From Rhizobium sp. 9140 (GTDB lineage: Bacteria > Pseudomonadota > Alphaproteobacteria > Rhizobiales > Rhizobiaceae): a stretch of 64,000 nucleotides of DNA. The notes under the pieces were generated by a model. It was given only the letters and a program-made list of their open reading frames with translations, did no database searches and was not told the DNA's origin. The stretch is taken from the NCBI RefSeq assembly GCF_900067135.1, contig NZ_FJUR01000001.1, positions 2,359,501 to 2,423,500 on the forward strand, read 5' to 3'. Positions 1 through 64,000 of this stretch are shown here, one piece after another. The first letter of the stretch is position 1. Each line of letters begins with the position of its first letter. The translations under genes were made by a program, and so were the position numbers.

Positions 1-308
1 GCGGAGAAGAATCCGGGACCGTCATAGACGACGATCGTGTCCGTATCCGCTATCCCCAAGGTGCCGACGGATGCAGCGAAAGATTCCGGTGCCGGCAGGG
101 TGTGCGGCAGCCCGCTCGTCGCATCTGACAGTGCATCGTGGTCGAAGAAGATCGCCCCCGGAATATGACCGGCTGCGTATTCCGATTTCGGATCGCGCTT
201 GTGCGCCGGCAGGTACCAGGAGGCATCGACGATGCGCAGGGTGGCGCCGCCGAGACGCTCCTGCAGCCAATCGCCGTTGACGACGAAGGGGCTTTTGTCT
301 TCACGCAT
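1..308 (-). CDS. sseA: 3-mercaptopyruvate/thiosulfate sulfurtransferase, N-terminal part (cut by window edge)
   Basis: The reverse strand from an ATG at 308 reads a rhodanese-type N-terminal half: residues NGDWLQERL, then RIVDASWYLP, the typical GHIPGAIFFD element near residue 49, and DTIVVYDG near residue 93. The family moves sulfur from 3-mercaptopyruvate or thiosulfate to an acceptor. The catalytic Cys lies in the second rhodanese domain, beyond base 1, so it cannot be checked. The gene follows alaX by about 50 bases on the same strand and is probably the last gene of the cysK operon. About 102 codons of an expected 280 or so are present. Confidence 0.85.
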   Translation of the reverse strand, partial: MREDKSPFVVNGDWLQERLGGATLRIVDASWYLPAHKRDPKSEYAAGHIPGAIFFDHDALSDATSGLPHTLPAPESFAASVGTLGIADTDTIVVYDGPGFFS

Positions 309-322
309 ACTGGCAGATCCGT

Positions 323-349
323 TCTCGGTTCAGGGGTCTCGGTTCAGGG
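323..349. repeat. 13-bp direct repeat, two copies with 14-bp period
   Basis: TCTCGGTTCAGGG occurs at 323-335 and again at 337-349, inside the short gap between alaX and sseA. A third partial copy (GTTCAGG) follows across the alaX stop codon. It looks like a local slippage duplication in the leader of sseA. No function is evident. Confidence 0.7.
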
Positions 350-359
350 ATGGAAGGGT

Positions 360-1112
360 TCAGGCTGTGGTCTCCGGAGGGCCGAAGCGGATGCGGAAGC
401 GCCGGTTCTCCTTGCCCTTCTTCTCGATCTTCGCGATGTGGATGTCGCCCACCTCCTGCGTCTCGGACACATGCGTGCCGCCGCAGGGCTGGCTGTCGAT
501 GGCGGCATCCTCGCCGATGCAGACGAGGCTTACGGACCCGAGGCCGACAGGCGGGCGCACGTTCTTCGACTTGACGATGTCCGGATTGGCCAGAAGCTCG
601 TCATCCGTGATCCAGCGCAGCGTGATCGGATGATTGTCGCGAACGAGCGCCATCATCTTCGCGGTGACCGCGTCCTTGTCGATCGTCTCGCTCATGTCGA
701 AATCGACCCGGCTTTCGTCCTCGCCGACCGCCGCGCCCGTGATCGGGTAGGGGCAGACGACCGAAAGGAGATGGCAGGCTGTATGCATCCGCATCAGCCT
801 GTACCGGCGCGGCCAGTCGATATGCGCCACGATATCTTCGCCGACCTCCGGCCGCGCTTGGCCTTCGCCGGGCACATGAACGATCACCTCCTTGGTCGCA
901 CCCGTCCGTGTGGTGGTAATCTCGATCCGGCTGCCGTCGGAACGTTCAATAAAACCCCGATCGCCGGGCTGCCCGCCGGATGTCGCATAGAAAGGCGTGC
1001 GATCGAGCACGATACCGCCGTCTTCCAACACGTCGATCACCCGTCCCTCGCAGGTTGAGAGATAGAAATCTTCGCGGAACAGAGCTTCGGTTTTGTGTGT
1101 GGACATTGTCAT
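360..1112 (-). CDS. alaX: Alanyl-tRNA editing protein, AlaX type
   Basis: This 250-residue protein matches the free-standing editing domain of alanyl-tRNA synthetase, which hydrolyses Ser- or Gly-tRNA(Ala). The zinc-binding set is visible: H110 and H114 in the HTACH motif, then C210 and H214 in CGGTH. The N-terminal TSGGQPGDRG segment is the conserved glycine-rich motif of the family. It starts 4 bases after the cysK stop, so it is translated from the same message. A tRNA proofreading gene inside a cysteine biosynthesis operon is notable, but the link is inferred only from position. Confidence 0.88.
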   Translation of the reverse strand: MTMSTHKTEALFREDFYLSTCEGRVIDVLEDGGIVLDRTPFYATSGGQPGDRGFIERSDGSRIEITTTRTGATKEVIVHVPGEGQARPEVGEDIVAHIDWPRRYRLMRMHTACHLLSVVCPYPITGAAVGEDESRVDFDMSETIDKDAVTAKMMALVRDNHPITLRWITDDELLANPDIVKSKNVRPPVGLGSVSLVCIGEDAAIDSQPCGGTHVSETQEVGDIHIAKIEKKGKENRRFRIRFGPPETTA

Positions 1113-1116
1113 GACG

Positions 1117-2160
1117 TCAGGCGCTTGCCGCTTCGTAGGGAACGTCGATCTTGCTGTGCCGGCTCAGGAAGTCTGGAACCGGCAGGCCTTTGGATTTCAG
1201 GAAATCCGGATTGAACAGCTTCGACTGGTAGCGATTGCCATAATCGCACAGGATCGTCACGATCGTATGTCCCGGCCCGAGATCCCGCGCCATCCGGATC
1301 GCGCCGGCGATGTTAATACCGGATGAGCCGCCGAGGCAGAGACCTTCCTTTTCGATCAGGTCGAACACCAGCGGAACAGCTTCGGCGTCAGGGATGCGGT
1401 AGGAATAGTCCGGCGTGAACCCTTCGAGGTTCGCCGTGATACGGCCTTGACCGATGCCTTCGGTGATCGAACTGCCCGGCGCCGAGAACTCGCCCTCGGT
1501 GTAGTAGCTGAAAAGGGCGGCCCCTTCCGGGTCGGCTAGTCCGATTTTGATATCCGGATTGAATCCGCGCAGGCCCTCCGCAACGCCAGCAAGCGTTCCG
1601 CCGGAGCCGACGGCGCAGATGAAGCCATCGACCTTGCCGTCGGTGTCGCGCCAGATTTCCGGCGCCGTCGTCTCGATATGCGCTGCCCGGTTGGCCGTGT
1701 TGTCGAACTGGTTGGCCCAGATCGCCCCATTCGGTTCCGTCCGCGCCAGCTGCTCGGCGAGGCGGCCGGAGAGTTTTACGTAATTGTTCGGATTGCGGTA
1801 GGGAACGGCGGGAACCTCGACCAACTCGGCCCCCAGCAGCTTCAGCGCGTCCTTCTTTTCCTGGCTCTGCGTTTCCGGGATGACGATGACGGTGCGATAG
1901 CCCAGCGCCTGCGCCACGAGCGCGAGTCCGATTCCGGTATTGCCGGCCGTTCCCTCGACGATAACGCCACCGGGGCGCAACGTGCCCTGACGTTCCGCTT
2001 CGCGAATGATGAAGAGCGCCGCACGGTCCTTCACAGACTGCCCGGGATTGAGAAACTCGGCCTTTCCGAGAATCGTGCAACCGGTCGCATCTGATGCCGC
2101 CTTCAAGCGGATGAGAGGCGTGTTGCCGATGGCGTCGAGAACGGAATTCAGTGCGGACAT
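1117..2160 (-). CDS. cysK: Cysteine synthase A, PLP enzyme
   Basis: The 347-residue enzyme joins O-acetylserine and sulfide to make cysteine. The PLP lysine is K44 in the SVKDRA motif. The phosphate or substrate loop reads TAGNTG (71-76; most CysK proteins have TSGNTG), and a GSGGT motif binds the PLP phosphate. I chose the ATG at 2160, which gives the usual MSALNSVLDAIGNTPLIRL start. The longer reading frame reaches back to 2379, but its extra residues do not look like the family. It heads the cysK-alaX-sseA operon and is divergent from the ChrR-like gene. The protein is slightly longer than typical CysK (about 320 residues). Confidence 0.92.
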   Translation of the reverse strand: MSALNSVLDAIGNTPLIRLKAASDATGCTILGKAEFLNPGQSVKDRAALFIIREAERQGTLRPGGVIVEGTAGNTGIGLALVAQALGYRTVIVIPETQSQEKKDALKLLGAELVEVPAVPYRNPNNYVKLSGRLAEQLARTEPNGAIWANQFDNTANRAAHIETTAPEIWRDTDGKVDGFICAVGSGGTLAGVAEGLRGFNPDIKIGLADPEGAALFSYYTEGEFSAPGSSITEGIGQGRITANLEGFTPDYSYRIPDAEAVPLVFDLIEKEGLCLGGSSGINIAGAIRMARDLGPGHTIVTILCDYGNRYQSKLFNPDFLKSKGLPVPDFLSRHSKIDVPYEAASA

Positions 2161-2384
2161 GTGTGGGACCTCTTGAAGGAGAATCGCAATGGAAGCATTG
2201 GCGGGCTTCAGCGCAACATAGCCGGACGCGAGGTGGCGGCAAGGCCGGCAGGGAAGGCAGACGAATTCTGCGGTATGGTGTTGACTTCTTTTGCCGCTGC
2301 AAAGACCAAGCTGCAAGGAAAACGGTTTTGCAAGGCGGCGCTTCGGCGCAATATTTGTCTTGAAGCGCACAAAGCACAATTCGG

Positions 2385-2412
2385 TGATCCACGGCGAAGA
2401 CAGGATCGTAAG
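2385..2412 (+). promoter_or_regulatory. RpoE (singlet-oxygen ECF sigma) type promoter
   Basis: TGATCC (2385-2390), 18 bases, then TAAG (2409-2412) matches the Rhodobacter sphaeroides RpoE consensus TGATCC-N18-TA(A/T)(A/G) exactly. The downstream end of the -10 is only about 50 bases before the ChrR-like start. The same motif with the same spacing occurs on the other strand at 11154-11127 ahead of the photolyase operon. The sequence match is direct; control by an RpoE-type sigma is inferred. Confidence 0.85.
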
Positions 2413-2425
2413 AAATCATTATCGT

Positions 2426-2464
2426 ATGAGGGAGGCCCTTGCGAGGGCGGTGGATAGAGAGTGA
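2426..2464 (+). CDS. Possible 12-codon upstream ORF coupled to the ChrR-like gene
   Basis: An ATG at 2426 opens MREALARAVDRE and its stop TGA overlaps the ATG of the ChrR-like gene (TGATG). It begins a few bases after the expected transcription start, so the message would be almost leaderless for it. It could couple translation of the anti-sigma gene, or be the scar of a lost upstream gene. It may equally be chance, since it has no visible ribosome binding site. Confidence 0.25.
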   Translation: MREALARAVDRE

Positions 2465-3114
2465 TGACGACGAGTGAGCTCGATACGGTAGATGCGCTGA
2501 TGGCGCATTATGCATCTGGCATTTTGCCAGAGCCTGCTCGCGTTCTCGTTGCCGCGCATCTCGAACTGCAGTCTGCCAATCGGCAAACTGTGGCGGCATT
2601 CGAGGCAGCGGCCGGAGACCTCATCGAGGCGATCGACCCGTTGCCGCTGTCCGATCCCGAAAAAACTATCGCTGCTATTGTTTCAAGCCCTCGTTTATCG
2701 CTCGCTACAGCGCCGAGCCTCCAGCATATTGATAACGACGAATGGCCAGGCGTGTTGCGCGCGTTTGCCGGCTTCGACAGGGACGATATTCCTTGGCGCT
2801 GGAAGCTTCCCGGGTTGAAAGAATATGCGCTGGGCAAAATCGACGGCTGCGATGTTTCGTTCTACCGCATCCGACCGGGCCGGGCCATTCCAGAGCATAC
2901 GCATGAGGGTTTCGAGCTTTCCCTGGTGCTGCACGGCGCGTTCAGCGATGTAAGGGGCCGTTTTGGTCGGGGCGACATCTCCGTTGCCGATGACAGTCTG
3001 GATCATCGTCCGGTCGCCGAGAGCGGCGAACATTGTATCGTTTTCGCGGTGACCGATGCACCGGTCAAATTGCGTGGCTCTCTCAGCCGCCGCCTCAGCG
3101 ACCTGATTGGCTGA
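2464..3114 (+). CDS. ChrR-like cupin anti-sigma factor lacking the N-terminal zinc site
   Basis: The 216-residue protein has the two-part layout of ChrR, the anti-sigma factor that holds the singlet-oxygen sigma factor RpoE. The N-terminal sigma-binding part (about 1-90) begins DTVDALMAHYASG and the C-terminal part (about 110-200) is a cupin. The cupin metal ligands align with ChrR: H145, H147, E151, H181. The N-terminal zinc site does not: HLELQSAN at 32-39 keeps the His, but Q36 and N39 replace the two Cys, and the first His is also absent. No sigma gene precedes it. ATG 2464 is preferred over GTG 2461. It lies directly behind an exact RpoE-type promoter and is followed by the SDR gene. It is homologous to ChrR, but the mechanism must differ. 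Confidence 0.85.
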   Translation: MTTSELDTVDALMAHYASGILPEPARVLVAAHLELQSANRQTVAAFEAAAGDLIEAIDPLPLSDPEKTIAAIVSSPRLSLATAPSLQHIDNDEWPGVLRAFAGFDRDDIPWRWKLPGLKEYALGKIDGCDVSFYRIRPGRAIPEHTHEGFELSLVLHGAFSDVRGRFGRGDISVADDSLDHRPVAESGEHCIVFAVTDAPVKLRGSLSRRLSDLIG

Positions 3115-3213
3115 AACGCCGCAGGGCAAGCATCTTTCCGGATATTGCCACCGCTCTACGTCATCACCAGATCAATGAAAACAGGCATATCGCGCGCCTG
3201 GGAGAAACGGAAC

Positions 3214-4053
3214 ATGTCGTCTTTCATTGCACGCCCGGAACATGGTCTTGCCTGGGTCACGGGCGCCAGCTCGGGCATAGGTCGGGCGCTCGCTCTAAAG
3301 CTGGTGGCCGAAGGTTTCGGCGTGGTGGTCACCGCGCGAAGCCATGACAAGCTGGTGGCCCTGCAGCGAGAGGCGACGGGTCCCGGTCGCATCATCGTGC
3401 TCGATGGTGACGTGACCGATCCCGAAGATATGGAAAGGGTGATCGCTTCGATCGAATATGATCACGGCACGCTGGCGCTGGTGGCGCTCAATGCTGGCGT
3501 CTTCAAACCGGTTCATGGCGAGGATCTGCATCTCGAAGACTTTCAGGAAACCTTCTCGGTCAACCTGAACGGTGTGGTGAATTGCCTGCTGCCAGCGATC
3601 CGCCACATGAAGGTGCGCGGGCAGGGACAGATCGCCATCGTCTCCTCTGTCACCGGCTATGGCGGTCTGCCGACGAGCGGCGCTTATGGTGCGACGAAAG
3701 CCGCCCTCATCAATATGGCGGAGAGTCTCAAGTTCGATCTGGACAAGCAGGGCATCCGCATCCAGGTGGTCAATCCTGGCTTCGTGGATACGCCGGCAAC
3801 CAAGGAAAATGCCTTCCCCATGCCGGCACTGGTCTCGCCGGAAGAGGCGGCAGGCGCGATCGTTGCAGGACTTCAGGGCTCGGGTTTCGAGATCACCTTC
3901 CCGAAGCGCTTTACCTATGTGCTGAAGTTCATCAACATCCTGCCCTATTGGCTGTATTTCCCTCTCATCAATGCTGCAACGGGTTGGAAAAAGCGCCCGT
4001 CCGTCAAGGCGCGGCTGCCGCGCGGCAAGCCGGAAGAGCCTCAGGCCGTGTGA
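3214..4053 (+). CDS. Short-chain dehydrogenase/reductase
   Basis: This is a 279-residue classical SDR. It has the TGASSGIG cofactor loop at 16-23, NAG near 93, catalytic Ser near 145, and the Y158-GAT-K162 active-site pair. The C-terminus carries a hydrophobic stretch near 235-260 that could touch the membrane. I chose the ATG at 3214 because GGGAGAAACGG lies just upstream. It is about 100 bases after the ChrR-like gene and probably in the same message. An SDR is also part of the Rhodobacter RpoE regulon cluster (RSP1087), which supports a role in lipid or aldehyde metabolism under photo-oxidative stress. The substrate is unknown. Its last 13 bases overlap the end of mdtI on the other strand. 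Confidence 0.88.
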   Translation: MSSFIARPEHGLAWVTGASSGIGRALALKLVAEGFGVVVTARSHDKLVALQREATGPGRIIVLDGDVTDPEDMERVIASIEYDHGTLALVALNAGVFKPVHGEDLHLEDFQETFSVNLNGVVNCLLPAIRHMKVRGQGQIAIVSSVTGYGGLPTSGAYGATKAALINMAESLKFDLDKQGIRIQVVNPGFVDTPATKENAFPMPALVSPEEAAGAIVAGLQGSGFEITFPKRFTYVLKFINILPYWLYFPLINAATGWKKRPSVKARLPRGKPEEPQAV

Positions 4054-4367
4054 AGCACGAGCACGGCGCCAAACACGAGCGCCAGCCCGACCCAGCCGAT
4101 CGGCTTCAATGTCTGCTTGAACAGCAACCGCGCGCTGATGGCGGTTCCGAAGATGCCGGTCGCGCCGAGAATGCCGTAGGCGACGGCGAGGTCCATGCGA
4201 CGCACGGCTTCCGCCAGAAGCGCGAAAGCCACCAGCACCAGCAGGATCGATAGAACACCCCAGCCCTTGCGGGAGAAGCCTTCGGATTTGCTGGAGGCGA
4301 GGTTTGCGGCAACATCGAACAGACCCGCAAGGACAGCGAGGACGAAGGGCCACTCAGGCAGGCTCAT
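4041..4367 (-). CDS. mdtI: SMR-family efflux subunit, MdtI-like
   Basis: The 108-residue protein has four membrane segments and aligns well along its length with E. coli MdtI, one half of the MdtJI spermidine exporter: EGFSRKGWGVLSI, DLAVAYGILGATGI and GWVGLALVFGAVLV. The membrane-embedded Glu of helix 1, near-universal in SMR proteins (E14 in EmrE, LEIVAN in MdtI), is Asp here (D18 in FDVAAN). The ATG at 4367 gives the usual length and overlaps the end of mdtJ by 14 bases. It is the last gene of the photolyase operon. The polyamine substrate is inferred from the family only. Confidence 0.82.
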   Translation of the reverse strand: MSLPEWPFVLAVLAGLFDVAANLASSKSEGFSRKGWGVLSILLVLVAFALLAEAVRRMDLAVAYGILGATGIFGTAISARLLFKQTLKPIGWVGLALVFGAVLVLHTA

Positions 4368-4758
4368 TGGTGGCCTCCGCAGGTGCGGTTTCATGGTCCT
4401 CGCCCGCATTGACGAGAATGATGCCGAGAACCGCCATGGCGAGCCCGATGAACTCCCGCAGGCTGAGATCGTGGTGGAAGAAGAACACCGACACGAGTGT
4501 TATCAGCGCAATGCCCGACCCTTCCCAGATGGCATAGGCCACGCCGACCGGCAGCGTTCGCACGGCCTTCGCCAGACAGACATAGGAAAGCGCTATCGCC
4601 ATATACATGACGATATAGCCGTCCATTCCACCGGAAACGCTGGCGGCTTTCATGACGGTGAGGCCGATCACCTCGATGACGATGGCGAGCGCAAGGTAGA
4701 GCCAGGCAAGCCGGCGAGCGCCGCGCAGGCCGGCGGGCAGAGACGGTTCGTGTGTCAT
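4354..4758 (-). CDS. mdtJ: SMR-family efflux subunit, MdtJ-like
   Basis: This is a 134-residue, four-helix SMR protein. It matches MdtJ closely: LALAIVIEVIG with the essential Glu at E29, MKAASVSGG, VGVAYAIWEGSGI, and AGIVL-like helix 4. The N-terminus is extended by about 18 residues and the C-terminus carries an acidic tail. It starts 6 bases after the MFS gene and overlaps mdtI, so the two subunits are made together, as expected for a heterodimeric SMR pump. Its place in an operon with lipid and photolyase genes is unusual for MdtJI. Confidence 0.85.
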   Translation of the reverse strand: MTHEPSLPAGLRGARRLAWLYLALAIVIEVIGLTVMKAASVSGGMDGYIVMYMAIALSYVCLAKAVRTLPVGVAYAIWEGSGIALITLVSVFFFHHDLSLREFIGLAMAVLGIILVNAGEDHETAPAEATNEPA

Positions 4759-4764
4759 GATCTC

Positions 4765-6126
4765 TCAGGCGGTCGGTGCGATCGCCTCGCGTAGCTGACG
4801 CTGCATGCGTTCGTCCAGCGGAAATGTCCACATCAGTGCGATGGCGCAGAGTTTCAACGCGACCGGCACCCAGGCATAGAGCGCTGCGAGCGCGAACAGC
4901 GCATCGGCGCTGTTGTCGGCACCTGCCGCGGGGTCGAATCCGGCCGCAGACAGAATCGGAAAGACCAGCCCGGCGCCGATCGCCAGCGAAAGCTTCGTCG
5001 CCAGCCCCCAGGCCGCGAAGTAGAAGCCGCCCCGCTGCTCGCCGGAGACGGCCGTATCCGCGTCGATAACATCGGCCTGGATGGATGGCGGAAGTGCCAG
5101 ATCGAACCCGAGGAGAATGCCCGTGACGACGCAGATGGCCCCGAAGCCGTAGAGGCCACCCGGCGGCAAGAGCGGCGCCAGCAGGAAGACGGCACAGGCG
5201 ACGAGCATGCCGACCGACCAGGCGCGGTGCTTTCCGAAGCGGGCGGCGCAGGCGCTGGCAAGTGGCACGCCGCCGATGGCGCAAAGGAAGTAGAGAAACA
5301 GCAGCGGTCCGCGCATGTCCGGCAGGCCAAGCCGTGCGGAAACGAAGTAGAGAAACAGTGTCGCCGGAATGCCGTTTGCAAGCCCGTTGAGAAAATAGGC
5401 AAGGACCAGCCGCAGAAAAGGTTTGTTTCTCGCGAGAAAGCGCAGCGCATCCGGCAGGGACAGCCGCTCCTGCGTGCGGTTCGCGGGTTCGGGCACCATA
5501 CGGACGGTCAGGCCGCCGAGGATAAGCAGGCCAAGGCCGACAACGATGCCGAGCACCGCCAGACCGGAAAGCCCCTTCTGCTCGAAGCCGATGGCAAAAG
5601 GAAGGACGATGGCAATCAGCGTACCAATCAGCGTGAAGGTCTCGCGGAAGGCGGAGAGACGGGTGCGCCCATGATAGTCGCCGACAAGCTCCGCGCCCCA
5701 GGCGGAGTATGGCACCATGGCCATGGTGGAGCCAAGCGAGACGACACATCCCCAGAACCCGAGCCATCCGGCACCCGCCGTCTCTGCCGGCCAGTAGAGC
5801 ATCACGGCGGCAAGGGCCGCGACTGGAAGCGACATCAGGAACAGCAGCCGGCGGCGGCCGAATGCGGGATCCATCCTGTCTGCGGCATACCCGACCAAGG
5901 GATCCGAGATCGCGTCGAACAGGCGGATCAACAGGATCACCCAGCCAGCCGTCGCGATCGGCACGCCCAGCGTCTCCGTGTAATAGGTCGGCACGAGGGA
6001 GTAGAGGGGAAGGCCGAGGGCTGCCAGCGGTGCGGCGGGCAGGGCGTAGGCCAGAAGGGCGCGTACCGGGAGCTTTGCGTCCGAAAAACGGGCGGATGCG
6101 CGCGTCCCGTCCGGGAGATCATTCAT
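4765..6126 (-). CDS. MFS transporter of the GPH (sugar/cation symporter, MFS_2) type
   Basis: The 453-residue protein has about 12 membrane segments and the GPH-family signature early on: WVILLIRLFDAISDPLVGY near residues 61-79, then DRMDPAFGRRRL in the first cytoplasmic loop. The family includes melibiose-type symporters and also MFSD2A, a lysolipid carrier in animals. The gene overlaps the CFA-like gene by 8 bases and is followed at once by mdtJ. A GPH symporter next to a CFA-like methyltransferase also occurs in the Rhodobacter RSP1087-1091 cluster, as I recall it, so a lipid-related substrate is more plausible than a sugar. That remains inference. Confidence 0.85.
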   Translation of the reverse strand: MNDLPDGTRASARFSDAKLPVRALLAYALPAAPLAALGLPLYSLVPTYYTETLGVPIATAGWVILLIRLFDAISDPLVGYAADRMDPAFGRRRLLFLMSLPVAALAAVMLYWPAETAGAGWLGFWGCVVSLGSTMAMVPYSAWGAELVGDYHGRTRLSAFRETFTLIGTLIAIVLPFAIGFEQKGLSGLAVLGIVVGLGLLILGGLTVRMVPEPANRTQERLSLPDALRFLARNKPFLRLVLAYFLNGLANGIPATLFLYFVSARLGLPDMRGPLLFLYFLCAIGGVPLASACAARFGKHRAWSVGMLVACAVFLLAPLLPPGGLYGFGAICVVTGILLGFDLALPPSIQADVIDADTAVSGEQRGGFYFAAWGLATKLSLAIGAGLVFPILSAAGFDPAAGADNSADALFALAALYAWVPVALKLCAIALMWTFPLDERMQRQLREAIAPTA

Positions 6127-7372
6127 AGACGACCTGTCGGACGTCGATATTCTTCGCGCGGAACCCGGCTTCGCAATAGAACAGATAGAATTCCCAAAGC
6201 CGCTTGAAGCGGATATCGAAGCCTAGCGGCTCGATCTTCGGCCAGACCGACCAGAAGCGCTCCCGCCATTCGGCAAGCGTCCGGGCATAGTCTAGGCCGA
6301 AGCCGAGATCTCCGACCATGTTCAGCCCGACCTTGGAGCCGAGCGAAACCAGATGCTCGCGCGTCGGCAGCATGCCGCCCGGGAAGACATATTTCTGGAT
6401 GAAGTCGGGATTGGCGCGATATTCGCGATAGGATTCCGGCTTGATGGTGATGATCTGCAGGCCGGCCCGACCGCCCGGCTTAAGGCAGCGGCGGACCTGC
6501 GAGAAATAGGTCGGCCAGTATTTTTCGCCGACGGCCTCGAACATCTCGATGGAGACGACCTTGTCATAGGTTCCCGCCTCGTCGCGATAGTCCTGGAACT
6601 TGATGTCGACCTTGTCGGAGAGACCGGCCTTTTCCATCCGGGCGCGGGCGAAATCGAGTTGCTCGCGGCTGATCGTCAGGCCCGTCACGCGGCAGCCGAT
6701 TTCGCCGGCCGCATATTCTGCGAAGCCACCCCAGCCGCAGCCGATTTCGAGCACATGGTCGCCCGGCCCGATATCCGCGGCATCGGCCAACGCCTTGTAC
6801 TTCGCCCGCTGGGCAGACTGGAGGTCGTTCGCGCCCGTCGCGTAGAGCGCCGAGGAGTAGGTCATGGAAGGATCGAGCCATTGCGCATAGAACGCGTTGC
6901 CAAGGTCGTAATGGGCGGAGATGTTGCGCTTGGAGCCTGCCTTCGTGTTGGCGTTCATCCAGTGACGCATCTTCTCGACGAAGCGCAAAATGCCGCGAGC
7001 CCCGTTCGGGAAGTGCCGGCCCATCTCCGCATTGACGAGGAAAAGCTCGAGGAATGCCCCCACATCAGGGCTGTCCCAGTCGCCAGCCATGTAGCTTTCG
7101 GCCACACCGATGGTTCCGTTGGTCAGCGCACGCTGGGGCAGGTTCCAATTGTGCAACGTCACGGCTGCCTCCGGACCGTGTGCCCGGCCCTTGATGACGA
7201 CGGTTCGTCCATCGGGCAGCGTCAGTTGCAGGCAGCCGGCCTCCATATTGACCAAGCCGCGAAGCACCATCTGGGCCTTCGCCGGCAAGCCTTTGATGAA
7301 ACGGGAAATATTGTCCTTGGACAGACGCTCTGCGGGCGACTTCTCATCGCGCCATGTTTCAGCTGAACGCAT
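6119..7372 (-). CDS. CFA-synthase-like SAM-dependent fatty acyl methyltransferase
   Basis: The 417-residue protein matches the cyclopropane fatty acid synthase family, which methylates unsaturated acyl chains of phospholipids using S-adenosylmethionine. Visible landmarks are SAHYDLGNAFYAQWLDP (about 152-168), the SAM loop VLEIGCGWGG at 207-216, and FEAVGEKYWPTYF later. The Cys found after MxYS in E. coli Cfa and mycobacterial CmaA (MQYSCAY) is Ser here (MTYSSALY). Related proteins in Rhodobacter make 11-methyl and furan fatty acids that scavenge singlet oxygen, so the product may not be a plain cyclopropane. I chose the ATG at 7372; a TTG 18 bases upstream is less likely. Confidence 0.87.
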   Translation of the reverse strand: MRSAETWRDEKSPAERLSKDNISRFIKGLPAKAQMVLRGLVNMEAGCLQLTLPDGRTVVIKGRAHGPEAAVTLHNWNLPQRALTNGTIGVAESYMAGDWDSPDVGAFLELFLVNAEMGRHFPNGARGILRFVEKMRHWMNANTKAGSKRNISAHYDLGNAFYAQWLDPSMTYSSALYATGANDLQSAQRAKYKALADAADIGPGDHVLEIGCGWGGFAEYAAGEIGCRVTGLTISREQLDFARARMEKAGLSDKVDIKFQDYRDEAGTYDKVVSIEMFEAVGEKYWPTYFSQVRRCLKPGGRAGLQIITIKPESYREYRANPDFIQKYVFPGGMLPTREHLVSLGSKVGLNMVGDLGFGLDYARTLAEWRERFWSVWPKIEPLGFDIRFKRLWEFYLFYCEAGFRAKNIDVRQVVYE

Positions 7373-7414
7373 CGCACAACCTTTCGGCAAACATCGGACT
7401 TACACAAAATAGCC

Positions 7415-8314
7415 TTATTCGGCAGGGCTGCAAGTCTCTCGGTGGGAGGTGGGTTGTGGCGACAGCCGGCGCGGTGCCGGCTCGTCGCAGCGGATATCGT
7501 CGGTCCAGACGCTGGTCGGTGCGGGTGGTGCGGGCCGGGAGATATATCGCGCCCCCTTCCACCACAGCTTCGCCGCCTCCCAGTGAATGCCAGCCACGAT
7601 CTTCAAAGTAAGGTGCGGAATACGGCCGACGAGACGCAGAATATTGCCCGTCGTCAGCAGTTGCGCATGGCCGGAGAAGGTCGCCGAAAGCACAGGCCCC
7701 TCGGCATCCGTCTCAAGAATTCGCCAGCGGATATCCTTGCCCGGCGGCACCATGCGAAACCGGTAGCGCATGGCCATGGGCATAAAAGGTGACACATGGA
7801 AGATCTTGTCGCATTCCTGCCGAACGCCGGCATCGGTCACCTGCCCGGATGAAATCGGGCAGACATAGCTATGTCGCTCGCCGAAGGTGTTGCGCACCTC
7901 GTAAACCAGCGCCACCAGCGCATCGGACGTGTCATAGGCGTAATAGACGGCAAGGGGATTGAAGACCCAGCCGAGAATGCGCGGATAGCAGACGAGGAGC
8001 ACCCGAGCTGCAGGCGCGGAAACACCGGCATCGGCAAGCAGGCCATCGACATAGGCGCGCAGCGAAATGTCCACGCGCCCGGAATGGTCGCTCTGGTGGA
8101 ACGAGAGGATATTGAAGCGATCGACGGAAAACACGCAGCTTTGCGTGTCTGCTGCATCGAGCCGGTCGAGATCCACCATCAGCGAAAAGACGCTGTAGGA
8201 AAACCTGTGCCCGAGCGGCTTCATGCGCTGATGCATGACGTCGCCAGCATAGAGCAGCGCCGGCTCCGTTGGCGGAGCATGCAGGCGTCCGACATCGGGA
8301 GGCGTATCGGTCAT
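7415..8314 (-). CDS. DUF1365 family protein
   Basis: This 299-residue protein has the DUF1365 pattern: ALLYAGDVMHQRMKP near the N-terminus, HRFSYSVFSLMVDLDRL, and RILGWVFNPLAVYYAYD in the middle. The biochemical role of the family is not firmly known. It is very often found between an FAD amine-oxidase-like protein and a CFA-like methyltransferase, exactly as here, and is thought to act with them on membrane acyl chains. The start ATG at 8314 overlaps the stop of the upstream gene (ATGA), which favours it over the longer frame beginning at 8356. Confidence 0.87.
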   Translation of the reverse strand: MTDTPPDVGRLHAPPTEPALLYAGDVMHQRMKPLGHRFSYSVFSLMVDLDRLDAADTQSCVFSVDRFNILSFHQSDHSGRVDISLRAYVDGLLADAGVSAPAARVLLVCYPRILGWVFNPLAVYYAYDTSDALVALVYEVRNTFGERHSYVCPISSGQVTDAGVRQECDKIFHVSPFMPMAMRYRFRMVPPGKDIRWRILETDAEGPVLSATFSGHAQLLTTGNILRLVGRIPHLTLKIVAGIHWEAAKLWWKGARYISRPAPPAPTSVWTDDIRCDEPAPRRLSPQPTSHRETCSPAE

Positions 8315-9651
8315 TCCGCAGCTTCGGCGAAGATCGCGGTCGGAGCAAGCCGCCACGGTATGATGCCGCCGAGCGTTTCCGCCGCTGACAAGCCGGACGA
8401 CAGGCCATCTTCATGGAAGCCGTAACCTGTCCAGGCGCCGGCAAAGAACGTGTTGTTATCGCCCTGAAAGATCTTCAGCCGCCGTTGTGCATCGATGGAG
8501 CGGGCATCGAACTGCGGATGGTCGTAGGTGTACTCTGCAAAAACCCGGCGCGGATCGGGTTCGCGTTCCGGATTCAATGTGACGAAGAGCGGGCAGGCGG
8601 GGTCGATCGCCTGAAGGCTGTTCATCCAGTATGTCACGGCAACCTGGCTGTCAGCCCCCGGACGTGTCGAGCGTAGGTAGTTCCACGACGCCCAGACCTT
8701 CTGCCGCTTCGGCATCAGGGCCACATCCCGGTGCAGCACGACGCGATTCGGCTTGTAGGGCACGGCTTCCAGCACGGCGCGCTCCTGCGGCGTCGCGTCC
8801 GCGAGCATGGCGAGAGCCTGGTCCGAATGGGATGCGATGATGATCTTGTCGTAGACCCGCACCGTGCCATCGTCCTCCGTCACATGAACCTTCCGCCCGT
8901 CGCGCCGTATCGACCGAATGCCGCAGTTTAGCCTCAGCCTGTCGCCGAGCGGAGCCAGCAGCTTGTCGAGATAGACCCGGCTACCGCCTGCCACCGTGCG
9001 CCACGGATGGGGCGTCGCGTAGACGAGGCGGTGATTGTCGAAGAACTGAATGAAGTGATCCGCCGGAAACTCCAGCATCTTGGCGGCAGGCGCAGACCAG
9101 ATGGCCGCAGCCATCGGCAGCAGGTAGTTGTTGGTGAAGCCGGGCGAGAAACGGCGCCAGTCGAGATAGTCCCCGATCGACATCTCCGAAAGCCGGCCCG
9201 CATCGCGATCAACGAGGCAGATCTTGTTGAAGCGCAGGATCTCGCGCAACATCAGGAGGAAGGACGGACGCAGCATGTTCCGCTTCTGCGCAAAGAGCCC
9301 TGTGAACGGACCGCCGCGCCATTCAAGCGCGCCATGGTCGAGCGACAGCGCAAAGCTCATGCTGCTCGGCAGCGTCTCGACGTCGAGTTCGGCGAAAAGC
9401 GCTTTCAGGTTCGGATAGTTCGGCTCGTTATAGACGATGAAACCCGTATCGACCGAGATCCGCTGCCCGTCGTAATCGACCTCCACAGTAGCCGTATGCC
9501 CGCCAGGCCTCTCGGCCTTCTCATACAATGTCACGTCGTGAACGTCACGCAGCGCCCAGGCCGCCGAACTGCCGGAAATGCCCGAGCCGACAACAGCGAT
9601 CGAGAGCCGGCCATGCGCGGAAGAGATGCCGGTGGAAACAGAAGACGTCAT
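8311..9651 (-). CDS. FAD-dependent amine-oxidase-like protein
   Basis: The 446-residue flavoprotein starts with a dinucleotide fold: VVGSGISG at 20-27, the acidic E44 that would bind the adenosine ribose, and RPGGHT at 48-53. The C-terminal FAD contact reads FFAGAWTGYGFHEDG. Proteins of this type sit beside DUF1365 and CFA-like genes in many proteobacteria and are suspected to oxidise or desaturate acyl chains. The gene overlaps both neighbours by 4 bases (ATGA), so translation is coupled with photolyase upstream and DUF1365 downstream. The reaction is not established. Confidence 0.87.
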   Translation of the reverse strand: MTSSVSTGISSAHGRLSIAVVGSGISGSSAAWALRDVHDVTLYEKAERPGGHTATVEVDYDGQRISVDTGFIVYNEPNYPNLKALFAELDVETLPSSMSFALSLDHGALEWRGGPFTGLFAQKRNMLRPSFLLMLREILRFNKICLVDRDAGRLSEMSIGDYLDWRRFSPGFTNNYLLPMAAAIWSAPAAKMLEFPADHFIQFFDNHRLVYATPHPWRTVAGGSRVYLDKLLAPLGDRLRLNCGIRSIRRDGRKVHVTEDDGTVRVYDKIIIASHSDQALAMLADATPQERAVLEAVPYKPNRVVLHRDVALMPKRQKVWASWNYLRSTRPGADSQVAVTYWMNSLQAIDPACPLFVTLNPEREPDPRRVFAEYTYDHPQFDARSIDAQRRLKIFQGDNNTFFAGAWTGYGFHEDGLSSGLSAAETLGGIIPWRLAPTAIFAEAAE

Positions 9652-11099
9652 GCGGCATCCTTGATGTTGCGGTAGGCGGCAAGCGCGCGATCCCGCGCCT
9701 TGGCATGGTCGACGATCGGATTCGGGTAGGTTTCGCCCAGCGTCACGCCGGCCTTGGCAAGAACAGCGGACGGTGCGTCGAACGGGCGATGGATCCAGTC
9801 GCTCGGCATGTCGGAAAGTTCCGGCACGTGTTCACGGACGTACAGCCCGTCGGAATCGAACTTCTCACCCTGCGTGATCGGGTTGAAGACGCGGAAGAAG
9901 GGCGAGGCATCGGCACCGCAACCGGCGACCCACTGCCAGTTCATGGCATTGCTCGCAGGATCGGCATCCACGAGCGTATCGCGGAACCAGCGCTCGCCCC
10001 GCCGCCAGTCGATCAGCAGATCCTTCACCAGAAATGACCCCACGATCATGCGAACGCGATTGTGCATTGTGCCGAAGCGCCAGAGTTCACGCATGCCGGC
10101 ATCCACGATCGGAAAACCGGTCATGCCCGTCTTCCAAAGATCGAAATCCTCCTCGCCATCCGTCCAGCCGATCTTGTCGTATTTCCGGTTCAGGCTCTCG
10201 GTCGGCATGTCAGGATTGTGGAACAGGAGATGATAGGCGAACTCCCGCCAGACCAACTCCTTGCGGAACGTGATGACATCTGCCGAGTCGGCCTTCGACA
10301 GACCGCGCGTCGCGTGCCAGATACGGGCCGGGGAAATCTCGCCCATTGCCAGATGCGGCGAGAGCCGCGACGTTCCCGCTTCCCAGGTCCGCTCACGCGA
10401 CTCGCGATATCCGTCGATCGTGCCGTCCGTGAAATCCTCTAGCTTTTCATGTGCGGAGGTTTCGCCCGGCGCCCAGCGCTGCAAAAAATCTGCAGCCCAT
10501 TCGAGCTTCGGCAACAGGCCCCAGTCCTCAAGCGTCTCCGACCGCGGAAACGTCTTCGGCGCCGGCAATGTTTCGGGGGCGTCTACGGGCTCGGGCGGCT
10601 CGCCACTGGCCTCTATGGCACGCCAGAAAGGTGTGTAGACCCGGTACGGACCGCCGGTCTTTGTCTTCACGCGAGACGGCTCATGCATGAGCGCTCCGGC
10701 AAAGCTTGCCGTCTCCATCCCGTCTTTGGAGAAGACCTCTTTCAGCTTCGTATCGATCTTGATGCCGGCAGGATCGTATCGCCGGTTCCAGAAGACGGCG
10801 GAGGCGCCGGTTTCCTTGATAACCTGCCGCAAAACCACCTCGGCTTCACCACTCATCAGAATGAGACGTGAGCCACAAGATTCGAACTGGGCGGAAAGCG
10901 AGGTGAGCGAATGGTGAAGCCACCAGGCCTGCGCTTCACCAAGCGGGCCGGTTTCAGTATTATCTTCGCGAATATAGAGCGGAATGACAGGACGACCTGT
11001 TTCGGCTGCGGATGACAGCGCACGATTATCATCTGTGCGAAGGTCCTTGCGAAACCATACAATGATCGGGCTCTGGTCCCGTTGATGCACGTCGTCCAT
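9648..11099 (-). CDS. phrB: Deoxyribodipyrimidine photolyase
   Basis: The 483-residue protein uses blue light to split UV-made pyrimidine dimers. The N-terminal antenna domain begins IIVWFRKDLRTDDNRAL, the FAD domain contains GTSRLSPHLAMGEISP, and the C-terminal signature MHNRVRMIVGSFL and MNWQWVAGCGADASPFFR is complete. It is the first gene of a seven-gene operon whose open frames overlap or nearly touch. An AAAGGAAAC ribosome site lies just before the ATG. Upstream, 11154-11127 holds an exact RpoE-type promoter. Photolyase (phrA) is a classic RpoE target in Rhodobacter, which agrees with this arrangement. Confidence 0.93.
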   Translation of the reverse strand: MDDVHQRDQSPIIVWFRKDLRTDDNRALSSAAETGRPVIPLYIREDNTETGPLGEAQAWWLHHSLTSLSAQFESCGSRLILMSGEAEVVLRQVIKETGASAVFWNRRYDPAGIKIDTKLKEVFSKDGMETASFAGALMHEPSRVKTKTGGPYRVYTPFWRAIEASGEPPEPVDAPETLPAPKTFPRSETLEDWGLLPKLEWAADFLQRWAPGETSAHEKLEDFTDGTIDGYRESRERTWEAGTSRLSPHLAMGEISPARIWHATRGLSKADSADVITFRKELVWREFAYHLLFHNPDMPTESLNRKYDKIGWTDGEEDFDLWKTGMTGFPIVDAGMRELWRFGTMHNRVRMIVGSFLVKDLLIDWRRGERWFRDTLVDADPASNAMNWQWVAGCGADASPFFRVFNPITQGEKFDSDGLYVREHVPELSDMPSDWIHRPFDAPSAVLAKAGVTLGETYPNPIVDHAKARDRALAAYRNIKDAA

Positions 11100-11126
11100 C
11101 TTGATCCGTCTGTTTCCTTTGCCCGT

Positions 11127-11154
11127 CTTACGATCAGGGACGGCGTGTGGATCA
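11127..11154 (-). promoter_or_regulatory. RpoE (singlet-oxygen ECF sigma) type promoter of the photolyase operon
   Basis: On the minus strand TGATCC (11154-11149) is followed after exactly 18 bases by TAAG (11130-11127). This is identical in both boxes and spacing to the promoter at 2385-2412. The likely start site near 11120 leaves a leader of about 20 bases that contains the ribosome site of the photolyase gene. No other promoter-like element is needed to explain transcription of the seven genes downstream. Confidence 0.88.
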
Positions 11155-11222
11155 AGAAGGTTTCAAAAACAAACGAATACTGGGATAGACCCTGTCATAT
11201 GCCCGGCGAACACTCTCAACGC

Positions 11223-11510
11223 TCAGCAGGAGAAGCCGAACCCGCCGGAAGAGGCCAAGCGTGAACGGCGAAGGAGTTTCAATGATCTGTCCGGTTCGAT
11301 CCGATAGGTCTCCATCGCCATACAGCCGTATTCATCGGTAATCTGGTTGGTGAACGTGCTGCCAATCGGAGACTTCGTCAGCTTCGTTCGCGGCTGATGC
11401 CCGCCGTAGGTGATGCTCCCGGGAATCGGCTGAACGTCGGAGGGCTTGCATGCCGTGAGGGACAAAGCACTGCCAATCACAAGTGTCCCGACTTTCATCG
11501 TCGTTCGCAT
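11223..11510 (-). CDS. Small predicted lipoprotein
   Basis: The 95-residue protein begins with a short charged end, a hydrophobic run and a lipobox ending LSLTAC, so it should be lipidated and exported. The mature part is polar with no recognised domain and ends in a Cys. Its ATG at 11510 sits 2 bases after the stop of the 60-residue protein gene, so the two form one message. An in-frame ATG at 11498 is an alternative start better spaced from the AGGA motif. Function unknown. Confidence 0.65.
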   Translation of the reverse strand: MRTTMKVGTLVIGSALSLTACKPSDVQPIPGSITYGGHQPRTKLTKSPIGSTFTNQITDEYGCMAMETYRIEPDRSLKLLRRSRLASSGGFGFSC

Positions 11511-11512
11511 TC

Positions 11513-11695
11513 CTAAAGCGCTCCGCCCGTCACGGGATTGACCACGGGCCGTTCGCTGGCATCTTTCTCGTCTGCGGGTTTGGCGAATGTCGGGGCGATG
11601 GAGTCGTTATCATCTACGGCAGCATCATCCGCTGTCGTATTGACATCAGTCGGACGCTTCTGCTCGGACGTGCTGTTCTGGTCGCTGTTACCCAT
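11513..11695 (-). CDS. Small acidic hydrophilic protein
   Basis: This 60-residue, Asp- and Thr-rich protein (MGNSDQNSTSEQKRP at the start) has no hydrophobic segment and looks intrinsically disordered. A GGAG ribosome site precedes the ATG at 11695. The longer frame upstream runs through the tRNA-Asn gene and is not real. A GGAAC-N16-TGTT element at 11745-11721 resembles an EcfG promoter with one mismatch in the -10, suggesting expression under general stress. I do not recognise a family. Confidence 0.6.
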   Translation of the reverse strand: MGNSDQNSTSEQKRPTDVNTTADDAAVDDNDSIAPTFAKPADEKDASERPVVNPVTGGAL

Positions 11696-11720
11696 GATCT
11701 GTTCTCCGTGGTAACCGGAG

Positions 11721-11745
11721 AACACGGGGTCAAGACAAATGTTCC
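11721..11745 (-). promoter_or_regulatory. EcfG-like promoter (imperfect -10)
   Basis: Minus strand GGAAC (11745-11741), 16 bases, TGTT (11724-11721). The alphaproteobacterial EcfG consensus is GGAAC-N16/17-CGTT, so the first -10 base differs. It lies about 26 bases before the start of the 60-residue acidic protein. Moderate support only. Confidence 0.4.
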
Positions 11746-11832
11746 GGCTTGTATGGAGGAACAGAATAGTCGCAATAGGGGAGGCGGTCGTCGTGTGACC
11801 TAAGCCACATGCCATGATCTTGATTAAGAAAA

Positions 11833-11907
11833 TGGCTCCCCGGGCCGGATTCGAACCGGCGACCTGTCGATTAACAGTCGAATGCTCTACCGCTGAGCTA
11901 CCAGGGA
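11833..11907 (-). tRNA. tRNA-Asn (GTT)
   Basis: The reverse strand folds as a tRNA: acceptor TCCCTGG pairs with CCGGGGA, D-arm GCTCAGCGGTAGAGC, anticodon loop CTGTTAA with anticodon GTT, T-arm with GGTTCGAATCC, discriminator G and encoded CCA. Length is 75 bases. Confidence 0.96.
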
Positions 11908-12075
11908 ACATCTGCGCTGCAGAAGTGAGGCTGCTAATACGGGTGCTTTTTCGATTTGCCAAGCGCTTTTTTCAAAAAATCGCGTCTCGCTGTGGACAAA
12001 CACGGATGCGAAGCACACCTCAGGGCCAATATGGGCGACAGGGGTCGTTTTAAGTGGATGAGGCCGGACTGGACG

Positions 12076-12435
12076 ATGATGAACGAGGTTGACGTAGTCG
12101 CACGCCCGTCGGGCAGCACCCACGAGGATGGTGCTGGTACAGACACGAAGACGGCTTCGCCGCGCCCGCATGGCCCACAACTCTCAATCGGTTCATGGCA
12201 TATGCCGCTGCCGCGCCAGAAATGGCTTCGCGTCCTTCTTGGCTGTCTGCTGGTCGTCTGCGGCATCCTCGGCTTCCTGCCGATTCTTGGCTTCTGGATG
12301 GTGCCCCTCGGTCTCGTCGTGCTGTCGCATGATTCAGCCTACATCCGCCGCAAGCGCCGCTGCATGGCCGTCTGGTGGGGCCGCCGGAAGCAGGCGAAAG
12401 CCGCCGCGAAGGCCGCTCGCGTTGAGCGCATATGA
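12076..12435 (+). CDS. Small membrane protein with C-terminal basic tail
   Basis: The conserved part has a hydrophobic segment (LRVLLGCLLVVCGILGFL then PILGFWMVPLGLVVLS) followed by SHDSAYIRRKRR and an Arg/Lys-rich cytoplasmic tail. I recognise this as a common small rhizobial membrane protein of unknown role. The start is uncertain: ATG 12076 or 12079 gives about 119 residues, while ATG 12031 with an AGGG upstream would add 15 residues. The gene ends just before a strong two-way terminator. Confidence 0.6.
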   Translation: MMNEVDVVARPSGSTHEDGAGTDTKTASPRPHGPQLSIGSWHMPLPRQKWLRVLLGCLLVVCGILGFLPILGFWMVPLGLVVLSHDSAYIRRKRRCMAVWWGRRKQAKAAAKAARVERI

Positions 12436-12437
12436 AA

Positions 12438-12466
12438 AAGGCCGGGTCGAACCGGCCTTCTTTCAA
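12438..12466. terminator. Two-way rho-independent terminator
   Basis: An AAGGCCGG stem pairs with CCGGCCTT (12452-12459) around a short loop, with T-rich tails on both sides. It serves the plus gene ending at 12435 and the minus gene ending at 12481. Confidence 0.8.
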
Positions 12467-12480
12467 TCCTCAGAAGCAGT

Positions 12481-12834
12481 TTATCCGTTCGTCGTGCCCG
12501 TCTGCGGTGTGGGATCACGGTCGGCAGGTGCCGGCTGCATCTGCTCGCCATTCGCCGGCGTGTTGTCGATTGTGCCCTGATTTGCCGGCGTTGCCTGACC
12601 GTTCTGCGCGGGCTCGGTCTGCTGACGATCGGTCGCCGCGTCATTGTCCGTGTTCTCGCCGAACATTTCTGCCGCACCCCACGCGATCAGCGCGAGAAAA
12701 AGGCCGCCGATCAGAACCATCAGCACCGGACGGCCGGCACCACCCTGACGCGCTTCCGTCGGGTTGACGGTGACCTTCTTGTTCAGTTCCTGCGTCGAGC
12801 GCACGTCGCCGCGTTCGTCCACTATTTTCGCCAT
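12481..12834 (-). CDS. Single-pass membrane protein with Gln/Asn/Pro-rich outer tail
   Basis: From ATG 12834 (AAGGAG ribosome site) the 117-residue protein has a hydrophilic start of about 35 residues, one membrane helix (VLMVLIGGLFLALIAWGA) and a low-complexity tail rich in Gln, Asn, Pro and Thr that probably lies in the periplasm. An exact EcfG-type promoter lies at 12913-12889, so it is likely a general stress gene. Function unknown. The longer frame back to 12924 has no support. Confidence 0.7.
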   Translation of the reverse strand: MAKIVDERGDVRSTQELNKKVTVNPTEARQGGAGRPVLMVLIGGLFLALIAWGAAEMFGENTDNDAATDRQQTEPAQNGQATPANQGTIDNTPANGEQMQPAPADRDPTPQTGTTNG

Positions 12835-12888
12835 AACCGTCTCCTTGGGTCCGGAGCGACGATGCGCTCCTCTCATCTCGACAAGAGC

Positions 12889-12913
12889 AACGGGCAGCAG
12901 ACCCGTAAGTTCC
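12889..12913 (-). promoter_or_regulatory. EcfG-type general stress promoter
   Basis: Minus strand GGAAC (12913-12909), 16 bases, CGTT (12892-12889), a full match to the alphaproteobacterial EcfG (RpoE2/SigT) consensus. The leader to the start at 12834 is about 45-50 bases. Confidence 0.75.
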
Positions 12914-12975
12914 GCCAAGGGCACGTGAGCGCCTAAGCCATATGGATTTGCGCGATTTTATGGTATGGTCTTCAA

Positions 12976-12997
12976 GCGGTCGTTGAGGAGCGACCGC
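12976..12997 (+). other. Hairpin in the leader of the 72-residue gene
   Basis: GCGGTCG (12976-12982) and CGACCGC (12991-12997) form a perfect 7-bp stem with an 8-base loop, about 12 bases before the GGGAGGAA ribosome site at 13010. It has no T-run, so it is not a terminator and may affect translation or stability. Confidence 0.4.
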
Positions 12998-13021
12998 GTC
13001 GGTATGAGCGGGAGGAACGCC

Positions 13022-13240
13022 ATGCATTACAATGTTCAACTTTTCACCTGGACACCGCGCGACGGCGTCCATCAGGTCGGCAAGATCGTCGAGATCGATG
13101 CCGTCAACGCCAAGCTGGCGGCAACGTCGCTTCTTGGGTTGCGCCTGGGCGATAGCGGCGAGGCGAGTCGTCTTGCGGCCCGCGTCTGGGCTGATGAGGA
13201 TGCGGCGAAGGCCGACTGCGTCTGCTTCTTCTACCAGTAG
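13022..13240 (+). CDS. Small conserved-looking soluble protein
   Basis: The 72-residue protein starts MHYNVQLFTWTPRDGV and ends CVCFFYQ. A strong GGGAGGAAC ribosome site precedes the ATG. There is no signal peptide or membrane segment and I recognise no family. A short hairpin sits in the leader. It converges with marC. Confidence 0.6.
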   Translation: MHYNVQLFTWTPRDGVHQVGKIVEIDAVNAKLAATSLLGLRLGDSGEASRLAARVWADEDAAKADCVCFFYQ

Positions 13241-13277
13241 GATTTTCGACCATCGCGACGCTGCCTGCCGGAAGATG

Positions 13278-13913
13278 TCAAACCTTCAGCGCGAATGCGG
13301 AGGTCACGCCATCCACGACGAACTGGACCGCCAGCGCGGCGAGGATGACGCCCAGGAGGCGCGTGAGAATCGCGCGCCCTGTTTGCCCGAGAAATCGATC
13401 GATGCGTTCGGCGATGACGAGCGCTGCAAACAGGATTGCCACACACGCTCCTATGACGAGGATCAGTTGGAGACGCCCGACGGTGCCGGGATAGGAGCCG
13501 GCGAGCAGGATCGTGGCCGAAATCGCGCCCGGTCCCGCGATAAGGGGCAAGGCGAGCGGAAAGACCGCGATATCTTCGATGTGATCCCTCAGGGTTGCCG
13601 TTTCCCCGGTCTTCTCCTTCCGCTCGTTGCGCTTCTCGAATATCATCTCAAAGGCGATCCAGAACAACAGAAGCCCGCCGGCGATGCGGAACGCACCCAT
13701 GGAAATGCCGAGCAGTCCAAGAATGCTGTCGCCGAAAAGCGCGAAGACCGAAAGGATGCAGAACGCGATGAGGCTGCCGCGCCAGGCCACCTGCTTGCGT
13801 TCGCTCCGGCTCATACCGGCGGTCAGGCTGAGAAAGATCGGTGCAAGGCCCGGCGGGTCGATGGTGACGAGGATCGTGGTCAAGGCGTTGATGAGAAGGT
13901 CGGTATCGGGCAT
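13278..13913 (-). CDS. marC: MarC-family integral membrane protein
   Basis: The 211-residue protein has six or so membrane segments and the MarC/YchE family pattern: ITVLVTIDPPGLAPIF-like segment near the start, LLGISMGAFRIAGGLLLF, and PLALPLIAGPGAISATILL in the middle. Family members were once linked to multiple antibiotic resistance but their transport role is unproven. It stands alone, reading away from gyrA. Confidence 0.88.
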   Translation of the reverse strand: MPDTDLLINALTTILVTIDPPGLAPIFLSLTAGMSRSERKQVAWRGSLIAFCILSVFALFGDSILGLLGISMGAFRIAGGLLLFWIAFEMIFEKRNERKEKTGETATLRDHIEDIAVFPLALPLIAGPGAISATILLAGSYPGTVGRLQLILVIGACVAILFAALVIAERIDRFLGQTGRAILTRLLGVILAALAVQFVVDGVTSAFALKV

Positions 13914-14133
13914 GCCGCTCTCCGGGGCGCGTTTCGCGCGAGCGGCCAGTTAGGCGCAAGTGACGTTTCGGGTAAAGAGGCAGGATGCCCGCGCTGCAAG
14001 TTTACCTTGGAAAGCCGCCCTTTTGCTGCCAGAAAGGCATAAGACTGTTCACAACCCCGCGCGCAAATTAGCGCAAGGGCGCTGTATGGATTATATGTAG
14101 CCCTCTGATTCTGACCAACGATCGTGACCCAAA

Positions 14134-16959
14134 TTGACTGAGCAAACACCTCCCGGCGGCGGCAAGAACCCACCAGGCATTGAGCCCATTTCCATCATCG
14201 AGGAAATGCAGCGCTCCTACCTCGATTACGCGATGAGCGTCATTGTCAGCCGTGCGCTCCCCGACGTTCGCGACGGACTGAAGCCGGTGCACCGGCGGAT
14301 CCTGTTCGGCATGAGCGAACTCGGAATCGACTGGAACAAGAAATACGTCAAATGCGCCCGCGTGACCGGGGACGTGATGGGTAAGTATCACCCGCACGGC
14401 AACCTCGCGATCTATGACGCGCTGGCGCGTATGGCGCAGCCCTGGTCGCTCCGCCTGCCGCTGATTGACGGGCAGGGCAACTTCGGTTCCATCGACGGCG
14501 ACCCGCCGGCAGCCGAACGCTACACCGAGTGCCGCCTGCAGAAGTCGGCGCACGCGCTTCTCGACGACCTCGACAAGGAAACCGTCGATTTCCGCGACAA
14601 CTATGACGGCACGCTGTCCGAGCCTGTCGTGATGCCGGCGAAGTTTCCGAACCTGCTCGTCAACGGCGCCGGCGGCATCGCGGTCGGCATGGCGACGAAC
14701 ATTCCGCCGCACAACCTGTCCGAAGTCATCACGGGCTGCATCGCGCTGATCGAAGATCCCGCGCTCGAACTGCCGCAATTGATGGAGATCATTCCGGGTC
14801 CGGACTTCCCGACCGGCGCGATGATCATGGGCCGCTCGGGTATTCGTTCTGCCTACGAGACCGGCCGCGGATCGGTTATCATGCGGGGCAAGGCGCATAT
14901 CGAGCCGATGCGCAACGATCGCGAAATGATCATCGTGACCGAGGTTCCCTACCAGGTGAACAAGGCGACGATGATCGAGAAGATGGCCGAGCTGGTGCGC
15001 GACAAGCGTATCGAGGGCATCTCCGATCTGCGCGACGAGAGCGACCGGCAGGGTTACCGCGTCGTCATCGAGCTGAAGCGCGATGCCAATGCCGAGGTCA
15101 TCCTCAACCAGCTGTATCGCTATACCCCGCTGCAGACGTCTTTCGGCTGCAACATGGTGGCGCTGAACGGCGGCAAGCCGGAGCAGATGACGCTGCTCGA
15201 CATGCTGCGCGCCTTCGTCGCCTTCCGCGAGGAGGTCGTCAGCCGTCGCACCAAGTATCTGCTGCGAAAGGCGCGCGAACGCGCCCATGTGCTCGTCGGT
15301 CTCGCCATCGCGGTTGCCAATATCGATGAGATCATCAAGCTGATCCGCGAGGCCCCCGATCCGGCCACCGCTCGCGAACAGCTCATGACGCGCCGCTGGC
15401 CGGCCCATGACGTGGACTCACTCATCCGCCTGATCGACGATCCCCGCCACAAGATCAACGAGGACGGCACCTACAATCTTTCCGAGGAACAGGCCCGTGC
15501 CATCCTCGAGCTGCGTCTCGCCCGCCTCACGGCGCTGGGTCGTGACGAAATCGGCGACGAGCTGAACAAGATCGGTTCCGAAATCAGCGACTACCTCGAG
15601 ATCCTTGGCTCGCGCCTGCGAATCATGACGATCGTCAAGGACGAGCTGACGGCGATCCGCGAGGAATTCGGCACGCCGCGGCGTACCGAGATCGTCGAGG
15701 GCGGTCCCGATATGGACGATGAGGACCTGATTTCGCGCGAGGACATGGTCGTCACCGTGTCGCATCTCGGCTACATCAAGCGCGTACCGCTGACGACCTA
15801 CCGGGCGCAGCGCCGCGGCGGCAAGGGCCGCTCCGGCATGTCGACCCGCGATGAGGATTTCGTCACGCGCCTGTTCGTCGCCAATACGCACACGCCCGTT
15901 CTGTTCTTCTCCTCGCGCGGCATCGTGTACAAGGAAAAGGTCTGGCGTCTGCCGATCGGGACCCCCACATCGCGTGGCAAGGCGCTGATCAACATGCTGC
16001 CGCTCGAAGCGGGCGAACGCATTACCACGATCATGCCGCTGCCCGAGGACGAGGCAAGCTGGGCCAATCTCGACGTCATGTTCTCCACGACGCGCGGCAC
16101 GGTTCGCCGCAACAAGCTGTCGGACTTCATCCAGGTTAATCGCAACGGTAAGATCGCGATGAAGCTGGAGGAAGATGGCGACGAGATCCTGTCAGTGGAA
16201 ACCTGCACCGACCGCGACGACGTTCTCCTCACCACCGCGTTCGGCCAGTGCATTCGATTCCCAGTGGACGACGTCCGTGTATTTGCCGGACGCAATTCAA
16301 TCGGCGTCCGCGGCATTTCGCTCGGGAAGGACGATCGCATTATCTCCATGACCATCGTCAGCCATGTCGATGCCGAGCCTTGGGAACGCGCCGCCTATCT
16401 CAAACGCGCGTCCGTCGAACGGCGTCTCGTCGCTGGCGAAGTTGTTGCAGGCGAAGACGATGAGATCACGCTGGTCGGCGAAGAGGGGGCCGACGTCTTT
16501 GGCGAACTCTCGCAGGAGCGCTATGACGAACTAAAGGCACAGGAGCAATTCGTGCTGACGGTCTCGGAAAAGGGCTATGGGAAGCGGTCTTCGACCTACG
16601 ATTTCCGGACGTCTGGCCGTGGCGGCAAGGGCATCCGGGCCACCGATACGTCGAAGACCAACGAGATCGGCGTTCTCGTCGCTGCCTTCCCGGTGGAAGA
16701 TGCGGACCAGATCATGCTGGTGTCCGACGGCGGACAGCTGATCCGCGTTCCCGTCGGCGGCATCCGCCTCGCGAGCCGTGCGACGAAGGGCGTCACGATC
16801 TTCTCGACAGCAAAGGACGAAAAGGTCGTCTCCGTCGAGCGTATCAGTGAGCCTGAAGATGATGAGGCAGCCGTTGCGATCCTCGATGAGCAGCTTGTTC
16901 AGGAGGACACATCTGCAGCCCGTGAGACGACTGGGGATCCGGATCCGATGTCCGAATAA
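14134..16959 (+). CDS. gyrA: DNA gyrase subunit A
   Basis: The 941-residue subunit cuts and rejoins DNA for supercoiling. The catalytic Tyr is Y130 in [10 protein letters not shown] and the GyrA box QRRGGKG follows near residue 560. The start is TTG at 14134; no ATG gives the expected N-terminus and the ribosome site is weak. In the quinolone-binding stretch the sequence is [10 protein letters not shown]: the position equal to E. coli Ser83 is Leu91, and Asp82 is Asn90. Leu at this place is the classic quinolone-resistance change, whereas rhizobial GyrA usually has Ala. A terminator follows at 17006. The C-terminal tail is acidic. Confidence 0.97.
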
Positions 16960-17005
16960 TTTCGGCTGTGCAACAAACGCCGGAACTGTAAAAGCAAGAA
17001 TAGGA

Positions 17006-17040
17006 AAAGCCGGACGGGCAGGGGACCGTCCGGCTTTTTT
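17006..17040 (+). terminator. Rho-independent terminator of gyrA
   Basis: AAAGCCGGACGG (17006-17017) pairs with CCGTCCGGCTTT (17026-17037) and runs into a T tract, 47 bases after the gyrA stop. Confidence 0.92.
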
Positions 17041-17083
17041 GTATCCCGTAGCGCTGGAGGTCGCATTGGGATAAATGAGAATA

Positions 17084-17224
17084 TTAGATCGAAAAACCTT
17101 CACTGTGGCGGCGGGACGCTCGGATGGCCTCGCGGTCTCGCTTGAGCTGAAGAATGGTCTTCGTAAAGTCAAACAGGAACACGATACTAATCACTGCTGA
17201 CACGATCATCATGATAACGGCCAT
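17084..17224 (-). CDS. Tiny membrane protein (46 residues)
   Basis: From ATG 17224, with an AAGGAAAC ribosome site, the frame reads a hydrophobic helix (about residues 2-20, MAVIMMIVSAVISIVFLF) followed by a basic tail of KRDREAIRASRR type. It starts 11 bases after the stop of the other tiny membrane protein, so the two are an operon. It was found by direct reading because it is short. The EcfG-type promoter at 17408-17383 supports it being real. Function unknown. Confidence 0.55.
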   Translation of the reverse strand: MAVIMMIVSAVISIVFLFDFTKTILQLKRDREAIRASRRHSEGFSI

Positions 17225-17235
17225 GTCGCGTTTCC

Positions 17236-17367
17236 TTATCTGGTGACGACAAACCGGCGGGCAGGCTTTGGCTTCGAACCGACTTCCGAGCGAAGTGCAT
17301 GCACAGTCGCAAAGATCATTGTGAAAAACATCAGCATCGAAAACAGCATCAATCCCATGGCGGTCAT
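17236..17367 (-). CDS. Tiny membrane protein (43 residues), first gene of EcfG-promoter pair
   Basis: From ATG 17367, with AGAAAGG directly upstream, the frame reads MTAMGLMLFSMLMFFTMIF, a single Met- and Phe-rich membrane helix, and then a basic tail with KPKPARR. The predicted start of transcription from the GGAAC-N17-CGTT promoter is only about 10 bases upstream. Size and layout match the small membrane stress proteins of other bacteria, but I do not recognise the family. Confidence 0.58.
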   Translation of the reverse strand: MTAMGLMLFSMLMFFTMIFATVHALRSEVGSKPKPARRFVVTR

Positions 17368-17382
17368 CCTTTCTGCACCTTC

Positions 17383-17408
17383 AACGAGGCATCACGGAAA
17401 AAAGTTCC
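17383..17408 (-). promoter_or_regulatory. EcfG-type general stress promoter of the tiny membrane protein pair
   Basis: Minus strand GGAAC (17408-17404), 17 bases, CGTT (17386-17383), a full consensus match. It points at the 43-residue gene, leaving a very short leader. Confidence 0.78.
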
Positions 17409-17538
17409 AGAGACCTTGTGAGACTATTCTTGTGTGTACTGTCTTCAAGCGAGCGGAATGGCTTCCGGGGAACAGGCAGAGCATCTTGCGCCGCCCTGCC
17501 GGGCGTGACAGAAGACTGCCCAAACGGAACACGGTGCG

Positions 17539-18036
17539 ATGACGACAGCTTTCTACCCCGGCTCCTTCGATCCGATCACGAACGGACATCTCGATATCCT
17601 CGCCCAGTCGCTGAACGTGGCGCAGAGCCTGATCGTCGCTATCGGCGTTCATCCCGGCAAGACGCCGCTCTTCTCCTTCGACGAGCGCGCCACGCTGATC
17701 CGCCACGCGATTGGTGAGGCGATGCCCGAGCGGAGCGCCGATGTCTCGGTGGTGTCCTTCGACGATCTCGTCGTTAACGCTGCCCGACGTCACGGAGCTT
17801 CGGTGCTCATTCGCGGGCTGCGCGACGGCACGGATCTGGACTATGAGATGCAGATGGCCGGTATGAACCGCGAAATGGCGCCCGACATCCAGACCCTTTT
17901 CATTCCCGCCGCAACGGCTTCGCGGCCGATAACGGCCACATTGGTCCGTCAGATCGCCGCTATGGGCGGCGATGTCGGCCCGTTCGTGCCGAAGGTGGTG
18001 GTTCAGGCGCTTGGCATTCGCAAGGCGCAGCGCTGA
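17539..18036 (+). CDS. coaD: Phosphopantetheine adenylyltransferase
   Basis: The 165-residue enzyme makes dephospho-CoA from 4'-phosphopantetheine and ATP, the fourth step of CoA synthesis. The nucleotide-binding motif [13 protein letters not shown] is at residues 5-17 and the [13 protein letters not shown] motif follows near 89. The C-terminal ISSTLVR-type element is present as ITATLVRQI. It begins the run coaD - cyclophilin - cyclophilin - queA - tgt, all on the plus strand. Confidence 0.96.
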
Positions 18037-18103
18037 CATCGGCACTTCGGGCGCTATATCGATACGGCCACATGCAAATCCGCAGACGAAACACGGAGCC
18101 ATC

Positions 18104-18670
18104 ATGACATTCTTCAAGCTTGCCCTAGCAGGCGCAGTATCCTTGGCGGTGCTCACCGGCGCAGCCATCGCCCAGGCCAAGGACCTTCTGACGATCACGC
18201 TGAAAAGCGGCCCCGTCGTCATCGAGCTGCTTCCCGAGATCGCGCCGAAGCATGTCGCGCGGATCAAGGAACTGGCCGCAGAGGGCGCCTATGACAACGT
18301 CGCTTTCCACCGCGTCATCCCCGGCTTCATGGCCCAGACGGGCGACGTTCAATACGGCAACCTCGAAAAGAACTTCGAGGCCGGTCGTGCCGGCATGGGC
18401 GGCTCTTCGAAGGCTGATCTGCCTGCCGAGTTCTCCAAGACCCCGTTCAAGCGCGGAACCGTCGGCATGGCCCGTTCGCAGAGCCCCGACTCCGCAAATT
18501 CGCAATTCTTCATCATGTTCGACGAAGGCTCGTTCCTCAACGGCCAGTACACCGTCGTGGGCGAGGTCGTGTCCGGCATGGAGAATGTCGACAAGATCAA
18601 GAAAGGCGAGGGCGACAGCGGCTCCGTCACCAATCCCGACCGCATGATCAGCGTCAAGGTCGGCAAGTAA
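18104..18670 (+). CDS. Exported cyclophilin-type peptidyl-prolyl isomerase
   Basis: The 188-residue protein starts with a signal peptide (about 23 residues, ending AAIAQA), so it acts in the periplasm. The cyclophilin core shows FHRVIPGFMAQTGD and NSQFFIMF. I chose ATG 18104 with CGGAG upstream; the longer frame overlaps coaD and is not supported. It is 27 bases ahead of a second, cytoplasmic cyclophilin that is about 60% alike by eye, so the pair arose by tandem duplication. Confidence 0.93.
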   Translation: MTFFKLALAGAVSLAVLTGAAIAQAKDLLTITLKSGPVVIELLPEIAPKHVARIKELAAEGAYDNVAFHRVIPGFMAQTGDVQYGNLEKNFEAGRAGMGGSSKADLPAEFSKTPFKRGTVGMARSQSPDSANSQFFIMFDEGSFLNGQYTVVGEVVSGMENVDKIKKGEGDSGSVTNPDRMISVKVGK

Positions 18671-18697
18671 CACCCCAATTCTTTGAAGGAGAAGAGC

Positions 18698-19207
18698 ATG
18701 GCCGAGATCAAGGATCCGGAAAACACGATCATCATGGAAACGACCAAGGGTCAGGTCGTGATCGAACTGAAGCCCGATCTGGCACCGGGCCACGTCGCCC
18801 GCATCAAGGAACTGGTCGCCGAAGGCGCCTATGACGGCGTTGTGTTCCACCGCGTCATCGACGACTTCATGGCGCAGACCGGCGACGTGCAGTTCGGCAA
18901 GCAGGGTGGCAAGGACTTCAACCCGGCCCGTGCCGGGATGGGTGGCTCGTCCAAGCCCGACCTTAAGGCTGAATTTTCGGCCACCAGCCATGTGCGTGGC
19001 ACCTGCTCCATGGCACGCAGCCAGATGCCGAACTCGGCCAACTCGCAGTTCTTCATCTGCTTCACCGACAGCCCGTGGCTGAACAAGCAGTACACGGTCT
19101 GGGGTCAGGTCGTTGAAGGCATGGAAAACATCGACAACATCAAGCGCGGCGAGCCGGTGAAGGATCCCGACAGCATCGTTTCGATGAAGATTGCCGCCAA
19201 CGCCTGA
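18698..19207 (+). CDS. ppiB: Cytoplasmic cyclophilin-type peptidyl-prolyl isomerase
   Basis: The 169-residue protein has no signal peptide and carries the active-site run FHRVIDDFMAQTGDVQFG and NSQFFICF. It speeds cis-trans change at proline bonds. A strong AAGGAGAAG ribosome site marks ATG 18698. It is the cytoplasmic partner of the exported copy just upstream and is followed by a terminator. Confidence 0.94.
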   Translation: MAEIKDPENTIIMETTKGQVVIELKPDLAPGHVARIKELVAEGAYDGVVFHRVIDDFMAQTGDVQFGKQGGKDFNPARAGMGGSSKPDLKAEFSATSHVRGTCSMARSQMPNSANSQFFICFTDSPWLNKQYTVWGQVVEGMENIDNIKRGEPVKDPDSIVSMKIAANA

Positions 19208-19220
19208 TTCAGGCTATGGC

Positions 19221-19265
19221 AAGGCCCGCCCGATCGCCGTTCAGGCCCTCGGGCGGGCCTTGTCC
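19221..19265 (+). terminator. Terminator after the cyclophilin pair
   Basis: AAGGCCCGCCCGA (19221-19233) pairs with TCGGGCGGGCCTT (19249-19261), a 13-bp stem followed by a weak T-rich tail. Confidence 0.8.
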
Positions 19266-19285
19266 GTTTTGAGAAATGCTCGTTC

Positions 19286-20365
19286 ATGCGCGTCGATCTC
19301 TTCGACTTCGATCTCCCCGACGACAACATCGCCCTCCGGCCCGCCAGCCCGCGCGACAGCGCCCGTATGCTCGTCATCCGTCCGGAAGGCCCGCTCGAAC
19401 ACCGCAGCGTCATCGATCTTCCGTCTCTGCTGCAGCCGGGCGATGCGCTTGTCTTTAACGACACCAAGGTGATTCCCGCGCAACTCGAAGGCGTTCGTCT
19501 AAGAGAAGGCGCGACCGAACAAGCCGTCTCGACCACGCTCCACATGCGCATCGCACCCGACCGGTGGAAGGCCTTTGCGCGGCCGGGCAAGCGCATCAAG
19601 CCCGGCGACCGCATCCGTTTCGGCCACGGCGGCGACGCCTGCCTCCTCGGCACGCTGGATGCGACCGTGGAGGCGAAGACGGAAGGCGGCGAGGTCACGC
19701 TCGCCTTCGACCTCTCGGGACCCGCGCTCGATGCGGCCATTGCCACCGTCGGCCACATTCCTCTGCCGCCCTACATCGCTTCCAAGCGACCGGAGGACGC
19801 GCAGGACCGGCAGGATTACCAGACAATGTACGCGCGGGAGGAGGGTGCGGTCGCCGCGCCCACCGCCGGGCTGCATTTCACAGACCGTCTCTTCGCCGCA
19901 CTGGATGCCTGCGGCGTCGAACGGCATTTCGTGACGCTGCATGTCGGGGCCGGTACGTTCCTGCCTGTGAAGGCGGATGATACCAGCGACCACAAGATGC
20001 ACCAGGAGATCGGTCACGTCTCGGCGGAGGTTGCCGAGCGGCTGAACGCCGTGCGGGCGAGGGGCGGCCGCATCGTCTGCGTCGGCACCACCTCGCTGCG
20101 CCTGATCGAGAGTGCAGCGACGGACGACGGGCGCATCGAGCCTTGGTCGGGACCGACCGGAATCTTCATAACGCCCGGCTACCGGTTCCGCGCCGTTGAT
20201 ATTCTGATGACCAATTTCCATCTGCCGAAATCGACGCTGTTCATGCTCGTCTCCGCCTTCTCGGGCCTCGACACCATGCGCGACGCCTATGCCAACGCCA
20301 TTGCGGACGGCTATCGCTTCTATTCCTACGGTGATGCCAGCCTGCTTTTCCGGAACGAACCATGA
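19286..20365 (+). CDS. queA: S-adenosylmethionine:tRNA ribosyltransferase-isomerase
   Basis: The 359-residue enzyme transfers and rearranges the ribosyl group of SAM onto 7-aminomethyl-7-deazaguanine in tRNA, the next-to-last step of queuosine synthesis. Family landmarks are [22 protein letters not shown] at the start region, the GLHFT element, and [13 protein letters not shown]. Its stop overlaps the tgt start (ATGA), so the two queuosine genes are co-translated. Confidence 0.96.
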
Positions 20366-21492
20366 CAGAGACTTTCCAGTTCAATCTGACCGCCACCGAT
20401 GGCAACGCGCGGCACGGTGCGGTTTCCATGCCGCGCGGCACCGTCCGCACGCCGGCCTTCATGCCCGTGGGAACGGTCGGCACGGTGAAGGCGATGTATC
20501 TCGACCAAGTCAAGGAACTTGGCGCCGATATCATCCTCGGCAACACCTACCACTTGATGCTGCGCCCCGGCCCGGAACGCGTCGCGCGCCTCGGCGGCCT
20601 TCACGACCTCATCCGCTGGCAGGGGCCGATCCTCACCGATAGCGGCGGCTTCCAGGTCATGTCGCTCTCCGGCCTACGCAAGCTCGACGAGCAAGGTGTG
20701 ACCTTCAAGAGCCACGTCGATGGCGCCCTGCACCACATGTCGCCGGAGCGTTCCATCGAGATTCAGGGCCTGCTCGACAGCGACATCCAGATGCAGCTCG
20801 ACGAGTGCATTCGCCTGCCGGCCGAGCCGCGCGAAATCGAGCGTGCGATGGAGATGTCGCTGCGCTGGGCCGAGCGCTGCAAGACGGCGTTCGGCGACCA
20901 GCCGGGCAAGGCGATGTTCGGCATCGTGCAGGGTGGCGACAACCCCGCGCTTCGTGTCAAATCCGCCCAGGCGCTGGCGGGCCTCAATCTCAAGGGCTAC
21001 GCGGTCGGCGGCCTTGCCGTTGGCGAGCCGCAGGCAGTGATGCTTGACATGTTGGACACGACCTGCCCTGAACTGCCTTTCGAAAAGCCGCGCTACCTGA
21101 TGGGCGTGGGAACGCCGGACGACATCTTGAGATCGGTCGCCCGCGGTATCGACATGTTCGACTGCGTCATGCCGACCCGCTCCGGCCGCCACGGCCTCGC
21201 CTTCACCCGCCGGGGACGCGTCAACCTGCGCAACGCCCGTCACGCCGAGGACGTGCGCCCGCTGGACGAACAATCCACGTGTCCCGCGGCACGCGACTAT
21301 TCCCGCGCCTATCTCCACCATCTCGTTCGATCAAACGAGTCGCTCGGCGGCATGCTTCTGACGTGGAACAACCTCTCCTACTACCAGGATCTCATGGCGG
21401 GTATCCGCAAGGCGATCGAGGACGGTCGCTACGCCGACTTCATGGCGGAGACGCAGGAAGAATGGGCGAGGGGTGACCTCGCTCCGGTTTGA
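20362..21492 (+). CDS. tgt: Queuine tRNA-ribosyltransferase
   Basis: The 376-residue enzyme swaps guanine 34 of GUN tRNAs for preQ1. Visible are [16 protein letters not shown], the catalytic-site stretch [18 protein letters not shown], and [12 protein letters not shown] with the second active Asp. The zinc-binding Cys/His near the end is less clear by eye: CP(A)[12 protein letters not shown] contains one Cys and the His pair. Same operon as queA. Confidence 0.95.
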
Positions 21493-21589
21493 GCAAGGTT
21501 CTCCAACGCAATGAGATCTGACCGCGTGTCGCAGAGCGGTTAGACTGTCGCGTGAACCGCTTGGCGGTCGCCTCCGGTTTCTCAAAGAT

Positions 21590-22780
21590 CTACGCAGCCT
21601 TGGCGCGGATGATCACGCGATCGAGACTGCCTTCCCCGACAGCCTCGAGCTTCACCGAATAGAGAGAATCGCGACGCGTCGGGAAGCTGAATGTGGCGGT
21701 TTGCGCTGTCACGTTCCCTTTTGCATGCGTCTCCCACGTATAGACCGAGGTGACGGGTCTGCGCTTGACAACCCATTTGTACTTTGCTGGCGCCCCTTGC
21801 GGGACGATCACGTCGAACTCGGCTTGGCCATCGGTGAAAACCTGGGGTTGAACCTTGAGCGTTCGCCCCGTGATCGTGGTCTCAAGATATTGCGGGCGAG
21901 CCCAGGTTTCGCGAATGAGGTGGTTGGCCTGATCCGTCAAGCGTGCACGCGATCGCTCGAGGCCCTCGACGCGGGGCCGAACCTTTGCGCTCTCGGGAGC
22001 CTTTGTCAGCACCATCACATTGGCCGTCAGCGTCACGCCGCGGCGGAAGGACACGATCGGCTTGGAGATCTGGTTGCCGGCGGCGAAGCCATAGCTCTGG
22101 TAACGCTCGGGGTGAGGGCGGTTGAACAGGTGGTCCTGGACGTAGCAATCGAACACGGGTTCGGCATGCAGCGGCGAGGCGTGGATCAGATCGACCAGAT
22201 GGTTGGGGTCGAAATAATAGTTGTGGGGGATGCGCTCGGTGACGCCGCCGAATGTGACGGCCGTCGTGAAGGCATAGACGCCGCCGGGTTTCAGAACGCG
22301 ATCGACCTCCCGGAAATGCTGCAGGAAATCCTCGTCATGCCCGATATGTTCGAACGACCCCGTCGACCAGCAGAAATCGAAACTCTCGTCAGCAAATTTG
22401 AGATCCCGCATGTCCATGGCCATAGCATCGACCTTGTCGAAATCGACGGGCCAAGGCGCCTTCTTGCGGATAAGGTCGCGCGGGCTCTCGGTGCGAACGC
22501 CGATCCAACCGGAATCGGGCAGATAGAGATCGGTAACGACCGTCTTGGCGACGCGCGGAACGATCGCATAGATCAGCTTTTCCGTTCCGGCACCCATCGC
22601 GAGCCCGTGCGCGCTGCCCTGCAGCTTGCCCTTGGCCGCAAGAGCCCGGAAGATCATGGCGAATTCCCACGCCCGGCGCGAGCCGAACGGCACGGACCGA
22701 AGATCGCGCCGAATGATGGCGTCGATCTCCGGCTCGAAGAAGTCGTGGATATCGCACACCTTTTGCAAAGACAGTGGCAT
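21590..22780 (-). CDS. Class I SAM-dependent methyltransferase with C-terminal beta-type extension
   Basis: The 396-residue protein has a Methyltransf_11-like core: LAMGAGTEKLIYAI near 60-73 as a variant SAM loop, MDMRDLKFADESFDFCWSTG near 122-141, and EVDRVLKPGGVYAF near 158-171. The last 130 residues are rich in Thr and Val and look like a separate beta-sheet domain. It resembles methyltransferases of surface glycan clusters, but no such cluster surrounds it. The substrate is unknown. It stands alone, next to the disrupted DUF4864 gene. Confidence 0.75.
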   Translation of the reverse strand: MPLSLQKVCDIHDFFEPEIDAIIRRDLRSVPFGSRRAWEFAMIFRALAAKGKLQGSAHGLAMGAGTEKLIYAIVPRVAKTVVTDLYLPDSGWIGVRTESPRDLIRKKAPWPVDFDKVDAMAMDMRDLKFADESFDFCWSTGSFEHIGHDEDFLQHFREVDRVLKPGGVYAFTTAVTFGGVTERIPHNYYFDPNHLVDLIHASPLHAEPVFDCYVQDHLFNRPHPERYQSYGFAAGNQISKPIVSFRRGVTLTANVMVLTKAPESAKVRPRVEGLERSRARLTDQANHLIRETWARPQYLETTITGRTLKVQPQVFTDGQAEFDVIVPQGAPAKYKWVVKRRPVTSVYTWETHAKGNVTAQTATFSFPTRRDSLYSVKLEAVGEGSLDRVIIRAKAA

Positions 22781-22846
22781 CGTTGGTCCCCTTTGGAAAG
22801 CGAACCTAGCGAATGCACGCGCTGGTGGTCAATGCCTTCACGACTC

Positions 22847-23252
22847 TTAGATTTGCGGACCCGGCGCCTGTTGCAGCATCTGTACGCCATTGATCTTGTA
22901 TGTCCCGTCGGGCTGCAGCGTCAGGGAGTAAAGCGCGGTCCAGTCCTTGCCATCCGGCCCGGAGATCAGGACTTCCTGCACGACCGTCGAGCCATCGACC
23001 TTGCTCCGGCCAAAGGCGAAATTTCCGGGCCGGTACACAGGCCCATATCCGCGCTTCACCATCTCGAAAAACAGGTCTTGGCTCGGAAACAGCCCTTTGA
23101 TCTGAGGCGACGCAAACGAATACGCCGCCGTCGCATCGTCATTCAGAAACGCCTCGATCTGCTGCCCGATAATGGACCGCGCGGTGTCCACCGGTTCGAC
23201 GGCATGTCCCGGTGACGACAGCGCCAAGGCCATCACGAATCCAACGCCCAAC
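22847..23252 (-). pseudogene. DUF4864 exported protein, interrupted by IS21-family element
   Basis: The frame encodes a periplasmic DUF4864 protein: VEPVDTARSIIGQQIEAFLNDD, then AYSFASPQIKGLF and GPDGKDWTALYSLTLQPDG. Its first residues are missing: the signal peptide is cut after LGVGFVMALALSSPGHA by IS DNA at 23253. Removing the IS and one CCCAAC copy joins it in frame to 25765-25790, giving a normal signal peptide. A hybrid frame continues into the IS as far as a TTG at 23344, but it has no ribosome site and no usable signal, so the gene is probably dead. Confidence 0.85.
23247..23252. repeat. Target site duplication, left copy (CCCAAC)
   Basis: CCCAAC here matches CCCAAC at 25759-25764 on the other side of the IS. 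The length is within the 4-8 bp range known for IS21-family elements. Confidence 0.85.
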
Positions 23253-23374
23253 TGAGAGCGGCGGTGCAAAATTAGACCACGGTAGCGGCGGGATTGTCCC
23301 GCTTCGGGCGGCGTAAAAGTCGGCCACCTATTTCTCTTCTGCAATGAGCGCAGGAGGGCCTGGGGATCTATACC

Positions 23375-24871
23375 GTGGAATTATATCTGAAGGTTCGACT
23401 GGCTTGCTCGGAAGGCATGAGCCGGCGTCAGGCTGCAAAGCATTTCAACATATCGCGCGACAGCGTTTCCAAGATGCTGTCCTATTCGACGCCACCTGGC
23501 TATCAGCGACAATCACCGATCCGGCGGCCCAAGCTGGATGCGTTTGTCTCGACGATCGATCACTGGCTGGACGAAGACAGACAAGTGCCGCGCAAGCAGC
23601 GCCATACGGCCAAGCGGGTGTTTGACCGGCTTCGAGACGAATGCGGGTTCACTGGCGGCTATACGATCATCAAGGATTACATGCGCGAGCGGGATCAGCG
23701 CCGCCAGGAAGTGTTCGTGCCGCTGTCGCATCCGCCCGGCCATGCGCAGGCCGATTTCGGTGAGGCGATGGTGGTCATCGGCGGTGTCGAGCAGAAGGCG
23801 CATTTCTTCGTGCTCGACCTTCCGCACAGCGACGGCTGCTACGTGCGGGCCTATCCGGCGGCAGTGGCCGAGGCCTGGGTCGATGGCCATGTCCATGCGT
23901 TCGCTTTCTTCGGCGCCGTGCCGCAATCGATCGTCTACGACAACGACCGTTGCCTGGTGGCGAAGATTTTGCCTGACGGCACCCGCAAGCGCGCGACGTT
24001 GTTCAGCGGCTTCCTGTCCCACTACCTTATCCGGGATCGCTATGGCCGTCCCGGCAAGGGCAACGACAAGGGGAACGTCGAGGGTCTCGTCGGCTATGCC
24101 CGGCGCAACTTCATGGTACCGATCCCGCAGTTTGCGACATGGGAGGCGTTCAACACCTTTCTGGAGGAGCAGTGCCGGAAGCGCCAGCGCGACAGGCTGC
24201 GCGGCGAGAGCGAGACGATCGGCGAGCGCTTGCGGCGCGATCTGGCTGCCATGCGCGCCTTGCCAGCCTCGCCATTTGATGCCTGCGACCAGGCAAGTGC
24301 CAAGGTGACGGCGCAGTCGCTGGTGCGCTACAAGACCAACGACTATTCCGTCCCGGTCGCCTATGGCCATCAGGATGTGTGGGTGCGCGGCTATGTCAAC
24401 GAAGTGGTCATTGGTGGCCGTGGCGAGATCATCGCCCGCCATCCTCGGTGCTGGGAACGGGAAGACGTCGTCTTCGATCCTGTCCATTACCTGCCGCTGA
24501 TCGAGCAGAAGATCAATTCGCTGGATCAGGCAGCGCCCCTCCAGGGCTGGGACTTGCCGCAAGAGTTCGCTACGCTGCGCCGGTTGATGGAAGGCCGCAT
24601 GGCCAAACACGGCCGGCGTGAGTACGTGCAGGTCCTCCGCCTGCTGGAGAGCTTCGAACTCGCCGATCTGCATGCGGCGGTGAAGCAGGCGATCCAGCTT
24701 GGCGCCATTGGCTTTGACGCCGTCAAGCATCTGATCCTGTGCCGGGTGGAACGCCGGCCGCCCAGACTGGACCTGTCCATCTACCCGTATTTGCCGAGGG
24801 CGACGGTCGAGACGACATCGGCGAAGGCGTATATGCGTCTCCTGTCGTCGGATGCGGGAGAAGTCGCATGA
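23375..24871 (+). CDS. istA: IS21-family transposase IstA
   Basis: The 498-residue DDE transposase begins at GTG 23375 with a helix-turn-helix (SRRQAAKHFNISRDSVSKML, residues about 16-35). The catalytic core contains QADFGE with the first Asp, VYDN with the second and the downstream KGNVEGLVGYARR region with the Glu. A C-terminal Mu-type domain follows. No frameshift or stop is seen. Confidence 0.95.
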   Translation: MELYLKVRLACSEGMSRRQAAKHFNISRDSVSKMLSYSTPPGYQRQSPIRRPKLDAFVSTIDHWLDEDRQVPRKQRHTAKRVFDRLRDECGFTGGYTIIKDYMRERDQRRQEVFVPLSHPPGHAQADFGEAMVVIGGVEQKAHFFVLDLPHSDGCYVRAYPAAVAEAWVDGHVHAFAFFGAVPQSIVYDNDRCLVAKILPDGTRKRATLFSGFLSHYLIRDRYGRPGKGNDKGNVEGLVGYARRNFMVPIPQFATWEAFNTFLEEQCRKRQRDRLRGESETIGERLRRDLAAMRALPASPFDACDQASAKVTAQSLVRYKTNDYSVPVAYGHQDVWVRGYVNEVVIGGRGEIIARHPRCWEREDVVFDPVHYLPLIEQKINSLDQAAPLQGWDLPQEFATLRRLMEGRMAKHGRREYVQVLRLLESFELADLHAAVKQAIQLGAIGFDAVKHLILCRVERRPPRLDLSIYPYLPRATVETTSAKAYMRLLSSDAGEVA

Positions 24872-25626
24872 ACACCCAAGCACCCGAGATCCTTCTCACC
24901 CATTATCTCAAAACCCTGAAGCTGCCGAGTTTCCAGCGCGAGTACCAGAAGCTGGCCCGGCTGTGCGCCACCGAAGGCGTCGATCATGTCGGATACCTCA
25001 CCCGGCTTGCCGAGCGGGAGATGATCGAACGGGACCGTCGCAAGGTCGAGCGTCGCATCAAGGCGGCCAGGTTCCCGGTCGTCAAAAGCCTCGACAGTTT
25101 CGACTTCGCCGCCATCCCAAAGCTGAACAGGATGCAGGTGCTGGAACTGGCGCGCTGCGAATGGATCGAGCGCAGGGAGAACGTTATCGCTCTCGGCCCC
25201 AGCGGCACGGGCAAGACCCATGTGGCGCTCGGCCTCGGCCTGGCCGCCTGCCAGAAGGGCCTGTCCGTTGGGTTCACGACAGCGGCCGCACTGGTCAGCG
25301 AGATGATGGAGGCGCGCGACGAGCGGCGTCTCATCCGGTTCCAGAAGCAGATGGCCGCCTACCAGCTGTTGATCATCGATGAACTGGGCTTCGTGCCGCT
25401 GTCAAAGACCGGCGCGGAATTGCTGTTCGAGCTGATCTCGCAACGATACGAGCGAGGCGCGACCCTGATCACCAGCAACCTTCCTTTTGACGAATGGACG
25501 GAAACCTTGGGGTCCGAGCGCCTGACCGGCGCTTTGCTCGACCGCATCACCCATCACGTCAGCATCCTCGAGATGAACGGCGACAGCTATCGTCTCGCCC
25601 AAAGCCGCGCCCGAAAGGCCGGCTGA
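24868..25626 (+). CDS. istB: IS21-family ATPase helper IstB
   Basis: The 252-residue AAA+ ATPase directs IstA to target DNA. The Walker A motif GPSGTGKTH is near residues 110-118 and Walker B is LLIIDELGF. It starts at ATG 24868, overlapping the istA stop. A longer upstream frame lies inside istA and is not real. Confidence 0.95.
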   Translation: MNTQAPEILLTHYLKTLKLPSFQREYQKLARLCATEGVDHVGYLTRLAEREMIERDRRKVERRIKAARFPVVKSLDSFDFAAIPKLNRMQVLELARCEWIERRENVIALGPSGTGKTHVALGLGLAACQKGLSVGFTTAAALVSEMMEARDERRLIRFQKQMAAYQLLIIDELGFVPLSKTGAELLFELISQRYERGATLITSNLPFDEWTETLGSERLTGALLDRITHHVSILEMNGDSYRLAQSRARKAG

Positions 25627-25645
25627 CGCCCTTCGAAAATCGCAA

Positions 25646-25701
25646 CGCGCGCATGAGACCCCCGCTCGGGCCTAAGCCCTCCCGGCGGTCTCATGCGCGC
25701 G
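25646..25701. repeat. 15-bp inverted repeat (hairpin) in the IS tail
   Basis: CGCGCGCATGAGACC (25646-25660) is exactly repeated in reverse at 25687-25701, around a 26-base GC-rich loop. It lies between istB and the right end. It may end transcription or shield the istB message, but no T-run follows. Confidence 0.7.
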
Positions 25702-25758
25702 CCACAAGTGGCCGACTTTTGCGCCGCCGCGTGGCAGGATTTTACTCCGCCGTTGACA

Positions 25759-25764
25759 CCCAAC
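25759..25764. repeat. Target site duplication, right copy (CCCAAC)
   Basis: Second copy of the 6-bp target sequence, directly after the terminal CA of the IS. Confidence 0.85.
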
Positions 25765-25790
25765 ATCACACGCGCCATCACCATCTCCAT
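25765..25790 (-). pseudogene. Separated N-terminal fragment of the DUF4864 gene
   Basis: Read on the minus strand, ATG codons at 25790, 25784 and 25778 lead to MEMVMARVM, which joins the TTG GGC GTT codons of the left fragment once the IS and one CCCAAC are removed. The GGAG before ATG 25778 could be the original ribosome site. The result is a continuous signal peptide ending in SPGHA. Confidence 0.75.
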
Positions 25791-26145
25791 CAACCGAAGT
25801 CGTAGACCTGAGCTTACGCCGAATATGCCTGATGGGAAGAGGCGGGACGTCGCGTCGATTAGTGCTGCGCTGGAGGTAAAGCGGTAAGGGGCTATAGATG
25901 CACGAGTCGAGGGTGAAGATGCACGAGCTGAAGATCGGCATGTCGCAGTTGGAAATAGAATGTACCCCGCTACACATCGCAATCACATAAGATAGATTAT
26001 GGAACAGATTGTAGGTTCAAATGCCTCAGCATGCCATGTTGCAGCGCGTATTTCGAGGAAGAGACGTCTGCCGACCAATTCCCATTCTCTTGACGCAATG
26101 GCAGCAGCACGTCTAATCCACTGAGAGACTTTTCTTCCCAAAGCG
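25791..26145. other. Intergenic region between IS scar and purC
   Basis: No convincing gene is seen. It would hold the original promoter of the DUF4864 gene (minus) and the promoter of purC (plus). A repeated GATGCACGAG (25897 and 25918) opens a 30-codon frame that has no ribosome site and is probably chance. Confidence 0.4.
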
Positions 26146-27117
26146 ATGAGATTGCCCGTGACCGACACCAACCAGCGTATCCTGTCCGATGCCTTCATTG
26201 CCGAGCTTCCCGGGCGCTACAATGGCAAGGTCCGGGAGAACTATGATCTGGCGGACGGGCGGCGGATTATCATTGCGACGGATCGGTTGAGCGCGTTTGA
26301 CGTCGTGCTCACTGCGGTCCCGTTCAAGGGTCAGGTGCTGACGCAGACGGCGCGGTACTGGTTCGAGCAGACGGCGGATATCTGCCCGAACCATGTGCTT
26401 GAATATCCCGATCCGAATGTCGTCGTTGGAACACGGCTCGACATCCTGCCCGTGGAAATCGTCGTGCGCGGCTATCTCGCTGGAACGACCAGCACGTCGA
26501 TCCTGACGAAGTATCGCAATGGCGAGCGATCCATGTACGGGACGCGACTACTCGACGGAATGAAGGACAACGAGAAGCTCCCGACCGCCATCATCACGCC
26601 GACGAGCAAGGCTTTCGACGGCGGCCATGACGAGCCGCTTTCGGCTGAGGAGATCCTTGCGCAGAAGCTTCTGACGCCGGAGCAATGGGACACGGTTTCA
26701 TCCTACGCGCTGGCGCTCTTCCAGCGCGGACAGGACCTCGCGGCAAAGCGTGGCTTGATCCTCGTCGATACCAAGTACGAGTTCGGTACCGACGCGTCCG
26801 GGCGCATCGTGTTGGCCGACGAGATCCATACGCCCGACAGCAGCCGCTACTGGATCGCAGAGAGCTATCCGGAGAGTTTCGCGGCCGGCGGACGGCCGAA
26901 GAGCTTCGACAAGGATTTCGTGCGCGCCTGGGTGACCGAGCGTTGCGATCCCTACAAGGATCCGATCCCTGCAATCCCGGACACACTGATCGAGCAGACG
27001 TCGGAGGTCTATATCGAGGCCTATGAGACGATCACCGGTGAACGTTTTGAGCCCGATCTGCGCGGCGCAACCGTGCTCGACCGCGTCCGGGACAATCTCA
27101 CGCCCTATTTTGCGTAA
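26146..27117 (+). CDS. purC: SAICAR synthase (long form)
   Basis: The 323-residue enzyme joins aspartate to CAIR in purine synthesis. Motifs are [29 protein letters not shown], and [10 protein letters not shown]. This long form, near 310 residues, differs from the short PurC (about 250) usually found with purS/purQ in rhizobia, so it may be a second copy. It converges with the MBL hydrolase 7 bases downstream. Confidence 0.94.
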
Positions 27118-27124
27118 AGTCGGT

Positions 27125-27937
27125 TCAGTCTTCGACCACGATCTGCAAGCCATCATAGGCCGGCTCCACATGAGCCGGCGTTTCGCGCATGACCGTTTCG
27201 TAATCCAGCGGCACATGCATATGGGTCAGGATGGCGCGTTGCGGCGCGATCGTCTCGATCCAGGCGAGCGACTGGTCGAGCGAGAGATGGCTCGGATGGT
27301 ATTGATATTGCAGCGTATCGATGACGAGTGTCTGCAATCCGCCGAGCTTGTCGACCGTCTCCGGCGGAAAATCGCTGACATCGGTACAATAGGCGACATC
27401 GCCGACGCGAAAGCCGAGCGAGTGGATCGAACCGTGCATCTGCAGCAGCGGCTGGAACGCGATCGTACCGCCTGCGCCTTCGACCTGGAACGGTTGGAGC
27501 GACGGCTCGATCAGGCAGTCCCGGATGATCGGCGGGTAGTTACTTCCCGGCGGCGATTCCAGACAATAGCCGAATCCGTCGCGGATGCGAGCAAGGGTAA
27601 AGGCGTCGGCCCAGATGGGTGTCTGACGCCGGTTGTGGATGACGAAGCCCCGGAGATCGTCGATGCCATGGAGGTGATCGGCATGCGAGTGGGTGTAGAC
27701 CACAGCGTCGAGGTCCTTCACACCGGCAGATAGAAGCTGCTCGCGCAGATCCGGCCCGGTATCGATCAGCACCGAAGTCCTGCCGCCATCCTCTGCCACC
27801 TGCTCGACCAGCAAGGCCGCCCGCAGCCTGCGGTTTTTCGGGTTCTGCGGATCGCAGGCGCCCCAGTCTCCGGTAATGCGTGGCACGCCCGGAGACGATC
27901 CGCAGCCGAGAATGGTGAAAATCCGCCGTGCCGCCAT
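27125..27937 (-). CDS. MBL-fold metallo-hydrolase, PhnP-like
   Basis: The 270-residue protein has the metal-binding motif HSHADH at about 103-108, an early GCGSSPGVP loop, the later VIDTLQ and a final HMH. It resembles PhnP-type phosphodiesterases. ATG 27937 is preferred over the GTG at 27946. It is the last gene of the run metG-tatD-MBL, an order common in Rhizobiales. The substrate is unknown. Confidence 0.88.
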   Translation of the reverse strand: MAARRIFTILGCGSSPGVPRITGDWGACDPQNPKNRRLRAALLVEQVAEDGGRTSVLIDTGPDLREQLLSAGVKDLDAVVYTHSHADHLHGIDDLRGFVIHNRRQTPIWADAFTLARIRDGFGYCLESPPGSNYPPIIRDCLIEPSLQPFQVEGAGGTIAFQPLLQMHGSIHSLGFRVGDVAYCTDVSDFPPETVDKLGGLQTLVIDTLQYQYHPSHLSLDQSLAWIETIAPQRAILTHMHVPLDYETVMRETPAHVEPAYDGLQIVVED

Positions 27938-27950
27938 CGCTGTCACCGGT

Positions 27951-28748
27951 TCAGGAGCGCGGCATCTTGGAAAAGATGCGAAAGGCGTTGTCGGTGGTCA
28001 CCGTGGCGATCCGGTCGATGGAAAGCCCGAGCGTTTCCCCGAGGACCTGCGCCGTATGCGCCACGTAAGCCGGTTCGTTGCGCTTGCCGCGAAAGGGCTT
28101 CGGCGCAAGGTAGGGCGCATCGGTTTCCACCAGCAACCGGTCATGCGGCACGGTGAGGGCGATTGCGCGGAGGTCTTCGGATTTCGGAAACGTGAGAATG
28201 CCGGAGAACGAGATGTATCCGCCAAGCTCCACGCCGATCCGGGCGAGATCGGGGCCAGAGGAGAAGCAATGGAGGATGAAGGGGAATGCCCCCTTCCCTG
28301 TCTCGCGCGTCAGGATCTCCGCCATGTCGTCGTCTGCCGAGCGGCTGTGGATGACCAGCGGCAAGCCGGTTTCCCGTGCAGCGGCGATATGCCGAAGCAG
28401 GCCGATCTTCTGGTCCTCCGGCTTCTGCGTATCGTAGAAATAGTCGAGGCCCGCCTCGCCGATGGCAACCACTTTCGGATGCGCCGACAGCCGAACCAGA
28501 TCCTCCGTCGTCACGTCCAGTTCCTCATCCGCATTGTTCGGATGGGTCCCGACCGAGCAGAACACGTTGTCGTATCGCTCGGCGACCGCAAGGATCGTGT
28601 CGAACCGTTTGACGCGGGTGCAGATCGTGACCAGCTTGTGGACGCCGATCTCGGCCGCCCGGGCAACGATGTCATCCCGCTCGGCCTCGAAATCCGGAAA
28701 GTCGAGGTGGCAGTGCGTGTCGATCAGCAAGGGACGAACCACGATCAT
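27951..28748 (-). CDS. tatD: TatD-family metal-dependent hydrolase / DNase
   Basis: The 265-residue TIM-barrel hydrolase has the metal ligands DTHCHLD near residue 10, [19 protein letters not shown] and the late ETDAPYL. TatD proteins have 3'-5' nuclease activity in repair. Its ATG overlaps the metG stop (ATGA). Confidence 0.93.
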
Positions 28749-30295
28749 ACCTCTGGCGGGACGTAACGCGGAAAAACCGGCTTCGGCGCTTCGAGCGGCG
28801 TTCCCGAGGCAAGCCGGCCGGCATCACCGAGGAAGGCGAAACTGCGCTGGTTTTCAGGCACGGCCACGAGATCGAGCAGCTTGGCTGCGGAGCCGGGCAT
28901 GAACGGCTGAAGGAGGATCGCCACCTGGCGCACCACATCCGCCGTCACATAAAGAACCGTTGCCATGCGCGCGGGGTCCGTCTTCTTCAGCGCCCAAGGC
29001 TCCTGCCCCGCAAAATAGCGGTCGGCTTCCGACACCACAGCAATGATGGAGGCGAGAACCTTGTGGATGGCGAGCGCGTCCATATCGGTGCGCGTCGAGG
29101 CGTGCAGGGCATCCGCCGAGGCACGCATAGCCTCATCGGCTTCGTTCAAAGGCCCACAGACCGGAATAGCGCCGTCACAGTTCTTGACGATCATCGACAG
29201 GGAGCGGCTCGCAAGGTTGCCGATGCCGTTGGCGAGATCCGAATTGATCCGGGTGGCGATCGCCTCCTCGCTATAGCTTCCGTCCTGCCCGAAGGAGACT
29301 TCGCGCATGAAGAAATAGCGGATCTGATCGAGCCCGAAATGCTCCACCAGATTGACGGGATCGACGACGTTGCCAAGGGATTTCGACATCTTCTCGCCCT
29401 TGTTGAGCAGGAAGCCGTGGGCGAAAACCTTCTTCGGCAACGGCAGGCCGGCCGACATCAGGAAGGCGGGCCAGTAGACGGCGTGGAAGCGGATGATGTC
29501 CTTGCCGATCATGTGGATGCTCGCCGGCCAGTATTTTGCGCGCGGGCCGTCCGGGTCCGTCAGTGCACCGGTGGCGGTGAGGTAATTGGTCAGCGCATCG
29601 ACCCAGACATACATGACATGGGCCGGATCGCCGGGCACCGGGATGCCCCAGTCGAACGTCGTGCGCGACATGGAAAGGTCCTTCAGGCCGGATTTCACGA
29701 AGGAGATGACCTCGTTGCGGCGCTCGGCGGGACCGATGAAATCCGGATTGTCTTCGTAATGCTGAAGCAGCCGGTCCTGATAGGCGGAGAGACAGAAGAA
29801 GTAGCTCGCCTCCTCCACCCATTCGACGGGCGTTCCCTGCGGTCCATAGCGCACGCCATCGGCGCGGATCTCGGTCTCGCTTTCCTGATAGTAGGCTTCG
29901 TCGCGCACCGAGTACCAGCCGGAATAGGCGTCCTTGTAAAGGTCGCCGGCCTCAGCCATCCTGTTCCAGATGACCTTCACCGCCTCATGGTGGCGTGGTT
30001 CCGTCGTACGGATGTAATCGTCATTCGACCCTTCGAGCAGCTTAACCATCTTCTGGAATTCGGCCGCGTTGCGATCCGCCAGTTCCCCAGGCGTCAGGCC
30101 CTCCCGGCGCGCCGTCTGCTGCATCTTCTGCCCGTGCTCGTCCGTTCCCGTCAGGAAGAAGACATCGCGTCCATCCAGCCGCTCGAACCGCGCCACGACA
30201 TCGGTTGCGATCAGCTCATAGGCATGGCCGATATGCGGTCGCCCGTTGGGATAGGCGATGGCGGTGGTGATGTAGAAGGGAGATGTGTCTGTCAT
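28745..30295 (-). CDS. metG: Methionyl-tRNA synthetase
   Basis: The 516-residue class I synthetase has the HIGH-type motif [10 protein letters not shown] near residue 18, WVDALTNYL, and the KMSKS loop at [10 protein letters not shown]. There is no C-terminal tRNA-binding (EMAP) domain, and the zinc knuckle lacks the CxxC pairs, as in the short MetG type. ATG 30295 gives the normal N-terminus; the frame back to 30379 is not supported. Confidence 0.96.
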
Positions 30296-30437
30296 GGCGG
30301 GACTTCTGCAGGTCGGGGTGTCGGGCGTCTTGCGAGCGTGCAACGTCCTTAAACCAATCGCGAAGCGGAGGGAATGCAAGAGGGTGAAAAACCAACCCCT
30401 GCCCTAAGGCGGATCGAGAACCATCCAGCGCAGCGTC

Positions 30438-31481
30438 TCAAACAACGGTTCCCGCCGTCCGGAGGTCGTCGAGAATGGAAAGAACAGTCTGCTTGCGGTC
30501 GAGATTGTAGGCGTCGGCAACCGTCAGCCTCTCGGACAACTCCGACGAAAGCCGCGCGAAACGTTCGGCCGCGGCCAGATCGCCGCCAAGGCCCGCCGCT
30601 TTGGCCTGAGCGTTCACATGGCGGGCAACAAGCGTTGCGAAGAAGTCGAAGATGGTATCGCTGTCCTTGGCGGCAAGAATATCGCCGAGCTTGTGCATCT
30701 CGCGCCGCGCCGGCGCGTCGTCGGGATGGCCGAGCATGTGGTCGAACGCGTCGATGATGTCGAGGCCACCATAATTGACGAGCTTCAGCGCCTCCGAGAC
30801 GCTGCCCTTTGCGGCTGCAAGCACACGCACGCCTCTCCCCCCCTCCAGCCGGATATCGAGATGCGCCAGCGCCCGGGTCATATCGGCATCAGCAAGGGGC
30901 CTTAGCGCCAAAGGCAGGCAGCGCGAGCGGATGGTCGGCAGCAGGCGGCCGGGCGTGTGCGTGAGGACGAGAAACATCGACCGCTTCGGCGGCTCTTCGA
31001 GGATCTTGAGAATGGCATTCGCCGCGTTACGATTGAGATCGTCGGCCGGGTCGATGATGACGATGCGCCAATTTCCGGTGCCCGAGGTCTGCGCGAAAAA
31101 ACGACCTGCCCGCCGCACCTCGTCGACGGTGATCGCGCTTTTCACCTTGCCCGTCTTCTCGTCCACCGGACGTGTGAGGTGCAGGACATTGTGGGACGAA
31201 CCCGCGGCGATCTGCCGGCTGACCACGGAACCCGGGTCGGGATCTGCCATCACAGCCGGTGCGTCGGCCGGCTCGGGATGGCTGAGGATGTGGTTAGCAA
31301 AGCGAAAGGCGAGCGTCGCCTTGCCGATGCCCTCCGGCCCCTCGATGAGGATGGCGTGATGCCCCTTGCCGGAACGATAGCCCGCCGCGAGAAAAGCCTG
31401 TGCCTCTTCGTGCCCGAACAGTGCGCTGTTGTTGGATGGCACGATAGCACCGTCGAGAACATCGGATCGACCGTCGCTCAT
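30438..31481 (-). CDS. holB: DNA polymerase III subunit delta prime
   Basis: The 347-residue clamp-loader subunit has a Walker-A-like GPEGIGKAT near 48-56 and the conserved NAANAILKILEEPP stretch, with TRSRC-type IRSRCLPL. The SRC motif is complete. It overlaps tmk by 4 bases (ATGA), the order seen in most alphaproteobacteria. Confidence 0.94.
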   Translation of the reverse strand: MSDGRSDVLDGAIVPSNNSALFGHEEAQAFLAAGYRSGKGHHAILIEGPEGIGKATLAFRFANHILSHPEPADAPAVMADPDPGSVVSRQIAAGSSHNVLHLTRPVDEKTGKVKSAITVDEVRRAGRFFAQTSGTGNWRIVIIDPADDLNRNAANAILKILEEPPKRSMFLVLTHTPGRLLPTIRSRCLPLALRPLADADMTRALAHLDIRLEGGRGVRVLAAAKGSVSEALKLVNYGGLDIIDAFDHMLGHPDDAPARREMHKLGDILAAKDSDTIFDFFATLVARHVNAQAKAAGLGGDLAAAERFARLSSELSERLTVADAYNLDRKQTVLSILDDLRTAGTVV

Positions 31482-32143
31482 GCCTCTACTCCTGCATCCT
31501 GCCGCTCGGCGATGCGCGCTTCCACGGCTGCCAGCACATCGCGCGCGATGGCTTCCACCGAACGAGAGGCATCAACGACACGACACCGAACGGGATCGCG
31601 CGCAGCAATGTCCAGAAAGGCCTCGCGGCGCTTCTCGTGTGTCTCCAGTTCTTCCTTCTCGAAGCGATCCGGCACGGCATTCGCTACCTCGGCGGCCTTG
31701 GAAGCACGGGCTCGTGCCCGCTCGAGGCCATCGGCCGCAGGCATGTCCAGAATGATAGTGATGTCAGGTCGCAGACCGTTGATAGCCAGCCGTTCCAGGC
31801 CATCGATAAGCGGTTCGGGAAGATTTCCGGTGATGCCCTGATAGACGCGGGAGGAGTCCATGAAGCGGTCGCAAAGGACCATGCTGCCACCGTCAAGCGC
31901 CGGGCGGATCAATGTTTCCACATGGTCGCTCCGTGCGGCGGCAAAAAGCAGTGCCTCCATGCGAACGCCGTGGGATTCAGCAGCACCCGACAGGACCACA
32001 TGCCGCACGGCCTCGGCCCCGCCGGAGCCACCAGGTTCGCGGGTGATGCGCACGGCATGGCCCTGCGCTTCAAGCGCACCGGCCAGAAGGCGGATCTGAG
32101 TCGACTTGCCGACCCCCTCGCCGCCTTCGAATGTCACGAACAT
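31478..32143 (-). CDS. tmk: Thymidylate kinase
   Basis: The 221-residue kinase turns dTMP into dTDP. The P-loop FEGGEGVGKST is near residues 5-15, the DR(F/Y) motif is CDRFMDSS, and a lid region rich in Arg follows. ATG 32143 fits the family; the longer frame to 32236 does not. Confidence 0.95.
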   Translation of the reverse strand: MFVTFEGGEGVGKSTQIRLLAGALEAQGHAVRITREPGGSGGAEAVRHVVLSGAAESHGVRMEALLFAAARSDHVETLIRPALDGGSMVLCDRFMDSSRVYQGITGNLPEPLIDGLERLAINGLRPDITIILDMPAADGLERARARASKAAEVANAVPDRFEKEELETHEKRREAFLDIAARDPVRCRVVDASRSVEAIARDVLAAVEARIAERQDAGVEA

Positions 32144-32346
32144 CGCACCTGCCGTCAATTCATTTGCCTCTATAGCCGCGATTTCCAGTCCTGACGCCGC
32201 AAATGCCACCCCGCATCGCGCAGACGCGGAGAGCATTCCAAGCGGATAAGATCCAGTAGCCTATTGCTCTGCGTCTGAAAACATGCGCGCTGGAAAAGGG
32301 CGCGGAGCCGCTGGACAACACACCGCAGTACCATCGACACGAACCA

Positions 32347-33504
32347 TCAAAGCCAGAAAAATAACAGTTCCTGCAGGGCATCCGCAGCGCGGCTCGTTAG
32401 CGAGCCGGCCTCGACGGACGCGGCCGTCTTCAGCGGCACTTCCCGCAATAACTGCTCCCCGTTCCAGATGCGCAGCGTGCCTGCGACCTGCCCTGCCCGC
32501 ACAGGCACGGTCAACGGCCAGCGATAGACGACACGTGCGGTGAGCTTCGCCGGCGACTTCACCGGCAGGAGGATATCGACAGGCCCCGCGGTCACCAGCC
32601 CGACGGCGGGTCGGTCGCCTCCGTAAACGCTCGCCTCCGCAACCGTCTCGCCCTCAGCGAACAGCCGCTTTTCCGAGAAGTTCGTCATGGCCCAGTCGAA
32701 CACACGCCTTGCCTCGGCCACGCGATCCTTGTCCGTGGCAAGCCCGTTCAGCGCCAGATCGACGCGGCGCCCATCCCGCTCCATAGACGCGACGATGCCG
32801 TAGCCGTAACCCTCGGCAAAACCCGTGACGTACCCGTCAACGCCGACATTCGCGGATATCAGCGGATTCCGGTTTCGCTGGCGGATCTTGTTCCACTCGA
32901 ACTCGGCTTGCCGAAAGAGTGGCATATCATCGGGATAGGCCGCGCGGAGATGGCGCGCGAGCGTCACGAGGTCCCGCATCGTCGTCAAATTGCCTTCCGC
33001 CGGCAAGCCGGTCGGATTGGCGAATGTCGAGGTTTTCAGCCCGATCGCCCGCGCCCGCGTCGTCATGCGCTCTGCGAAGGTGGCCTCACTGCCCACCATG
33101 CCCTCCGCCAGGACGATACAGGCATCATTGGCATATTGCACGACGACGCCCTGAAGCAGATCGCCGACCGAGACTCTGGAATTCAACCCGGCAAACATTG
33201 TCGATGTGCCGGATGGCGCGCCGCCAGTCCGCCAAGCATGTTCGCTGACCGGAAAAAGCGTATCGCGCGAAAGGCTCCCGTCCTTCAGGGCCGAGAGCAC
33301 CAGTTCGACGGTCATCAACTTGGCCATGGAAGCCGGCGGCACGGCCTCGTCGGCCGCTTTCTCAAGGAGAACGGTTTCCGTCAGCGCATCGATGACCAGC
33401 GCCTGGCGCGCCGCGGTGTCGAATTCCTGTGCGCCGGAGGTGGTGCTACCGAGCGCAAGCGCGATCGTCAGCGCCATTGTCTTGCCGAGCGTGCGCCGCT
33501 TCAC
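32347..33504 (-). CDS. D-alanyl-D-alanine carboxypeptidase family protein with altered catalytic motifs
   Basis: The 385-residue exported protein is a DacA/PBP5-type homologue with a signal peptide ending near TSGAQ. The SxxK motif is intact (S59-MA-K62). The SxN motif is YAN (Y124-A-N126), and the KTG motif is VTG (V226-T-G228 in VDGYVTGF), so the conserved Ser and the usual Lys are missing. A C-terminal beta domain and an amphipathic end (LQELLFFWL) are still present. By family knowledge, loss of the Lys should strongly impair peptidase activity. It may be a regulatory or binding paralogue. It lies between rlpA and tmk. Confidence 0.85.
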   Translation of the reverse strand: MKRRTLGKTMALTIALALGSTTSGAQEFDTAARQALVIDALTETVLLEKAADEAVPPASMAKLMTVELVLSALKDGSLSRDTLFPVSEHAWRTGGAPSGTSTMFAGLNSRVSVGDLLQGVVVQYANDACIVLAEGMVGSEATFAERMTTRARAIGLKTSTFANPTGLPAEGNLTTMRDLVTLARHLRAAYPDDMPLFRQAEFEWNKIRQRNRNPLISANVGVDGYVTGFAEGYGYGIVASMERDGRRVDLALNGLATDKDRVAEARRVFDWAMTNFSEKRLFAEGETVAEASVYGGDRPAVGLVTAGPVDILLPVKSPAKLTARVVYRWPLTVPVRAGQVAGTLRIWNGEQLLREVPLKTAASVEAGSLTSRAADALQELLFFWL

Positions 33505-33540
33505 GAAGCCTCCCAGGGGGCCGCCCTCATCCCGCCGGTC

Positions 33541-34638
33541 TCAGCGAGCGTTGCGTTTGGCATGCGCGATGATGGCGGATGAGGTCAAAGCCTGCGGATC
33601 GACCATGATGGCATCGAACGCGGTTTCCGAGGCGCTGACGCGCGCTTCCACGTAGGCCGCGGCATACAGAATGCCGTTACCCGGCTTGCCGTAACTGCCT
33701 GGTCGTTCTGCGGGAATGGGGCCGATGTCCGGCAACGTCACGAAAGCCTCCAGGGCCTCCATGGCGCCCGGCGCGCGCAGGACATGTTGCGTCTCGGCAA
33801 GGGCCGTTATCGATGATGCGTTGTCGAGCGAAGGGTTTGCAGACGGCGCCGCCTGATTGCGCGCCGCTTGCGGCACGGGCGCCTTGGCCGGAACTGAAAC
33901 CGTTCCAAGATCCGAAGATCCGAGGTTCTTCATCTGTCGCGACAGAGGTTCGTTTGAAGCGACCATGACGCCGGACGCGATCTGTCCTTCCGGAGAGATA
34001 CCAGGCACGCGGCTACCTTTGGCCGCATAGGACGCCATGAGATAGGGCATGTCGTTGCCTTCGAGCGGCGCACGGCCCACATACTGCACCCGTACCTGCG
34101 CGCTACCCTTGCGCTTGATGTCCAGGAGATCGGCCGTCTTGGAGGAGACGTCGATGATACGCCCGTACTCGTACGGGCCACGATCGTTTACGCGAACAAT
34201 GACCGAAGACCCGTTTTCGACATTCGTCACGCGGGCATAGCTGGGAAGGGGAAAAGTCGGATGGGCAGCAGAGAGATGCGCTGTATCGTAAACTTCGCCG
34301 TTAGCGGTCAAACGACCGTGGAACGCAGATCCATACCAGGAGGAAACGCCGACCTTGTTGTAGCCGAAGTCTTCCTTCGGCGTGTACCACTTGTCCTTGA
34401 CCTTGTAGGGCTTGCCGACCTGATAACGCCCGCCGCCCTTCGGAATGTTCTTGCCTTCGGCGACGCGGGGGCTCGCCTTGACGCCATAGACCGACTCCGG
34501 AAAATACTCTTTGCTCCGCTTCTTCGGAGCCTCGACCTGCGCCGTGGTTCCGCAGGACGTCAGCGCCAGGCAAATCGCGGGAACGGCCACAAAGCCTGCG
34601 CCTCTCGCAAGGAAACGTGCGTATTGTCTGAAAGTCAT
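33541..34638 (-). CDS. rlpA: RlpA-family septal ring lipoprotein
   Basis: The 365-residue lipoprotein has a signal and lipobox ending LALTSC, then a double-psi beta-barrel domain: GVSSWYGSAFHGRLTANGE, TFPLPSYARVTN and VRVNDRGPYEYGRIIDVS. RlpA proteins cut naked glycan strands at the septum. No SPOR domain is obvious at the C-terminus. ATG 34638 gives a proper signal peptide. It lies just upstream of the altered DacA, which links the pair to the cell wall. Confidence 0.9.
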   Translation of the reverse strand: MTFRQYARFLARGAGFVAVPAICLALTSCGTTAQVEAPKKRSKEYFPESVYGVKASPRVAEGKNIPKGGGRYQVGKPYKVKDKWYTPKEDFGYNKVGVSSWYGSAFHGRLTANGEVYDTAHLSAAHPTFPLPSYARVTNVENGSSVIVRVNDRGPYEYGRIIDVSSKTADLLDIKRKGSAQVRVQYVGRAPLEGNDMPYLMASYAAKGSRVPGISPEGQIASGVMVASNEPLSRQMKNLGSSDLGTVSVPAKAPVPQAARNQAAPSANPSLDNASSITALAETQHVLRAPGAMEALEAFVTLPDIGPIPAERPGSYGKPGNGILYAAAYVEARVSASETAFDAIMVDPQALTSSAIIAHAKRNAR

Positions 34639-34837
34639 CTGTCCCACATTGCCGTTTGTCTGACGAAACCGGAACGCCTGAGCCCCTTGCAGGCGCGTCG
34701 ATCGTACCAAAAAGATACAGTCGTCAAAAATGACAGCAACGTGGCATAAATGCGAACACAGGGTTCGCACACGTCACGGAATTGGTTTTTATGGTTAATG
34801 CTTGGTTACGGTCAACCAACCCTGATGGCAGGCGATC

Positions 34838-35107
34838 TCAGCAGACATATTCGATTACGGTGTAATTCACGCCGACGATCCGGCCCCGCATATCACGTAC
34901 GAAGGAAGGAATGTACTGCTCCTCCGGCGGAACACAGAGGTCCCCGGTCCGGTCGTTGGCAATGCTCCCCTTTAGCGTCGAATAGTCGAGGTTTGCCACG
35001 ACGATACCCCCACTCGGGTAAGACGACGGATCGCCAAGCGCGGCAATTGCCGGTTGAGAAACAGCAATACCAACGCCAAAAACTGCGCAAATTAAAGCGT
35101 TCCGCAT
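34838..35107 (-). CDS. Small exported protein of unknown function
   Basis: The 89-residue protein has a clear signal peptide (cut near AIA) and a polar mature part that starts LGDPSSYPSGGIVV and ends with Cys. Ribosome site CGGAG precedes ATG 35107. A GGAAC-N16-TGTT element lies at 35169-35145. No family recognised. Confidence 0.65.
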   Translation of the reverse strand: MRNALICAVFGVGIAVSQPAIAALGDPSSYPSGGIVVANLDYSTLKGSIANDRTGDLCVPPEEQYIPSFVRDMRGRIVGVNYTVIEYVC

Positions 35108-35144
35108 CTTTCGATCTCCGTTACGGCGGGTTATCTGCTTTTGG

Positions 35145-35169
35145 AACACCTCCAATCTTTCTTTGTTCC
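35145..35169 (-). promoter_or_regulatory. EcfG-like promoter (imperfect -10)
   Basis: Minus strand GGAAC (35169-35165), 16 bases, TGTT (35148-35145). One base differs from the CGTT consensus. The site is also an inverted repeat (GGAACA facing TGTTCC), so it could be an operator instead. Confidence 0.35.
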
Positions 35170-35309
35170 AAACCTTAGTGCCAATAGTGTTTGGATGGAC
35201 CGTGCAGCGGCTCCCCCGCGGCCCATGTCGACAGCTGCCTAAACCCCGAGTTGACGACCCGCCCTCCAACCGCTAATCCAACCAAACCCTCGCAAGGCGA
35301 AAAGCCTCA

Positions 35310-35399
35310 GGAAGAGTGTCCGAGTGGTTTAAGGAACCGGTCTTGAAAACCGGCGTGCGGGAGACCGTACCGTGGGTTCGAATCCCACCTCTTCCGCCA
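35310..35399 (+). tRNA. tRNA-Ser (TGA)
   Basis: The 90-base gene has acceptor GGAAGAG with CTCTTCC, a long variable arm typical of tRNA-Ser, anticodon loop CTTGAAA with TGA, GGTTCGAATCC T-arm and encoded GCCA. Confidence 0.95.
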
Positions 35400-35525
35400 G
35401 CGCGGGAAACTTCAATTGTGAAACTGGTTGGATCCAAGAAAAGTACCGAAATCGGATCGAACCTCTTGCGCTTCGTCTAGGATGATTCTAAACGCTGGCC
35501 ACGGTTCGTTAATTCGACCCGATGA

Positions 35526-35599
35526 GGCCTCGTGGCGGAGTGGTGACGCAGAGGACTGCAAATCCTTGCACCCCGGTTCAATTCCGGGCGAGGCCTCCA
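35526..35599 (+). tRNA. tRNA-Cys (GCA)
   Basis: Acceptor GGCCTCG pairs with CGAGGCC, anticodon loop CTGCAAA gives GCA, T-arm GGTTCAATTCC, discriminator T and encoded CCA. Length 74. Confidence 0.95.
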
Positions 35600-35858
35600 A
35601 CGCACCTTTCATGCACCTGTAACGGCCTGAAAATGCCTGCAGTTTCTTAGGTGTGGCAATCTGGCCGCTTAAAGCTCCGTTACACGGAAATGCGGTGTGG
35701 CGATCCGTTTACTTTCTGCCCTCTCATTGCAAGACCACTCCTGGGCCTAGCTCGATACCAGCGGTGGCTCGGGCTACGCAGTGTTCGCTTGGCGAACAGC
35801 AGCATACTCGGCCATCGCTCGCCGTCTTCCACCTGAACACTATGGTCTAGTGTGATCT

Positions 35859-36233
35859 TCAACGACACGCACGGTGGACGCAGCGTATTTGTTCTGGCAA
35901 AAGGGGCTCGGACGCGACTGCCGTTAATTCAAGAACGGGGTCGGGCGACAGATTGACGTCACGTCGTTGCCACGAGATCACGGCGGCCGTCCAGTTTGCA
36001 TTCTCCGAACGTAGGCGAGCGCTGCCAGTCAGTGGAACGCCGCAGATTTCGAAATGAATGCGCTGCGCAATCTTTACATCTGTTTGGCGTGCAAGATAAC
36101 GGCCGAACTGCTGCATGAATGATGGTGAGAACGCGCATTCGGAAATTGCAGCACGTTTGAACAGCGCTCGTCTGTTTATCAAACGTCCACAATCCAGTTG
36201 AATCCGACAAGAGACTCGGTAATATCCCTTCAT
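35859..36233 (-). CDS. Hypothetical protein in tRNA-flanked region
   Basis: The 124-residue frame starts at ATG 36233 (a TTG lies 6 bases upstream). It contains YYRVSCRIQLDCGRLI, QFGRYLARQTDVKIAQRI and FEICGVPLTG, which look protein-like, perhaps a PilZ-type regulatory barrel, but I cannot name the family. The ribosome site is weak. It may be a real small gene or a worn remnant. Confidence 0.4.
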   Translation of the reverse strand: MKGYYRVSCRIQLDCGRLINRRALFKRAAISECAFSPSFMQQFGRYLARQTDVKIAQRIHFEICGVPLTGSARLRSENANWTAAVISWQRRDVNLSPDPVLELTAVASEPLLPEQIRCVHRACR

Positions 36234-36274
36234 CGTCAATCCATTGGCGACATATTAGATTTACGGGGGGAACA

Positions 36275-36607
36275 ATGAAAATCACTACGACAGGCGCGAT
36301 TATCATCAGCGCCATTTTTATGTCCGGGGCAGCGCAGGCCGAGGATCTTGTGTTCACATTGAAGAACAGCACGACATCCGTTCTCACGCGATTCTACACG
36401 TCACCTGTCGGTGTTAGTGATTGGGAGGGAGACGTGTTCGGCGAGCAGGTTCTCAATCCCGGTGAGACAATCGAGCTCACGATTGCAGACGGTAGAGACG
36501 TTTGTAACTACGACATGCGTTTCGAATTCGAAGAGGGTTCAGATCTCGCAACGACGGAGGACAAGCAAAATTTATGCGAAATGGGGTCCTACACCATCCA
36601 CGAATGA
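36275..36607 (+). CDS. Small exported protein
   Basis: The 110-residue protein has a signal peptide ending AAQA and a mature part with LKNSTTSVLTRFYTSPVG, VLNPGETIELTI and a Cys pair (C75 in DVCNYD, C101 in NLCEMG). I recall similar small periplasmic proteins from alphaproteobacteria with an FYxSPxxxxDW motif; their role is unknown. A GGGGGAAC ribosome site precedes the ATG. Confidence 0.7.
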   Translation: MKITTTGAIIISAIFMSGAAQAEDLVFTLKNSTTSVLTRFYTSPVGVSDWEGDVFGEQVLNPGETIELTIADGRDVCNYDMRFEFEEGSDLATTEDKQNLCEMGSYTIHE

Positions 36608-36669
36608 TGAGCCCGATGTTCGAATAACGCCTTTAATATATCGGAGTAGCTGGCCGACATGCCCGGATA

Positions 36670-36792
36670 TTACAGCGAGCTAGCTGCTCCGACAGTCGTC
36701 AACAGGACACTGTTTCCCAGATCGTTGTTTGCATATTTGATCACAAGTATACTGAGGACGGATGCAAGCATCCCGACAAAAATCATTCTCAT
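36670..36792 (-). CDS. Tiny membrane protein (40 residues)
   Basis: From ATG 36792, with AAGGACG nine bases upstream, the frame reads one membrane helix (MRMIFVGMLASVLSILVI) and a short polar tail, then a stop. It converges with the 110-residue exported protein gene. Found by direct reading; there is no homology evidence. Confidence 0.45.
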   Translation of the reverse strand: MRMIFVGMLASVLSILVIKYANNDLGNSVLLTTVGAASSL

Positions 36793-37647
36793 AATGACGT
36801 CCTTATCGCATAAGAATGCGCGTTTCTCGTAAATAGGCTGTAAGCAACACCAAAAAAAGCGAATTGAAATCTCTAACCCGACCGTAATTCGGCAAGGCAG
36901 AGATTTGATTGGTTTTTACCTGCCACCGCTTCACCCGGACTAGAAAACCAAGTAGTTTCTGTGTCGGCTACAAACAGTCTTTTGCCAAATCCGGAACTTC
37001 GTCTGGGGTTGTGCATACTCACAACATCGCACCTCCCACAAAGCCACCTTCCTAAAGGTCAAAAATGACTGCCCGAAATATTTGCAATATTCCAGACATG
37101 CTCGCCTCCGCTGTGTTCACCCGGTAAACGCCGGCCTGTCCATGCAGTTCCATAGACTTTCACGTGCAGATATCGTTAAAGCTGGCAAGCCTCAGAACTG
37201 AACGCGTTCCGCCTAATTGTTTACGAACAGGACGACAGGTGGCGCAAATTTCCGGCCGGTTGGTAACTTAATAAATGACGAAGATTTGCTCAGATCTCAC
37301 ACCACGAGATTTCATGAGCCACCAATGACCCCTTCGTCATCCCCTACTGGATGCGGCATCCAGCGACGTCACGTCCGCGCGCTCAAACGTGTCTCCTCAT
37401 CTCACGGACGTCAGGTAGCCAAGCTCCGGCTCAAGGCCGGACTGACAAGGAGGCTGATGGCTCAACCCTCAAATCTTCCATTTGCAAAATGTGACGGTTA
37501 CGATTTTGTCTGTTGTCGCCGGGACAGTCATCAACCAGGACCGTGGAAAACCTGAACCTTAACAAGCACGCTGCAAAAGCTCCATATGCAGGAACCTAAG
37601 GACAACAAGACTTCGATCAATCCTCCCGATGGCGACGTCCTCGCCTC
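36793..37647. other. Gene-poor region between tRNA block and lexA
   Basis: About 850 bases of lower GC with no gene I can support. A 112-codon plus frame at 37217-37555 has mixed composition and no ribosome site, so I leave it out. No tRNA, integrase, or CRISPR-like repeat was seen. A small RNA or remnants of an integrated element could be here. Confidence 0.4.
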
Positions 37648-38364
37648 TTACTGGTAACGGCGAATCAAGCCGACGAGCTTTCCCTGCACCTTCACGCGTT
37701 CTGGGCCGAAAATTCGTGTCTCATACGCTGGATTGGCTGCTTCAAGAGCAACAGAGGCGCCCTTGCGGCGGAAACGCTTAAGGGTCGCTTCCTCGTCATC
37801 CACGAGGGCAACGACGATCTCACCGGGGCTGGCACTGTTGGCATTCCGGATGATCACGGTGTCACCGTCCAGAATACCCGCTTCGATCATCGAGTCGCCT
37901 CGGACTTCCAAAGCGTAGTGCTCGCCATTGCCGATCATAAAGGCGGGAACGGAGATATCGTGCGTATTGTTCTGGATGGCGGAAATCGGGACGCCCGCGG
38001 CAATGCGCCCCATCACCGGAACCGACACGCTATTGTCGTTGCCAACCTCAGCCGCTGACTTCAGCGCATTGTCAGGTGCGGAGCTTCCCCTGCTTCCTTG
38101 GATCACGCTCGGCGAAAAACCGCGCTTGGGCGGGACTGCCGCCAGATACGCGTCAGGCAGCTTGATGACCTCAAGCGCTCGTGCCCGGTTGGGCAGGCGC
38201 CGGATGAATCCGCGCTCTTCAAGGGCCGTGATCAGCCGGTGAATGCCGGACTTGGACGCGAGATCCAGTGCATCCTTCATTTCATCGAATGAGGGGGGAA
38301 CACCCGATTCCTTCATGCGCTCATGAATGAAAATCAACAGTTCCTGTTGCTTGCGGGTCAGCAT
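37648..38364 (-). CDS. lexA: LexA repressor
   Basis: The 238-residue SOS repressor has a winged helix N-terminus ([20 protein letters not shown], 2-21), cleavage site A123-G124, catalytic S158 in EVRGDSM and K196 in ATLKRF. ATG 38364 is the proper start. A GTTC-N7-GTTC box at 38413-38427, about 50 bases upstream, fits autorepression. Confidence 0.97.
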
Positions 38365-38412
38365 AATCAATCGACTCCAGAGTCACGAAACAAAGCAAGA
38401 ACAGTGTTATAT

Positions 38413-38427
38413 GTTCCTCATGTGTTC
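38413..38427. promoter_or_regulatory. LexA (SOS) box of lexA
   Basis: GTTC, 7 bases, GTTC: the alphaproteobacterial SOS box. It lies in the lexA promoter region. Confidence 0.88.
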
Positions 38428-38636
38428 TGCAAGTGGCATTGTGGTTAAACCACATCTGGAAGGATCAACAGCGGGCGCTCGTCGTAAGCGTTGCTTTTGA
38501 ACTCCACGAAAAGAGGAACTGTTGGCGACGCACAACCTCCCTCAGCTTCACAATAGCAACGCCGCCATGAGCTTACCCATGACGGCGCGAAAGAGACATC
38601 GAATTTAGGTATCAACCCGCGGCAACCTTGCGCGAA

Positions 38637-39173
38637 TCAGAACGGGATATCGTCATCCAGGTCGCGAGAGAAGCCGCCGCTTGATCCGCCGGTGCTACCC
38701 GATCGGGCACCCGAGGACTGGGCGGGGCGATCGTAATCGTCGCCGTAGTTTGCCCCACCGCTTCCGCCACCATATTCCGAGCTGCCACGGCTTCCGCCAC
38801 CGCCACCGCTGCCTCCACCATCGCGACCGTCAAGCATCGTCAGCGTCGAGTTGAAGCCCTGGAGCACCACTTCCGTGGAGTAACGGTCGTTTCCGTCCTT
38901 GTCCTGCCACTTGCGGGTCTGCAGCGCACCCTCCAGATACAGCTTGGCGCCCTTCTTTACATATTGCTCTACGACCTTGCATAGGCCTTCGTTGAAGACC
39001 ACGACGGTGTGCCACTCCGTTTTCTCGCGCCGCTCACCGGAGTTCCGGTCACGCCAGCTTTCGGATGTCGCGATGCGCAGGTTTGCGATCGGCTTGCCAT
39101 CCTGTGTCCGCCGAATCTCCGGGTCCGCCCCGACGTTGCCGATGAGGATCACCTTGTTGACGCTACCAGCCAT
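38637..39173 (-). CDS. ssb: Single-stranded DNA-binding protein
   Basis: The 178-residue protein has the OB fold (NKVILIGNVGADPEIRRTQDG to about residue 110), a Gly/Ser-rich linker and the conserved acidic tail DLDDDIPF that recruits repair partners. It is divergent from uvrA across a region with a LexA box, the classic ssb-uvrA arrangement. Confidence 0.97.
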   Translation of the reverse strand: MAGSVNKVILIGNVGADPEIRRTQDGKPIANLRIATSESWRDRNSGERREKTEWHTVVVFNEGLCKVVEQYVKKGAKLYLEGALQTRKWQDKDGNDRYSTEVVLQGFNSTLTMLDGRDGGGSGGGGGSRGSSEYGGGSGGANYGDDYDRPAQSSGARSGSTGGSSGGFSRDLDDDIPF

Positions 39174-39288
39174 CTTTTTCCCTGTCTCCTAAAAGCGGCT
39201 CAACGATCCGCATCGTGTGCCAAGTCTACGCTGTTGAACGCGGCATTTCGCCCTCGGCCAGCAGCAATCCACAACAGTTTACAAATTT

Positions 39289-39303
39289 GTTCTTTATTTG
39301 TTC
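39289..39303. promoter_or_regulatory. LexA (SOS) box between ssb and uvrA
   Basis: GTTC, TTTATTT, GTTC is an exact alphaproteobacterial SOS box. It could control uvrA, ssb or both, since the genes diverge from here. Confidence 0.88.
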
Positions 39304-39492
39304 TATGTCTTGGGTATGATCCTGTCAAGCGAGGCCTTTCCAGGCCGCAGAGGGGATCACAGACTGGGGTTTGTTGTGACAACAGACAGCGGTTCACCGC
39401 GACAAAGGAATAGCGGTTTCCCGAAAACACGCCTCGACATATGAAGTAATGATCTTAAGTAAGGGCTTCGTCCCCAAGCAGAGCGTCCGACC

Positions 39493-42414
39493 ATGAGCGA
39501 ATTCAAGACCATTTCGATCCGCGGTGCGCGGGAGCACAATCTGAAGGGCGTCGATCTCGATCTGCCGCGCAACAAGCTGATCGTGATGACGGGCCTCTCC
39601 GGCTCCGGGAAGTCGTCGCTCGCATTCGATACGATCTATGCCGAAGGGCAGCGCCGCTACGTCGAGAGCCTTTCGGCCTATGCCCGACAGTTCCTCGAGA
39701 TGATGCAGAAGCCGGACGTCGATTTGATCGAAGGCCTGTCGCCGGCGATTTCCATCGAGCAGAAGACGACGTCGAAAAATCCGCGCTCGACGGTGGGAAC
39801 GGTCACCGAGATTTACGACTACATGCGCCTTTTGTTTGCGCGCGTTGGCGTGCCCTATTCGCCGGCGACAGGTCTGCCGATCGAGAGCCAGACGGTCAGT
39901 CAGATGGTCGATCGCGTTCTAGGGATGGAGGAAGGTGCGCGCCTATACATTCTCGCGCCGATGATCCGAGGGCGAAAGGGCGAGTACAAGAAAGAACTCG
40001 CGGAGCTCATGAAGAAGGGCTTTCAGCGCGTCAAGGTGGATGGTCAGTTCTACGAGATTGCCGATGTTCCCGCGCTCGACAAGAAGTACAAGCATGACAT
40101 CGATGTGGTCGTCGACAGATTGGTGGTGCGCGGCGATATCGCGGCAAGACTTGCGGACAGTCTGGAGACCTCACTGCGGCTTGCGGATGGCTTGGCGATT
40201 GCGGAATTTGCCGACAAGCCGCTGCCGGAGAAGGAGACATCCGCCGGCGGTTCCGCCAACAAATCGCTGAACGAGACGCATGAGCGCGTGCTGTTCTCGG
40301 AAAAGTTTGCCTGCCCCGTTTCCGGCTTCACGATTTCGGAGATCGAGCCCCGACTGTTTTCGTTCAACAATCCCTTCGGCGCCTGCCCGACCTGCGATGG
40401 TCTCGGCAGCCAGCAGAAGATCGATGAGGCGCTGATCGTGCCGGAGCATGATCGAACGCTGAAGAACGGTGCGATCGCCCCCTGGGCCAAATCCTCCTCC
40501 CCCTATTACAATCAAACTTTGGAAGCGCTCGGCAGGGCGTTTAACTTCAAGTTGAGCAACACTTGGGCTGAACTGTCGGACTCTGCGAAGAAGGCGATCC
40601 TGCGCGGCACGGACGACAAGATCGTCTTTCAATATGCGGACGGCGCGCGCTCCTACAACACCACGAAGACGTTCGAAGGCATCGTTCCCAATCTTGAGCG
40701 GCGCTGGAAGGAAACCGAGTCGGCCTGGGCGCGTGAGGAAATCGAGCGCTATATGTCGGCGGCCCCCTGCCCCGCCTGCAAGGGCTTCAGGCTGAAGCCC
40801 GAAGCGTTGGCGGTCAAGATCGATCGCCTTCATATCGGCGAGGTCACGAACATGTCGATCCGTGTTGCGCGCGACTGGTTCGAGGATCTGCCTGTGCGTC
40901 TGACGGACAAGCAGAACGAGATCGCCGTCCGTATCCTGAAAGAGATCCGTGATCGGCTGCGATTCCTGAACGATGTCGGGCTGGATTATCTGAGCTTGTC
41001 ACGAAATTCCGGGACGCTGTCGGGTGGCGAGAGCCAGCGCATCCGGCTCGCCTCGCAGATCGGTTCCGGCTTGACAGGCGTCCTCTATGTGCTGGACGAA
41101 CCGTCGATCGGGCTGCATCAGCGCGATAATGCCCGGCTGCTTGATACGCTGCGGCATTTGCGCGATATCGGTAATACCGTCATCGTGGTCGAGCATGACG
41201 AGGATGCGATCCTGACGGCGGATTACGTCGTCGATATCGGTCCCGCGGCCGGCATTCATGGCGGACAGGTCGTCGCCTCCGGCACGCCGCAGGAGATCAT
41301 CGATCATCCGACGTCGTTGACCGGCAAGTATCTCTCGGGCGATCTCTCAGTCTTGGTGCCTCCAGAGCGGCGGAAGCCGAAGAAAAAGAAGGAGCTGACG
41401 GTCGTCGGCGCGCGCGGCAACAACCTGAAAAACGTTACCGCGTCTATTCCGCTCGGCGTCTTTACGGCGGTTACCGGCGTTTCCGGCGGCGGCAAGTCCA
41501 CTTTTCTCATCGAAACGCTCTACAAGGCGGCCGCTCGTCGCGTGATGGGCGCGCGGGAGATCCCGGCCGATCACGACCGTATTGACGGGTTCGAGCATAT
41601 CGACAAGGTCATCGACATCGACCAGTCGCCGATCGGCCGCACCCCGCGCTCGAACCCCGCCACCTATACCGGCGCGTTCACCCCCATTCGCGACTGGTTT
41701 TCCGGCCTGCCGGAGGCGAAGGCCCGCGGTTACCAGCCAGGGCGATTCTCCTTCAATGTGAAGGGCGGGCGTTGCGAGGCGTGCCAGGGCGACGGCGTCA
41801 TCAAGATCGAAATGCACTTCCTGCCGGACGTTTATGTGACCTGCGATGTCTGCCATGGCAAACGCTATAATCGCGAAACCCTCGATGTTACCTTCAAGGG
41901 CAAGTCGATCGCCGACGTGCTGGACATGACCGTGGAGGAAGGCGTCGAGTTCTTTGCGGCGGTCCCGGCCGTGCGCGACAAGCTGGTGACGCTCAACGAG
42001 GTTGGACTCGGCTATATTAAGGTCGGGCAGCAGGCCAACACGCTGTCGGGCGGCGAAGCGCAACGCGTGAAACTGGCCAAGGAACTGTCAAAGCGATCGA
42101 CCGGACGAACGCTGTATATTCTGGATGAGCCGACCACCGGCCTGCATTTCCACGATGTGGCAAAACTGTTGGAATTGCTGCACGAACTCGTCAACCAGGG
42201 CAATTCCGTTGTCGTGATCGAGCACAATCTGGAGGTCATCAAAACGGCCGACTGGATCCTCGACTTTGGTCCGGAAGGCGGGGATGGCGGCGGCCAGGTT
42301 GTGGCCGAGGGGACGCCGGAGCAGATCGTCCGGGAAAAGCGCTCTCACACCGGCCACTTCCTGAAGGAGTTGCTCGAGCGCCGCCCGGTCCGCAAGGCCA
42401 TTGCGGCAGAATAG
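39493..42414 (+). CDS. uvrA: UvrABC excinuclease subunit A
   Basis: The 973-residue damage sensor of nucleotide excision repair has two ABC ATPase units: Walker [11 protein letters not shown] near 33-42 and [10 protein letters not shown] near 659-668, signatures LSGGESQRI and LSGGEAQRV, and zinc fingers including CPTCDGLG and CEACQGDG. It is intact. Confidence 0.98.
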
Positions 42415-42463
42415 AGCGGGATAGAGCGGGCTGGCCAGGTAACAGTCAGAGGGGATGGGTTGC

Positions 42464-43261
42464 ATGGGTAAGGCGGGTACGATTCGGGTCGGCATCGGCG
42501 GTTGGACGTTCGATCCCTGGGAGGGGACCTTCTACCCAGAGGGACTCGCGAAGAAGCGTCAGCTCGAGTTTGCCGGCAAGGCGCTGAAGGTCATCGAAGT
42601 GAACGGGACGTATTATGGCTCCCAGAAACCCGAGACATTTGCGAAATGGGCATCGGAAGTTCCCGACGGTTTCGTCTTCACGCTGAAGGCGAGCCGTTAT
42701 GCCACGAACAAGAAAGTGCTGGCGGAGGCCGGGGAGTCGATCACGCGGTTCCTGAGCCAGGGGCTATCGGAGTTGGGTGCCAAGCTCGGACCGATCCTCT
42801 GGCAGTTCATGCCGACGAAGAAATTCGATGCTGTGGATTTCGAGGCGTTTCTAAGCCTGCTGCCGGAAACGCAGGATGGGTTGGCGCTGCGCCATGCCGT
42901 GGAGGTTCGCCACAACTCCTTTCAGGTTCCGGAGTTCGTCGAAATGGCCCGCCGGCATAACGTTGCCATCGTCTGTGCGGATCACGCCGAGTATCCGCTG
43001 ATCGCCGACGTGACGGCCGACTTCGTCTATGCCCGTTTGCAGACCGGTAGCGATGATGTCGAAACCTGCTACGACCAGAAACGCCTGGCAGACTGGGAAA
43101 CGCGTCTCAATACTTGGAGATCTGGGGGCGTGGCCGACGGGCTTCCCTTGCTGGCTGACCCGCTGCCGAAACAGCCTCGCGACGTCTTCGCCTTTTTCAT
43201 TCATGAGGGGAAGGTCAATGCCCCGAACGGGGCGATAGCACTTCAGAAGCGGTTCGAATAG
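42464..43261 (+). CDS. DUF72 family protein (YecE-like)
   Basis: The 265-residue TIM-barrel-like protein has the family start IRVGIGGWTFDPWEGTFYP and EVNGTYYG, FTLKASRYATN and the C-terminal DVFAFFIHEGK. Its activity is unknown. ATG 42464 is chosen over 42455 because AGAGGGG is better spaced. Confidence 0.87.
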   Translation: MGKAGTIRVGIGGWTFDPWEGTFYPEGLAKKRQLEFAGKALKVIEVNGTYYGSQKPETFAKWASEVPDGFVFTLKASRYATNKKVLAEAGESITRFLSQGLSELGAKLGPILWQFMPTKKFDAVDFEAFLSLLPETQDGLALRHAVEVRHNSFQVPEFVEMARRHNVAIVCADHAEYPLIADVTADFVYARLQTGSDDVETCYDQKRLADWETRLNTWRSGGVADGLPLLADPLPKQPRDVFAFFIHEGKVNAPNGAIALQKRFE

Positions 43262-43361
43262 CGAAGTTGGAGCCGCGCAGATATTGAGCTACTGGATCAT
43301 CTGTCACATTATGATGATCTTGCAAAGCACAGATTTCTTAGAGTTATACGGTTTTTGAAAT

Positions 43362-44897
43362 CTAGCTGTCTGCAGGGCTGGTGGTGCAGCATGTTGGACG
43401 CGCTAGGCTCGAAGGCATTCGCGGCAACGGCCGGATGGCACGCAGCAGATCTTCGGCGGTCATGCCTTCTCCGGCCTCGTGTCCCGCCGCTCCGTGGCGC
43501 CAGACGGCGCTCGTCGCTGCTTCGAAGGGTGGCATGCCCTGCGCGAGATGGGCGCCGACGATTCCCGCGAGCACATCACCGGAGCCGGCTGTCGCAAGCC
43601 ATGGCGGGGCATTGGCGTTGACAGCGACACGCCCGTTCGGATCCGCAATAACGGTGTCCGAGCCCTTGAGGATCATGATCGCATTGCTCCGCTTGGCCGC
43701 CATGGTCGCGCGGTCGATCTTGGAAAGCGCTGTGTCCACAGCGAGGTCCGGAAAGAGCCGGGAAAATTCTCCATCATGCGGCGTCAGGACGAGGCGGACG
43801 GGTCCGTAGAATGCAGCGAACAGGGATTGGGGATCATCGCGAAAGGCCGTGATGCCGTCCGCGTCGAGCACCAGCGATCGATCGGATAAGGCTGCGACGT
43901 AGCGGCGGGCACGGTCTGGTGCACCAAAGCCGGGGCCGAGCACGAAGGCGTTCAGGCGGGTGTCCTCGACGAGGTCGGAGAGCATGTCGTCCGTATCGAC
44001 CGGCTTCAGCATGATCGCGGTCAGATGGGCGGCAAGGGTTGGCAAGGCCTCCGTCGGCGCGACCATGGTGACCAGTCCGGCACCGGCGGAAAGCCCGGCG
44101 GTCGCGCTCATGCGTGCTGCGCCGCTGCTTGGCGCCGCGCCGGAAAAGACGACGAGATGCCCGCGGCGGTATTTATGAGCGGCAGAATCGAGCACCCTTA
44201 CGGCCTCGTGCCAGAGCGCGGGCCTGTTCTCGACGAGAGATGCCCGATGCGACGTCACGATGCGGGCGGGAATGCCGATATCGACCACCTCCAGCGCGCC
44301 GCACAAGGTCCGGCCCGGCAGCAGGAGATGTCCAGGCTTGCGCGTCATAAACGTCACCGTCTGCGTCGCTCGAAAACTGTCCCCAAGCACCTGCCCGGAT
44401 CTGCCATCCACGCCTGACGGCAGGTCGATCGCGATGACGGGCAGAGCCAGATCCGTGACCGTCCTCATCAGCGCCGCGACATCGCTGGAAACCGCGCGCG
44501 AAAGCCCTGCACCGAACAGACCGTCGATGACGACGTCGCCTGCCGTGGGGACATAAGTGGCGAGCGGTTGGTCGGGAATGGAGACCGCCGCGAATGCGCG
44601 GGCAGCATCTCCCGTGAAGCGCGCCGGATCGCCCATGAGGTAGACCGCAACGCACGCGCCGCTGCCGACAAGCGCTGATGCAGCGACCAGCGCATCGCCG
44701 CCATTGTTGCCGAATCCGCAGAGGCAGACGAAACGCATCGCTTCGGGATAATGGCGGAGCGCCGAGGCCGCGACGGCATGGCCCGCAGCGCGCATCAGCC
44801 CGAAGGAAGAGATGCCGGAGGCGGCAGCATCGCGATCAACCTCCGCCATGCCCGCCGGCGTCAGGATCCAGCCAGCCATATCTGTCTCGACGCCCAT
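43362..44897 (-). CDS. nnr: Bifunctional NAD(P)H-hydrate epimerase / dehydratase
   Basis: The 511-residue enzyme repairs damaged NAD(P)HX. The N-terminal epimerase half has CGFGNNGGDALVAA and DLPSGVDG; the C-terminal ADP-dependent dehydratase half has LTPHDGEFSRL and ATAGSGDVLAGI. ATG 44897 with AGGATGG upstream is preferred; ATG 44879 is possible. Adjacent to glnB, as in other rhizobia. Confidence 0.93.
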   Translation of the reverse strand: MGVETDMAGWILTPAGMAEVDRDAAASGISSFGLMRAAGHAVAASALRHYPEAMRFVCLCGFGNNGGDALVAASALVGSGACVAVYLMGDPARFTGDAARAFAAVSIPDQPLATYVPTAGDVVIDGLFGAGLSRAVSSDVAALMRTVTDLALPVIAIDLPSGVDGRSGQVLGDSFRATQTVTFMTRKPGHLLLPGRTLCGALEVVDIGIPARIVTSHRASLVENRPALWHEAVRVLDSAAHKYRRGHLVVFSGAAPSSGAARMSATAGLSAGAGLVTMVAPTEALPTLAAHLTAIMLKPVDTDDMLSDLVEDTRLNAFVLGPGFGAPDRARRYVAALSDRSLVLDADGITAFRDDPQSLFAAFYGPVRLVLTPHDGEFSRLFPDLAVDTALSKIDRATMAAKRSNAIMILKGSDTVIADPNGRVAVNANAPPWLATAGSGDVLAGIVGAHLAQGMPPFEAATSAVWRHGAAGHEAGEGMTAEDLLRAIRPLPRMPSSLARPTCCTTSPADS

Positions 44898-45183
44898 CTT
44901 GCCATCCTTGTGCAAATACGTGATCCTCGTCTTACAGTGCAGAGGCCAAGGTCAGAAATCAAGCATCTCACGGGAATGCGTATTGACCAATAACTGAGCA
45001 TCTGCATATATTTGGCGCTCAAATATCATGCTAAAGCTGGCAACATTCCTTCTGCAGTGCATCAAATTGCCGTAAACCGCTCGCATTTCACAAGAAATAG
45101 GCATTCTCCTGCAATGATCGATCGGATTGATGAAAACAACGTCCGATCCTCGCATCCTCAGGGCAAATGCGTCGAGATTTTGA

Positions 45184-45603
<420 letters not shown>

Positions 45604-45661
45604 TTTCATGCCGCCGCATTCGCGCGGCGGCCCATAACCGTCAGGGAAGGACATCTCCGAT

Positions 45662-47071
45662 ATGACGACTGCGAGCGACATCCTCAAGCAGATCAAGGAA
45701 AACGACGTCAAGTTCGTTGATCTTCGGTTCACCGATCCCAAGGGCAAGCTTCAGCACGTGACCATGGATGTGTCCTGCGTCGATGAAGATATGTTCGTCG
45801 ATGGCGTCATGTTCGATGGCTCGTCCATCGGCGGCTGGAAGGCGATCAACGAGTCCGACATGGTGCTGATGCCGGATGCGGCTACGGTGCATATGGACCC
45901 GTTCTTCGCACAGTCGACCATGGTGGTGGTCTGCGACATTCTCGACCCGATCTCGGGCGAAGCCTACAATCGCGACCCGCGCGGCACGGCGAAGAAAGCG
46001 GAAGCCTATCTAAAGTCCTCCGGCATCGGCGACACCGTCTTCGTCGGACCCGAGCCGGAATTCTTCATCTTCGACGACGTGCGCTACAAGGCCGATCCCT
46101 ACAACACCGGCTTCAAGCTCGATTCGTCGGAACTGCCGTCGAATGACGACACCGATTACGACACCGGCAATCTCGGCCACCGTCCGCGCGTCAAGGGCGG
46201 CTATTTCCCCGTCCCGCCGATCGACAGCTGCCAGGACATGCGCTCGGAAATGCTCACGGTTCTCTCCGAGATGGGCGTAACGGTCGAGAAGCAGCACCAC
46301 GAAGTGGCGGCCGCCCAGCATGAGCTCGGCGTCAAGTTCGACACGCTGGTGCGCAGCGCCGACCAGATCCAGATTTACAAATATGTCGTGCATCAGGTGG
46401 CCAATGCCTATGGCAAAACGGCGACCTTCATGCCGAAGCCGATTTTCGGCGATAACGGCTCGGGCATGCACGTGCACCAGTCGATCTGGAAGGACGGCAA
46501 GCCGACCTTTGCGGGCGACGAATATGCAGGCCTTTCGGAAAACTGCCTGTTCTACATCGGCGGCATCATTCGTCACGCCAAGGCGATCAACGCCTTCACC
46601 AACCCGACGACCAATTCCTACAAGCGTTTGGTCCCGGGCTATGAGGCGCCGGTTCTGCTGGCCTACTCTGCCCGCAACCGCTCGGCCTCCTGCCGCATTC
46701 CGTTCGGCTCGGGCGCCAAGTCCAAGCGCGTGGAAGTTCGCTTCCCCGATCCGCTGGCAAACCCCTATCTGGCGTTTGCCTCCATGCTGATGGCCGGTCT
46801 CGATGGTATCCGTAACAAGATCCATCCCGGCAAGGCGATGGACAAGGACCTCTACGACCTGCCAGCCAAGGAACTGAAGAAGATCCCGACGGTTTGCGGT
46901 TCGTTGCGCGAAGCGCTCGAAAATCTCGATCGCGACCGCAAGTTTCTGACCGCGGGCGGCGTGTTCGACGACGACCAGATCGATGCCTATATCGAACTGA
47001 AGATGGCGGAAGTCATGCGCTACGACATGACGCCGCATCCGGTCGAATTCGACATGTACTATTCGGCCTGA
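45662..47071 (+). CDS. glnA: Glutamine synthetase type I
   Basis: The 469-residue enzyme makes glutamine from glutamate and ammonia. Visible are FDGSSIGGW (51-59), the metal-binding EPEFFIFD, the ATP region [14 protein letters not shown] near 259-272, NRSASCRIP, and adenylylation site Y398 in [10 protein letters not shown] strong terminator follows. Confidence 0.98.
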
Positions 47072-47088
47072 GTGCCGCAAAAAGACGA

Positions 47089-47120
47089 AAAGGGCCGGCG
47101 CCTCAGCGCCGGCCTTTTTT
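47089..47120 (+). terminator. Terminator of glnA
   Basis: GGCCGGCGC and GCGCCGGCC form a GC-rich stem with a short loop (CTCA) followed by six T, 20 bases after the glnA stop. Confidence 0.93.
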
Positions 47121-47262
47121 GTTGCCGATGACGCATTATCGGAAAGCGCGCTGCCGCCAGAAAATGCAGTGCCTTTTTCGTGGCATAACGCTGGCGCGCT
47201 ATCCGCCCGTCCCTTGATCTTCCGCCGTTTCGTCCCACATATTCATGGAAAGGAATACTGTC

Positions 47263-47595
47263 ATGATGAAACAGAGAGATGCAAAGTTCCAGCTCGGACA
47301 AGTGGTTCGCCACCGGCTCTTCCCGTTCCGCGGCGTGATCTTCGATGTCGATGCGGAGTACGCGAATACGGAGGAATGGTGGAACGCCATTCCCGCCGAA
47401 GTTCGGCCCGATCGCGATCAGCCATTTTATCACCTCCTGGCGGAAAACGACGAGAGCGAGTATGTCGCCTACGTCTCCGAGCAGAACCTGATGTCCGACG
47501 AGACGGGAACACCGGTTCGCCACTCTCAGGTCGAGACGTTCTTTGATCCGGAGACCATAGGCCAATACAAGCCGAAGGCCGTCGTTACGCACTGA
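47263..47595 (+). CDS. hspQ: Heat shock protein HspQ
   Basis: The 110-residue protein shows KFQLGQVVRHRLFPFRGVIFDVD, the mark of HspQ, which in E. coli binds hemimethylated DNA and acts as a Lon adaptor. A GGAAAGGAA ribosome site precedes ATG 47263; the TTG/ATG at 47245 is less likely. A shared terminator lies downstream. Confidence 0.93.
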   Translation: MMKQRDAKFQLGQVVRHRLFPFRGVIFDVDAEYANTEEWWNAIPAEVRPDRDQPFYHLLAENDESEYVAYVSEQNLMSDETGTPVRHSQVETFFDPETIGQYKPKAVVTH

Positions 47596-47628
47596 TCAGC
47601 CTGCATGTCCTGCATGGATCTGAAAAAG

Positions 47629-47662
47629 AAAGAGCCCGGATCGCGAGATCCGGGCTCTTTTC
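47629..47662. terminator. Two-way terminator between hspQ and ialB
   Basis: AAAGAGCCCGGATC (47629-47642) pairs with GATCCGGGCTCTTT (47647-47660), a 14-bp stem with a 4-base loop and T-rich flanks on both strands. Confidence 0.93.
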
Positions 47663-47679
47663 TTGGGCAATAACCCTGA

Positions 47680-48309
47680 TCAGTTCTGCTTTGCAGCCTT
47701 CTGGGCTTCTTCAAGCTTCTTGCGGGCATCTTCCGCCTTCTTCTGCATTTCTTCCTGCAGCAGGCGCTGGCGCTCCTGAAGCTTCGACTGCTCGATCGGC
47801 TCGCCATCGAAAACGCCGGTGAAGCCTTCAAGAGACATCTTGATGGGGTTCGGTGCGCGCTGGAAGTTGATCGACGTGAAGACCACTTCGCTGCCCTTCT
47901 TCAGGCTGGCGATGACGGCGTCCGACAGAGGCGCTTCAGCAACGCACTTGTCGGGCATGCAGATGGCATAATCGAGCTTGATCGGCTTGCCACCGTCGAT
48001 CTGGACCTGGACGCCGGGCGGAAGCAGGCGCGCGGAGGGAACGGAGACCTGAAGGATCTTCCGGTTGACTTTGCCCTGAACGCTGATGAGGCCGGCTGCG
48101 GTGATGAGCTGGCCGTTATTGGCGGAAAGCAGGTTCTGCACGATGCAGACGTCGTTATCTTCCTGCTTGGTGCAGACTTTGAACCAGCCCTGCGGCGGGC
48201 GCTGGGATGCCTGCTGCGCGAAAGAGGCCGACGGCATTGCAGCGGCCGCCACGGCGCCGGCGAAAGCCGAAATGGCGACTTTCTTGGTAAGTGTGGGCTT
48301 GAAGGTCAT
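47680..48309 (-). CDS. Invasion-associated locus B (IalB) family protein
   Basis: The 209-residue exported protein has a signal peptide ending SASFA, then GWFKVCTKQEDNDVCIVQ with two Cys, and LDYAICMPDKCVAEAP with two more. It ends in a charged coiled-coil (LQERQRLLQEEMQKKAED). IalB helps Bartonella enter red cells, but the family is common in free-living rhizobia where its job is unknown. AGGAGACGG ribosome site present. Confidence 0.9.
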   Translation of the reverse strand: MTFKPTLTKKVAISAFAGAVAAAAMPSASFAQQASQRPPQGWFKVCTKQEDNDVCIVQNLLSANNGQLITAAGLISVQGKVNRKILQVSVPSARLLPPGVQVQIDGGKPIKLDYAICMPDKCVAEAPLSDAVIASLKKGSEVVFTSINFQRAPNPIKMSLEGFTGVFDGEPIEQSKLQERQRLLQEEMQKKAEDARKKLEEAQKAAKQN

Positions 48310-48745
48310 AACGATATCCGTCTCCTGAATTCATCGTTTCTGCGGCTCGGGTGCAGCGCTCCTTGAAAGAGACGCGCAACATCACGTTCACTACAGGATC
48401 GGTTGCGATCGTTCTGCACGGGACCATTTACGATCCTGAGAACCATCCAAGCAATCCGCTCATCCCAATGTCGAGTGCTCGGCCGCCCGCTCCTCTGTTG
48501 GTCAATTGAGGCATTTACATGACCCGTCAAGTGGCGGTTCCCTCTCCTACAGCGTCGCGCCTGCCTAATCCAGCAGGCCGACTGAAAATAGCGGCGTCAG
48601 GCATGACATTTCGCTGTGGCGATATGATGCGAGCGCCATTTCGCGGACGGCAAGGTTCAAAAAACGGCTCGACATGATAGGGTCGACAGGAATCGTTTCT
48701 GGATCCGCTCGAACTCTTGCCGGGCCGTCCGCATCGGAGAACCGT
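48310..48745. other. Intergenic region between ialB and the binding-protein gene
   Basis: This holds the divergent start regions of ialB (minus) and the binding protein (plus). I see no further gene. An ATG at 48674 in frame with the binding protein would use part of it. Confidence 0.5.
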
Positions 48746-50623
48746 GTGCGCGCATTGTTTCTGGGCCTCGCCCTTTTCACGTCCCTGTCGGCCGCTGGCG
48801 CGGCGATCGCCGAGCCCGTTCATGGCATTGCCATGCACGGAACGCCGGCCCTGCCCGCCGACTTCAAGAACTTTCCCTATGTCGATCCGCAGGTGAAGAA
48901 GGGCGGCCACATCTCCTATGGCGTCGTGGGCTCCTTCGACAACCTCAATCCCTTCATTCTTAAAAGCATGCGCACGACGGCGCGCGGCATGCTCGATCCG
49001 GAATACGGCAACCTCATCTATGATTCGCTCATGACGCGCTCGCGCGACGAGGCGTTCTCGCTCTACGGACTCTTGGCGGAAACGGTAGACTGGGATGAAG
49101 ACCGGACCTTCATCCAGTTCAATCTCAATCCAAAGGCACGCTGGTCCGACGGCCAGCCGGTAACGCCGGACGATGTCATCTTCACCTTCGAAATCTTCCG
49201 CGACAAGGGGCGCGTGCCCTTTGCGTCAAGGCTCGACAAGGTTGCCAAGATGGAAAAGGTCGGCGACCGCAGCGTTCGCTTCACTTTCACTGAGAAGAGC
49301 GACCGCGAATTCCCGCTCCTCATCGCCATGACGCCGATTCTGCCGAAGCACGCGACGCCGGTCGAGACCTTCGACCAGACGACGCTGACATTCCCGATCG
49401 GATCCGGCCCCTACAAAGTCGCCTCGGTCACGCCGGGCGAACGGATCGTCTACGAGCGCGACCCCAACTACTGGGCAAAGGATCTGCCGTCCAAGATCGG
49501 CCAAGACAATTACGACCGCGTTTCCGTCGAGTATTTCCTGCAAGACAACTCGCTGTTCGAAGCCTTCAAGAAGGGCGAGATCGACATCTACCCGGAAGGT
49601 AGCCCCAACCGCTGGGCGCGCAGCTACAATTTTCCGGCGGTACAATCCGGCGAGGTCATCAAGGACACGTTTTCGCCGAAGACGCCCTCAGGCATGCTCG
49701 GCTTCGTCTTCAACACCCGTCGGGCGATGTTCGACAACCCGAAACTGCGGCAGGGTCTTGCGCTCGTCTTCGATTTCGAGTGGGTCAACAAGAACCTCTA
49801 CGACGGCGCCTATACGCGCACGCAGAGCTACTGGCAGAATTCCGGCCTCTCCTACCTCGGCCAGCCGGCCGACGACCGCGAATTGGGCCTGCTCGGCGAT
49901 ATCCGCAACCGCATCCTCCCCGGCGTGCTCGATGGAACCTACCGCCTGCCCGTCACCGACGCCTCAGGGCGGGACCGCAACGTCTTGCGCGAAGCGGTGA
50001 CGCTGCTGCGCGAAGCCGGCTATACGATCCGCGACGGCCAGATGAAGAATGCCGATGGACAGCAGCTCGCGTTCGAGATCATGACCCAGAACGAAGGTCA
50101 GGAAAAGATGGCGCTGGCCTACCAGCGCTTCCTGGCGGCGCTCGGCATTCGCGCGGGCGTCCGTACGGTCGATGATTCGCAGTATCAGCAACGCAGCCAG
50201 TCCTTCGACTACGACGTCATCATTAAGTCCTTCCCGTCGTCCCTCTCGCCCGGCATCGAGCAGCTTGGCCGCTGGTCGTCGCAATCGCGCGACCGTCAGG
50301 GCAGCGACAATTTTTCCGGCGTTGCCGACAAGGATATCGACACGCTGATCAACAACATTCTGCAGGCGCGTTCTCAGGAGGATTTTACCGCCGCCGTTCG
50401 CGCCCACGACAGGATGCTCGTCTCCAACTTTTACGCGGTGCCGCTCTATCACGTGGCCTCGCAGTGGGTCGGCCGCCACAAGCGCATCGGTCGGCCGAAC
50501 ACCGTTCCGCTCTACGGCTACAGCCTGCCGACCTGGTGGGATGCCGATGCGCAGACAACAGCCTCACCGGCCGCACAGCCGCCTGCGGTGCCGCAAGGCC
50601 AGCAAAGCCAGAAAGGGAAGTAA
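48746..50623 (+). CDS. Extracellular solute-binding protein, YejA/oligopeptide type
   Basis: The 625-residue protein has a signal peptide (MRALFLGLALFTSLSAAGAA after GTG 48746) and the SBP_bac_5 fold: GGHISYGVVGSFDNLNPF, RDEAFSLYGLLAETV, and KARWSDGQPVTPDDVIFTFE. YejA-like proteins bind microcin C-type peptides. No permease or ATPase genes follow, so it must work with a transporter elsewhere. GGAG eight bases upstream favours the GTG; an upstream ATG at 48674 would add 24 residues. Confidence 0.87.
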   Translation: MRALFLGLALFTSLSAAGAAIAEPVHGIAMHGTPALPADFKNFPYVDPQVKKGGHISYGVVGSFDNLNPFILKSMRTTARGMLDPEYGNLIYDSLMTRSRDEAFSLYGLLAETVDWDEDRTFIQFNLNPKARWSDGQPVTPDDVIFTFEIFRDKGRVPFASRLDKVAKMEKVGDRSVRFTFTEKSDREFPLLIAMTPILPKHATPVETFDQTTLTFPIGSGPYKVASVTPGERIVYERDPNYWAKDLPSKIGQDNYDRVSVEYFLQDNSLFEAFKKGEIDIYPEGSPNRWARSYNFPAVQSGEVIKDTFSPKTPSGMLGFVFNTRRAMFDNPKLRQGLALVFDFEWVNKNLYDGAYTRTQSYWQNSGLSYLGQPADDRELGLLGDIRNRILPGVLDGTYRLPVTDASGRDRNVLREAVTLLREAGYTIRDGQMKNADGQQLAFEIMTQNEGQEKMALAYQRFLAALGIRAGVRTVDDSQYQQRSQSFDYDVIIKSFPSSLSPGIEQLGRWSSQSRDRQGSDNFSGVADKDIDTLINNILQARSQEDFTAAVRAHDRMLVSNFYAVPLYHVASQWVGRHKRIGRPNTVPLYGYSLPTWWDADAQTTASPAAQPPAVPQGQQSQKGK

Positions 50624-50627
50624 CACC

Positions 50628-51293
50628 ATGGAACACGTCACCATCGACGTCGTCTCAGACGTCGTCTGCCCATGGTGCTATCTCGGCAAGGCGCGGCTGG
50701 ACAAGGCCATCGCGGCGTTGGCAAACGAGATCCTCGTCACGGTCACCTGGCGCCCATACCAACTCAATCCGGACCTGCCGCCGGAAGGCGTCGATCACAA
50801 GACACACCTGGCCGCAAAGCTCGGCGGGGACGCTGCCGTTGCGCGGGCGCACGAAACCCTCAAGGCACTTGGGCACGCCGATGGCGTGGCCTTCGACTTC
50901 GACGCCGTGAAGATCTCGCCGAACACACTCGACGCGCACAGGCTGATCCGCTGGGCTCAGGCGGAAGGTGCCGACATACAGGCAAATGTCGTGACGGGCC
51001 TGTTTCGTGCCAACTTCGAGGAAGGCCGCAATGTCGGAGACCGGGAGACCCTGATCGACATCGCAGAAGCGGGCGGCCTCGACCGCGCCGTCGTCACCAC
51101 TCTGCTTGCCTCCAACGCCGACACGGCCGACGTCAAGACGGAAATCGACATGGCACGCGACATGGGCGTCACCGGTGTCCCCTGCTTCATCATCGAGAGC
51201 AAGTACGCGGTGATGGGTGCCCAGTCGGTCGAGGTGCTCATCAGCGCCCTGCGCGACATCGCCCAGATGAAGAACCAGGCGAATATCAACTGA
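50628..51293 (+). CDS. DsbA-family oxidoreductase (FrnE-like)
   Basis: The 221-residue thioredoxin-fold protein has the redox motif CPWC in DVVCPWCYLGK near residues 13-16 and the cis-Pro loop GVTGVPCFII. It has no signal peptide, so it acts in the cytoplasm, like FrnE. It starts 4 bases after the binding-protein stop and is in the same operon. Confidence 0.92.
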   Translation: MEHVTIDVVSDVVCPWCYLGKARLDKAIAALANEILVTVTWRPYQLNPDLPPEGVDHKTHLAAKLGGDAAVARAHETLKALGHADGVAFDFDAVKISPNTLDAHRLIRWAQAEGADIQANVVTGLFRANFEEGRNVGDRETLIDIAEAGGLDRAVVTTLLASNADTADVKTEIDMARDMGVTGVPCFIIESKYAVMGAQSVEVLISALRDIAQMKNQANIN

Positions 51294-51569
51294 GACACAT
51301 CGCCGTGTCCGCCAACGCACGATGCATGGTCGTCAGGCCTCGTGCTCTGAGCCGGTCACGAATAGCCGATGTGCATGAGGAAAACCGTGCCTCAGGGACA
51401 CTCGGTTAAAGCCTCTGCACCGGACGCAAAGAACCCGCTCGGCGAACAGAGAAGGCGCGATGGCCGAAAACGGCACCCTTCGAGAGCCGATCAGGCCCGG
51501 CGTGACCTGCCAACTCCGGGCGCCGGTCACTTGGGGTGACTATTGCCCGCAGCCACCCGCTCGTCTGCC
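51294..51569. other. Intergenic region after the DsbA-like gene
   Basis: No gene, terminator or repeat that I can support in these 276 bases; the open frame at 51460-51648 has no family match and overlaps the next gene. Confidence 0.4.
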
Positions 51570-52223
51570 TCAGGTCGCCGCAATTCGTGCAATCGCCGCA
51601 GCATCCACGGCGGACGCCTGCTCCATAGCCTCTCTGCGCTTGTCTTGATCCTTGTCTTTCGAGCCGATGGACGATCCGAAATGGAAGCTGATGACAGTTG
51701 CGAATGCAGTGGCGAACGCACCAAGGATGATGTTGAAGACGGCCGAGTTTTTAGTTTCGACTTCGCAAAAGGCGACGATGTAGACGAGGAGGATAAATCC
51801 GCCGGTGATGCCGATGGAAAGAGCCGGGTTCACCCAGACATGCTTGGCATTTCGCGATTGTAGTTCCAGATAGAACCGCCGTGCCTGCTCCAGCTTTTCG
51901 AACTCTGCATCGAGACGTCGCAGCTTCTGCGCAATCTCATCCGGAACCGCCGGCTCATCCGGAACCACCGGTGCGACCGGGCCAACCGGAGCAGTCGATG
52001 TCCCCCTGCTCTTTTCGGTCAACGACGATATCTGCGTGGCGACACGCTCCCGGAGTGCAGGATCGCTGTCAAGGATGACCGCGGCGTCTGCCGGCACCAT
52101 CACGCCCGGCACAGCCTTCAGAAGCACGACGATATCCGCCGCGAGCGTTCCCGACCGATCCTCCGCCAACGCCTTTTCAAGGCCCGGCACGATTGTCTTT
52201 GCAAGCACAAGCCACTCATCCAT
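51570..52223 (-). CDS. Holin-like membrane protein
   Basis: The 217-residue protein has a helical, Pro/Val-rich first half, a coiled-coil (KLRRLDAEFEKLEQARRF), two membrane helices near 135-185 and then SFHFGSSIGSKDKDQ. That GSSxGSKxK end after the last helix is typical of three-helix phage and GTA-type holins. No phage genes lie nearby, so it may be a domesticated lone gene. Function is inferred only. Confidence 0.6.
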   Translation of the reverse strand: MDEWLVLAKTIVPGLEKALAEDRSGTLAADIVVLLKAVPGVMVPADAAVILDSDPALRERVATQISSLTEKSRGTSTAPVGPVAPVVPDEPAVPDEIAQKLRRLDAEFEKLEQARRFYLELQSRNAKHVWVNPALSIGITGGFILLVYIVAFCEVETKNSAVFNIILGAFATAFATVISFHFGSSIGSKDKDQDKRREAMEQASAVDAAAIARIAAT

Positions 52224-52312
52224 TGTCGTTCTCCCGCCTGACGAGAGACAATGTTGCGCGACACCAATAGCGTGTCAATCCTGTAAATCAGATATTCCTC
52301 ATGTAGAGAGGT

Positions 52313-55300
52313 TTATCCCTTTGCTATGCCTGCAAGCTGCGTCATCAGCATCGCGGCACCGCCAAGCCGCTTCTCCGGCGTCGGGTAATCCCGCTGGAAG
52401 AAGATGCTTTGGTCCTGTCGTACCTTGGCGAGCGTTCCCTGCTTGGCGATATAGCCGACGAGGCCCGCCGGATTCGGGAAATCGCGATTGCGGAAATGCA
52501 CGACGACACCCTTCGGCCCGGCATCCAGCTTCTCGACATTGGCGGTCCGGCAGAGCGACTTGACGTAGACGATTTTCAGCAGGTGCTGAACCTCGATCGG
52601 CAACGGCCCGAACCGGTCGATCAACTCGGCGCCGAAGGCGTCGATATCGGCAAGCTCGGTGATTTCCCCGAGCCTGCGGTAGAGCATCAGACGGAGATGC
52701 AGGTCTGGCACATACTCGTCCGGGATCATCACCGGTGTACCCACTGAGATCTGCGGTGACCAGCCGCTGTCGGTCACCTCATCGTCGCCCTTCAGTTCCG
52801 CAACCGCTTCCTCCAGCATCTGCTGGTAGAGCTCGAAACCGACCTCTTTAATATGACCGGACTGTTCGTCGCCGAGCAGGTTCCCGGCGCCGCGAATGTC
52901 GAGGTCGTGGCTCGCCAGTTGGAAGCCCGCGCCGAGCGTATCGAGCGATTGCAGCACCTTGAGCCGCCGTTCGGCAGGACCCGTCAACGTCTTATTGACC
53001 GGCAGCGTGAACAGCGCGAACGCCCGCACCTTCGACCGGCCGACGCGGCCGCGCAACTGGTAGAGCTGCGCCAGTCCGAACATATCGGCCCGGTGCACGA
53101 TCAGCGTGTTGGCGCGGGGAACGTCGAGACCTGACTCCACGATCGTGGTCGATAGAAGCACATCGTACCGCCCCTCGTAGAAGGCATTCATGATGTCCTC
53201 AAGTTCGGTCGCCGGCATCTGCCCGTGGGCGACGGCGACCTTCAGTTCCGGCACGTCGGACTGGAGGAAGGCCTGCACGTCACCGAGATCGGCCAGCCGC
53301 GGACAGACGTAAAAACTCTGGCCGCCACGATAATGCTCGCGCATCAGCGTCTCGCGGATCACCAGCGCGTCGAAGGGCGAAATGAACGTGCGCACGGCCA
53401 TGCGATCGACCGGCGGCGTCGTGATCAGCGAAAGCTCCCGCACGCCGGTAAGGGCCAGTTGCAGTGTGCGCGGGATCGGCGTCGCCGAAAGCGTCAGCAC
53501 GTGAACGTCCGACTTCAGCTCCTTCAGCCGCTCCTTGTGCTTCACGCCGAAATGCTGCTCCTCATCGATGATAAGCAGGCCGAGATTGGCGAAGTTGATG
53601 GCGCTGCCGAGCAAGGCATGGGTGCCGACCACGATATCGGTCTTGCCCTCGGCAACCTCCTTCTTCGTCAGCGCCAGTTCCTTGGAGCCGACGAGGCGCG
53701 AGGCCTGCGCCAGCCGGATCGGCAGTCCCCGGAAACGTTCCGTGAAGGACTTGAAGTGCTGCCGTGCCAGAAGCGTCGTGGGAACGACGACCGCGACCTG
53801 CACGCCGTTCATCGCGGCGATGAAGGCGGCGCGCAGCGCGACCTCGGTCTTGCCGAAGCCGACGTCGCCGCAGACGAGCCGGTCCATCGGCCGGCCGGCG
53901 CCGAGATCGTCCCGCACGGCCTCGATCGAGGTCATCTGGTCCTCGGTCTCGTCATAGGGGAAGCGCGCGGCAAATTCGTCGTAGATCCCTTCCGGCGTCG
54001 TCAGCACGGGCGCGCGCCGCGTCAGTCGCTCGGCGGCGATGCGGATGAGGCCGCCGGCCATGTCCAGCAGCCGCTTCTTCAGCTTCGCCTTGCGCGCCTG
54101 CCACGCGACACCGCCCAGCTTGTCGAGAATGGCATCGCTGCCTTCCGAGCCGTAGCGAGAAAGGAGATCGATGTTTTCGACGGGCAGATAGAGCTTGGCA
54201 TCGTCGGCATAGACGAGCTCCAGGCAGGCATGCGGAGCCCCGGCGGCCTCGATGGTCCGAAGCCCGACGAAGCGTCCGATGCCGTGCTCGGCGTGAACAA
54301 CGATCGAGCCCTCGTCCAGCCCGGCCACCTCGGCGATGAAATCCGCCCCGCGCTTGCGGCGCTTGGAGCGGCGCACCATCCGGTCGCCGAGAATATCCTG
54401 CTCGCCGATGACGACGAGGTCGCCGCTCTCGAAGCCGCTTTCGAGGCTGAGGACGGCGGCGGCCGCCTCGCCCGGTTTCAGCTTGCCGACCTCACCGAAG
54501 GAGGCGACCGGCTTGATATTTCCGAGACCGTGCTCCGCCAGCACCTGGAGCAGCCGGTCGAGCGATCCTTCGGACCAGCCGGTGACCAGCACCTTGGCGC
54601 CCTTGGCGCGCTTGTCGGCAATGTATTTGACGGCCTGGTCGAACACATTGACGCGCTCGCCCTCCGGCGCGCTCTCATTGGCATTCTTAGCCCAGCGCAC
54701 CCCGAGGCGCGCATCGATGGTCACGACCTTGCGACCTTCGCCTTCCGGCTCGGAGAAGGGCGACAGGCGAATGGCGTTGCCGCTGGCAAGGGCTGCGGAA
54801 AACTGGTCCACTGTGAGATAAAGCTGCTCCGGCGGCACAGGTTTGTAGGGCGTGCCCTGAGATACCTGGTTTTTGCCCGTCGCTCCCGAGTCACGTCGCG
54901 CATCGTAGTAGTCGTGCACGAGCTTGGAGCGTTCGGCCGCGGCTTCCCGCACCACATGGTCCGTGACGATCCGGAAGCCCGGGAGATAGTCGAACACGCT
55001 GTCGAGCGTATCGTAGAACAGCGGCAGCCAGTGCTCCATGCCGGCATAGCGCCGGCCTTCGGAAACCGCCTGATAGAGCGCATCGTCGCGCGTGGTCGCG
55101 CCGAACAGTGCGAGATAGCGCGTGCGGAAATGGCTGATCGTCTCCGGCGTCAGCGACACCTCGCTCATCGGATTGAGGTCGAGCGATCGCGCCTGCCCCG
55201 TCGTGCGCTGGCTTGCGGGGTCGAAGGAGCGGATGCTCTCCAGCGTATCGCCGAAGAAGTCCAGTCGCACAGGCTCCGAGCTGCCGGGAACGAAGACATC

Positions 55301-55819
55301 GAGAATGCCCCCGCGCACGGCGTATTCGCCGACCTCGCGGACGGTCGCCACCCGCTCGAACCCGTTGCGAGACAAAAGTCCGGCCACATCGTCCATGCGG
55401 ATGTTCGCGCCCGGCCGGGCAGAGAAGGCAAGGCCCTCTATCACGTCCTTCGGCGCCATCTTCTGAAGCGCCGCATTCACGGTCACGAGCACGATGGCTG
55501 GATGCGGCTTGCGCGCATGCGCGATCAGCGCGCTCAGCGCGGAGAGGCGCCGGGCAGACACATCGGCGCTCGGCGAGACGCGGTCGTAGGGGAGACAATC
55601 CCAGCCCGGCAGCGTGAGAACCGGAATATCGGGCGCTGCAAAGCCGAGCATCTGCTCGATGTCGGCGAGGCGCTGCCCGTCGGACAGAATGTAGGCGACC
55701 GGCCCCTCCGCACGCGCAATCTCGGCAAGAAGCAGCGGCTCGACACCGGCTGGCACCGGGCCGATGGTGATCTCGCGCGCGACACCCGCGATCTTCTTCT
55801 TGTCAAATCCGGCTATCAT
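52313..55819 (-). CDS. mfd: Transcription-repair coupling factor
   Basis: The 1168-residue ATP-driven translocase removes stalled RNA polymerase and recruits UvrA. It has the UvrB-like N-terminus, an RNAP-interacting segment (HAEHGIGRFVGL), the Walker A region GDVGFGKTEVALRAAF and DEEQ box IIDEEQHFGVKHKE. Intact and of normal length. Its start overlaps the sdhE stop (ATGA). Confidence 0.97.
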   Translation of the reverse strand: MIAGFDKKKIAGVAREITIGPVPAGVEPLLLAEIARAEGPVAYILSDGQRLADIEQMLGFAAPDIPVLTLPGWDCLPYDRVSPSADVSARRLSALSALIAHARKPHPAIVLVTVNAALQKMAPKDVIEGLAFSARPGANIRMDDVAGLLSRNGFERVATVREVGEYAVRGGILDVFVPGSSEPVRLDFFGDTLESIRSFDPASQRTTGQARSLDLNPMSEVSLTPETISHFRTRYLALFGATTRDDALYQAVSEGRRYAGMEHWLPLFYDTLDSVFDYLPGFRIVTDHVVREAAAERSKLVHDYYDARRDSGATGKNQVSQGTPYKPVPPEQLYLTVDQFSAALASGNAIRLSPFSEPEGEGRKVVTIDARLGVRWAKNANESAPEGERVNVFDQAVKYIADKRAKGAKVLVTGWSEGSLDRLLQVLAEHGLGNIKPVASFGEVGKLKPGEAAAAVLSLESGFESGDLVVIGEQDILGDRMVRRSKRRKRGADFIAEVAGLDEGSIVVHAEHGIGRFVGLRTIEAAGAPHACLELVYADDAKLYLPVENIDLLSRYGSEGSDAILDKLGGVAWQARKAKLKKRLLDMAGGLIRIAAERLTRRAPVLTTPEGIYDEFAARFPYDETEDQMTSIEAVRDDLGAGRPMDRLVCGDVGFGKTEVALRAAFIAAMNGVQVAVVVPTTLLARQHFKSFTERFRGLPIRLAQASRLVGSKELALTKKEVAEGKTDIVVGTHALLGSAINFANLGLLIIDEEQHFGVKHKERLKELKSDVHVLTLSATPIPRTLQLALTGVRELSLITTPPVDRMAVRTFISPFDALVIRETLMREHYRGGQSFYVCPRLADLGDVQAFLQSDVPELKVAVAHGQMPATELEDIMNAFYEGRYDVLLSTTIVESGLDVPRANTLIVHRADMFGLAQLYQLRGRVGRSKVRAFALFTLPVNKTLTGPAERRLKVLQSLDTLGAGFQLASHDLDIRGAGNLLGDEQSGHIKEVGFELYQQMLEEAVAELKGDDEVTDSGWSPQISVGTPVMIPDEYVPDLHLRLMLYRRLGEITELADIDAFGAELIDRFGPLPIEVQHLLKIVYVKSLCRTANVEKLDAGPKGVVVHFRNRDFPNPAGLVGYIAKQGTLAKVRQDQSIFFQRDYPTPEKRLGGAAMLMTQLAGIAKG

Positions 55820-56136
55820 TCATGAGGTCCTGTGGCAGTCGGTCGCGTCTGCGGTTCGAAGTCCGGACGGTAGGCGGAGATGCGGGCGAAGAGCGGCGTG
55901 CGGAAATGATCCGGCAAATCGCGTTCGCCAAGGATCCATTTCACGAGGTCGTTGTCTTCCTCGGCCATGATGCGCTCAAGCTCGTCGAGATCGCCATCCG
56001 GCAGGTCGGCAAGCTCGTTATCGGCAAATTGCCCGAAGACGAGATCCATCTCGCGCAAGCCCCGATGCCACGCCCGGAAGAGGATCTTGCGGCGGCGCAG
56101 ATCGAGGTCGGCGCTGGTGCGGGTGATGCCTGTCAT
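55816..56136 (-). CDS. sdhE: Succinate dehydrogenase assembly factor SdhE
   Basis: The 106-residue protein has the family signature RRRKILFRAWHRGLREMDLV, including the RGxxE motif (R-G-L-R-E) needed to attach FAD to SdhA. The order recG (divergent) - sdhE - mfd is usual in Rhizobiales. Confidence 0.95.
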   Translation of the reverse strand: MTGITRTSADLDLRRRKILFRAWHRGLREMDLVFGQFADNELADLPDGDLDELERIMAEEDNDLVKWILGERDLPDHFRTPLFARISAYRPDFEPQTRPTATGPHE

Positions 56137-56291
56137 GGACTGTCCCTCTTGCGGCGTATGACCGGTGCCGTGACCGTCGTTCGGGACGAGCCGAAATTGA
56201 GCCTTGCTGCCACGGTCCCGCCGCTCCTATAAACGCTGCACAACGACTTGTCAGCCTTGCCAAAGTCCGTTTCGTCAAGTGAAGTTCCCCG

Positions 56292-58397
56292 ATGCGCCCT
56301 GCCCTTCTTGATCCGCTTTTCGCCTCGCTCGACACGCTGCCCGGCGTCGGCCCCAAAGTGGGCGAGTTTCTAGCCCGCCTGTTCGGTCGCGAGAGCATCG
56401 AGGATTGCCGCGTGGTGGACCTGCTCTTCCACGCGCCGCACTCCATCGTGGATCGCCGCCACCAACCGGGCGTGGAGAACGCGCTTGCCGGCGCCATCGT
56501 CACCATCAAGGGCCGGATCGATCGCCACCAGCCGCCGCCGCCCGGCCGCTCCTCCATGCCCTATCGTGTCTTCCTGCAGGACGATACCGGCGAGCTGGCG
56601 CTGACCTTCTTCAAGGTCAAGGGCAACTGGCTGGAGAAGCAGCTGCCGGTCGACGACATCGTCATCGTCTCGGGAAAGGTCGACTGGTTCAACGGTCGCG
56701 CCTCCATGGTCCATCCCGACCTGATGGTGCGGGAGGAGGACGCGGAGAACATGCCGCTGGTCGAGCCGGTCTATGGACTGACGGCAGGCCTCTCCCCGAA
56801 AACGCTGCGTCGCACCATCGAGGCGGCCCTGACGCGCATACCGAATTTCCCGGAATGGCTGGACGAGGCTCTTCTGGAGAAACAGGACTTTCTGACGGCC
56901 CGGGATGCCTTCATCGCCCTCCACGAACCGCGCGACGCGACGGATATCGATCCGCGCGCACCGGCGCGGCGACGGCTGGCCTATGACGAATTTCTGGCGG
57001 GGCAACTGTCCCTCTCGCTCGTCCGCCAGCGCCTGCGCACCGTGCCGGGAACGCCGGTCAAGGCGACCGGCGTGCTGAGCGGCCCCGTCATCTCGGCCCT
57101 GCCCTTCTCCCTGACCGGCAGCCAGACGGCAGCGGTCGCGGATATTCTCGCCGACATGGCCCGCGAGGAGCGCATGCTTCGGCTCCTTCAGGGCGACGTC
57201 GGCTCGGGCAAGACGGCCGTCGCGCTGATGGCGATGCTGGCTGCCATCGAGGCAGGCGGCCAAGCCGCGCTCATGGCGCCAACAGAAATTCTGGCCCGCC
57301 AGCACTTTACGACGCTCAGCCGGCTCGCCGGCCCCGCAGGCGTGAAGATCGACGTACTGACCGGCCGCACCAAGAGCCGCGAGCGCGACGCTGTGCTCGA
57401 ACGGCTGGCCTCCGGCGAAACCGATATCGTCATCGGCACCCACGCGCTTTTCCAGGACACGGTCTCCTACCATCGCCTGTTGCTGGCCGTGGTGGACGAG
57501 CAGCATCGCTTCGGCGTCCATCAGCGCTTGCGCCTGACGGCCAAGGGCGTGTCGCCGCACATGCTTGTGATGACGGCAACGCCGATCCCGCGCACGCTGG
57601 TGCTCGCCGCCTTCGGTGACATGGACGTGTCCAAGCTCACGGAGAAGCCGGCCGGCCGAAAGCCGATCCAGACGGTGACGTTGCCGACCGAGCGGCTGGA
57701 CGATATCGTCGAACGGCTGCGTGCGGCAATCGAGGAAGGCAAGAAGATCTACTGGATCTGCCCGCTTGTGGAAGAGTCGGAAGTCTCCGACCTCATGTCC
57801 GTCGACGAGCGCTTCCAGATCCTTGTCGCCCGCCTCGGCGCCGTCGCCGGCCTCATCCATGGCCGCATGGCCGGCCCGGATAAGGACGCCGCCATGCTGG
57901 CCTTCAAGAACGGCGAAACGCGCCTTCTCGTCGCCACTACTGTCGTGGAAGTCGGCGTAGATGTACCGGATGCGACGATCATGGTCATCGAACATGCCGA
58001 GCGTTTCGGCCTTGCCCAGCTTCACCAGCTTCGCGGCCGCGTCGGCCGTGGCGATCAGGCGTCGAGCTGCATCCTGCTCTACAAGGGTCCGCTTAGTCAG
58101 ACGGCCCATTCGCGCCTGTCGATCCTGCGCGACACGGAGGACGGCTTCGTGATCGCGGAGGAAGACCTGAAGCTTCGGGGCGAAGGTGAGTTGCTTGGCA
58201 CGCGTCAGTCCGGCACGCCGGGCTTCCGCATCGCAAGCCTCGAAGCCCATGCGGACCTTCTTGAGATCGCGCGCAAGGATGCAGCCTATGTGATCGAGCG
58301 CGATCCCGATCTCAGGACGCCGCGTGGCGAAGCCCTGCGAACGCTGCTCTATCTTCATCGCCGCGATGAGGCGATCCGGTTCCTGCGGGCCGGATGA
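56292..58397 (+). CDS. recG: ATP-dependent DNA helicase RecG
   Basis: The 701-residue helicase remodels stalled forks. It has the N-terminal wedge domain, Walker A LLQGDVGSGKTAVALM, VVDEQHRFGVHQR and the final GRVGRGDQ motif VI. It converges with the DUF502 gene 3 bases downstream. Confidence 0.97.
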   Translation: MRPALLDPLFASLDTLPGVGPKVGEFLARLFGRESIEDCRVVDLLFHAPHSIVDRRHQPGVENALAGAIVTIKGRIDRHQPPPPGRSSMPYRVFLQDDTGELALTFFKVKGNWLEKQLPVDDIVIVSGKVDWFNGRASMVHPDLMVREEDAENMPLVEPVYGLTAGLSPKTLRRTIEAALTRIPNFPEWLDEALLEKQDFLTARDAFIALHEPRDATDIDPRAPARRRLAYDEFLAGQLSLSLVRQRLRTVPGTPVKATGVLSGPVISALPFSLTGSQTAAVADILADMAREERMLRLLQGDVGSGKTAVALMAMLAAIEAGGQAALMAPTEILARQHFTTLSRLAGPAGVKIDVLTGRTKSRERDAVLERLASGETDIVIGTHALFQDTVSYHRLLLAVVDEQHRFGVHQRLRLTAKGVSPHMLVMTATPIPRTLVLAAFGDMDVSKLTEKPAGRKPIQTVTLPTERLDDIVERLRAAIEEGKKIYWICPLVEESEVSDLMSVDERFQILVARLGAVAGLIHGRMAGPDKDAAMLAFKNGETRLLVATTVVEVGVDVPDATIMVIEHAERFGLAQLHQLRGRVGRGDQASSCILLYKGPLSQTAHSRLSILRDTEDGFVIAEEDLKLRGEGELLGTRQSGTPGFRIASLEAHADLLEIARKDAAYVIERDPDLRTPRGEALRTLLYLHRRDEAIRFLRAG

Positions 58398-58400
58398 ACG

Positions 58401-59111
58401 TCAGGATTCGATGATAACCGGAGCGGCCTCGGCAGCCTTGCGGCCTTTGCGCGTCGTCGTCACAGGCCCGCCTTCCGGCGGCGTGACCAGCCCGACGGAA
58501 ATGACGATCTTCGCGGCATCCTCGGCGCTCATGTCGAGCGGTACGATCTTCTCGCGCTGCACGAAGACGAGAAATCCGGCCGTCGGCACCGGGGTCGGCG
58601 GCATGAAGCAGGCCACCATATCACGCCCCATCGCGTCGAACTTCGAGGCGATCTCGCCCTTGGCATCCGTGGCTATGAACACCAGCGACCAGAGCCCGGC
58701 GCTCGGATACTCGATCAGCGCCGCCTTGTTGAACGGCGTGCCCTGTTCCTTCAGCACCGTCTCGAAAATCTGCTTCAGGCTTTTGTAGAGACCACGTACG
58801 AGCGGCGTGCGGTTCAGCACCTGTTCTCCGAGGTTGACGACCGATCGCCCGATCAGGTTTTTGCCGAGAAAGCCGATGATGGTGATGACGATCAGCGCGA
58901 TCAGAAGACCGAAACCCGGCACGGCGAAATTCAGATAGCTGTCCGGGTTGTAGCGCGCGGGAATATAGGGCTTCACCCAGCTGTCGGCCCAGCGGACAAA
59001 GCTCCATGTCAGCCAGAGCGTGATGGCGATCGGCGCGCAGATCACCAGCCCCGCGAGAAAGTTGTTTCGCAGACGGGTGGCAAGGGAGATGCGCGTCGGA
59101 GCTTCGGTCAT
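58401..59111 (-). CDS. DUF502 family membrane protein
   Basis: The 236-residue protein has two membrane helices (LAGLVICAPIAITLWLTW and LLIALIVITIIGFL), then RTPLVRGLYKSLKQIFETV and MPPTPVPTAGFLVFV, the family motifs. Its function is unknown. ATG 59111 is chosen; the longer frame is unsupported. Confidence 0.9.
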   Translation of the reverse strand: MTEAPTRISLATRLRNNFLAGLVICAPIAITLWLTWSFVRWADSWVKPYIPARYNPDSYLNFAVPGFGLLIALIVITIIGFLGKNLIGRSVVNLGEQVLNRTPLVRGLYKSLKQIFETVLKEQGTPFNKAALIEYPSAGLWSLVFIATDAKGEIASKFDAMGRDMVACFMPPTPVPTAGFLVFVQREKIVPLDMSAEDAAKIVISVGLVTPPEGGPVTTTRKGRKAAEAAPVIIES

Positions 59112-59229
59112 GCTGATTCCATCGGCACTCGGTTCGCGGCCGCAAACGAATGATATGGCGTTGCCGTCGGGCGGACAATGGCAAAAGCTGCACTGCAACC
59201 GTGCATGCTGCAGCTGCGCGGCAATGCCG

Positions 59230-61056
59230 CTATTCGACCGTGACGGACTTTGCGAGATTTCTTGGCTGATCCACGTCCGTACCCATGAACACGGCGGTAT
59301 GATAGGCCAGAAGCTGGATCGGCAGCGAGAAGATCATCGGCGCGATCAGTTCGTCCACGTTCGGCAGCACGATCGTGCTCATGGTCTCCAACTTGGAAGC
59401 GGCCGCGCCCCGCTCATCGGTGATGAAGATGATCCGGCCGCCGCGGGCTGCGACCTCCTGCATGTTCGAAATGGTCTTCTCGAAAAACCGGTCGTGCGGC
59501 GCGATCACGATCACCGGCATGTTTTCGTCGATGAGGGCGATCGGCCCATGCTTCAGTTCGCCGGCGGCATAGCCTTCGGCATGGATGTAGGAAATCTCCT
59601 TCAGCTTCAGCGCGCCTTCCATGGCGAGTGGGAAACTGGTGCCACGGCCGAGATAGAGAACGTCTCGGCACTTGGAGAGCTCTCGCGCAAGGCTTTCCAT
59701 CTTAGGCTGAATGGCGTTCAGCACGCTCGCCATGATCCGCGGCATCTCGGCGAGATGCCGCACGAGAACGCGCTCTTCTTCAATGGAAATGGTGCCGCGC
59801 GCGCGCCCTGCCCCGACCGCAAGCGCCGCCAGCACGGCCAGCTGGCACGTGAAGGCCTTGGTGGAGGCGACGCCGATCTCAGGACCGGCGAGAATCGGGA
59901 AGATGGCATCCGACGAGCGGGCGATGGTCGATTCACTTGCGTTGACGACCGCGCCGATCGTCAGGCCGAGATCCTTGCAGTAGCGCAGCGACGCCAGCGT
60001 GTCCGCCGTCTCACCGGATTGGGAGATGAACAGCGCGGCAGCATCGGGCGAGAGGGGAATATCGCGGTAGCGGAACTCGGAAGCGACATCGATCTCCACC
60101 GGCAGCCGCGCATAGCGCTCGAACCAGTATTTGCCGATCAGCCCGGCAAGATAGGCCGTGCCGCAGGCCGAGATGGCAAGGCTCGGTATCCCGGCGAAAT
60201 CGATGGCTGAGGCAGCGGCGCTGACACGGTTTTCCGTGAAATCGACGTAGTGGCCGAGTGCATGCGAGATGACCTCGGGCTGCTCGTAGATCTCCTTTTC
60301 CATGAAGTGCCGGTGGTTGCCCTTGTCCACCATGTAGGCGGCGGCGATCGACACCTGTCGCGGACGCGTCACAGAGTTGCCGTCATGGTCGAGAATTTCG
60401 ACGCTATCCGCCGTCAGCACGGCCCAGTCGCCATCGTTCAGATAGGTGATCTCATTGGTAAAGGGCGCAAGCGCGATGGCGTCCGAGCCGAGAAACATCT
60501 CTTGCTCGCCGTAGCCGACCGCAAGCGGCGGACCGGAACGAGCTGCGAGGATCGTGCCCGGCATATCGGCGAACAGGACTGCCAGCGCGTAGGCACCGGT
60601 AACGGACCGCAGCATCGCCTGCATGGCTTGTCTTCCGTCGAGCCCGTCCCGCCGAAGCTTGGCAAGAAGCTGCGCGACGACCTCTGTGTCCGTCTGCGTC
60701 GAGAACGTCGCGCCGTCCGCGATCAGAGCGTCCTTGATCTCCGAGAAATTCTCGATGATCCCGTTGTGCACGACGGCGACACCATCGGTGAAATGCGGAT
60801 GGGCGTTGTTCTCCGTCGGTGCGCCATGCGTCGCCCAGCGCGTGTGCGCGATGCCGATCAGGCCAGGAAGCGGATCGCCGACGAGCTTCGTTTCAAGATT
60901 GAACAACTTGCCTTCGGCGCGCCGACGGTCCAGCTCGCCGTCATGGATCGTCGCCACACCGGCCGAATCATAGCCGCGATATTCGAGCCGCTTGAGGGCA
61001 TCGACCAGCCTCTCCGAAACGGGCCGTGCCCCGACGATGCCGACGATGCCGCACAT
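59230..61056 (-). CDS. glmS: Glucosamine-fructose-6-phosphate aminotransferase (isomerizing)
   Basis: The 608-residue enzyme makes glucosamine-6-phosphate for the cell wall. The N-terminal nucleophile C2 (MCGIVGIVG) starts the glutaminase domain; two SIS domains follow, with SQSGETADTLASL and the C-terminal PRNLAKSVTVE. It is downstream of glmU on the same strand. No glmS ribozyme was expected or seen. Confidence 0.97.
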   Translation of the reverse strand: MCGIVGIVGARPVSERLVDALKRLEYRGYDSAGVATIHDGELDRRRAEGKLFNLETKLVGDPLPGLIGIAHTRWATHGAPTENNAHPHFTDGVAVVHNGIIENFSEIKDALIADGATFSTQTDTEVVAQLLAKLRRDGLDGRQAMQAMLRSVTGAYALAVLFADMPGTILAARSGPPLAVGYGEQEMFLGSDAIALAPFTNEITYLNDGDWAVLTADSVEILDHDGNSVTRPRQVSIAAAYMVDKGNHRHFMEKEIYEQPEVISHALGHYVDFTENRVSAAASAIDFAGIPSLAISACGTAYLAGLIGKYWFERYARLPVEIDVASEFRYRDIPLSPDAAALFISQSGETADTLASLRYCKDLGLTIGAVVNASESTIARSSDAIFPILAGPEIGVASTKAFTCQLAVLAALAVGAGRARGTISIEEERVLVRHLAEMPRIMASVLNAIQPKMESLARELSKCRDVLYLGRGTSFPLAMEGALKLKEISYIHAEGYAAGELKHGPIALIDENMPVIVIAPHDRFFEKTISNMQEVAARGGRIIFITDERGAAASKLETMSTIVLPNVDELIAPMIFSLPIQLLAYHTAVFMGTDVDQPRNLAKSVTVE

Positions 61057-61184
61057 GAACTTCTCCGATATTTCGAGCCCAGACCTTGAGCCTCAAGCTG
61101 ACTACTGTTTTTTGCGCCGGGAGCAACCGGCATATCGTCACTTTCGGTATCAGCCGGTAACGCCGCCAGCCGCGGCCGGCCGGG

Positions 61185-62564
61185 TCAGGCCTTTCCGCTC
61201 TTGGCGGCCTTCTCGACCAAGTACCGCTCGCGCAGCAGCTTCGCGCGTCCGGGCTTCACCGTCTGCCGAGCCCGTCCAAACGCCGCTGCATCGGCCGGCA
61301 CGTCTTCGGTAATGACGCTGCCGGATGCGACCAGCGCGCCGTCACCGATGGAGACGGGTGCGACCAGCGAGGAATTCGAGCCGATGAAGGCCTGCGCGCC
61401 GATGCGTGTGACATGCTTGTTCACACCGTCATAGTTACAGGTGATGGTGCCGGCGCCGATATTGGTGCCCGCGCCCACGAAAGCGTCGCCGATATAGGTC
61501 AGATGGTTGATCTTGGCCCCCTCGCCGATCTCGGCCTTCTTGACCTCGCAGAAATTGCCGACCTTGGCATTCTCACCAAGATGGGCGCCCGGACGAAGCC
61601 GCGCATAGGGGCCGACGGTGGCGCCGGCCGAGACATGCGCGCCTTCCAGATGCGAGAACGCGTGGATGACGGCGTCGCGCTCCACGGTCACGCCGGGGCC
61701 GAACACGACATTCGGCTCGACCAGCACGTCCTGCGCGAGTTGCGTGTCGTAGGAGAGAAACACGGTTTCAGGAGCGATCATCGAAACGCCGGAGACCATC
61801 AGCGCATGGCGCCGCCGCGCCTGCCAGACGGCTTCGATGGCCGCCAGTTCCGCCCGATTGTTGCAGCCCATCAGCTCGGTCTCGGGCGCTTCGATGGCGA
61901 TTGTGCGGGCGCCGGCGGCGCGCGCGACTTCCACCACATCCGTCAGGTAATATTCGCCCTTGGCGTTCGCATTCCCGATCGCGTCGAGAAATTCGAGCGC
62001 CCGCGCGCCCTTCATGGCCATCAGCCCGCCATTGCAATAGGTGATCGCCCGCTCCGCCTCCGAGGCGTCTTTTTCCTCTCGGATCGCCAGCAAAGCATCG
62101 TTTTCGATGATGAGACGGCCATAGCCTGTCGGGCGGTCGGTGTGAAAGCCGATGACCACGACGTCGTCGCCGGCGGCCAGCCGCGCGCGCGCGGCCTTCA
62201 ACGGCTCGGCGGTGACGAGCGGCGTATCCCCGAAGACGACGATCACATCGTCATAACCGCGCAAGATCGCCGCGCGCGCTGCAAGCACGGCATGCCCGGT
62301 GCCCAGCCGCTCCGTCTGCAGGTGCGTCGTCAAAGCCAGATCGTCGCGGCGTGCGGCGGCTGCCACCGCCTCGGCGTCGCGCCCCACCACGAGAGCGGCC
62401 GCTTGAATGCCGGCCCCGGAAAGCGACTCCATCACATGCGCGATCATCGCCCGGCCCGCGACCGGATGCAGCACCTTCGACATCGAGGACTTCATCCGCG
62501 TGCTCTCGCCGGCGGCAAGGACCACGGCGAGGCAGGTACGGGCGTCGGTGATGGTGGTGCTCAT
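61185..62564 (-). CDS. glmU: Bifunctional UDP-GlcNAc pyrophosphorylase / GlcN-1-P acetyltransferase
   Basis: The 459-residue enzyme has the uridylyltransferase loop [22 protein letters not shown] near 16-37 and a C-terminal left-handed beta-helix of hexapeptide repeats ([17 protein letters not shown]). ATG 62564 is the proper start. It forms an operon with glmS, giving successive steps of UDP-GlcNAc synthesis. Confidence 0.97.
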
Positions 62565-62784
62565 GGCGTCTCTCCCTGTCTCGTCCGGCCGGGCCGCCAG
62601 ACGTTGCTTCAGCCTCATAGAGCAAAAGGGATGGATTTGCGAAGCAGATTTGAGGAGGAGCACGTTGGCGGCCCGGGTGACGAAGCCGTTCCGCAGCAGC
62701 CCTGCGAACCCGACGTTAACGCAATGAAAAGATCACAATGCGATAAGCAAGTCCGTTCGAAATTCAGCCGCTGTGAGGCGTTCC

Positions 62785-64000
62785 ATGGCATCCGTCGCGA
62801 ATGACCTACGCGCAGCGCCGGAAGGCCGCTATTTCCGGCTGAAGCCGTCTGCGCCGGTCCTTGCACTTGCCGCCGTCGTGCTCGCGTTGCCCTTGGCGCT
62901 TCTCACCACCCTCCATCAGCCGATGGGCGCGATGATATGGGACCTCTACATCTATCTTGACGCCACCAACCGGATCGCGGGCGGGCAGATCCCATCCATC
63001 GATTTCTTCGCGCCTGTCGGTGCTCTCGGCTACTACCTCTTTGCCGGTGTGAGCTGGCTTTTCCCGAACGGACATCCGCTTTTCCTGTCGGCATGGTCGC
63101 TCCTCGTCGTCACTGCGCCCCTGATGGCGATGGTCCTGATCGACGTCCAGCGCCGCTCGACCGCCCTCGCCTTCGCGCTCCTCGCGCCGTTCCTCCTCTA
63201 TTCCCTGCTGCCGTTCAACATCGGCAACTTCTATCCCTATCCCGGTTCCGAAGGCTTCGGCATCTACAACCGCCAGGTCTGCCAGCTCCTCTATGTCCTC
63301 GCTGCGGCCCTGGTCTTTATGAAGGACGGTCGAAAGCTCTGCGGCGTCGTCGTGGCCAGCATGCTGGCGCTCTTCTTCATCAAGATCACCGGTGTCGTTG
63401 CCGGCACACTGATGTGCGGGATGGCGCTTGCCGCCGGACGGCTGAGCCTGAAGCGCTCCGTGATCGCGGCAAGCATCTTCACTGCGATCCTCATCGGCCT
63501 GGAGTTGGCGACCGGCGTCGTGTCGGCCTATATCGGAGACATCCTCGCCCTCCTCCTGCTCAACGATGAAACGCTTCTGCCGCGCCTCCTGAAGGCAGCC
63601 TCGATGAACATCGGCGTGTCGCTCGCGACAGCCGGGCTCTGCCTCGCACTTGTTCTCACCGATCTCGATCTCATCCGCCAGCATTTGCGCAAAGCGGCGT
63701 CCTCACCGTCGCCGAAGACGGTTTCGGCATTCCTCGATCTTCCCGTCGTCTGGATTTCTGTCTTTCTTCTCGCCGGCCTGTTTTTCGAAAGCCAGAATAC
63801 CGGCAGCCAAGCTCTGATCTTTCTCTACCCGCTGCTACTCGCCACCGGCCTCGATCATTACCGCCGCCACGGCAACACGGTGCGCTCCGGTGTTGTCGCG
63901 GTGCTCGCTCTCGCCGTCGTCATTCCCCCGGCGGTCGCCGTCATACAGAAGGCCAGTCGCGCCTGGGTGGGCATGTTGGGAACGGTGCGCCTCGGTCACC
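62785..64000 (+). CDS. Polytopic membrane protein, GT-C glycosyltransferase-like (cut by window edge)
   Basis: From ATG 62785 (GAGG upstream) an open frame of 405 codons runs to the window end with no stop. It has about ten membrane helices. The first outer loop carries WDLYIYLDATNRIAGGQIPSID-type acidic residues followed by FFAPVGALGYY, which resembles the GT-C fold of ArnT/PMT-like transferases. The sugar and acceptor are unknown. Confidence 0.65.
   Translation, partial: MASVANDLRAAPEGRYFRLKPSAPVLALAAVVLALPLALLTTLHQPMGAMIWDLYIYLDATNRIAGGQIPSIDFFAPVGALGYYLFAGVSWLFPNGHPLFLSAWSLLVVTAPLMAMVLIDVQRRSTALAFALLAPFLLYSLLPFNIGNFYPYPGSEGFGIYNRQVCQLLYVLAAALVFMKDGRKLCGVVVASMLALFFIKITGVVAGTLMCGMALAAGRLSLKRSVIAASIFTAILIGLELATGVVSAYIGDILALLLLNDETLLPRLLKAASMNIGVSLATAGLCLALVLTDLDLIRQHLRKAASSPSPKTVSAFLDLPVVWISVFLLAGLFFESQNTGSQALIFLYPLLLATGLDHYRRHGNTVRSGVVAVLALAVVIPPAVAVIQKASRAWVGMLGTVRLGH

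Follow-up and report, generated by a model that had tools for sequence, protein, structure and literature searches.

The window, a 64,000-nt stretch of DNA to whose positions the coordinates in Table 1 refer, carries an island of nine genes, two on the plus and seven on the minus strand, arranged as two convergent operons. The 3' ends of these operons (4053 for the SDR gene, 4041 for the last SMR gene) overlap by 13 bases. Directly ahead of each operon lies an exact copy of TGATCC-N18-TAAG, TGATCCACGGCGAAGACAGGATCGTAAG on the left and TGATCCACACGCCGTCCCTGATCGTAAG on the right, which ends 48 bp before the GTG of chrR and 27 bp before the ATG of phr (11099), respectively. The original prediction of two identical RpoE-type promoter sites bracketing a convergent block of nine genes is borne out on each of these points.

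Table 1. Genes and predicted promoters of the island and its left flank
Feature	Position	Strand	Remarks
AlaX-like neighbour gene	360..1112	-	family match
Cysteine-synthase-like neighbour gene	1117..2379 as ORF	-	start perhaps near 2160
ECF11-type promoter (predicted) before chrR-SDR	2385..2412	+	TGATCC-N16-CG-TAAG
chrR, ChrR-family anti-sigma homologue	2461..3114	+	start GTG 2461 or ATG 2464
Short-chain dehydrogenase (SDR)	3145..4053	+	PF00106, E 5.3e-47; start perhaps ATG 3214
SMR-family efflux protein, last gene of right operon	4041..4409	-	PF00893, E 1.8e-16; overlaps SDR 3' end
SMR-family efflux protein	4354..4758	-	PF00893, E 1.3e-23; overlaps SMR gene 4041..4409
GPH/MFS_2 symporter-like protein	4765..6126	-	PF13347, E 2.6e-79
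CFA-like SAM methyltransferase (UfaM-type candidate)	6119..7390	-	PF02353, E 8.9e-82
DUF1365 protein	7415..8356	-	PF07103, E 5.8e-79
Flavin amine-oxidase-like protein	8311..9651	-	PF01593, E 6.5e-26
DNA photolyase/cryptochrome family (phr), first gene of right operon	9648..11099	-	PF03441, E 1.8e-87; PF00875, E 2e-49
ECF11-type promoter (predicted) before photolyase operon	11127..11154	-	TGATCC-N16-CG-TAAG

The AlaX-like and cysteine-synthase-like genes flank the island in all of 80 related loci and probably lie outside the regulon, while the SMR pair, present in just 10 of these 80, is peripheral to the island. The methyltransferase fell short of the curated cut-off in each named CFA-synthase model, and a protein provisionally labelled PepSY-like gave no match in Pfam. 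For a pathway of the UfaM, UfaD and UfaO kind, which would yield methylated and furan fatty acids, the island offers matches at family level. The DUF1365 product is presumably the counterpart of the “hypothetical protein” RSP_1090 of the core-regulon table of PMC5507510. Judged by sequence, the island has the make-up of an ECF11 core regulon, with the predicted promoter standing ahead of photolyase, CFA-like, amine-oxidase-like and SDR genes; all four match that table by family, in the portion of PMC5507510 consulted, as had been proposed.

Within the window TGATCC-N17-19-TAAG occurs only at the two sites described, compared with a mean of 0.16 sites in shuffled windows, none of 100 of which held two or more. 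Genome-wide there are seven copies vs two of the reversed control; the ten-base motif by itself is therefore just mildly enriched, and its count was dropped as proof in favour of the extended motif and its conservation. Both sites also fit TGATCC-N16-CGTA, given in a passage of PMC5507510 as the consensus of the Pseudomonas syringae ECF11/RpoE homologue, which agrees with the RpoE-type assignment made originally. This extended form was found ten times in the genome, several of these within genes, vs zero for the reversed pattern; on motif frequency in the genome, the check proposed originally, the prediction thus comes through weakly with the ten-base form and better with the extended one. Further motif sites in the genome lie upstream of edd and within genes. 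In seven of seven genomes examined from the genus the extended motif precedes chrR and phr alike.

What the original prediction, largely right as to an RpoE-type regulon, had missed is the identity of the left operon's first gene: it is chrR, here unlinked to a sigma gene and coding for a product that lacks the zinc cysteines. The product scores 145.7 bits against TIGR02451 (curated cut-off 124.5), and its best match among solved structures is 2z2s_B. An AlphaFold2 model (mean pLDDT 87.5) places four helices ahead of the cupin part, and Foldseek returned the ChrR of 2q1z as top match (7.9e-16), pointing to the two-domain ChrR architecture of anti-sigma helices and cupin. Three of the four zinc ligands of the anti-sigma domain are replaced (H6 by D, C35 by Q and C38 by N) and only H31 is kept; the sequence does not fit the ZAS motif H-X24/25-H-X3-C-X2-C as defined in a passage of PMC6432622. 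The HHEH ligands of the cupin (H141, H143, E147, H177) are kept here and in 77 of 77 ChrRs of the family sample described below. Since the ChrR of R. sphaeroides is reported, in a passage of PMC6852236, to require zinc for inhibiting sigma-E, loss of the site could amount to loss of function. Among titles, abstract openings and passages of the open-licence literature, no description of an unlinked or zinc-free ChrR was found.

An RpoE-type sigma gene, for which the original prediction had called for a genome search, is present. It is located outside the window at 523375–523944 (minus strand) of the same contig (C1 of genome G000), 1,838,047 bp (1.84 Mb) from chrR, and its product matches R. 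sphaeroides RpoE (2q1z_A) with E 1.6e-42, the next best solved structure giving 1.3e-16. On its closeness to sigma factors of known structure, rather than on an ECF11-specific model, we class it as ECF11 type. The RpoE-like query had a single match in the genome at E ≤1e-20. The chrR of the window thus does not have the adjacent sigma gene of an RpoE-ChrR (ECF11) operon. An overlooked sigma gene beside it was considered and rejected: the two main ORFs in 1–2460 match AlaX and cysteine synthase, and of the genome's 28 matches to sigma region 4 none falls within 1–2460.

Upstream of unlinked sigma genes the ECF11-type motif was found in 0 of 46 cases. A TTGAC-type element stands upstream of 16 of the 46 (shuffle mean 0.22), a figure that is descriptive only, the pattern having been derived from the very sequences counted. 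Given the lack of an ECF11-type promoter and the TTGAC-type element common to part of the clade, the lone sigma gene is probably read by the housekeeping polymerase. About 1.5 kb of flank was surveyed for a second anti-sigma gene at 15 of 19 sigma loci, neighbours being judged by recognition and not by family scores; the frequent ones we took to be rRNA-methyltransferase-like, IalB-like and DUF1232-like.

Among 160 genomes of the family, ChrR occurs in 75 and the sigma factor in the same 75, forming 77 pairs of which 39 are adjacent, with a gap of ≤33 bp between the sigma and ChrR matches, and 38 unlinked. The 38 genomes with a lower-scoring, unlinked ChrR are precisely the 38 having this sigma type at ≥50% identity. 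Both types, with sigma and ChrR present for each, occur together in two genomes, and genera g79 and g119 each include one genome of either type. Both zinc cysteines are present in 33 of the 39 adjacent ChrRs, whereas neither is found in any of the 38 unlinked ones nor in the 80 named related loci; since the remaining six adjacent ChrRs lack one or both, loss of the zinc site is not confined to split pairs. The motif lies upstream of the unlinked chrR in 35/38 pairs, was not found there in three (G074, G103 and G154), and precedes the linked rpoE in 35/39. In a first sample it was not found before chrR in G057 nor before phr in G019; photolyase regions examined in G027 and G043 held no exact site, and in G034 a site lies about 1.1 kb away from the photolyase match. 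Four genomes with the enzymes but without ChrR or a strong sigma match had no motif site in the regions examined. In trees of 37 rows the unlinked sigmas fall on one side of a branch (support 97/86, length 0.15), as do the unlinked ChrRs (support 100/100, length 1.52). The co-occurrence of sigma and ChrR is in part due to shared descent, and the unlinked ChrR devoid of zinc cysteines is, on these genome counts, a widespread variant. An unlinked chrR is found in Rhizobium johnstonii/leguminosarum 3841 as well (locus L204).

We consider it likely that the island is the photo-oxidative core regulon of an ECF11 system that has been split and rewired, in which a zinc-independent ChrR would restrain, in trans, a sigma factor that does not autoregulate. 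It might instead be an ordinary RpoE-ChrR core regulon, the splitting and the ligand changes being neutral and the circuit working as in Rhodobacter. The same promoter motif (according to the passage of PMC5507510), the same core gene families and the same overall ChrR fold would fit this, and the six cysteine-deficient adjacent ChrRs suggest that the zinc site is dispensable elsewhere too. We nevertheless think it improbable, given that every unlinked ChrR of the sample lacks both cysteines, that the motif is missing before all 46 unlinked sigma genes, and that a long branch separates the unlinked ChrRs.

Still less probable, in our judgement, is that the unlinked ChrR has ceased to be an anti-sigma factor and serves within the regulon as a cupin effector or enzyme, the sigma being controlled otherwise. 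Loss of the zinc ligands, the position of chrR among effector genes and the cupin part as the most constrained region (pN/pS 0.060 over six genus sequences) all speak for such a role. Over the same six sequences, however, with borders taken from the model, pN/pS is 0.144 for helices I–III and 0.244 for helix IV, compared with 0.546 for the linker, so that the anti-sigma domain too is, by this measure, under purifying selection. Conservation of helix IV in unlinked ChrRs is not below that in adjacent ones (mean commonest-residue frequency 0.55 vs 0.34), the model shows four helices, and ChrR and sigma co-occur one-to-one. That the anti-sigma site still holds zinc or another metal through other residues (H31, with Asp or Glu at position 6 and His or Asn at position 38) is very improbable, for although H31 is retained in 80/80 named loci and 34/38 unlinked family genes and position 38 is His in some unlinked ChrRs, aligned residues 1–60 are cysteine-free in 80/80 named loci and positions 35 and 38 vary widely.

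In the split and rewired regulon that we favour, the lone sigma gene would be transcribed by the housekeeping polymerase, presumably constitutively, and its product kept inactive in trans by ChrR, whose anti-sigma domain would stay folded as helices even though the HHCC zinc site is gone. The stress signal, which homology suggests to be singlet oxygen or an organic peroxide, may act via the intact cupin metal site and free the sigma factor, which would then transcribe chrR-SDR and the photolyase operon, with putative functions in DNA repair, fatty-acid modification and transport; fresh ChrR would end the response. The adjacent form ties sigma autoregulation to the anti-sigma gene, and the split should convert such a circuit to one in which negative feedback via ChrR alone remains. 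With somewhat less assurance we lean towards the wider view that a large rhizobial lineage has a naturally zinc-free ChrR sensing by its cupin alone, and a constitutive sigma factor restrained by an anti-sigma factor from its own regulon.

The role of the ChrR zinc-cysteine site in sensing singlet oxygen is under debate in a passage of PMC6432622 and was called unknown in part of a 2019 review (PMC6852236); a natural clade without this site, with an intact cupin and one sigma partner each, would make the question directly testable. The locus also offers a clear case of a sigma factor and its likely anti-sigma factor parted in the genome, the shared promoter staying with the anti-sigma gene alone, and pairing by adjacency in annotation would overlook such pairs.

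The adjacent rhizobial rpoE-chrR pairs (39 of the 77) belong to the same families and have the same motif, there before rpoE, but differ in their close spacing and in mostly keeping both cysteines. E. coli RseA and Mycobacterium tuberculosis RskA are membrane-bound proteins without a cupin domain. Like the ChrR described here they form a bundle of anti-sigma helices that carries no zinc motif (passages of PMC7406223 and PMC6852236), although they have little sequence similarity to ChrR (PMC6852236). P. syringae PSPTO_1043/1042, as described in part of PMC5507510, whose main text does not use the word zinc, has the same consensus, TGATCC-N16-CGTA, and likewise a phrB locus that includes cfa, amine oxidase and SDR genes, but there sigma and ChrR form one predicted operon and sigma autoregulation is suggested. 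The R. sphaeroides RpoE-ChrR (ECF11) system resembles that of the window in its core regulon families, sigma relatedness, two-domain ChrR fold and cupin ligands. In R. sphaeroides, however, chrR lies inside the rpoE-chrR operon and the HHCC zinc site is required (passage of PMC6852236), whereas here chrR is unlinked, its zinc site is gone, and the sigma gene stands without a promoter of its own type.

Both TGATCC-N18-TAAG promoters lie where the original prediction had placed them, no third such site occurs in the window, and the two operons that it had described as convergent do meet tail to tail, with an overlap of 13 bases. The left site precedes chrR and an SDR gene, the right one photolyase, amine-oxidase-like, DUF1365, CFA-like, MFS_2 and two SMR genes, which are spaced by 25 bases or fewer or overlap. 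As for the gene families that had been assigned to an RpoE regulon, the island enzymes agree with the core-regulon table in PMC5507510. The island and its promoters are of an already known kind. What we rate as new here is the unlinked, cysteine-free variant of the anti-sigma factor ChrR, of which no description was found in the literature searched (open-licence papers only).

Features of the island, its surroundings and related sites (plain numbers, window positions; C1, the contig bearing the window)
Feature	Coordinates	Strand	Remark
AlaX-like and cysteine-synthase-like genes	360-2379		
Left promoter	2385-2412	plus	
chrR	2461-3114		first gene behind left site
SDR gene	3145-4053		follows chrR
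Right promoter	11127-11154	minus	
Inverted repeat, 12 nt	11096-11107 and 11149-11160		arms 92% complementary; one overlaps the photolyase promoter at its -35 box
ORF	11513-11962		spans the tRNA-Asn gene; unlikely to be a real gene
tRNA-Asn (gtt)	11833-11907	minus	just past the island
RpoE-like sigma gene	C1:523375-523944		
TGATCC-N18-TAAG (L001, L068)	C1:1387996-1388023		no CG before TA; 20 bp ahead of a gene that we take, from reading by eye, to be edd, downstream of pgl- and zwf-like genes
ECF11-type site (L138)	C1:1441773-1441798		
ECF11-type site (L139)	C1:1735969-1735994		

The chrR product (217 residues) reaches 145.7 bits against the ChrR family, where the cut-off is 124.5, and among solved structures R. 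sphaeroides ChrR matches it best. Of the zinc ligands only H31 is retained, H6 being replaced by D, C35 by Q and C38 by N, while the cupin ligands H141, H143, E147 and H177 are all present. The genome (5.43 Mb, 7 contigs), of which the window spans C1:2359501-2423500, holds this one full-length ChrR and one partial cupin match under the cut-off. A search for an RpoE-type sigma gene, as the original prediction had proposed, returned a single RpoE-like sigma with an E of 1e-20 or below, 1,838,047 bp from chrR; among solved structures it matches 2q1z_A best, which is the RpoE in the ChrR complex.

Among 160 genomes drawn evenly across the family (completeness at least 97), whose counts carry shared descent and are not independent, ChrR was found at E 1e-30 in 75, the sigma at E 1e-30 in exactly these 75, and neither at this level in 85. 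The 77 ChrR genes fall into two groups in score (180-243 and 118-156 bits), as do the 77 sigma genes in identity to the window's sigma (38-48 and 50-100%), and both divisions separate the same genomes (39 and 38). Every pair of the 180-243-bit group is adjacent (39/39, gap at most 33 bp), that is, has the two genes side by side; in the 118-156-bit group none of the 38 pairs lies within 200 bp, and the six on a common contig are 1.1-2.7 Mb apart. ChrR regions were examined for all 77 genes, that of G001, a relative outside the family sample, being left out. Both types may occur within a genus (g79 and g119 each have one genome of either) and even within a genome, G122 and G184 each having one adjacent and one unlinked pair.

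In the first sample (61 genomes, this one and 60 relatives) ChrR at 119 bits or more and the sigma at E 1.9e-28 or less occur in the identical 36 genomes, 17 with an adjacent and 19 with a non-adjacent pair. Weak matches to the cupin part of ChrR only (G042, G056) are read as other cupins; sigma hits of lower significance (E 1e-20 to 1e-24) in further genomes are taken to be other ECF sigmas. The unlinked chrR is followed by the SDR gene in 19/19 and preceded by a cysteine-synthase-like gene in 18/19 (exception L114).

Both zinc cysteines are present in 33/39 adjacent ChrRs of the family sample versus 0/38 unlinked ones, four of which have lost H31 as well (G074, G154, G128, G189). Six adjacent ChrRs lack one or both cysteines (C35 alone kept in three, neither in three), so that loss of the zinc site is not confined to the split type, yet in this sample it is universal there. 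It also arose without splitting: both cysteines are gone despite an adjacent rpoE at L134 (G055), L136 (G014), L334 (G150), L335 (G107) and L336 (G174).

With 13 unlinked ChrRs as queries, named genomes yielded 227 relatives, of which the best 80, mainly Rhizobium, Pararhizobium, Hoeflea and allies, were analysed; as the query patterns were biased to the unlinked type, the counts show the uniformity of the type and not its commonness. All 80 have TGATC[CT]-N16-CGTA within 250 bases upstream of chrR, adjoining AlaX-like and cysteine-synthase-like genes, and the full cupin HHEH. None has a cysteine at 35 or 38, or anywhere in aligned residues 1-60, nor a sigma match in the flanks of chrR (up to 10 kb, less on some contigs). 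The flanks carry CFA-like genes in 73, photolyase in 62, DUF1365 in 62, amine-oxidase-like genes in 54, MFS_2 in 37 and each SMR in 10, which are minima, lowered where contigs end early.

TGATC[CT]-N16-CGTA lies upstream of rpoE in 35/39 adjacent pairs (exceptions G104, G116, G122, G184) and upstream of chrR in 35/38 unlinked pairs (exceptions G074, G103, G154); in the first sample the form with 18 bases from TGATCC to TA precedes 18/19 unlinked chrR genes, missing in G057. For the unlinked sigma, 450 bases upstream were scanned in 46 genomes (27 from the family sample, 18 from the first, plus G043), and TGATC[CT]-N16-CGTA was found in none. A pattern picked post hoc, TTGAC-N15-20-TNTAC, precedes this sigma in 16/46; 200 shuffles gave 0.22 on average and never more than 2. 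In G122 and G184 the motif stands before the unlinked chrR, and the stretch scanned for the adjacent rpoE contains no exact site.

DUF1365 occurs in 37 first-sample genomes, four of which (G008, G013, G016, G036) lack a ChrR match as well as any sigma match better than E 1e-21. These retain the amine-oxidase-like, DUF1365 and CFA-like genes, two of them photolyase, with no motif site in the enzyme regions (10-17 kb); in G016 the SDR, cysteine-synthase and AlaX genes are still consecutive, with chrR gone. Against reading these as natural losses stand three of the four unlinked genomes with enzymes apart from chrR: G046 has a site before its photolyase operon, but in G034 the site is about 1.1 kb off, and G027 and G043 have none in the regions scanned.

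The 10-base motif of the original prediction (spacers 17-19) occurs at 7 genomic sites versus 2 for its reverse, a mild enrichment. Both window sites have CG ahead of TA and hence match TGATCC-N16-CGTA, which ChIP-seq gave as the consensus for the P. syringae homologue (PMC5507510). This longer form has 10 sites in the genome (reversed, 0), several of them intragenic, and 4 to 11 in each of seven genus genomes (reversed, 0). The site recurs at four transcription units. Those of chrR and phr have it in 7/7; the other two are units with small proteins, whose counts rest on 26 of the 40 sites outside this genome (G000). At L139 the site precedes a small predicted exported protein and a response-regulator gene, in at least four genomes (G000, G001, G004, G005), possibly a further regulon unit. 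At L138 it lies about 35 bp upstream of a 127-residue predicted exported protein, in at least five (G000, G001, G003, G004, G005). Neither small protein has a Pfam match (120 residues of the latter scanned).

An AlphaFold2 model from 32 ChrR sequences (mean pLDDT 87.5) has helices 9-18, 23-35, 37-56 and 65-74 preceding the cupin part, and the top Foldseek matches are the six ChrR chains in 2q1z and 2z2s. Across six sequences from the genus, pN/pS is 0.144 for helices I-III, 0.244 for helix IV, 0.546 for the linker and 0.060 for the cupin part, values that are rough because synonymous differences are high (0.43-0.57), with domain borders taken from the model. Conservation of helix IV in the family sample is 0.55 in unlinked versus 0.34 in adjacent ChrRs, so not lower in the former; that of helix III is slightly lower (0.51 versus 0.57). 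In 37-row trees the unlinked sigmas split off at support 97/86 and the unlinked ChrRs at 100/100, on branches of 0.15 and 1.52 respectively; the anti-sigma has changed far more than its sigma partner.

By homology, ChrR would keep the sigma inactive and free it when singlet oxygen or organic peroxide is present. On the simplest account, the anti-sigma domain would act in trans without zinc, sensing would proceed via the cupin domain, and negative feedback alone would be left in the circuit. The review PMC6852236 connects core-regulon genes with furan fatty acids and also with ChrR turnover, and PMC12089945, on Halomonas ufaM, describes a CFA-like enzyme that makes a furan-fatty-acid intermediate. 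The window's CFA-like protein scores under the cut-offs of named CFA-synthase models, which fits a UfaM-type candidate without being proof.

In R. sphaeroides, according to PMC6852236, the anti-sigma domain requires zinc and the cupin domain is required for the singlet-oxygen response; the anti-sigma domain of the window's ChrR, in contrast, is kept by selection yet has no zinc site. In this it resembles zinc-free anti-sigma domains, for example that of RseA.
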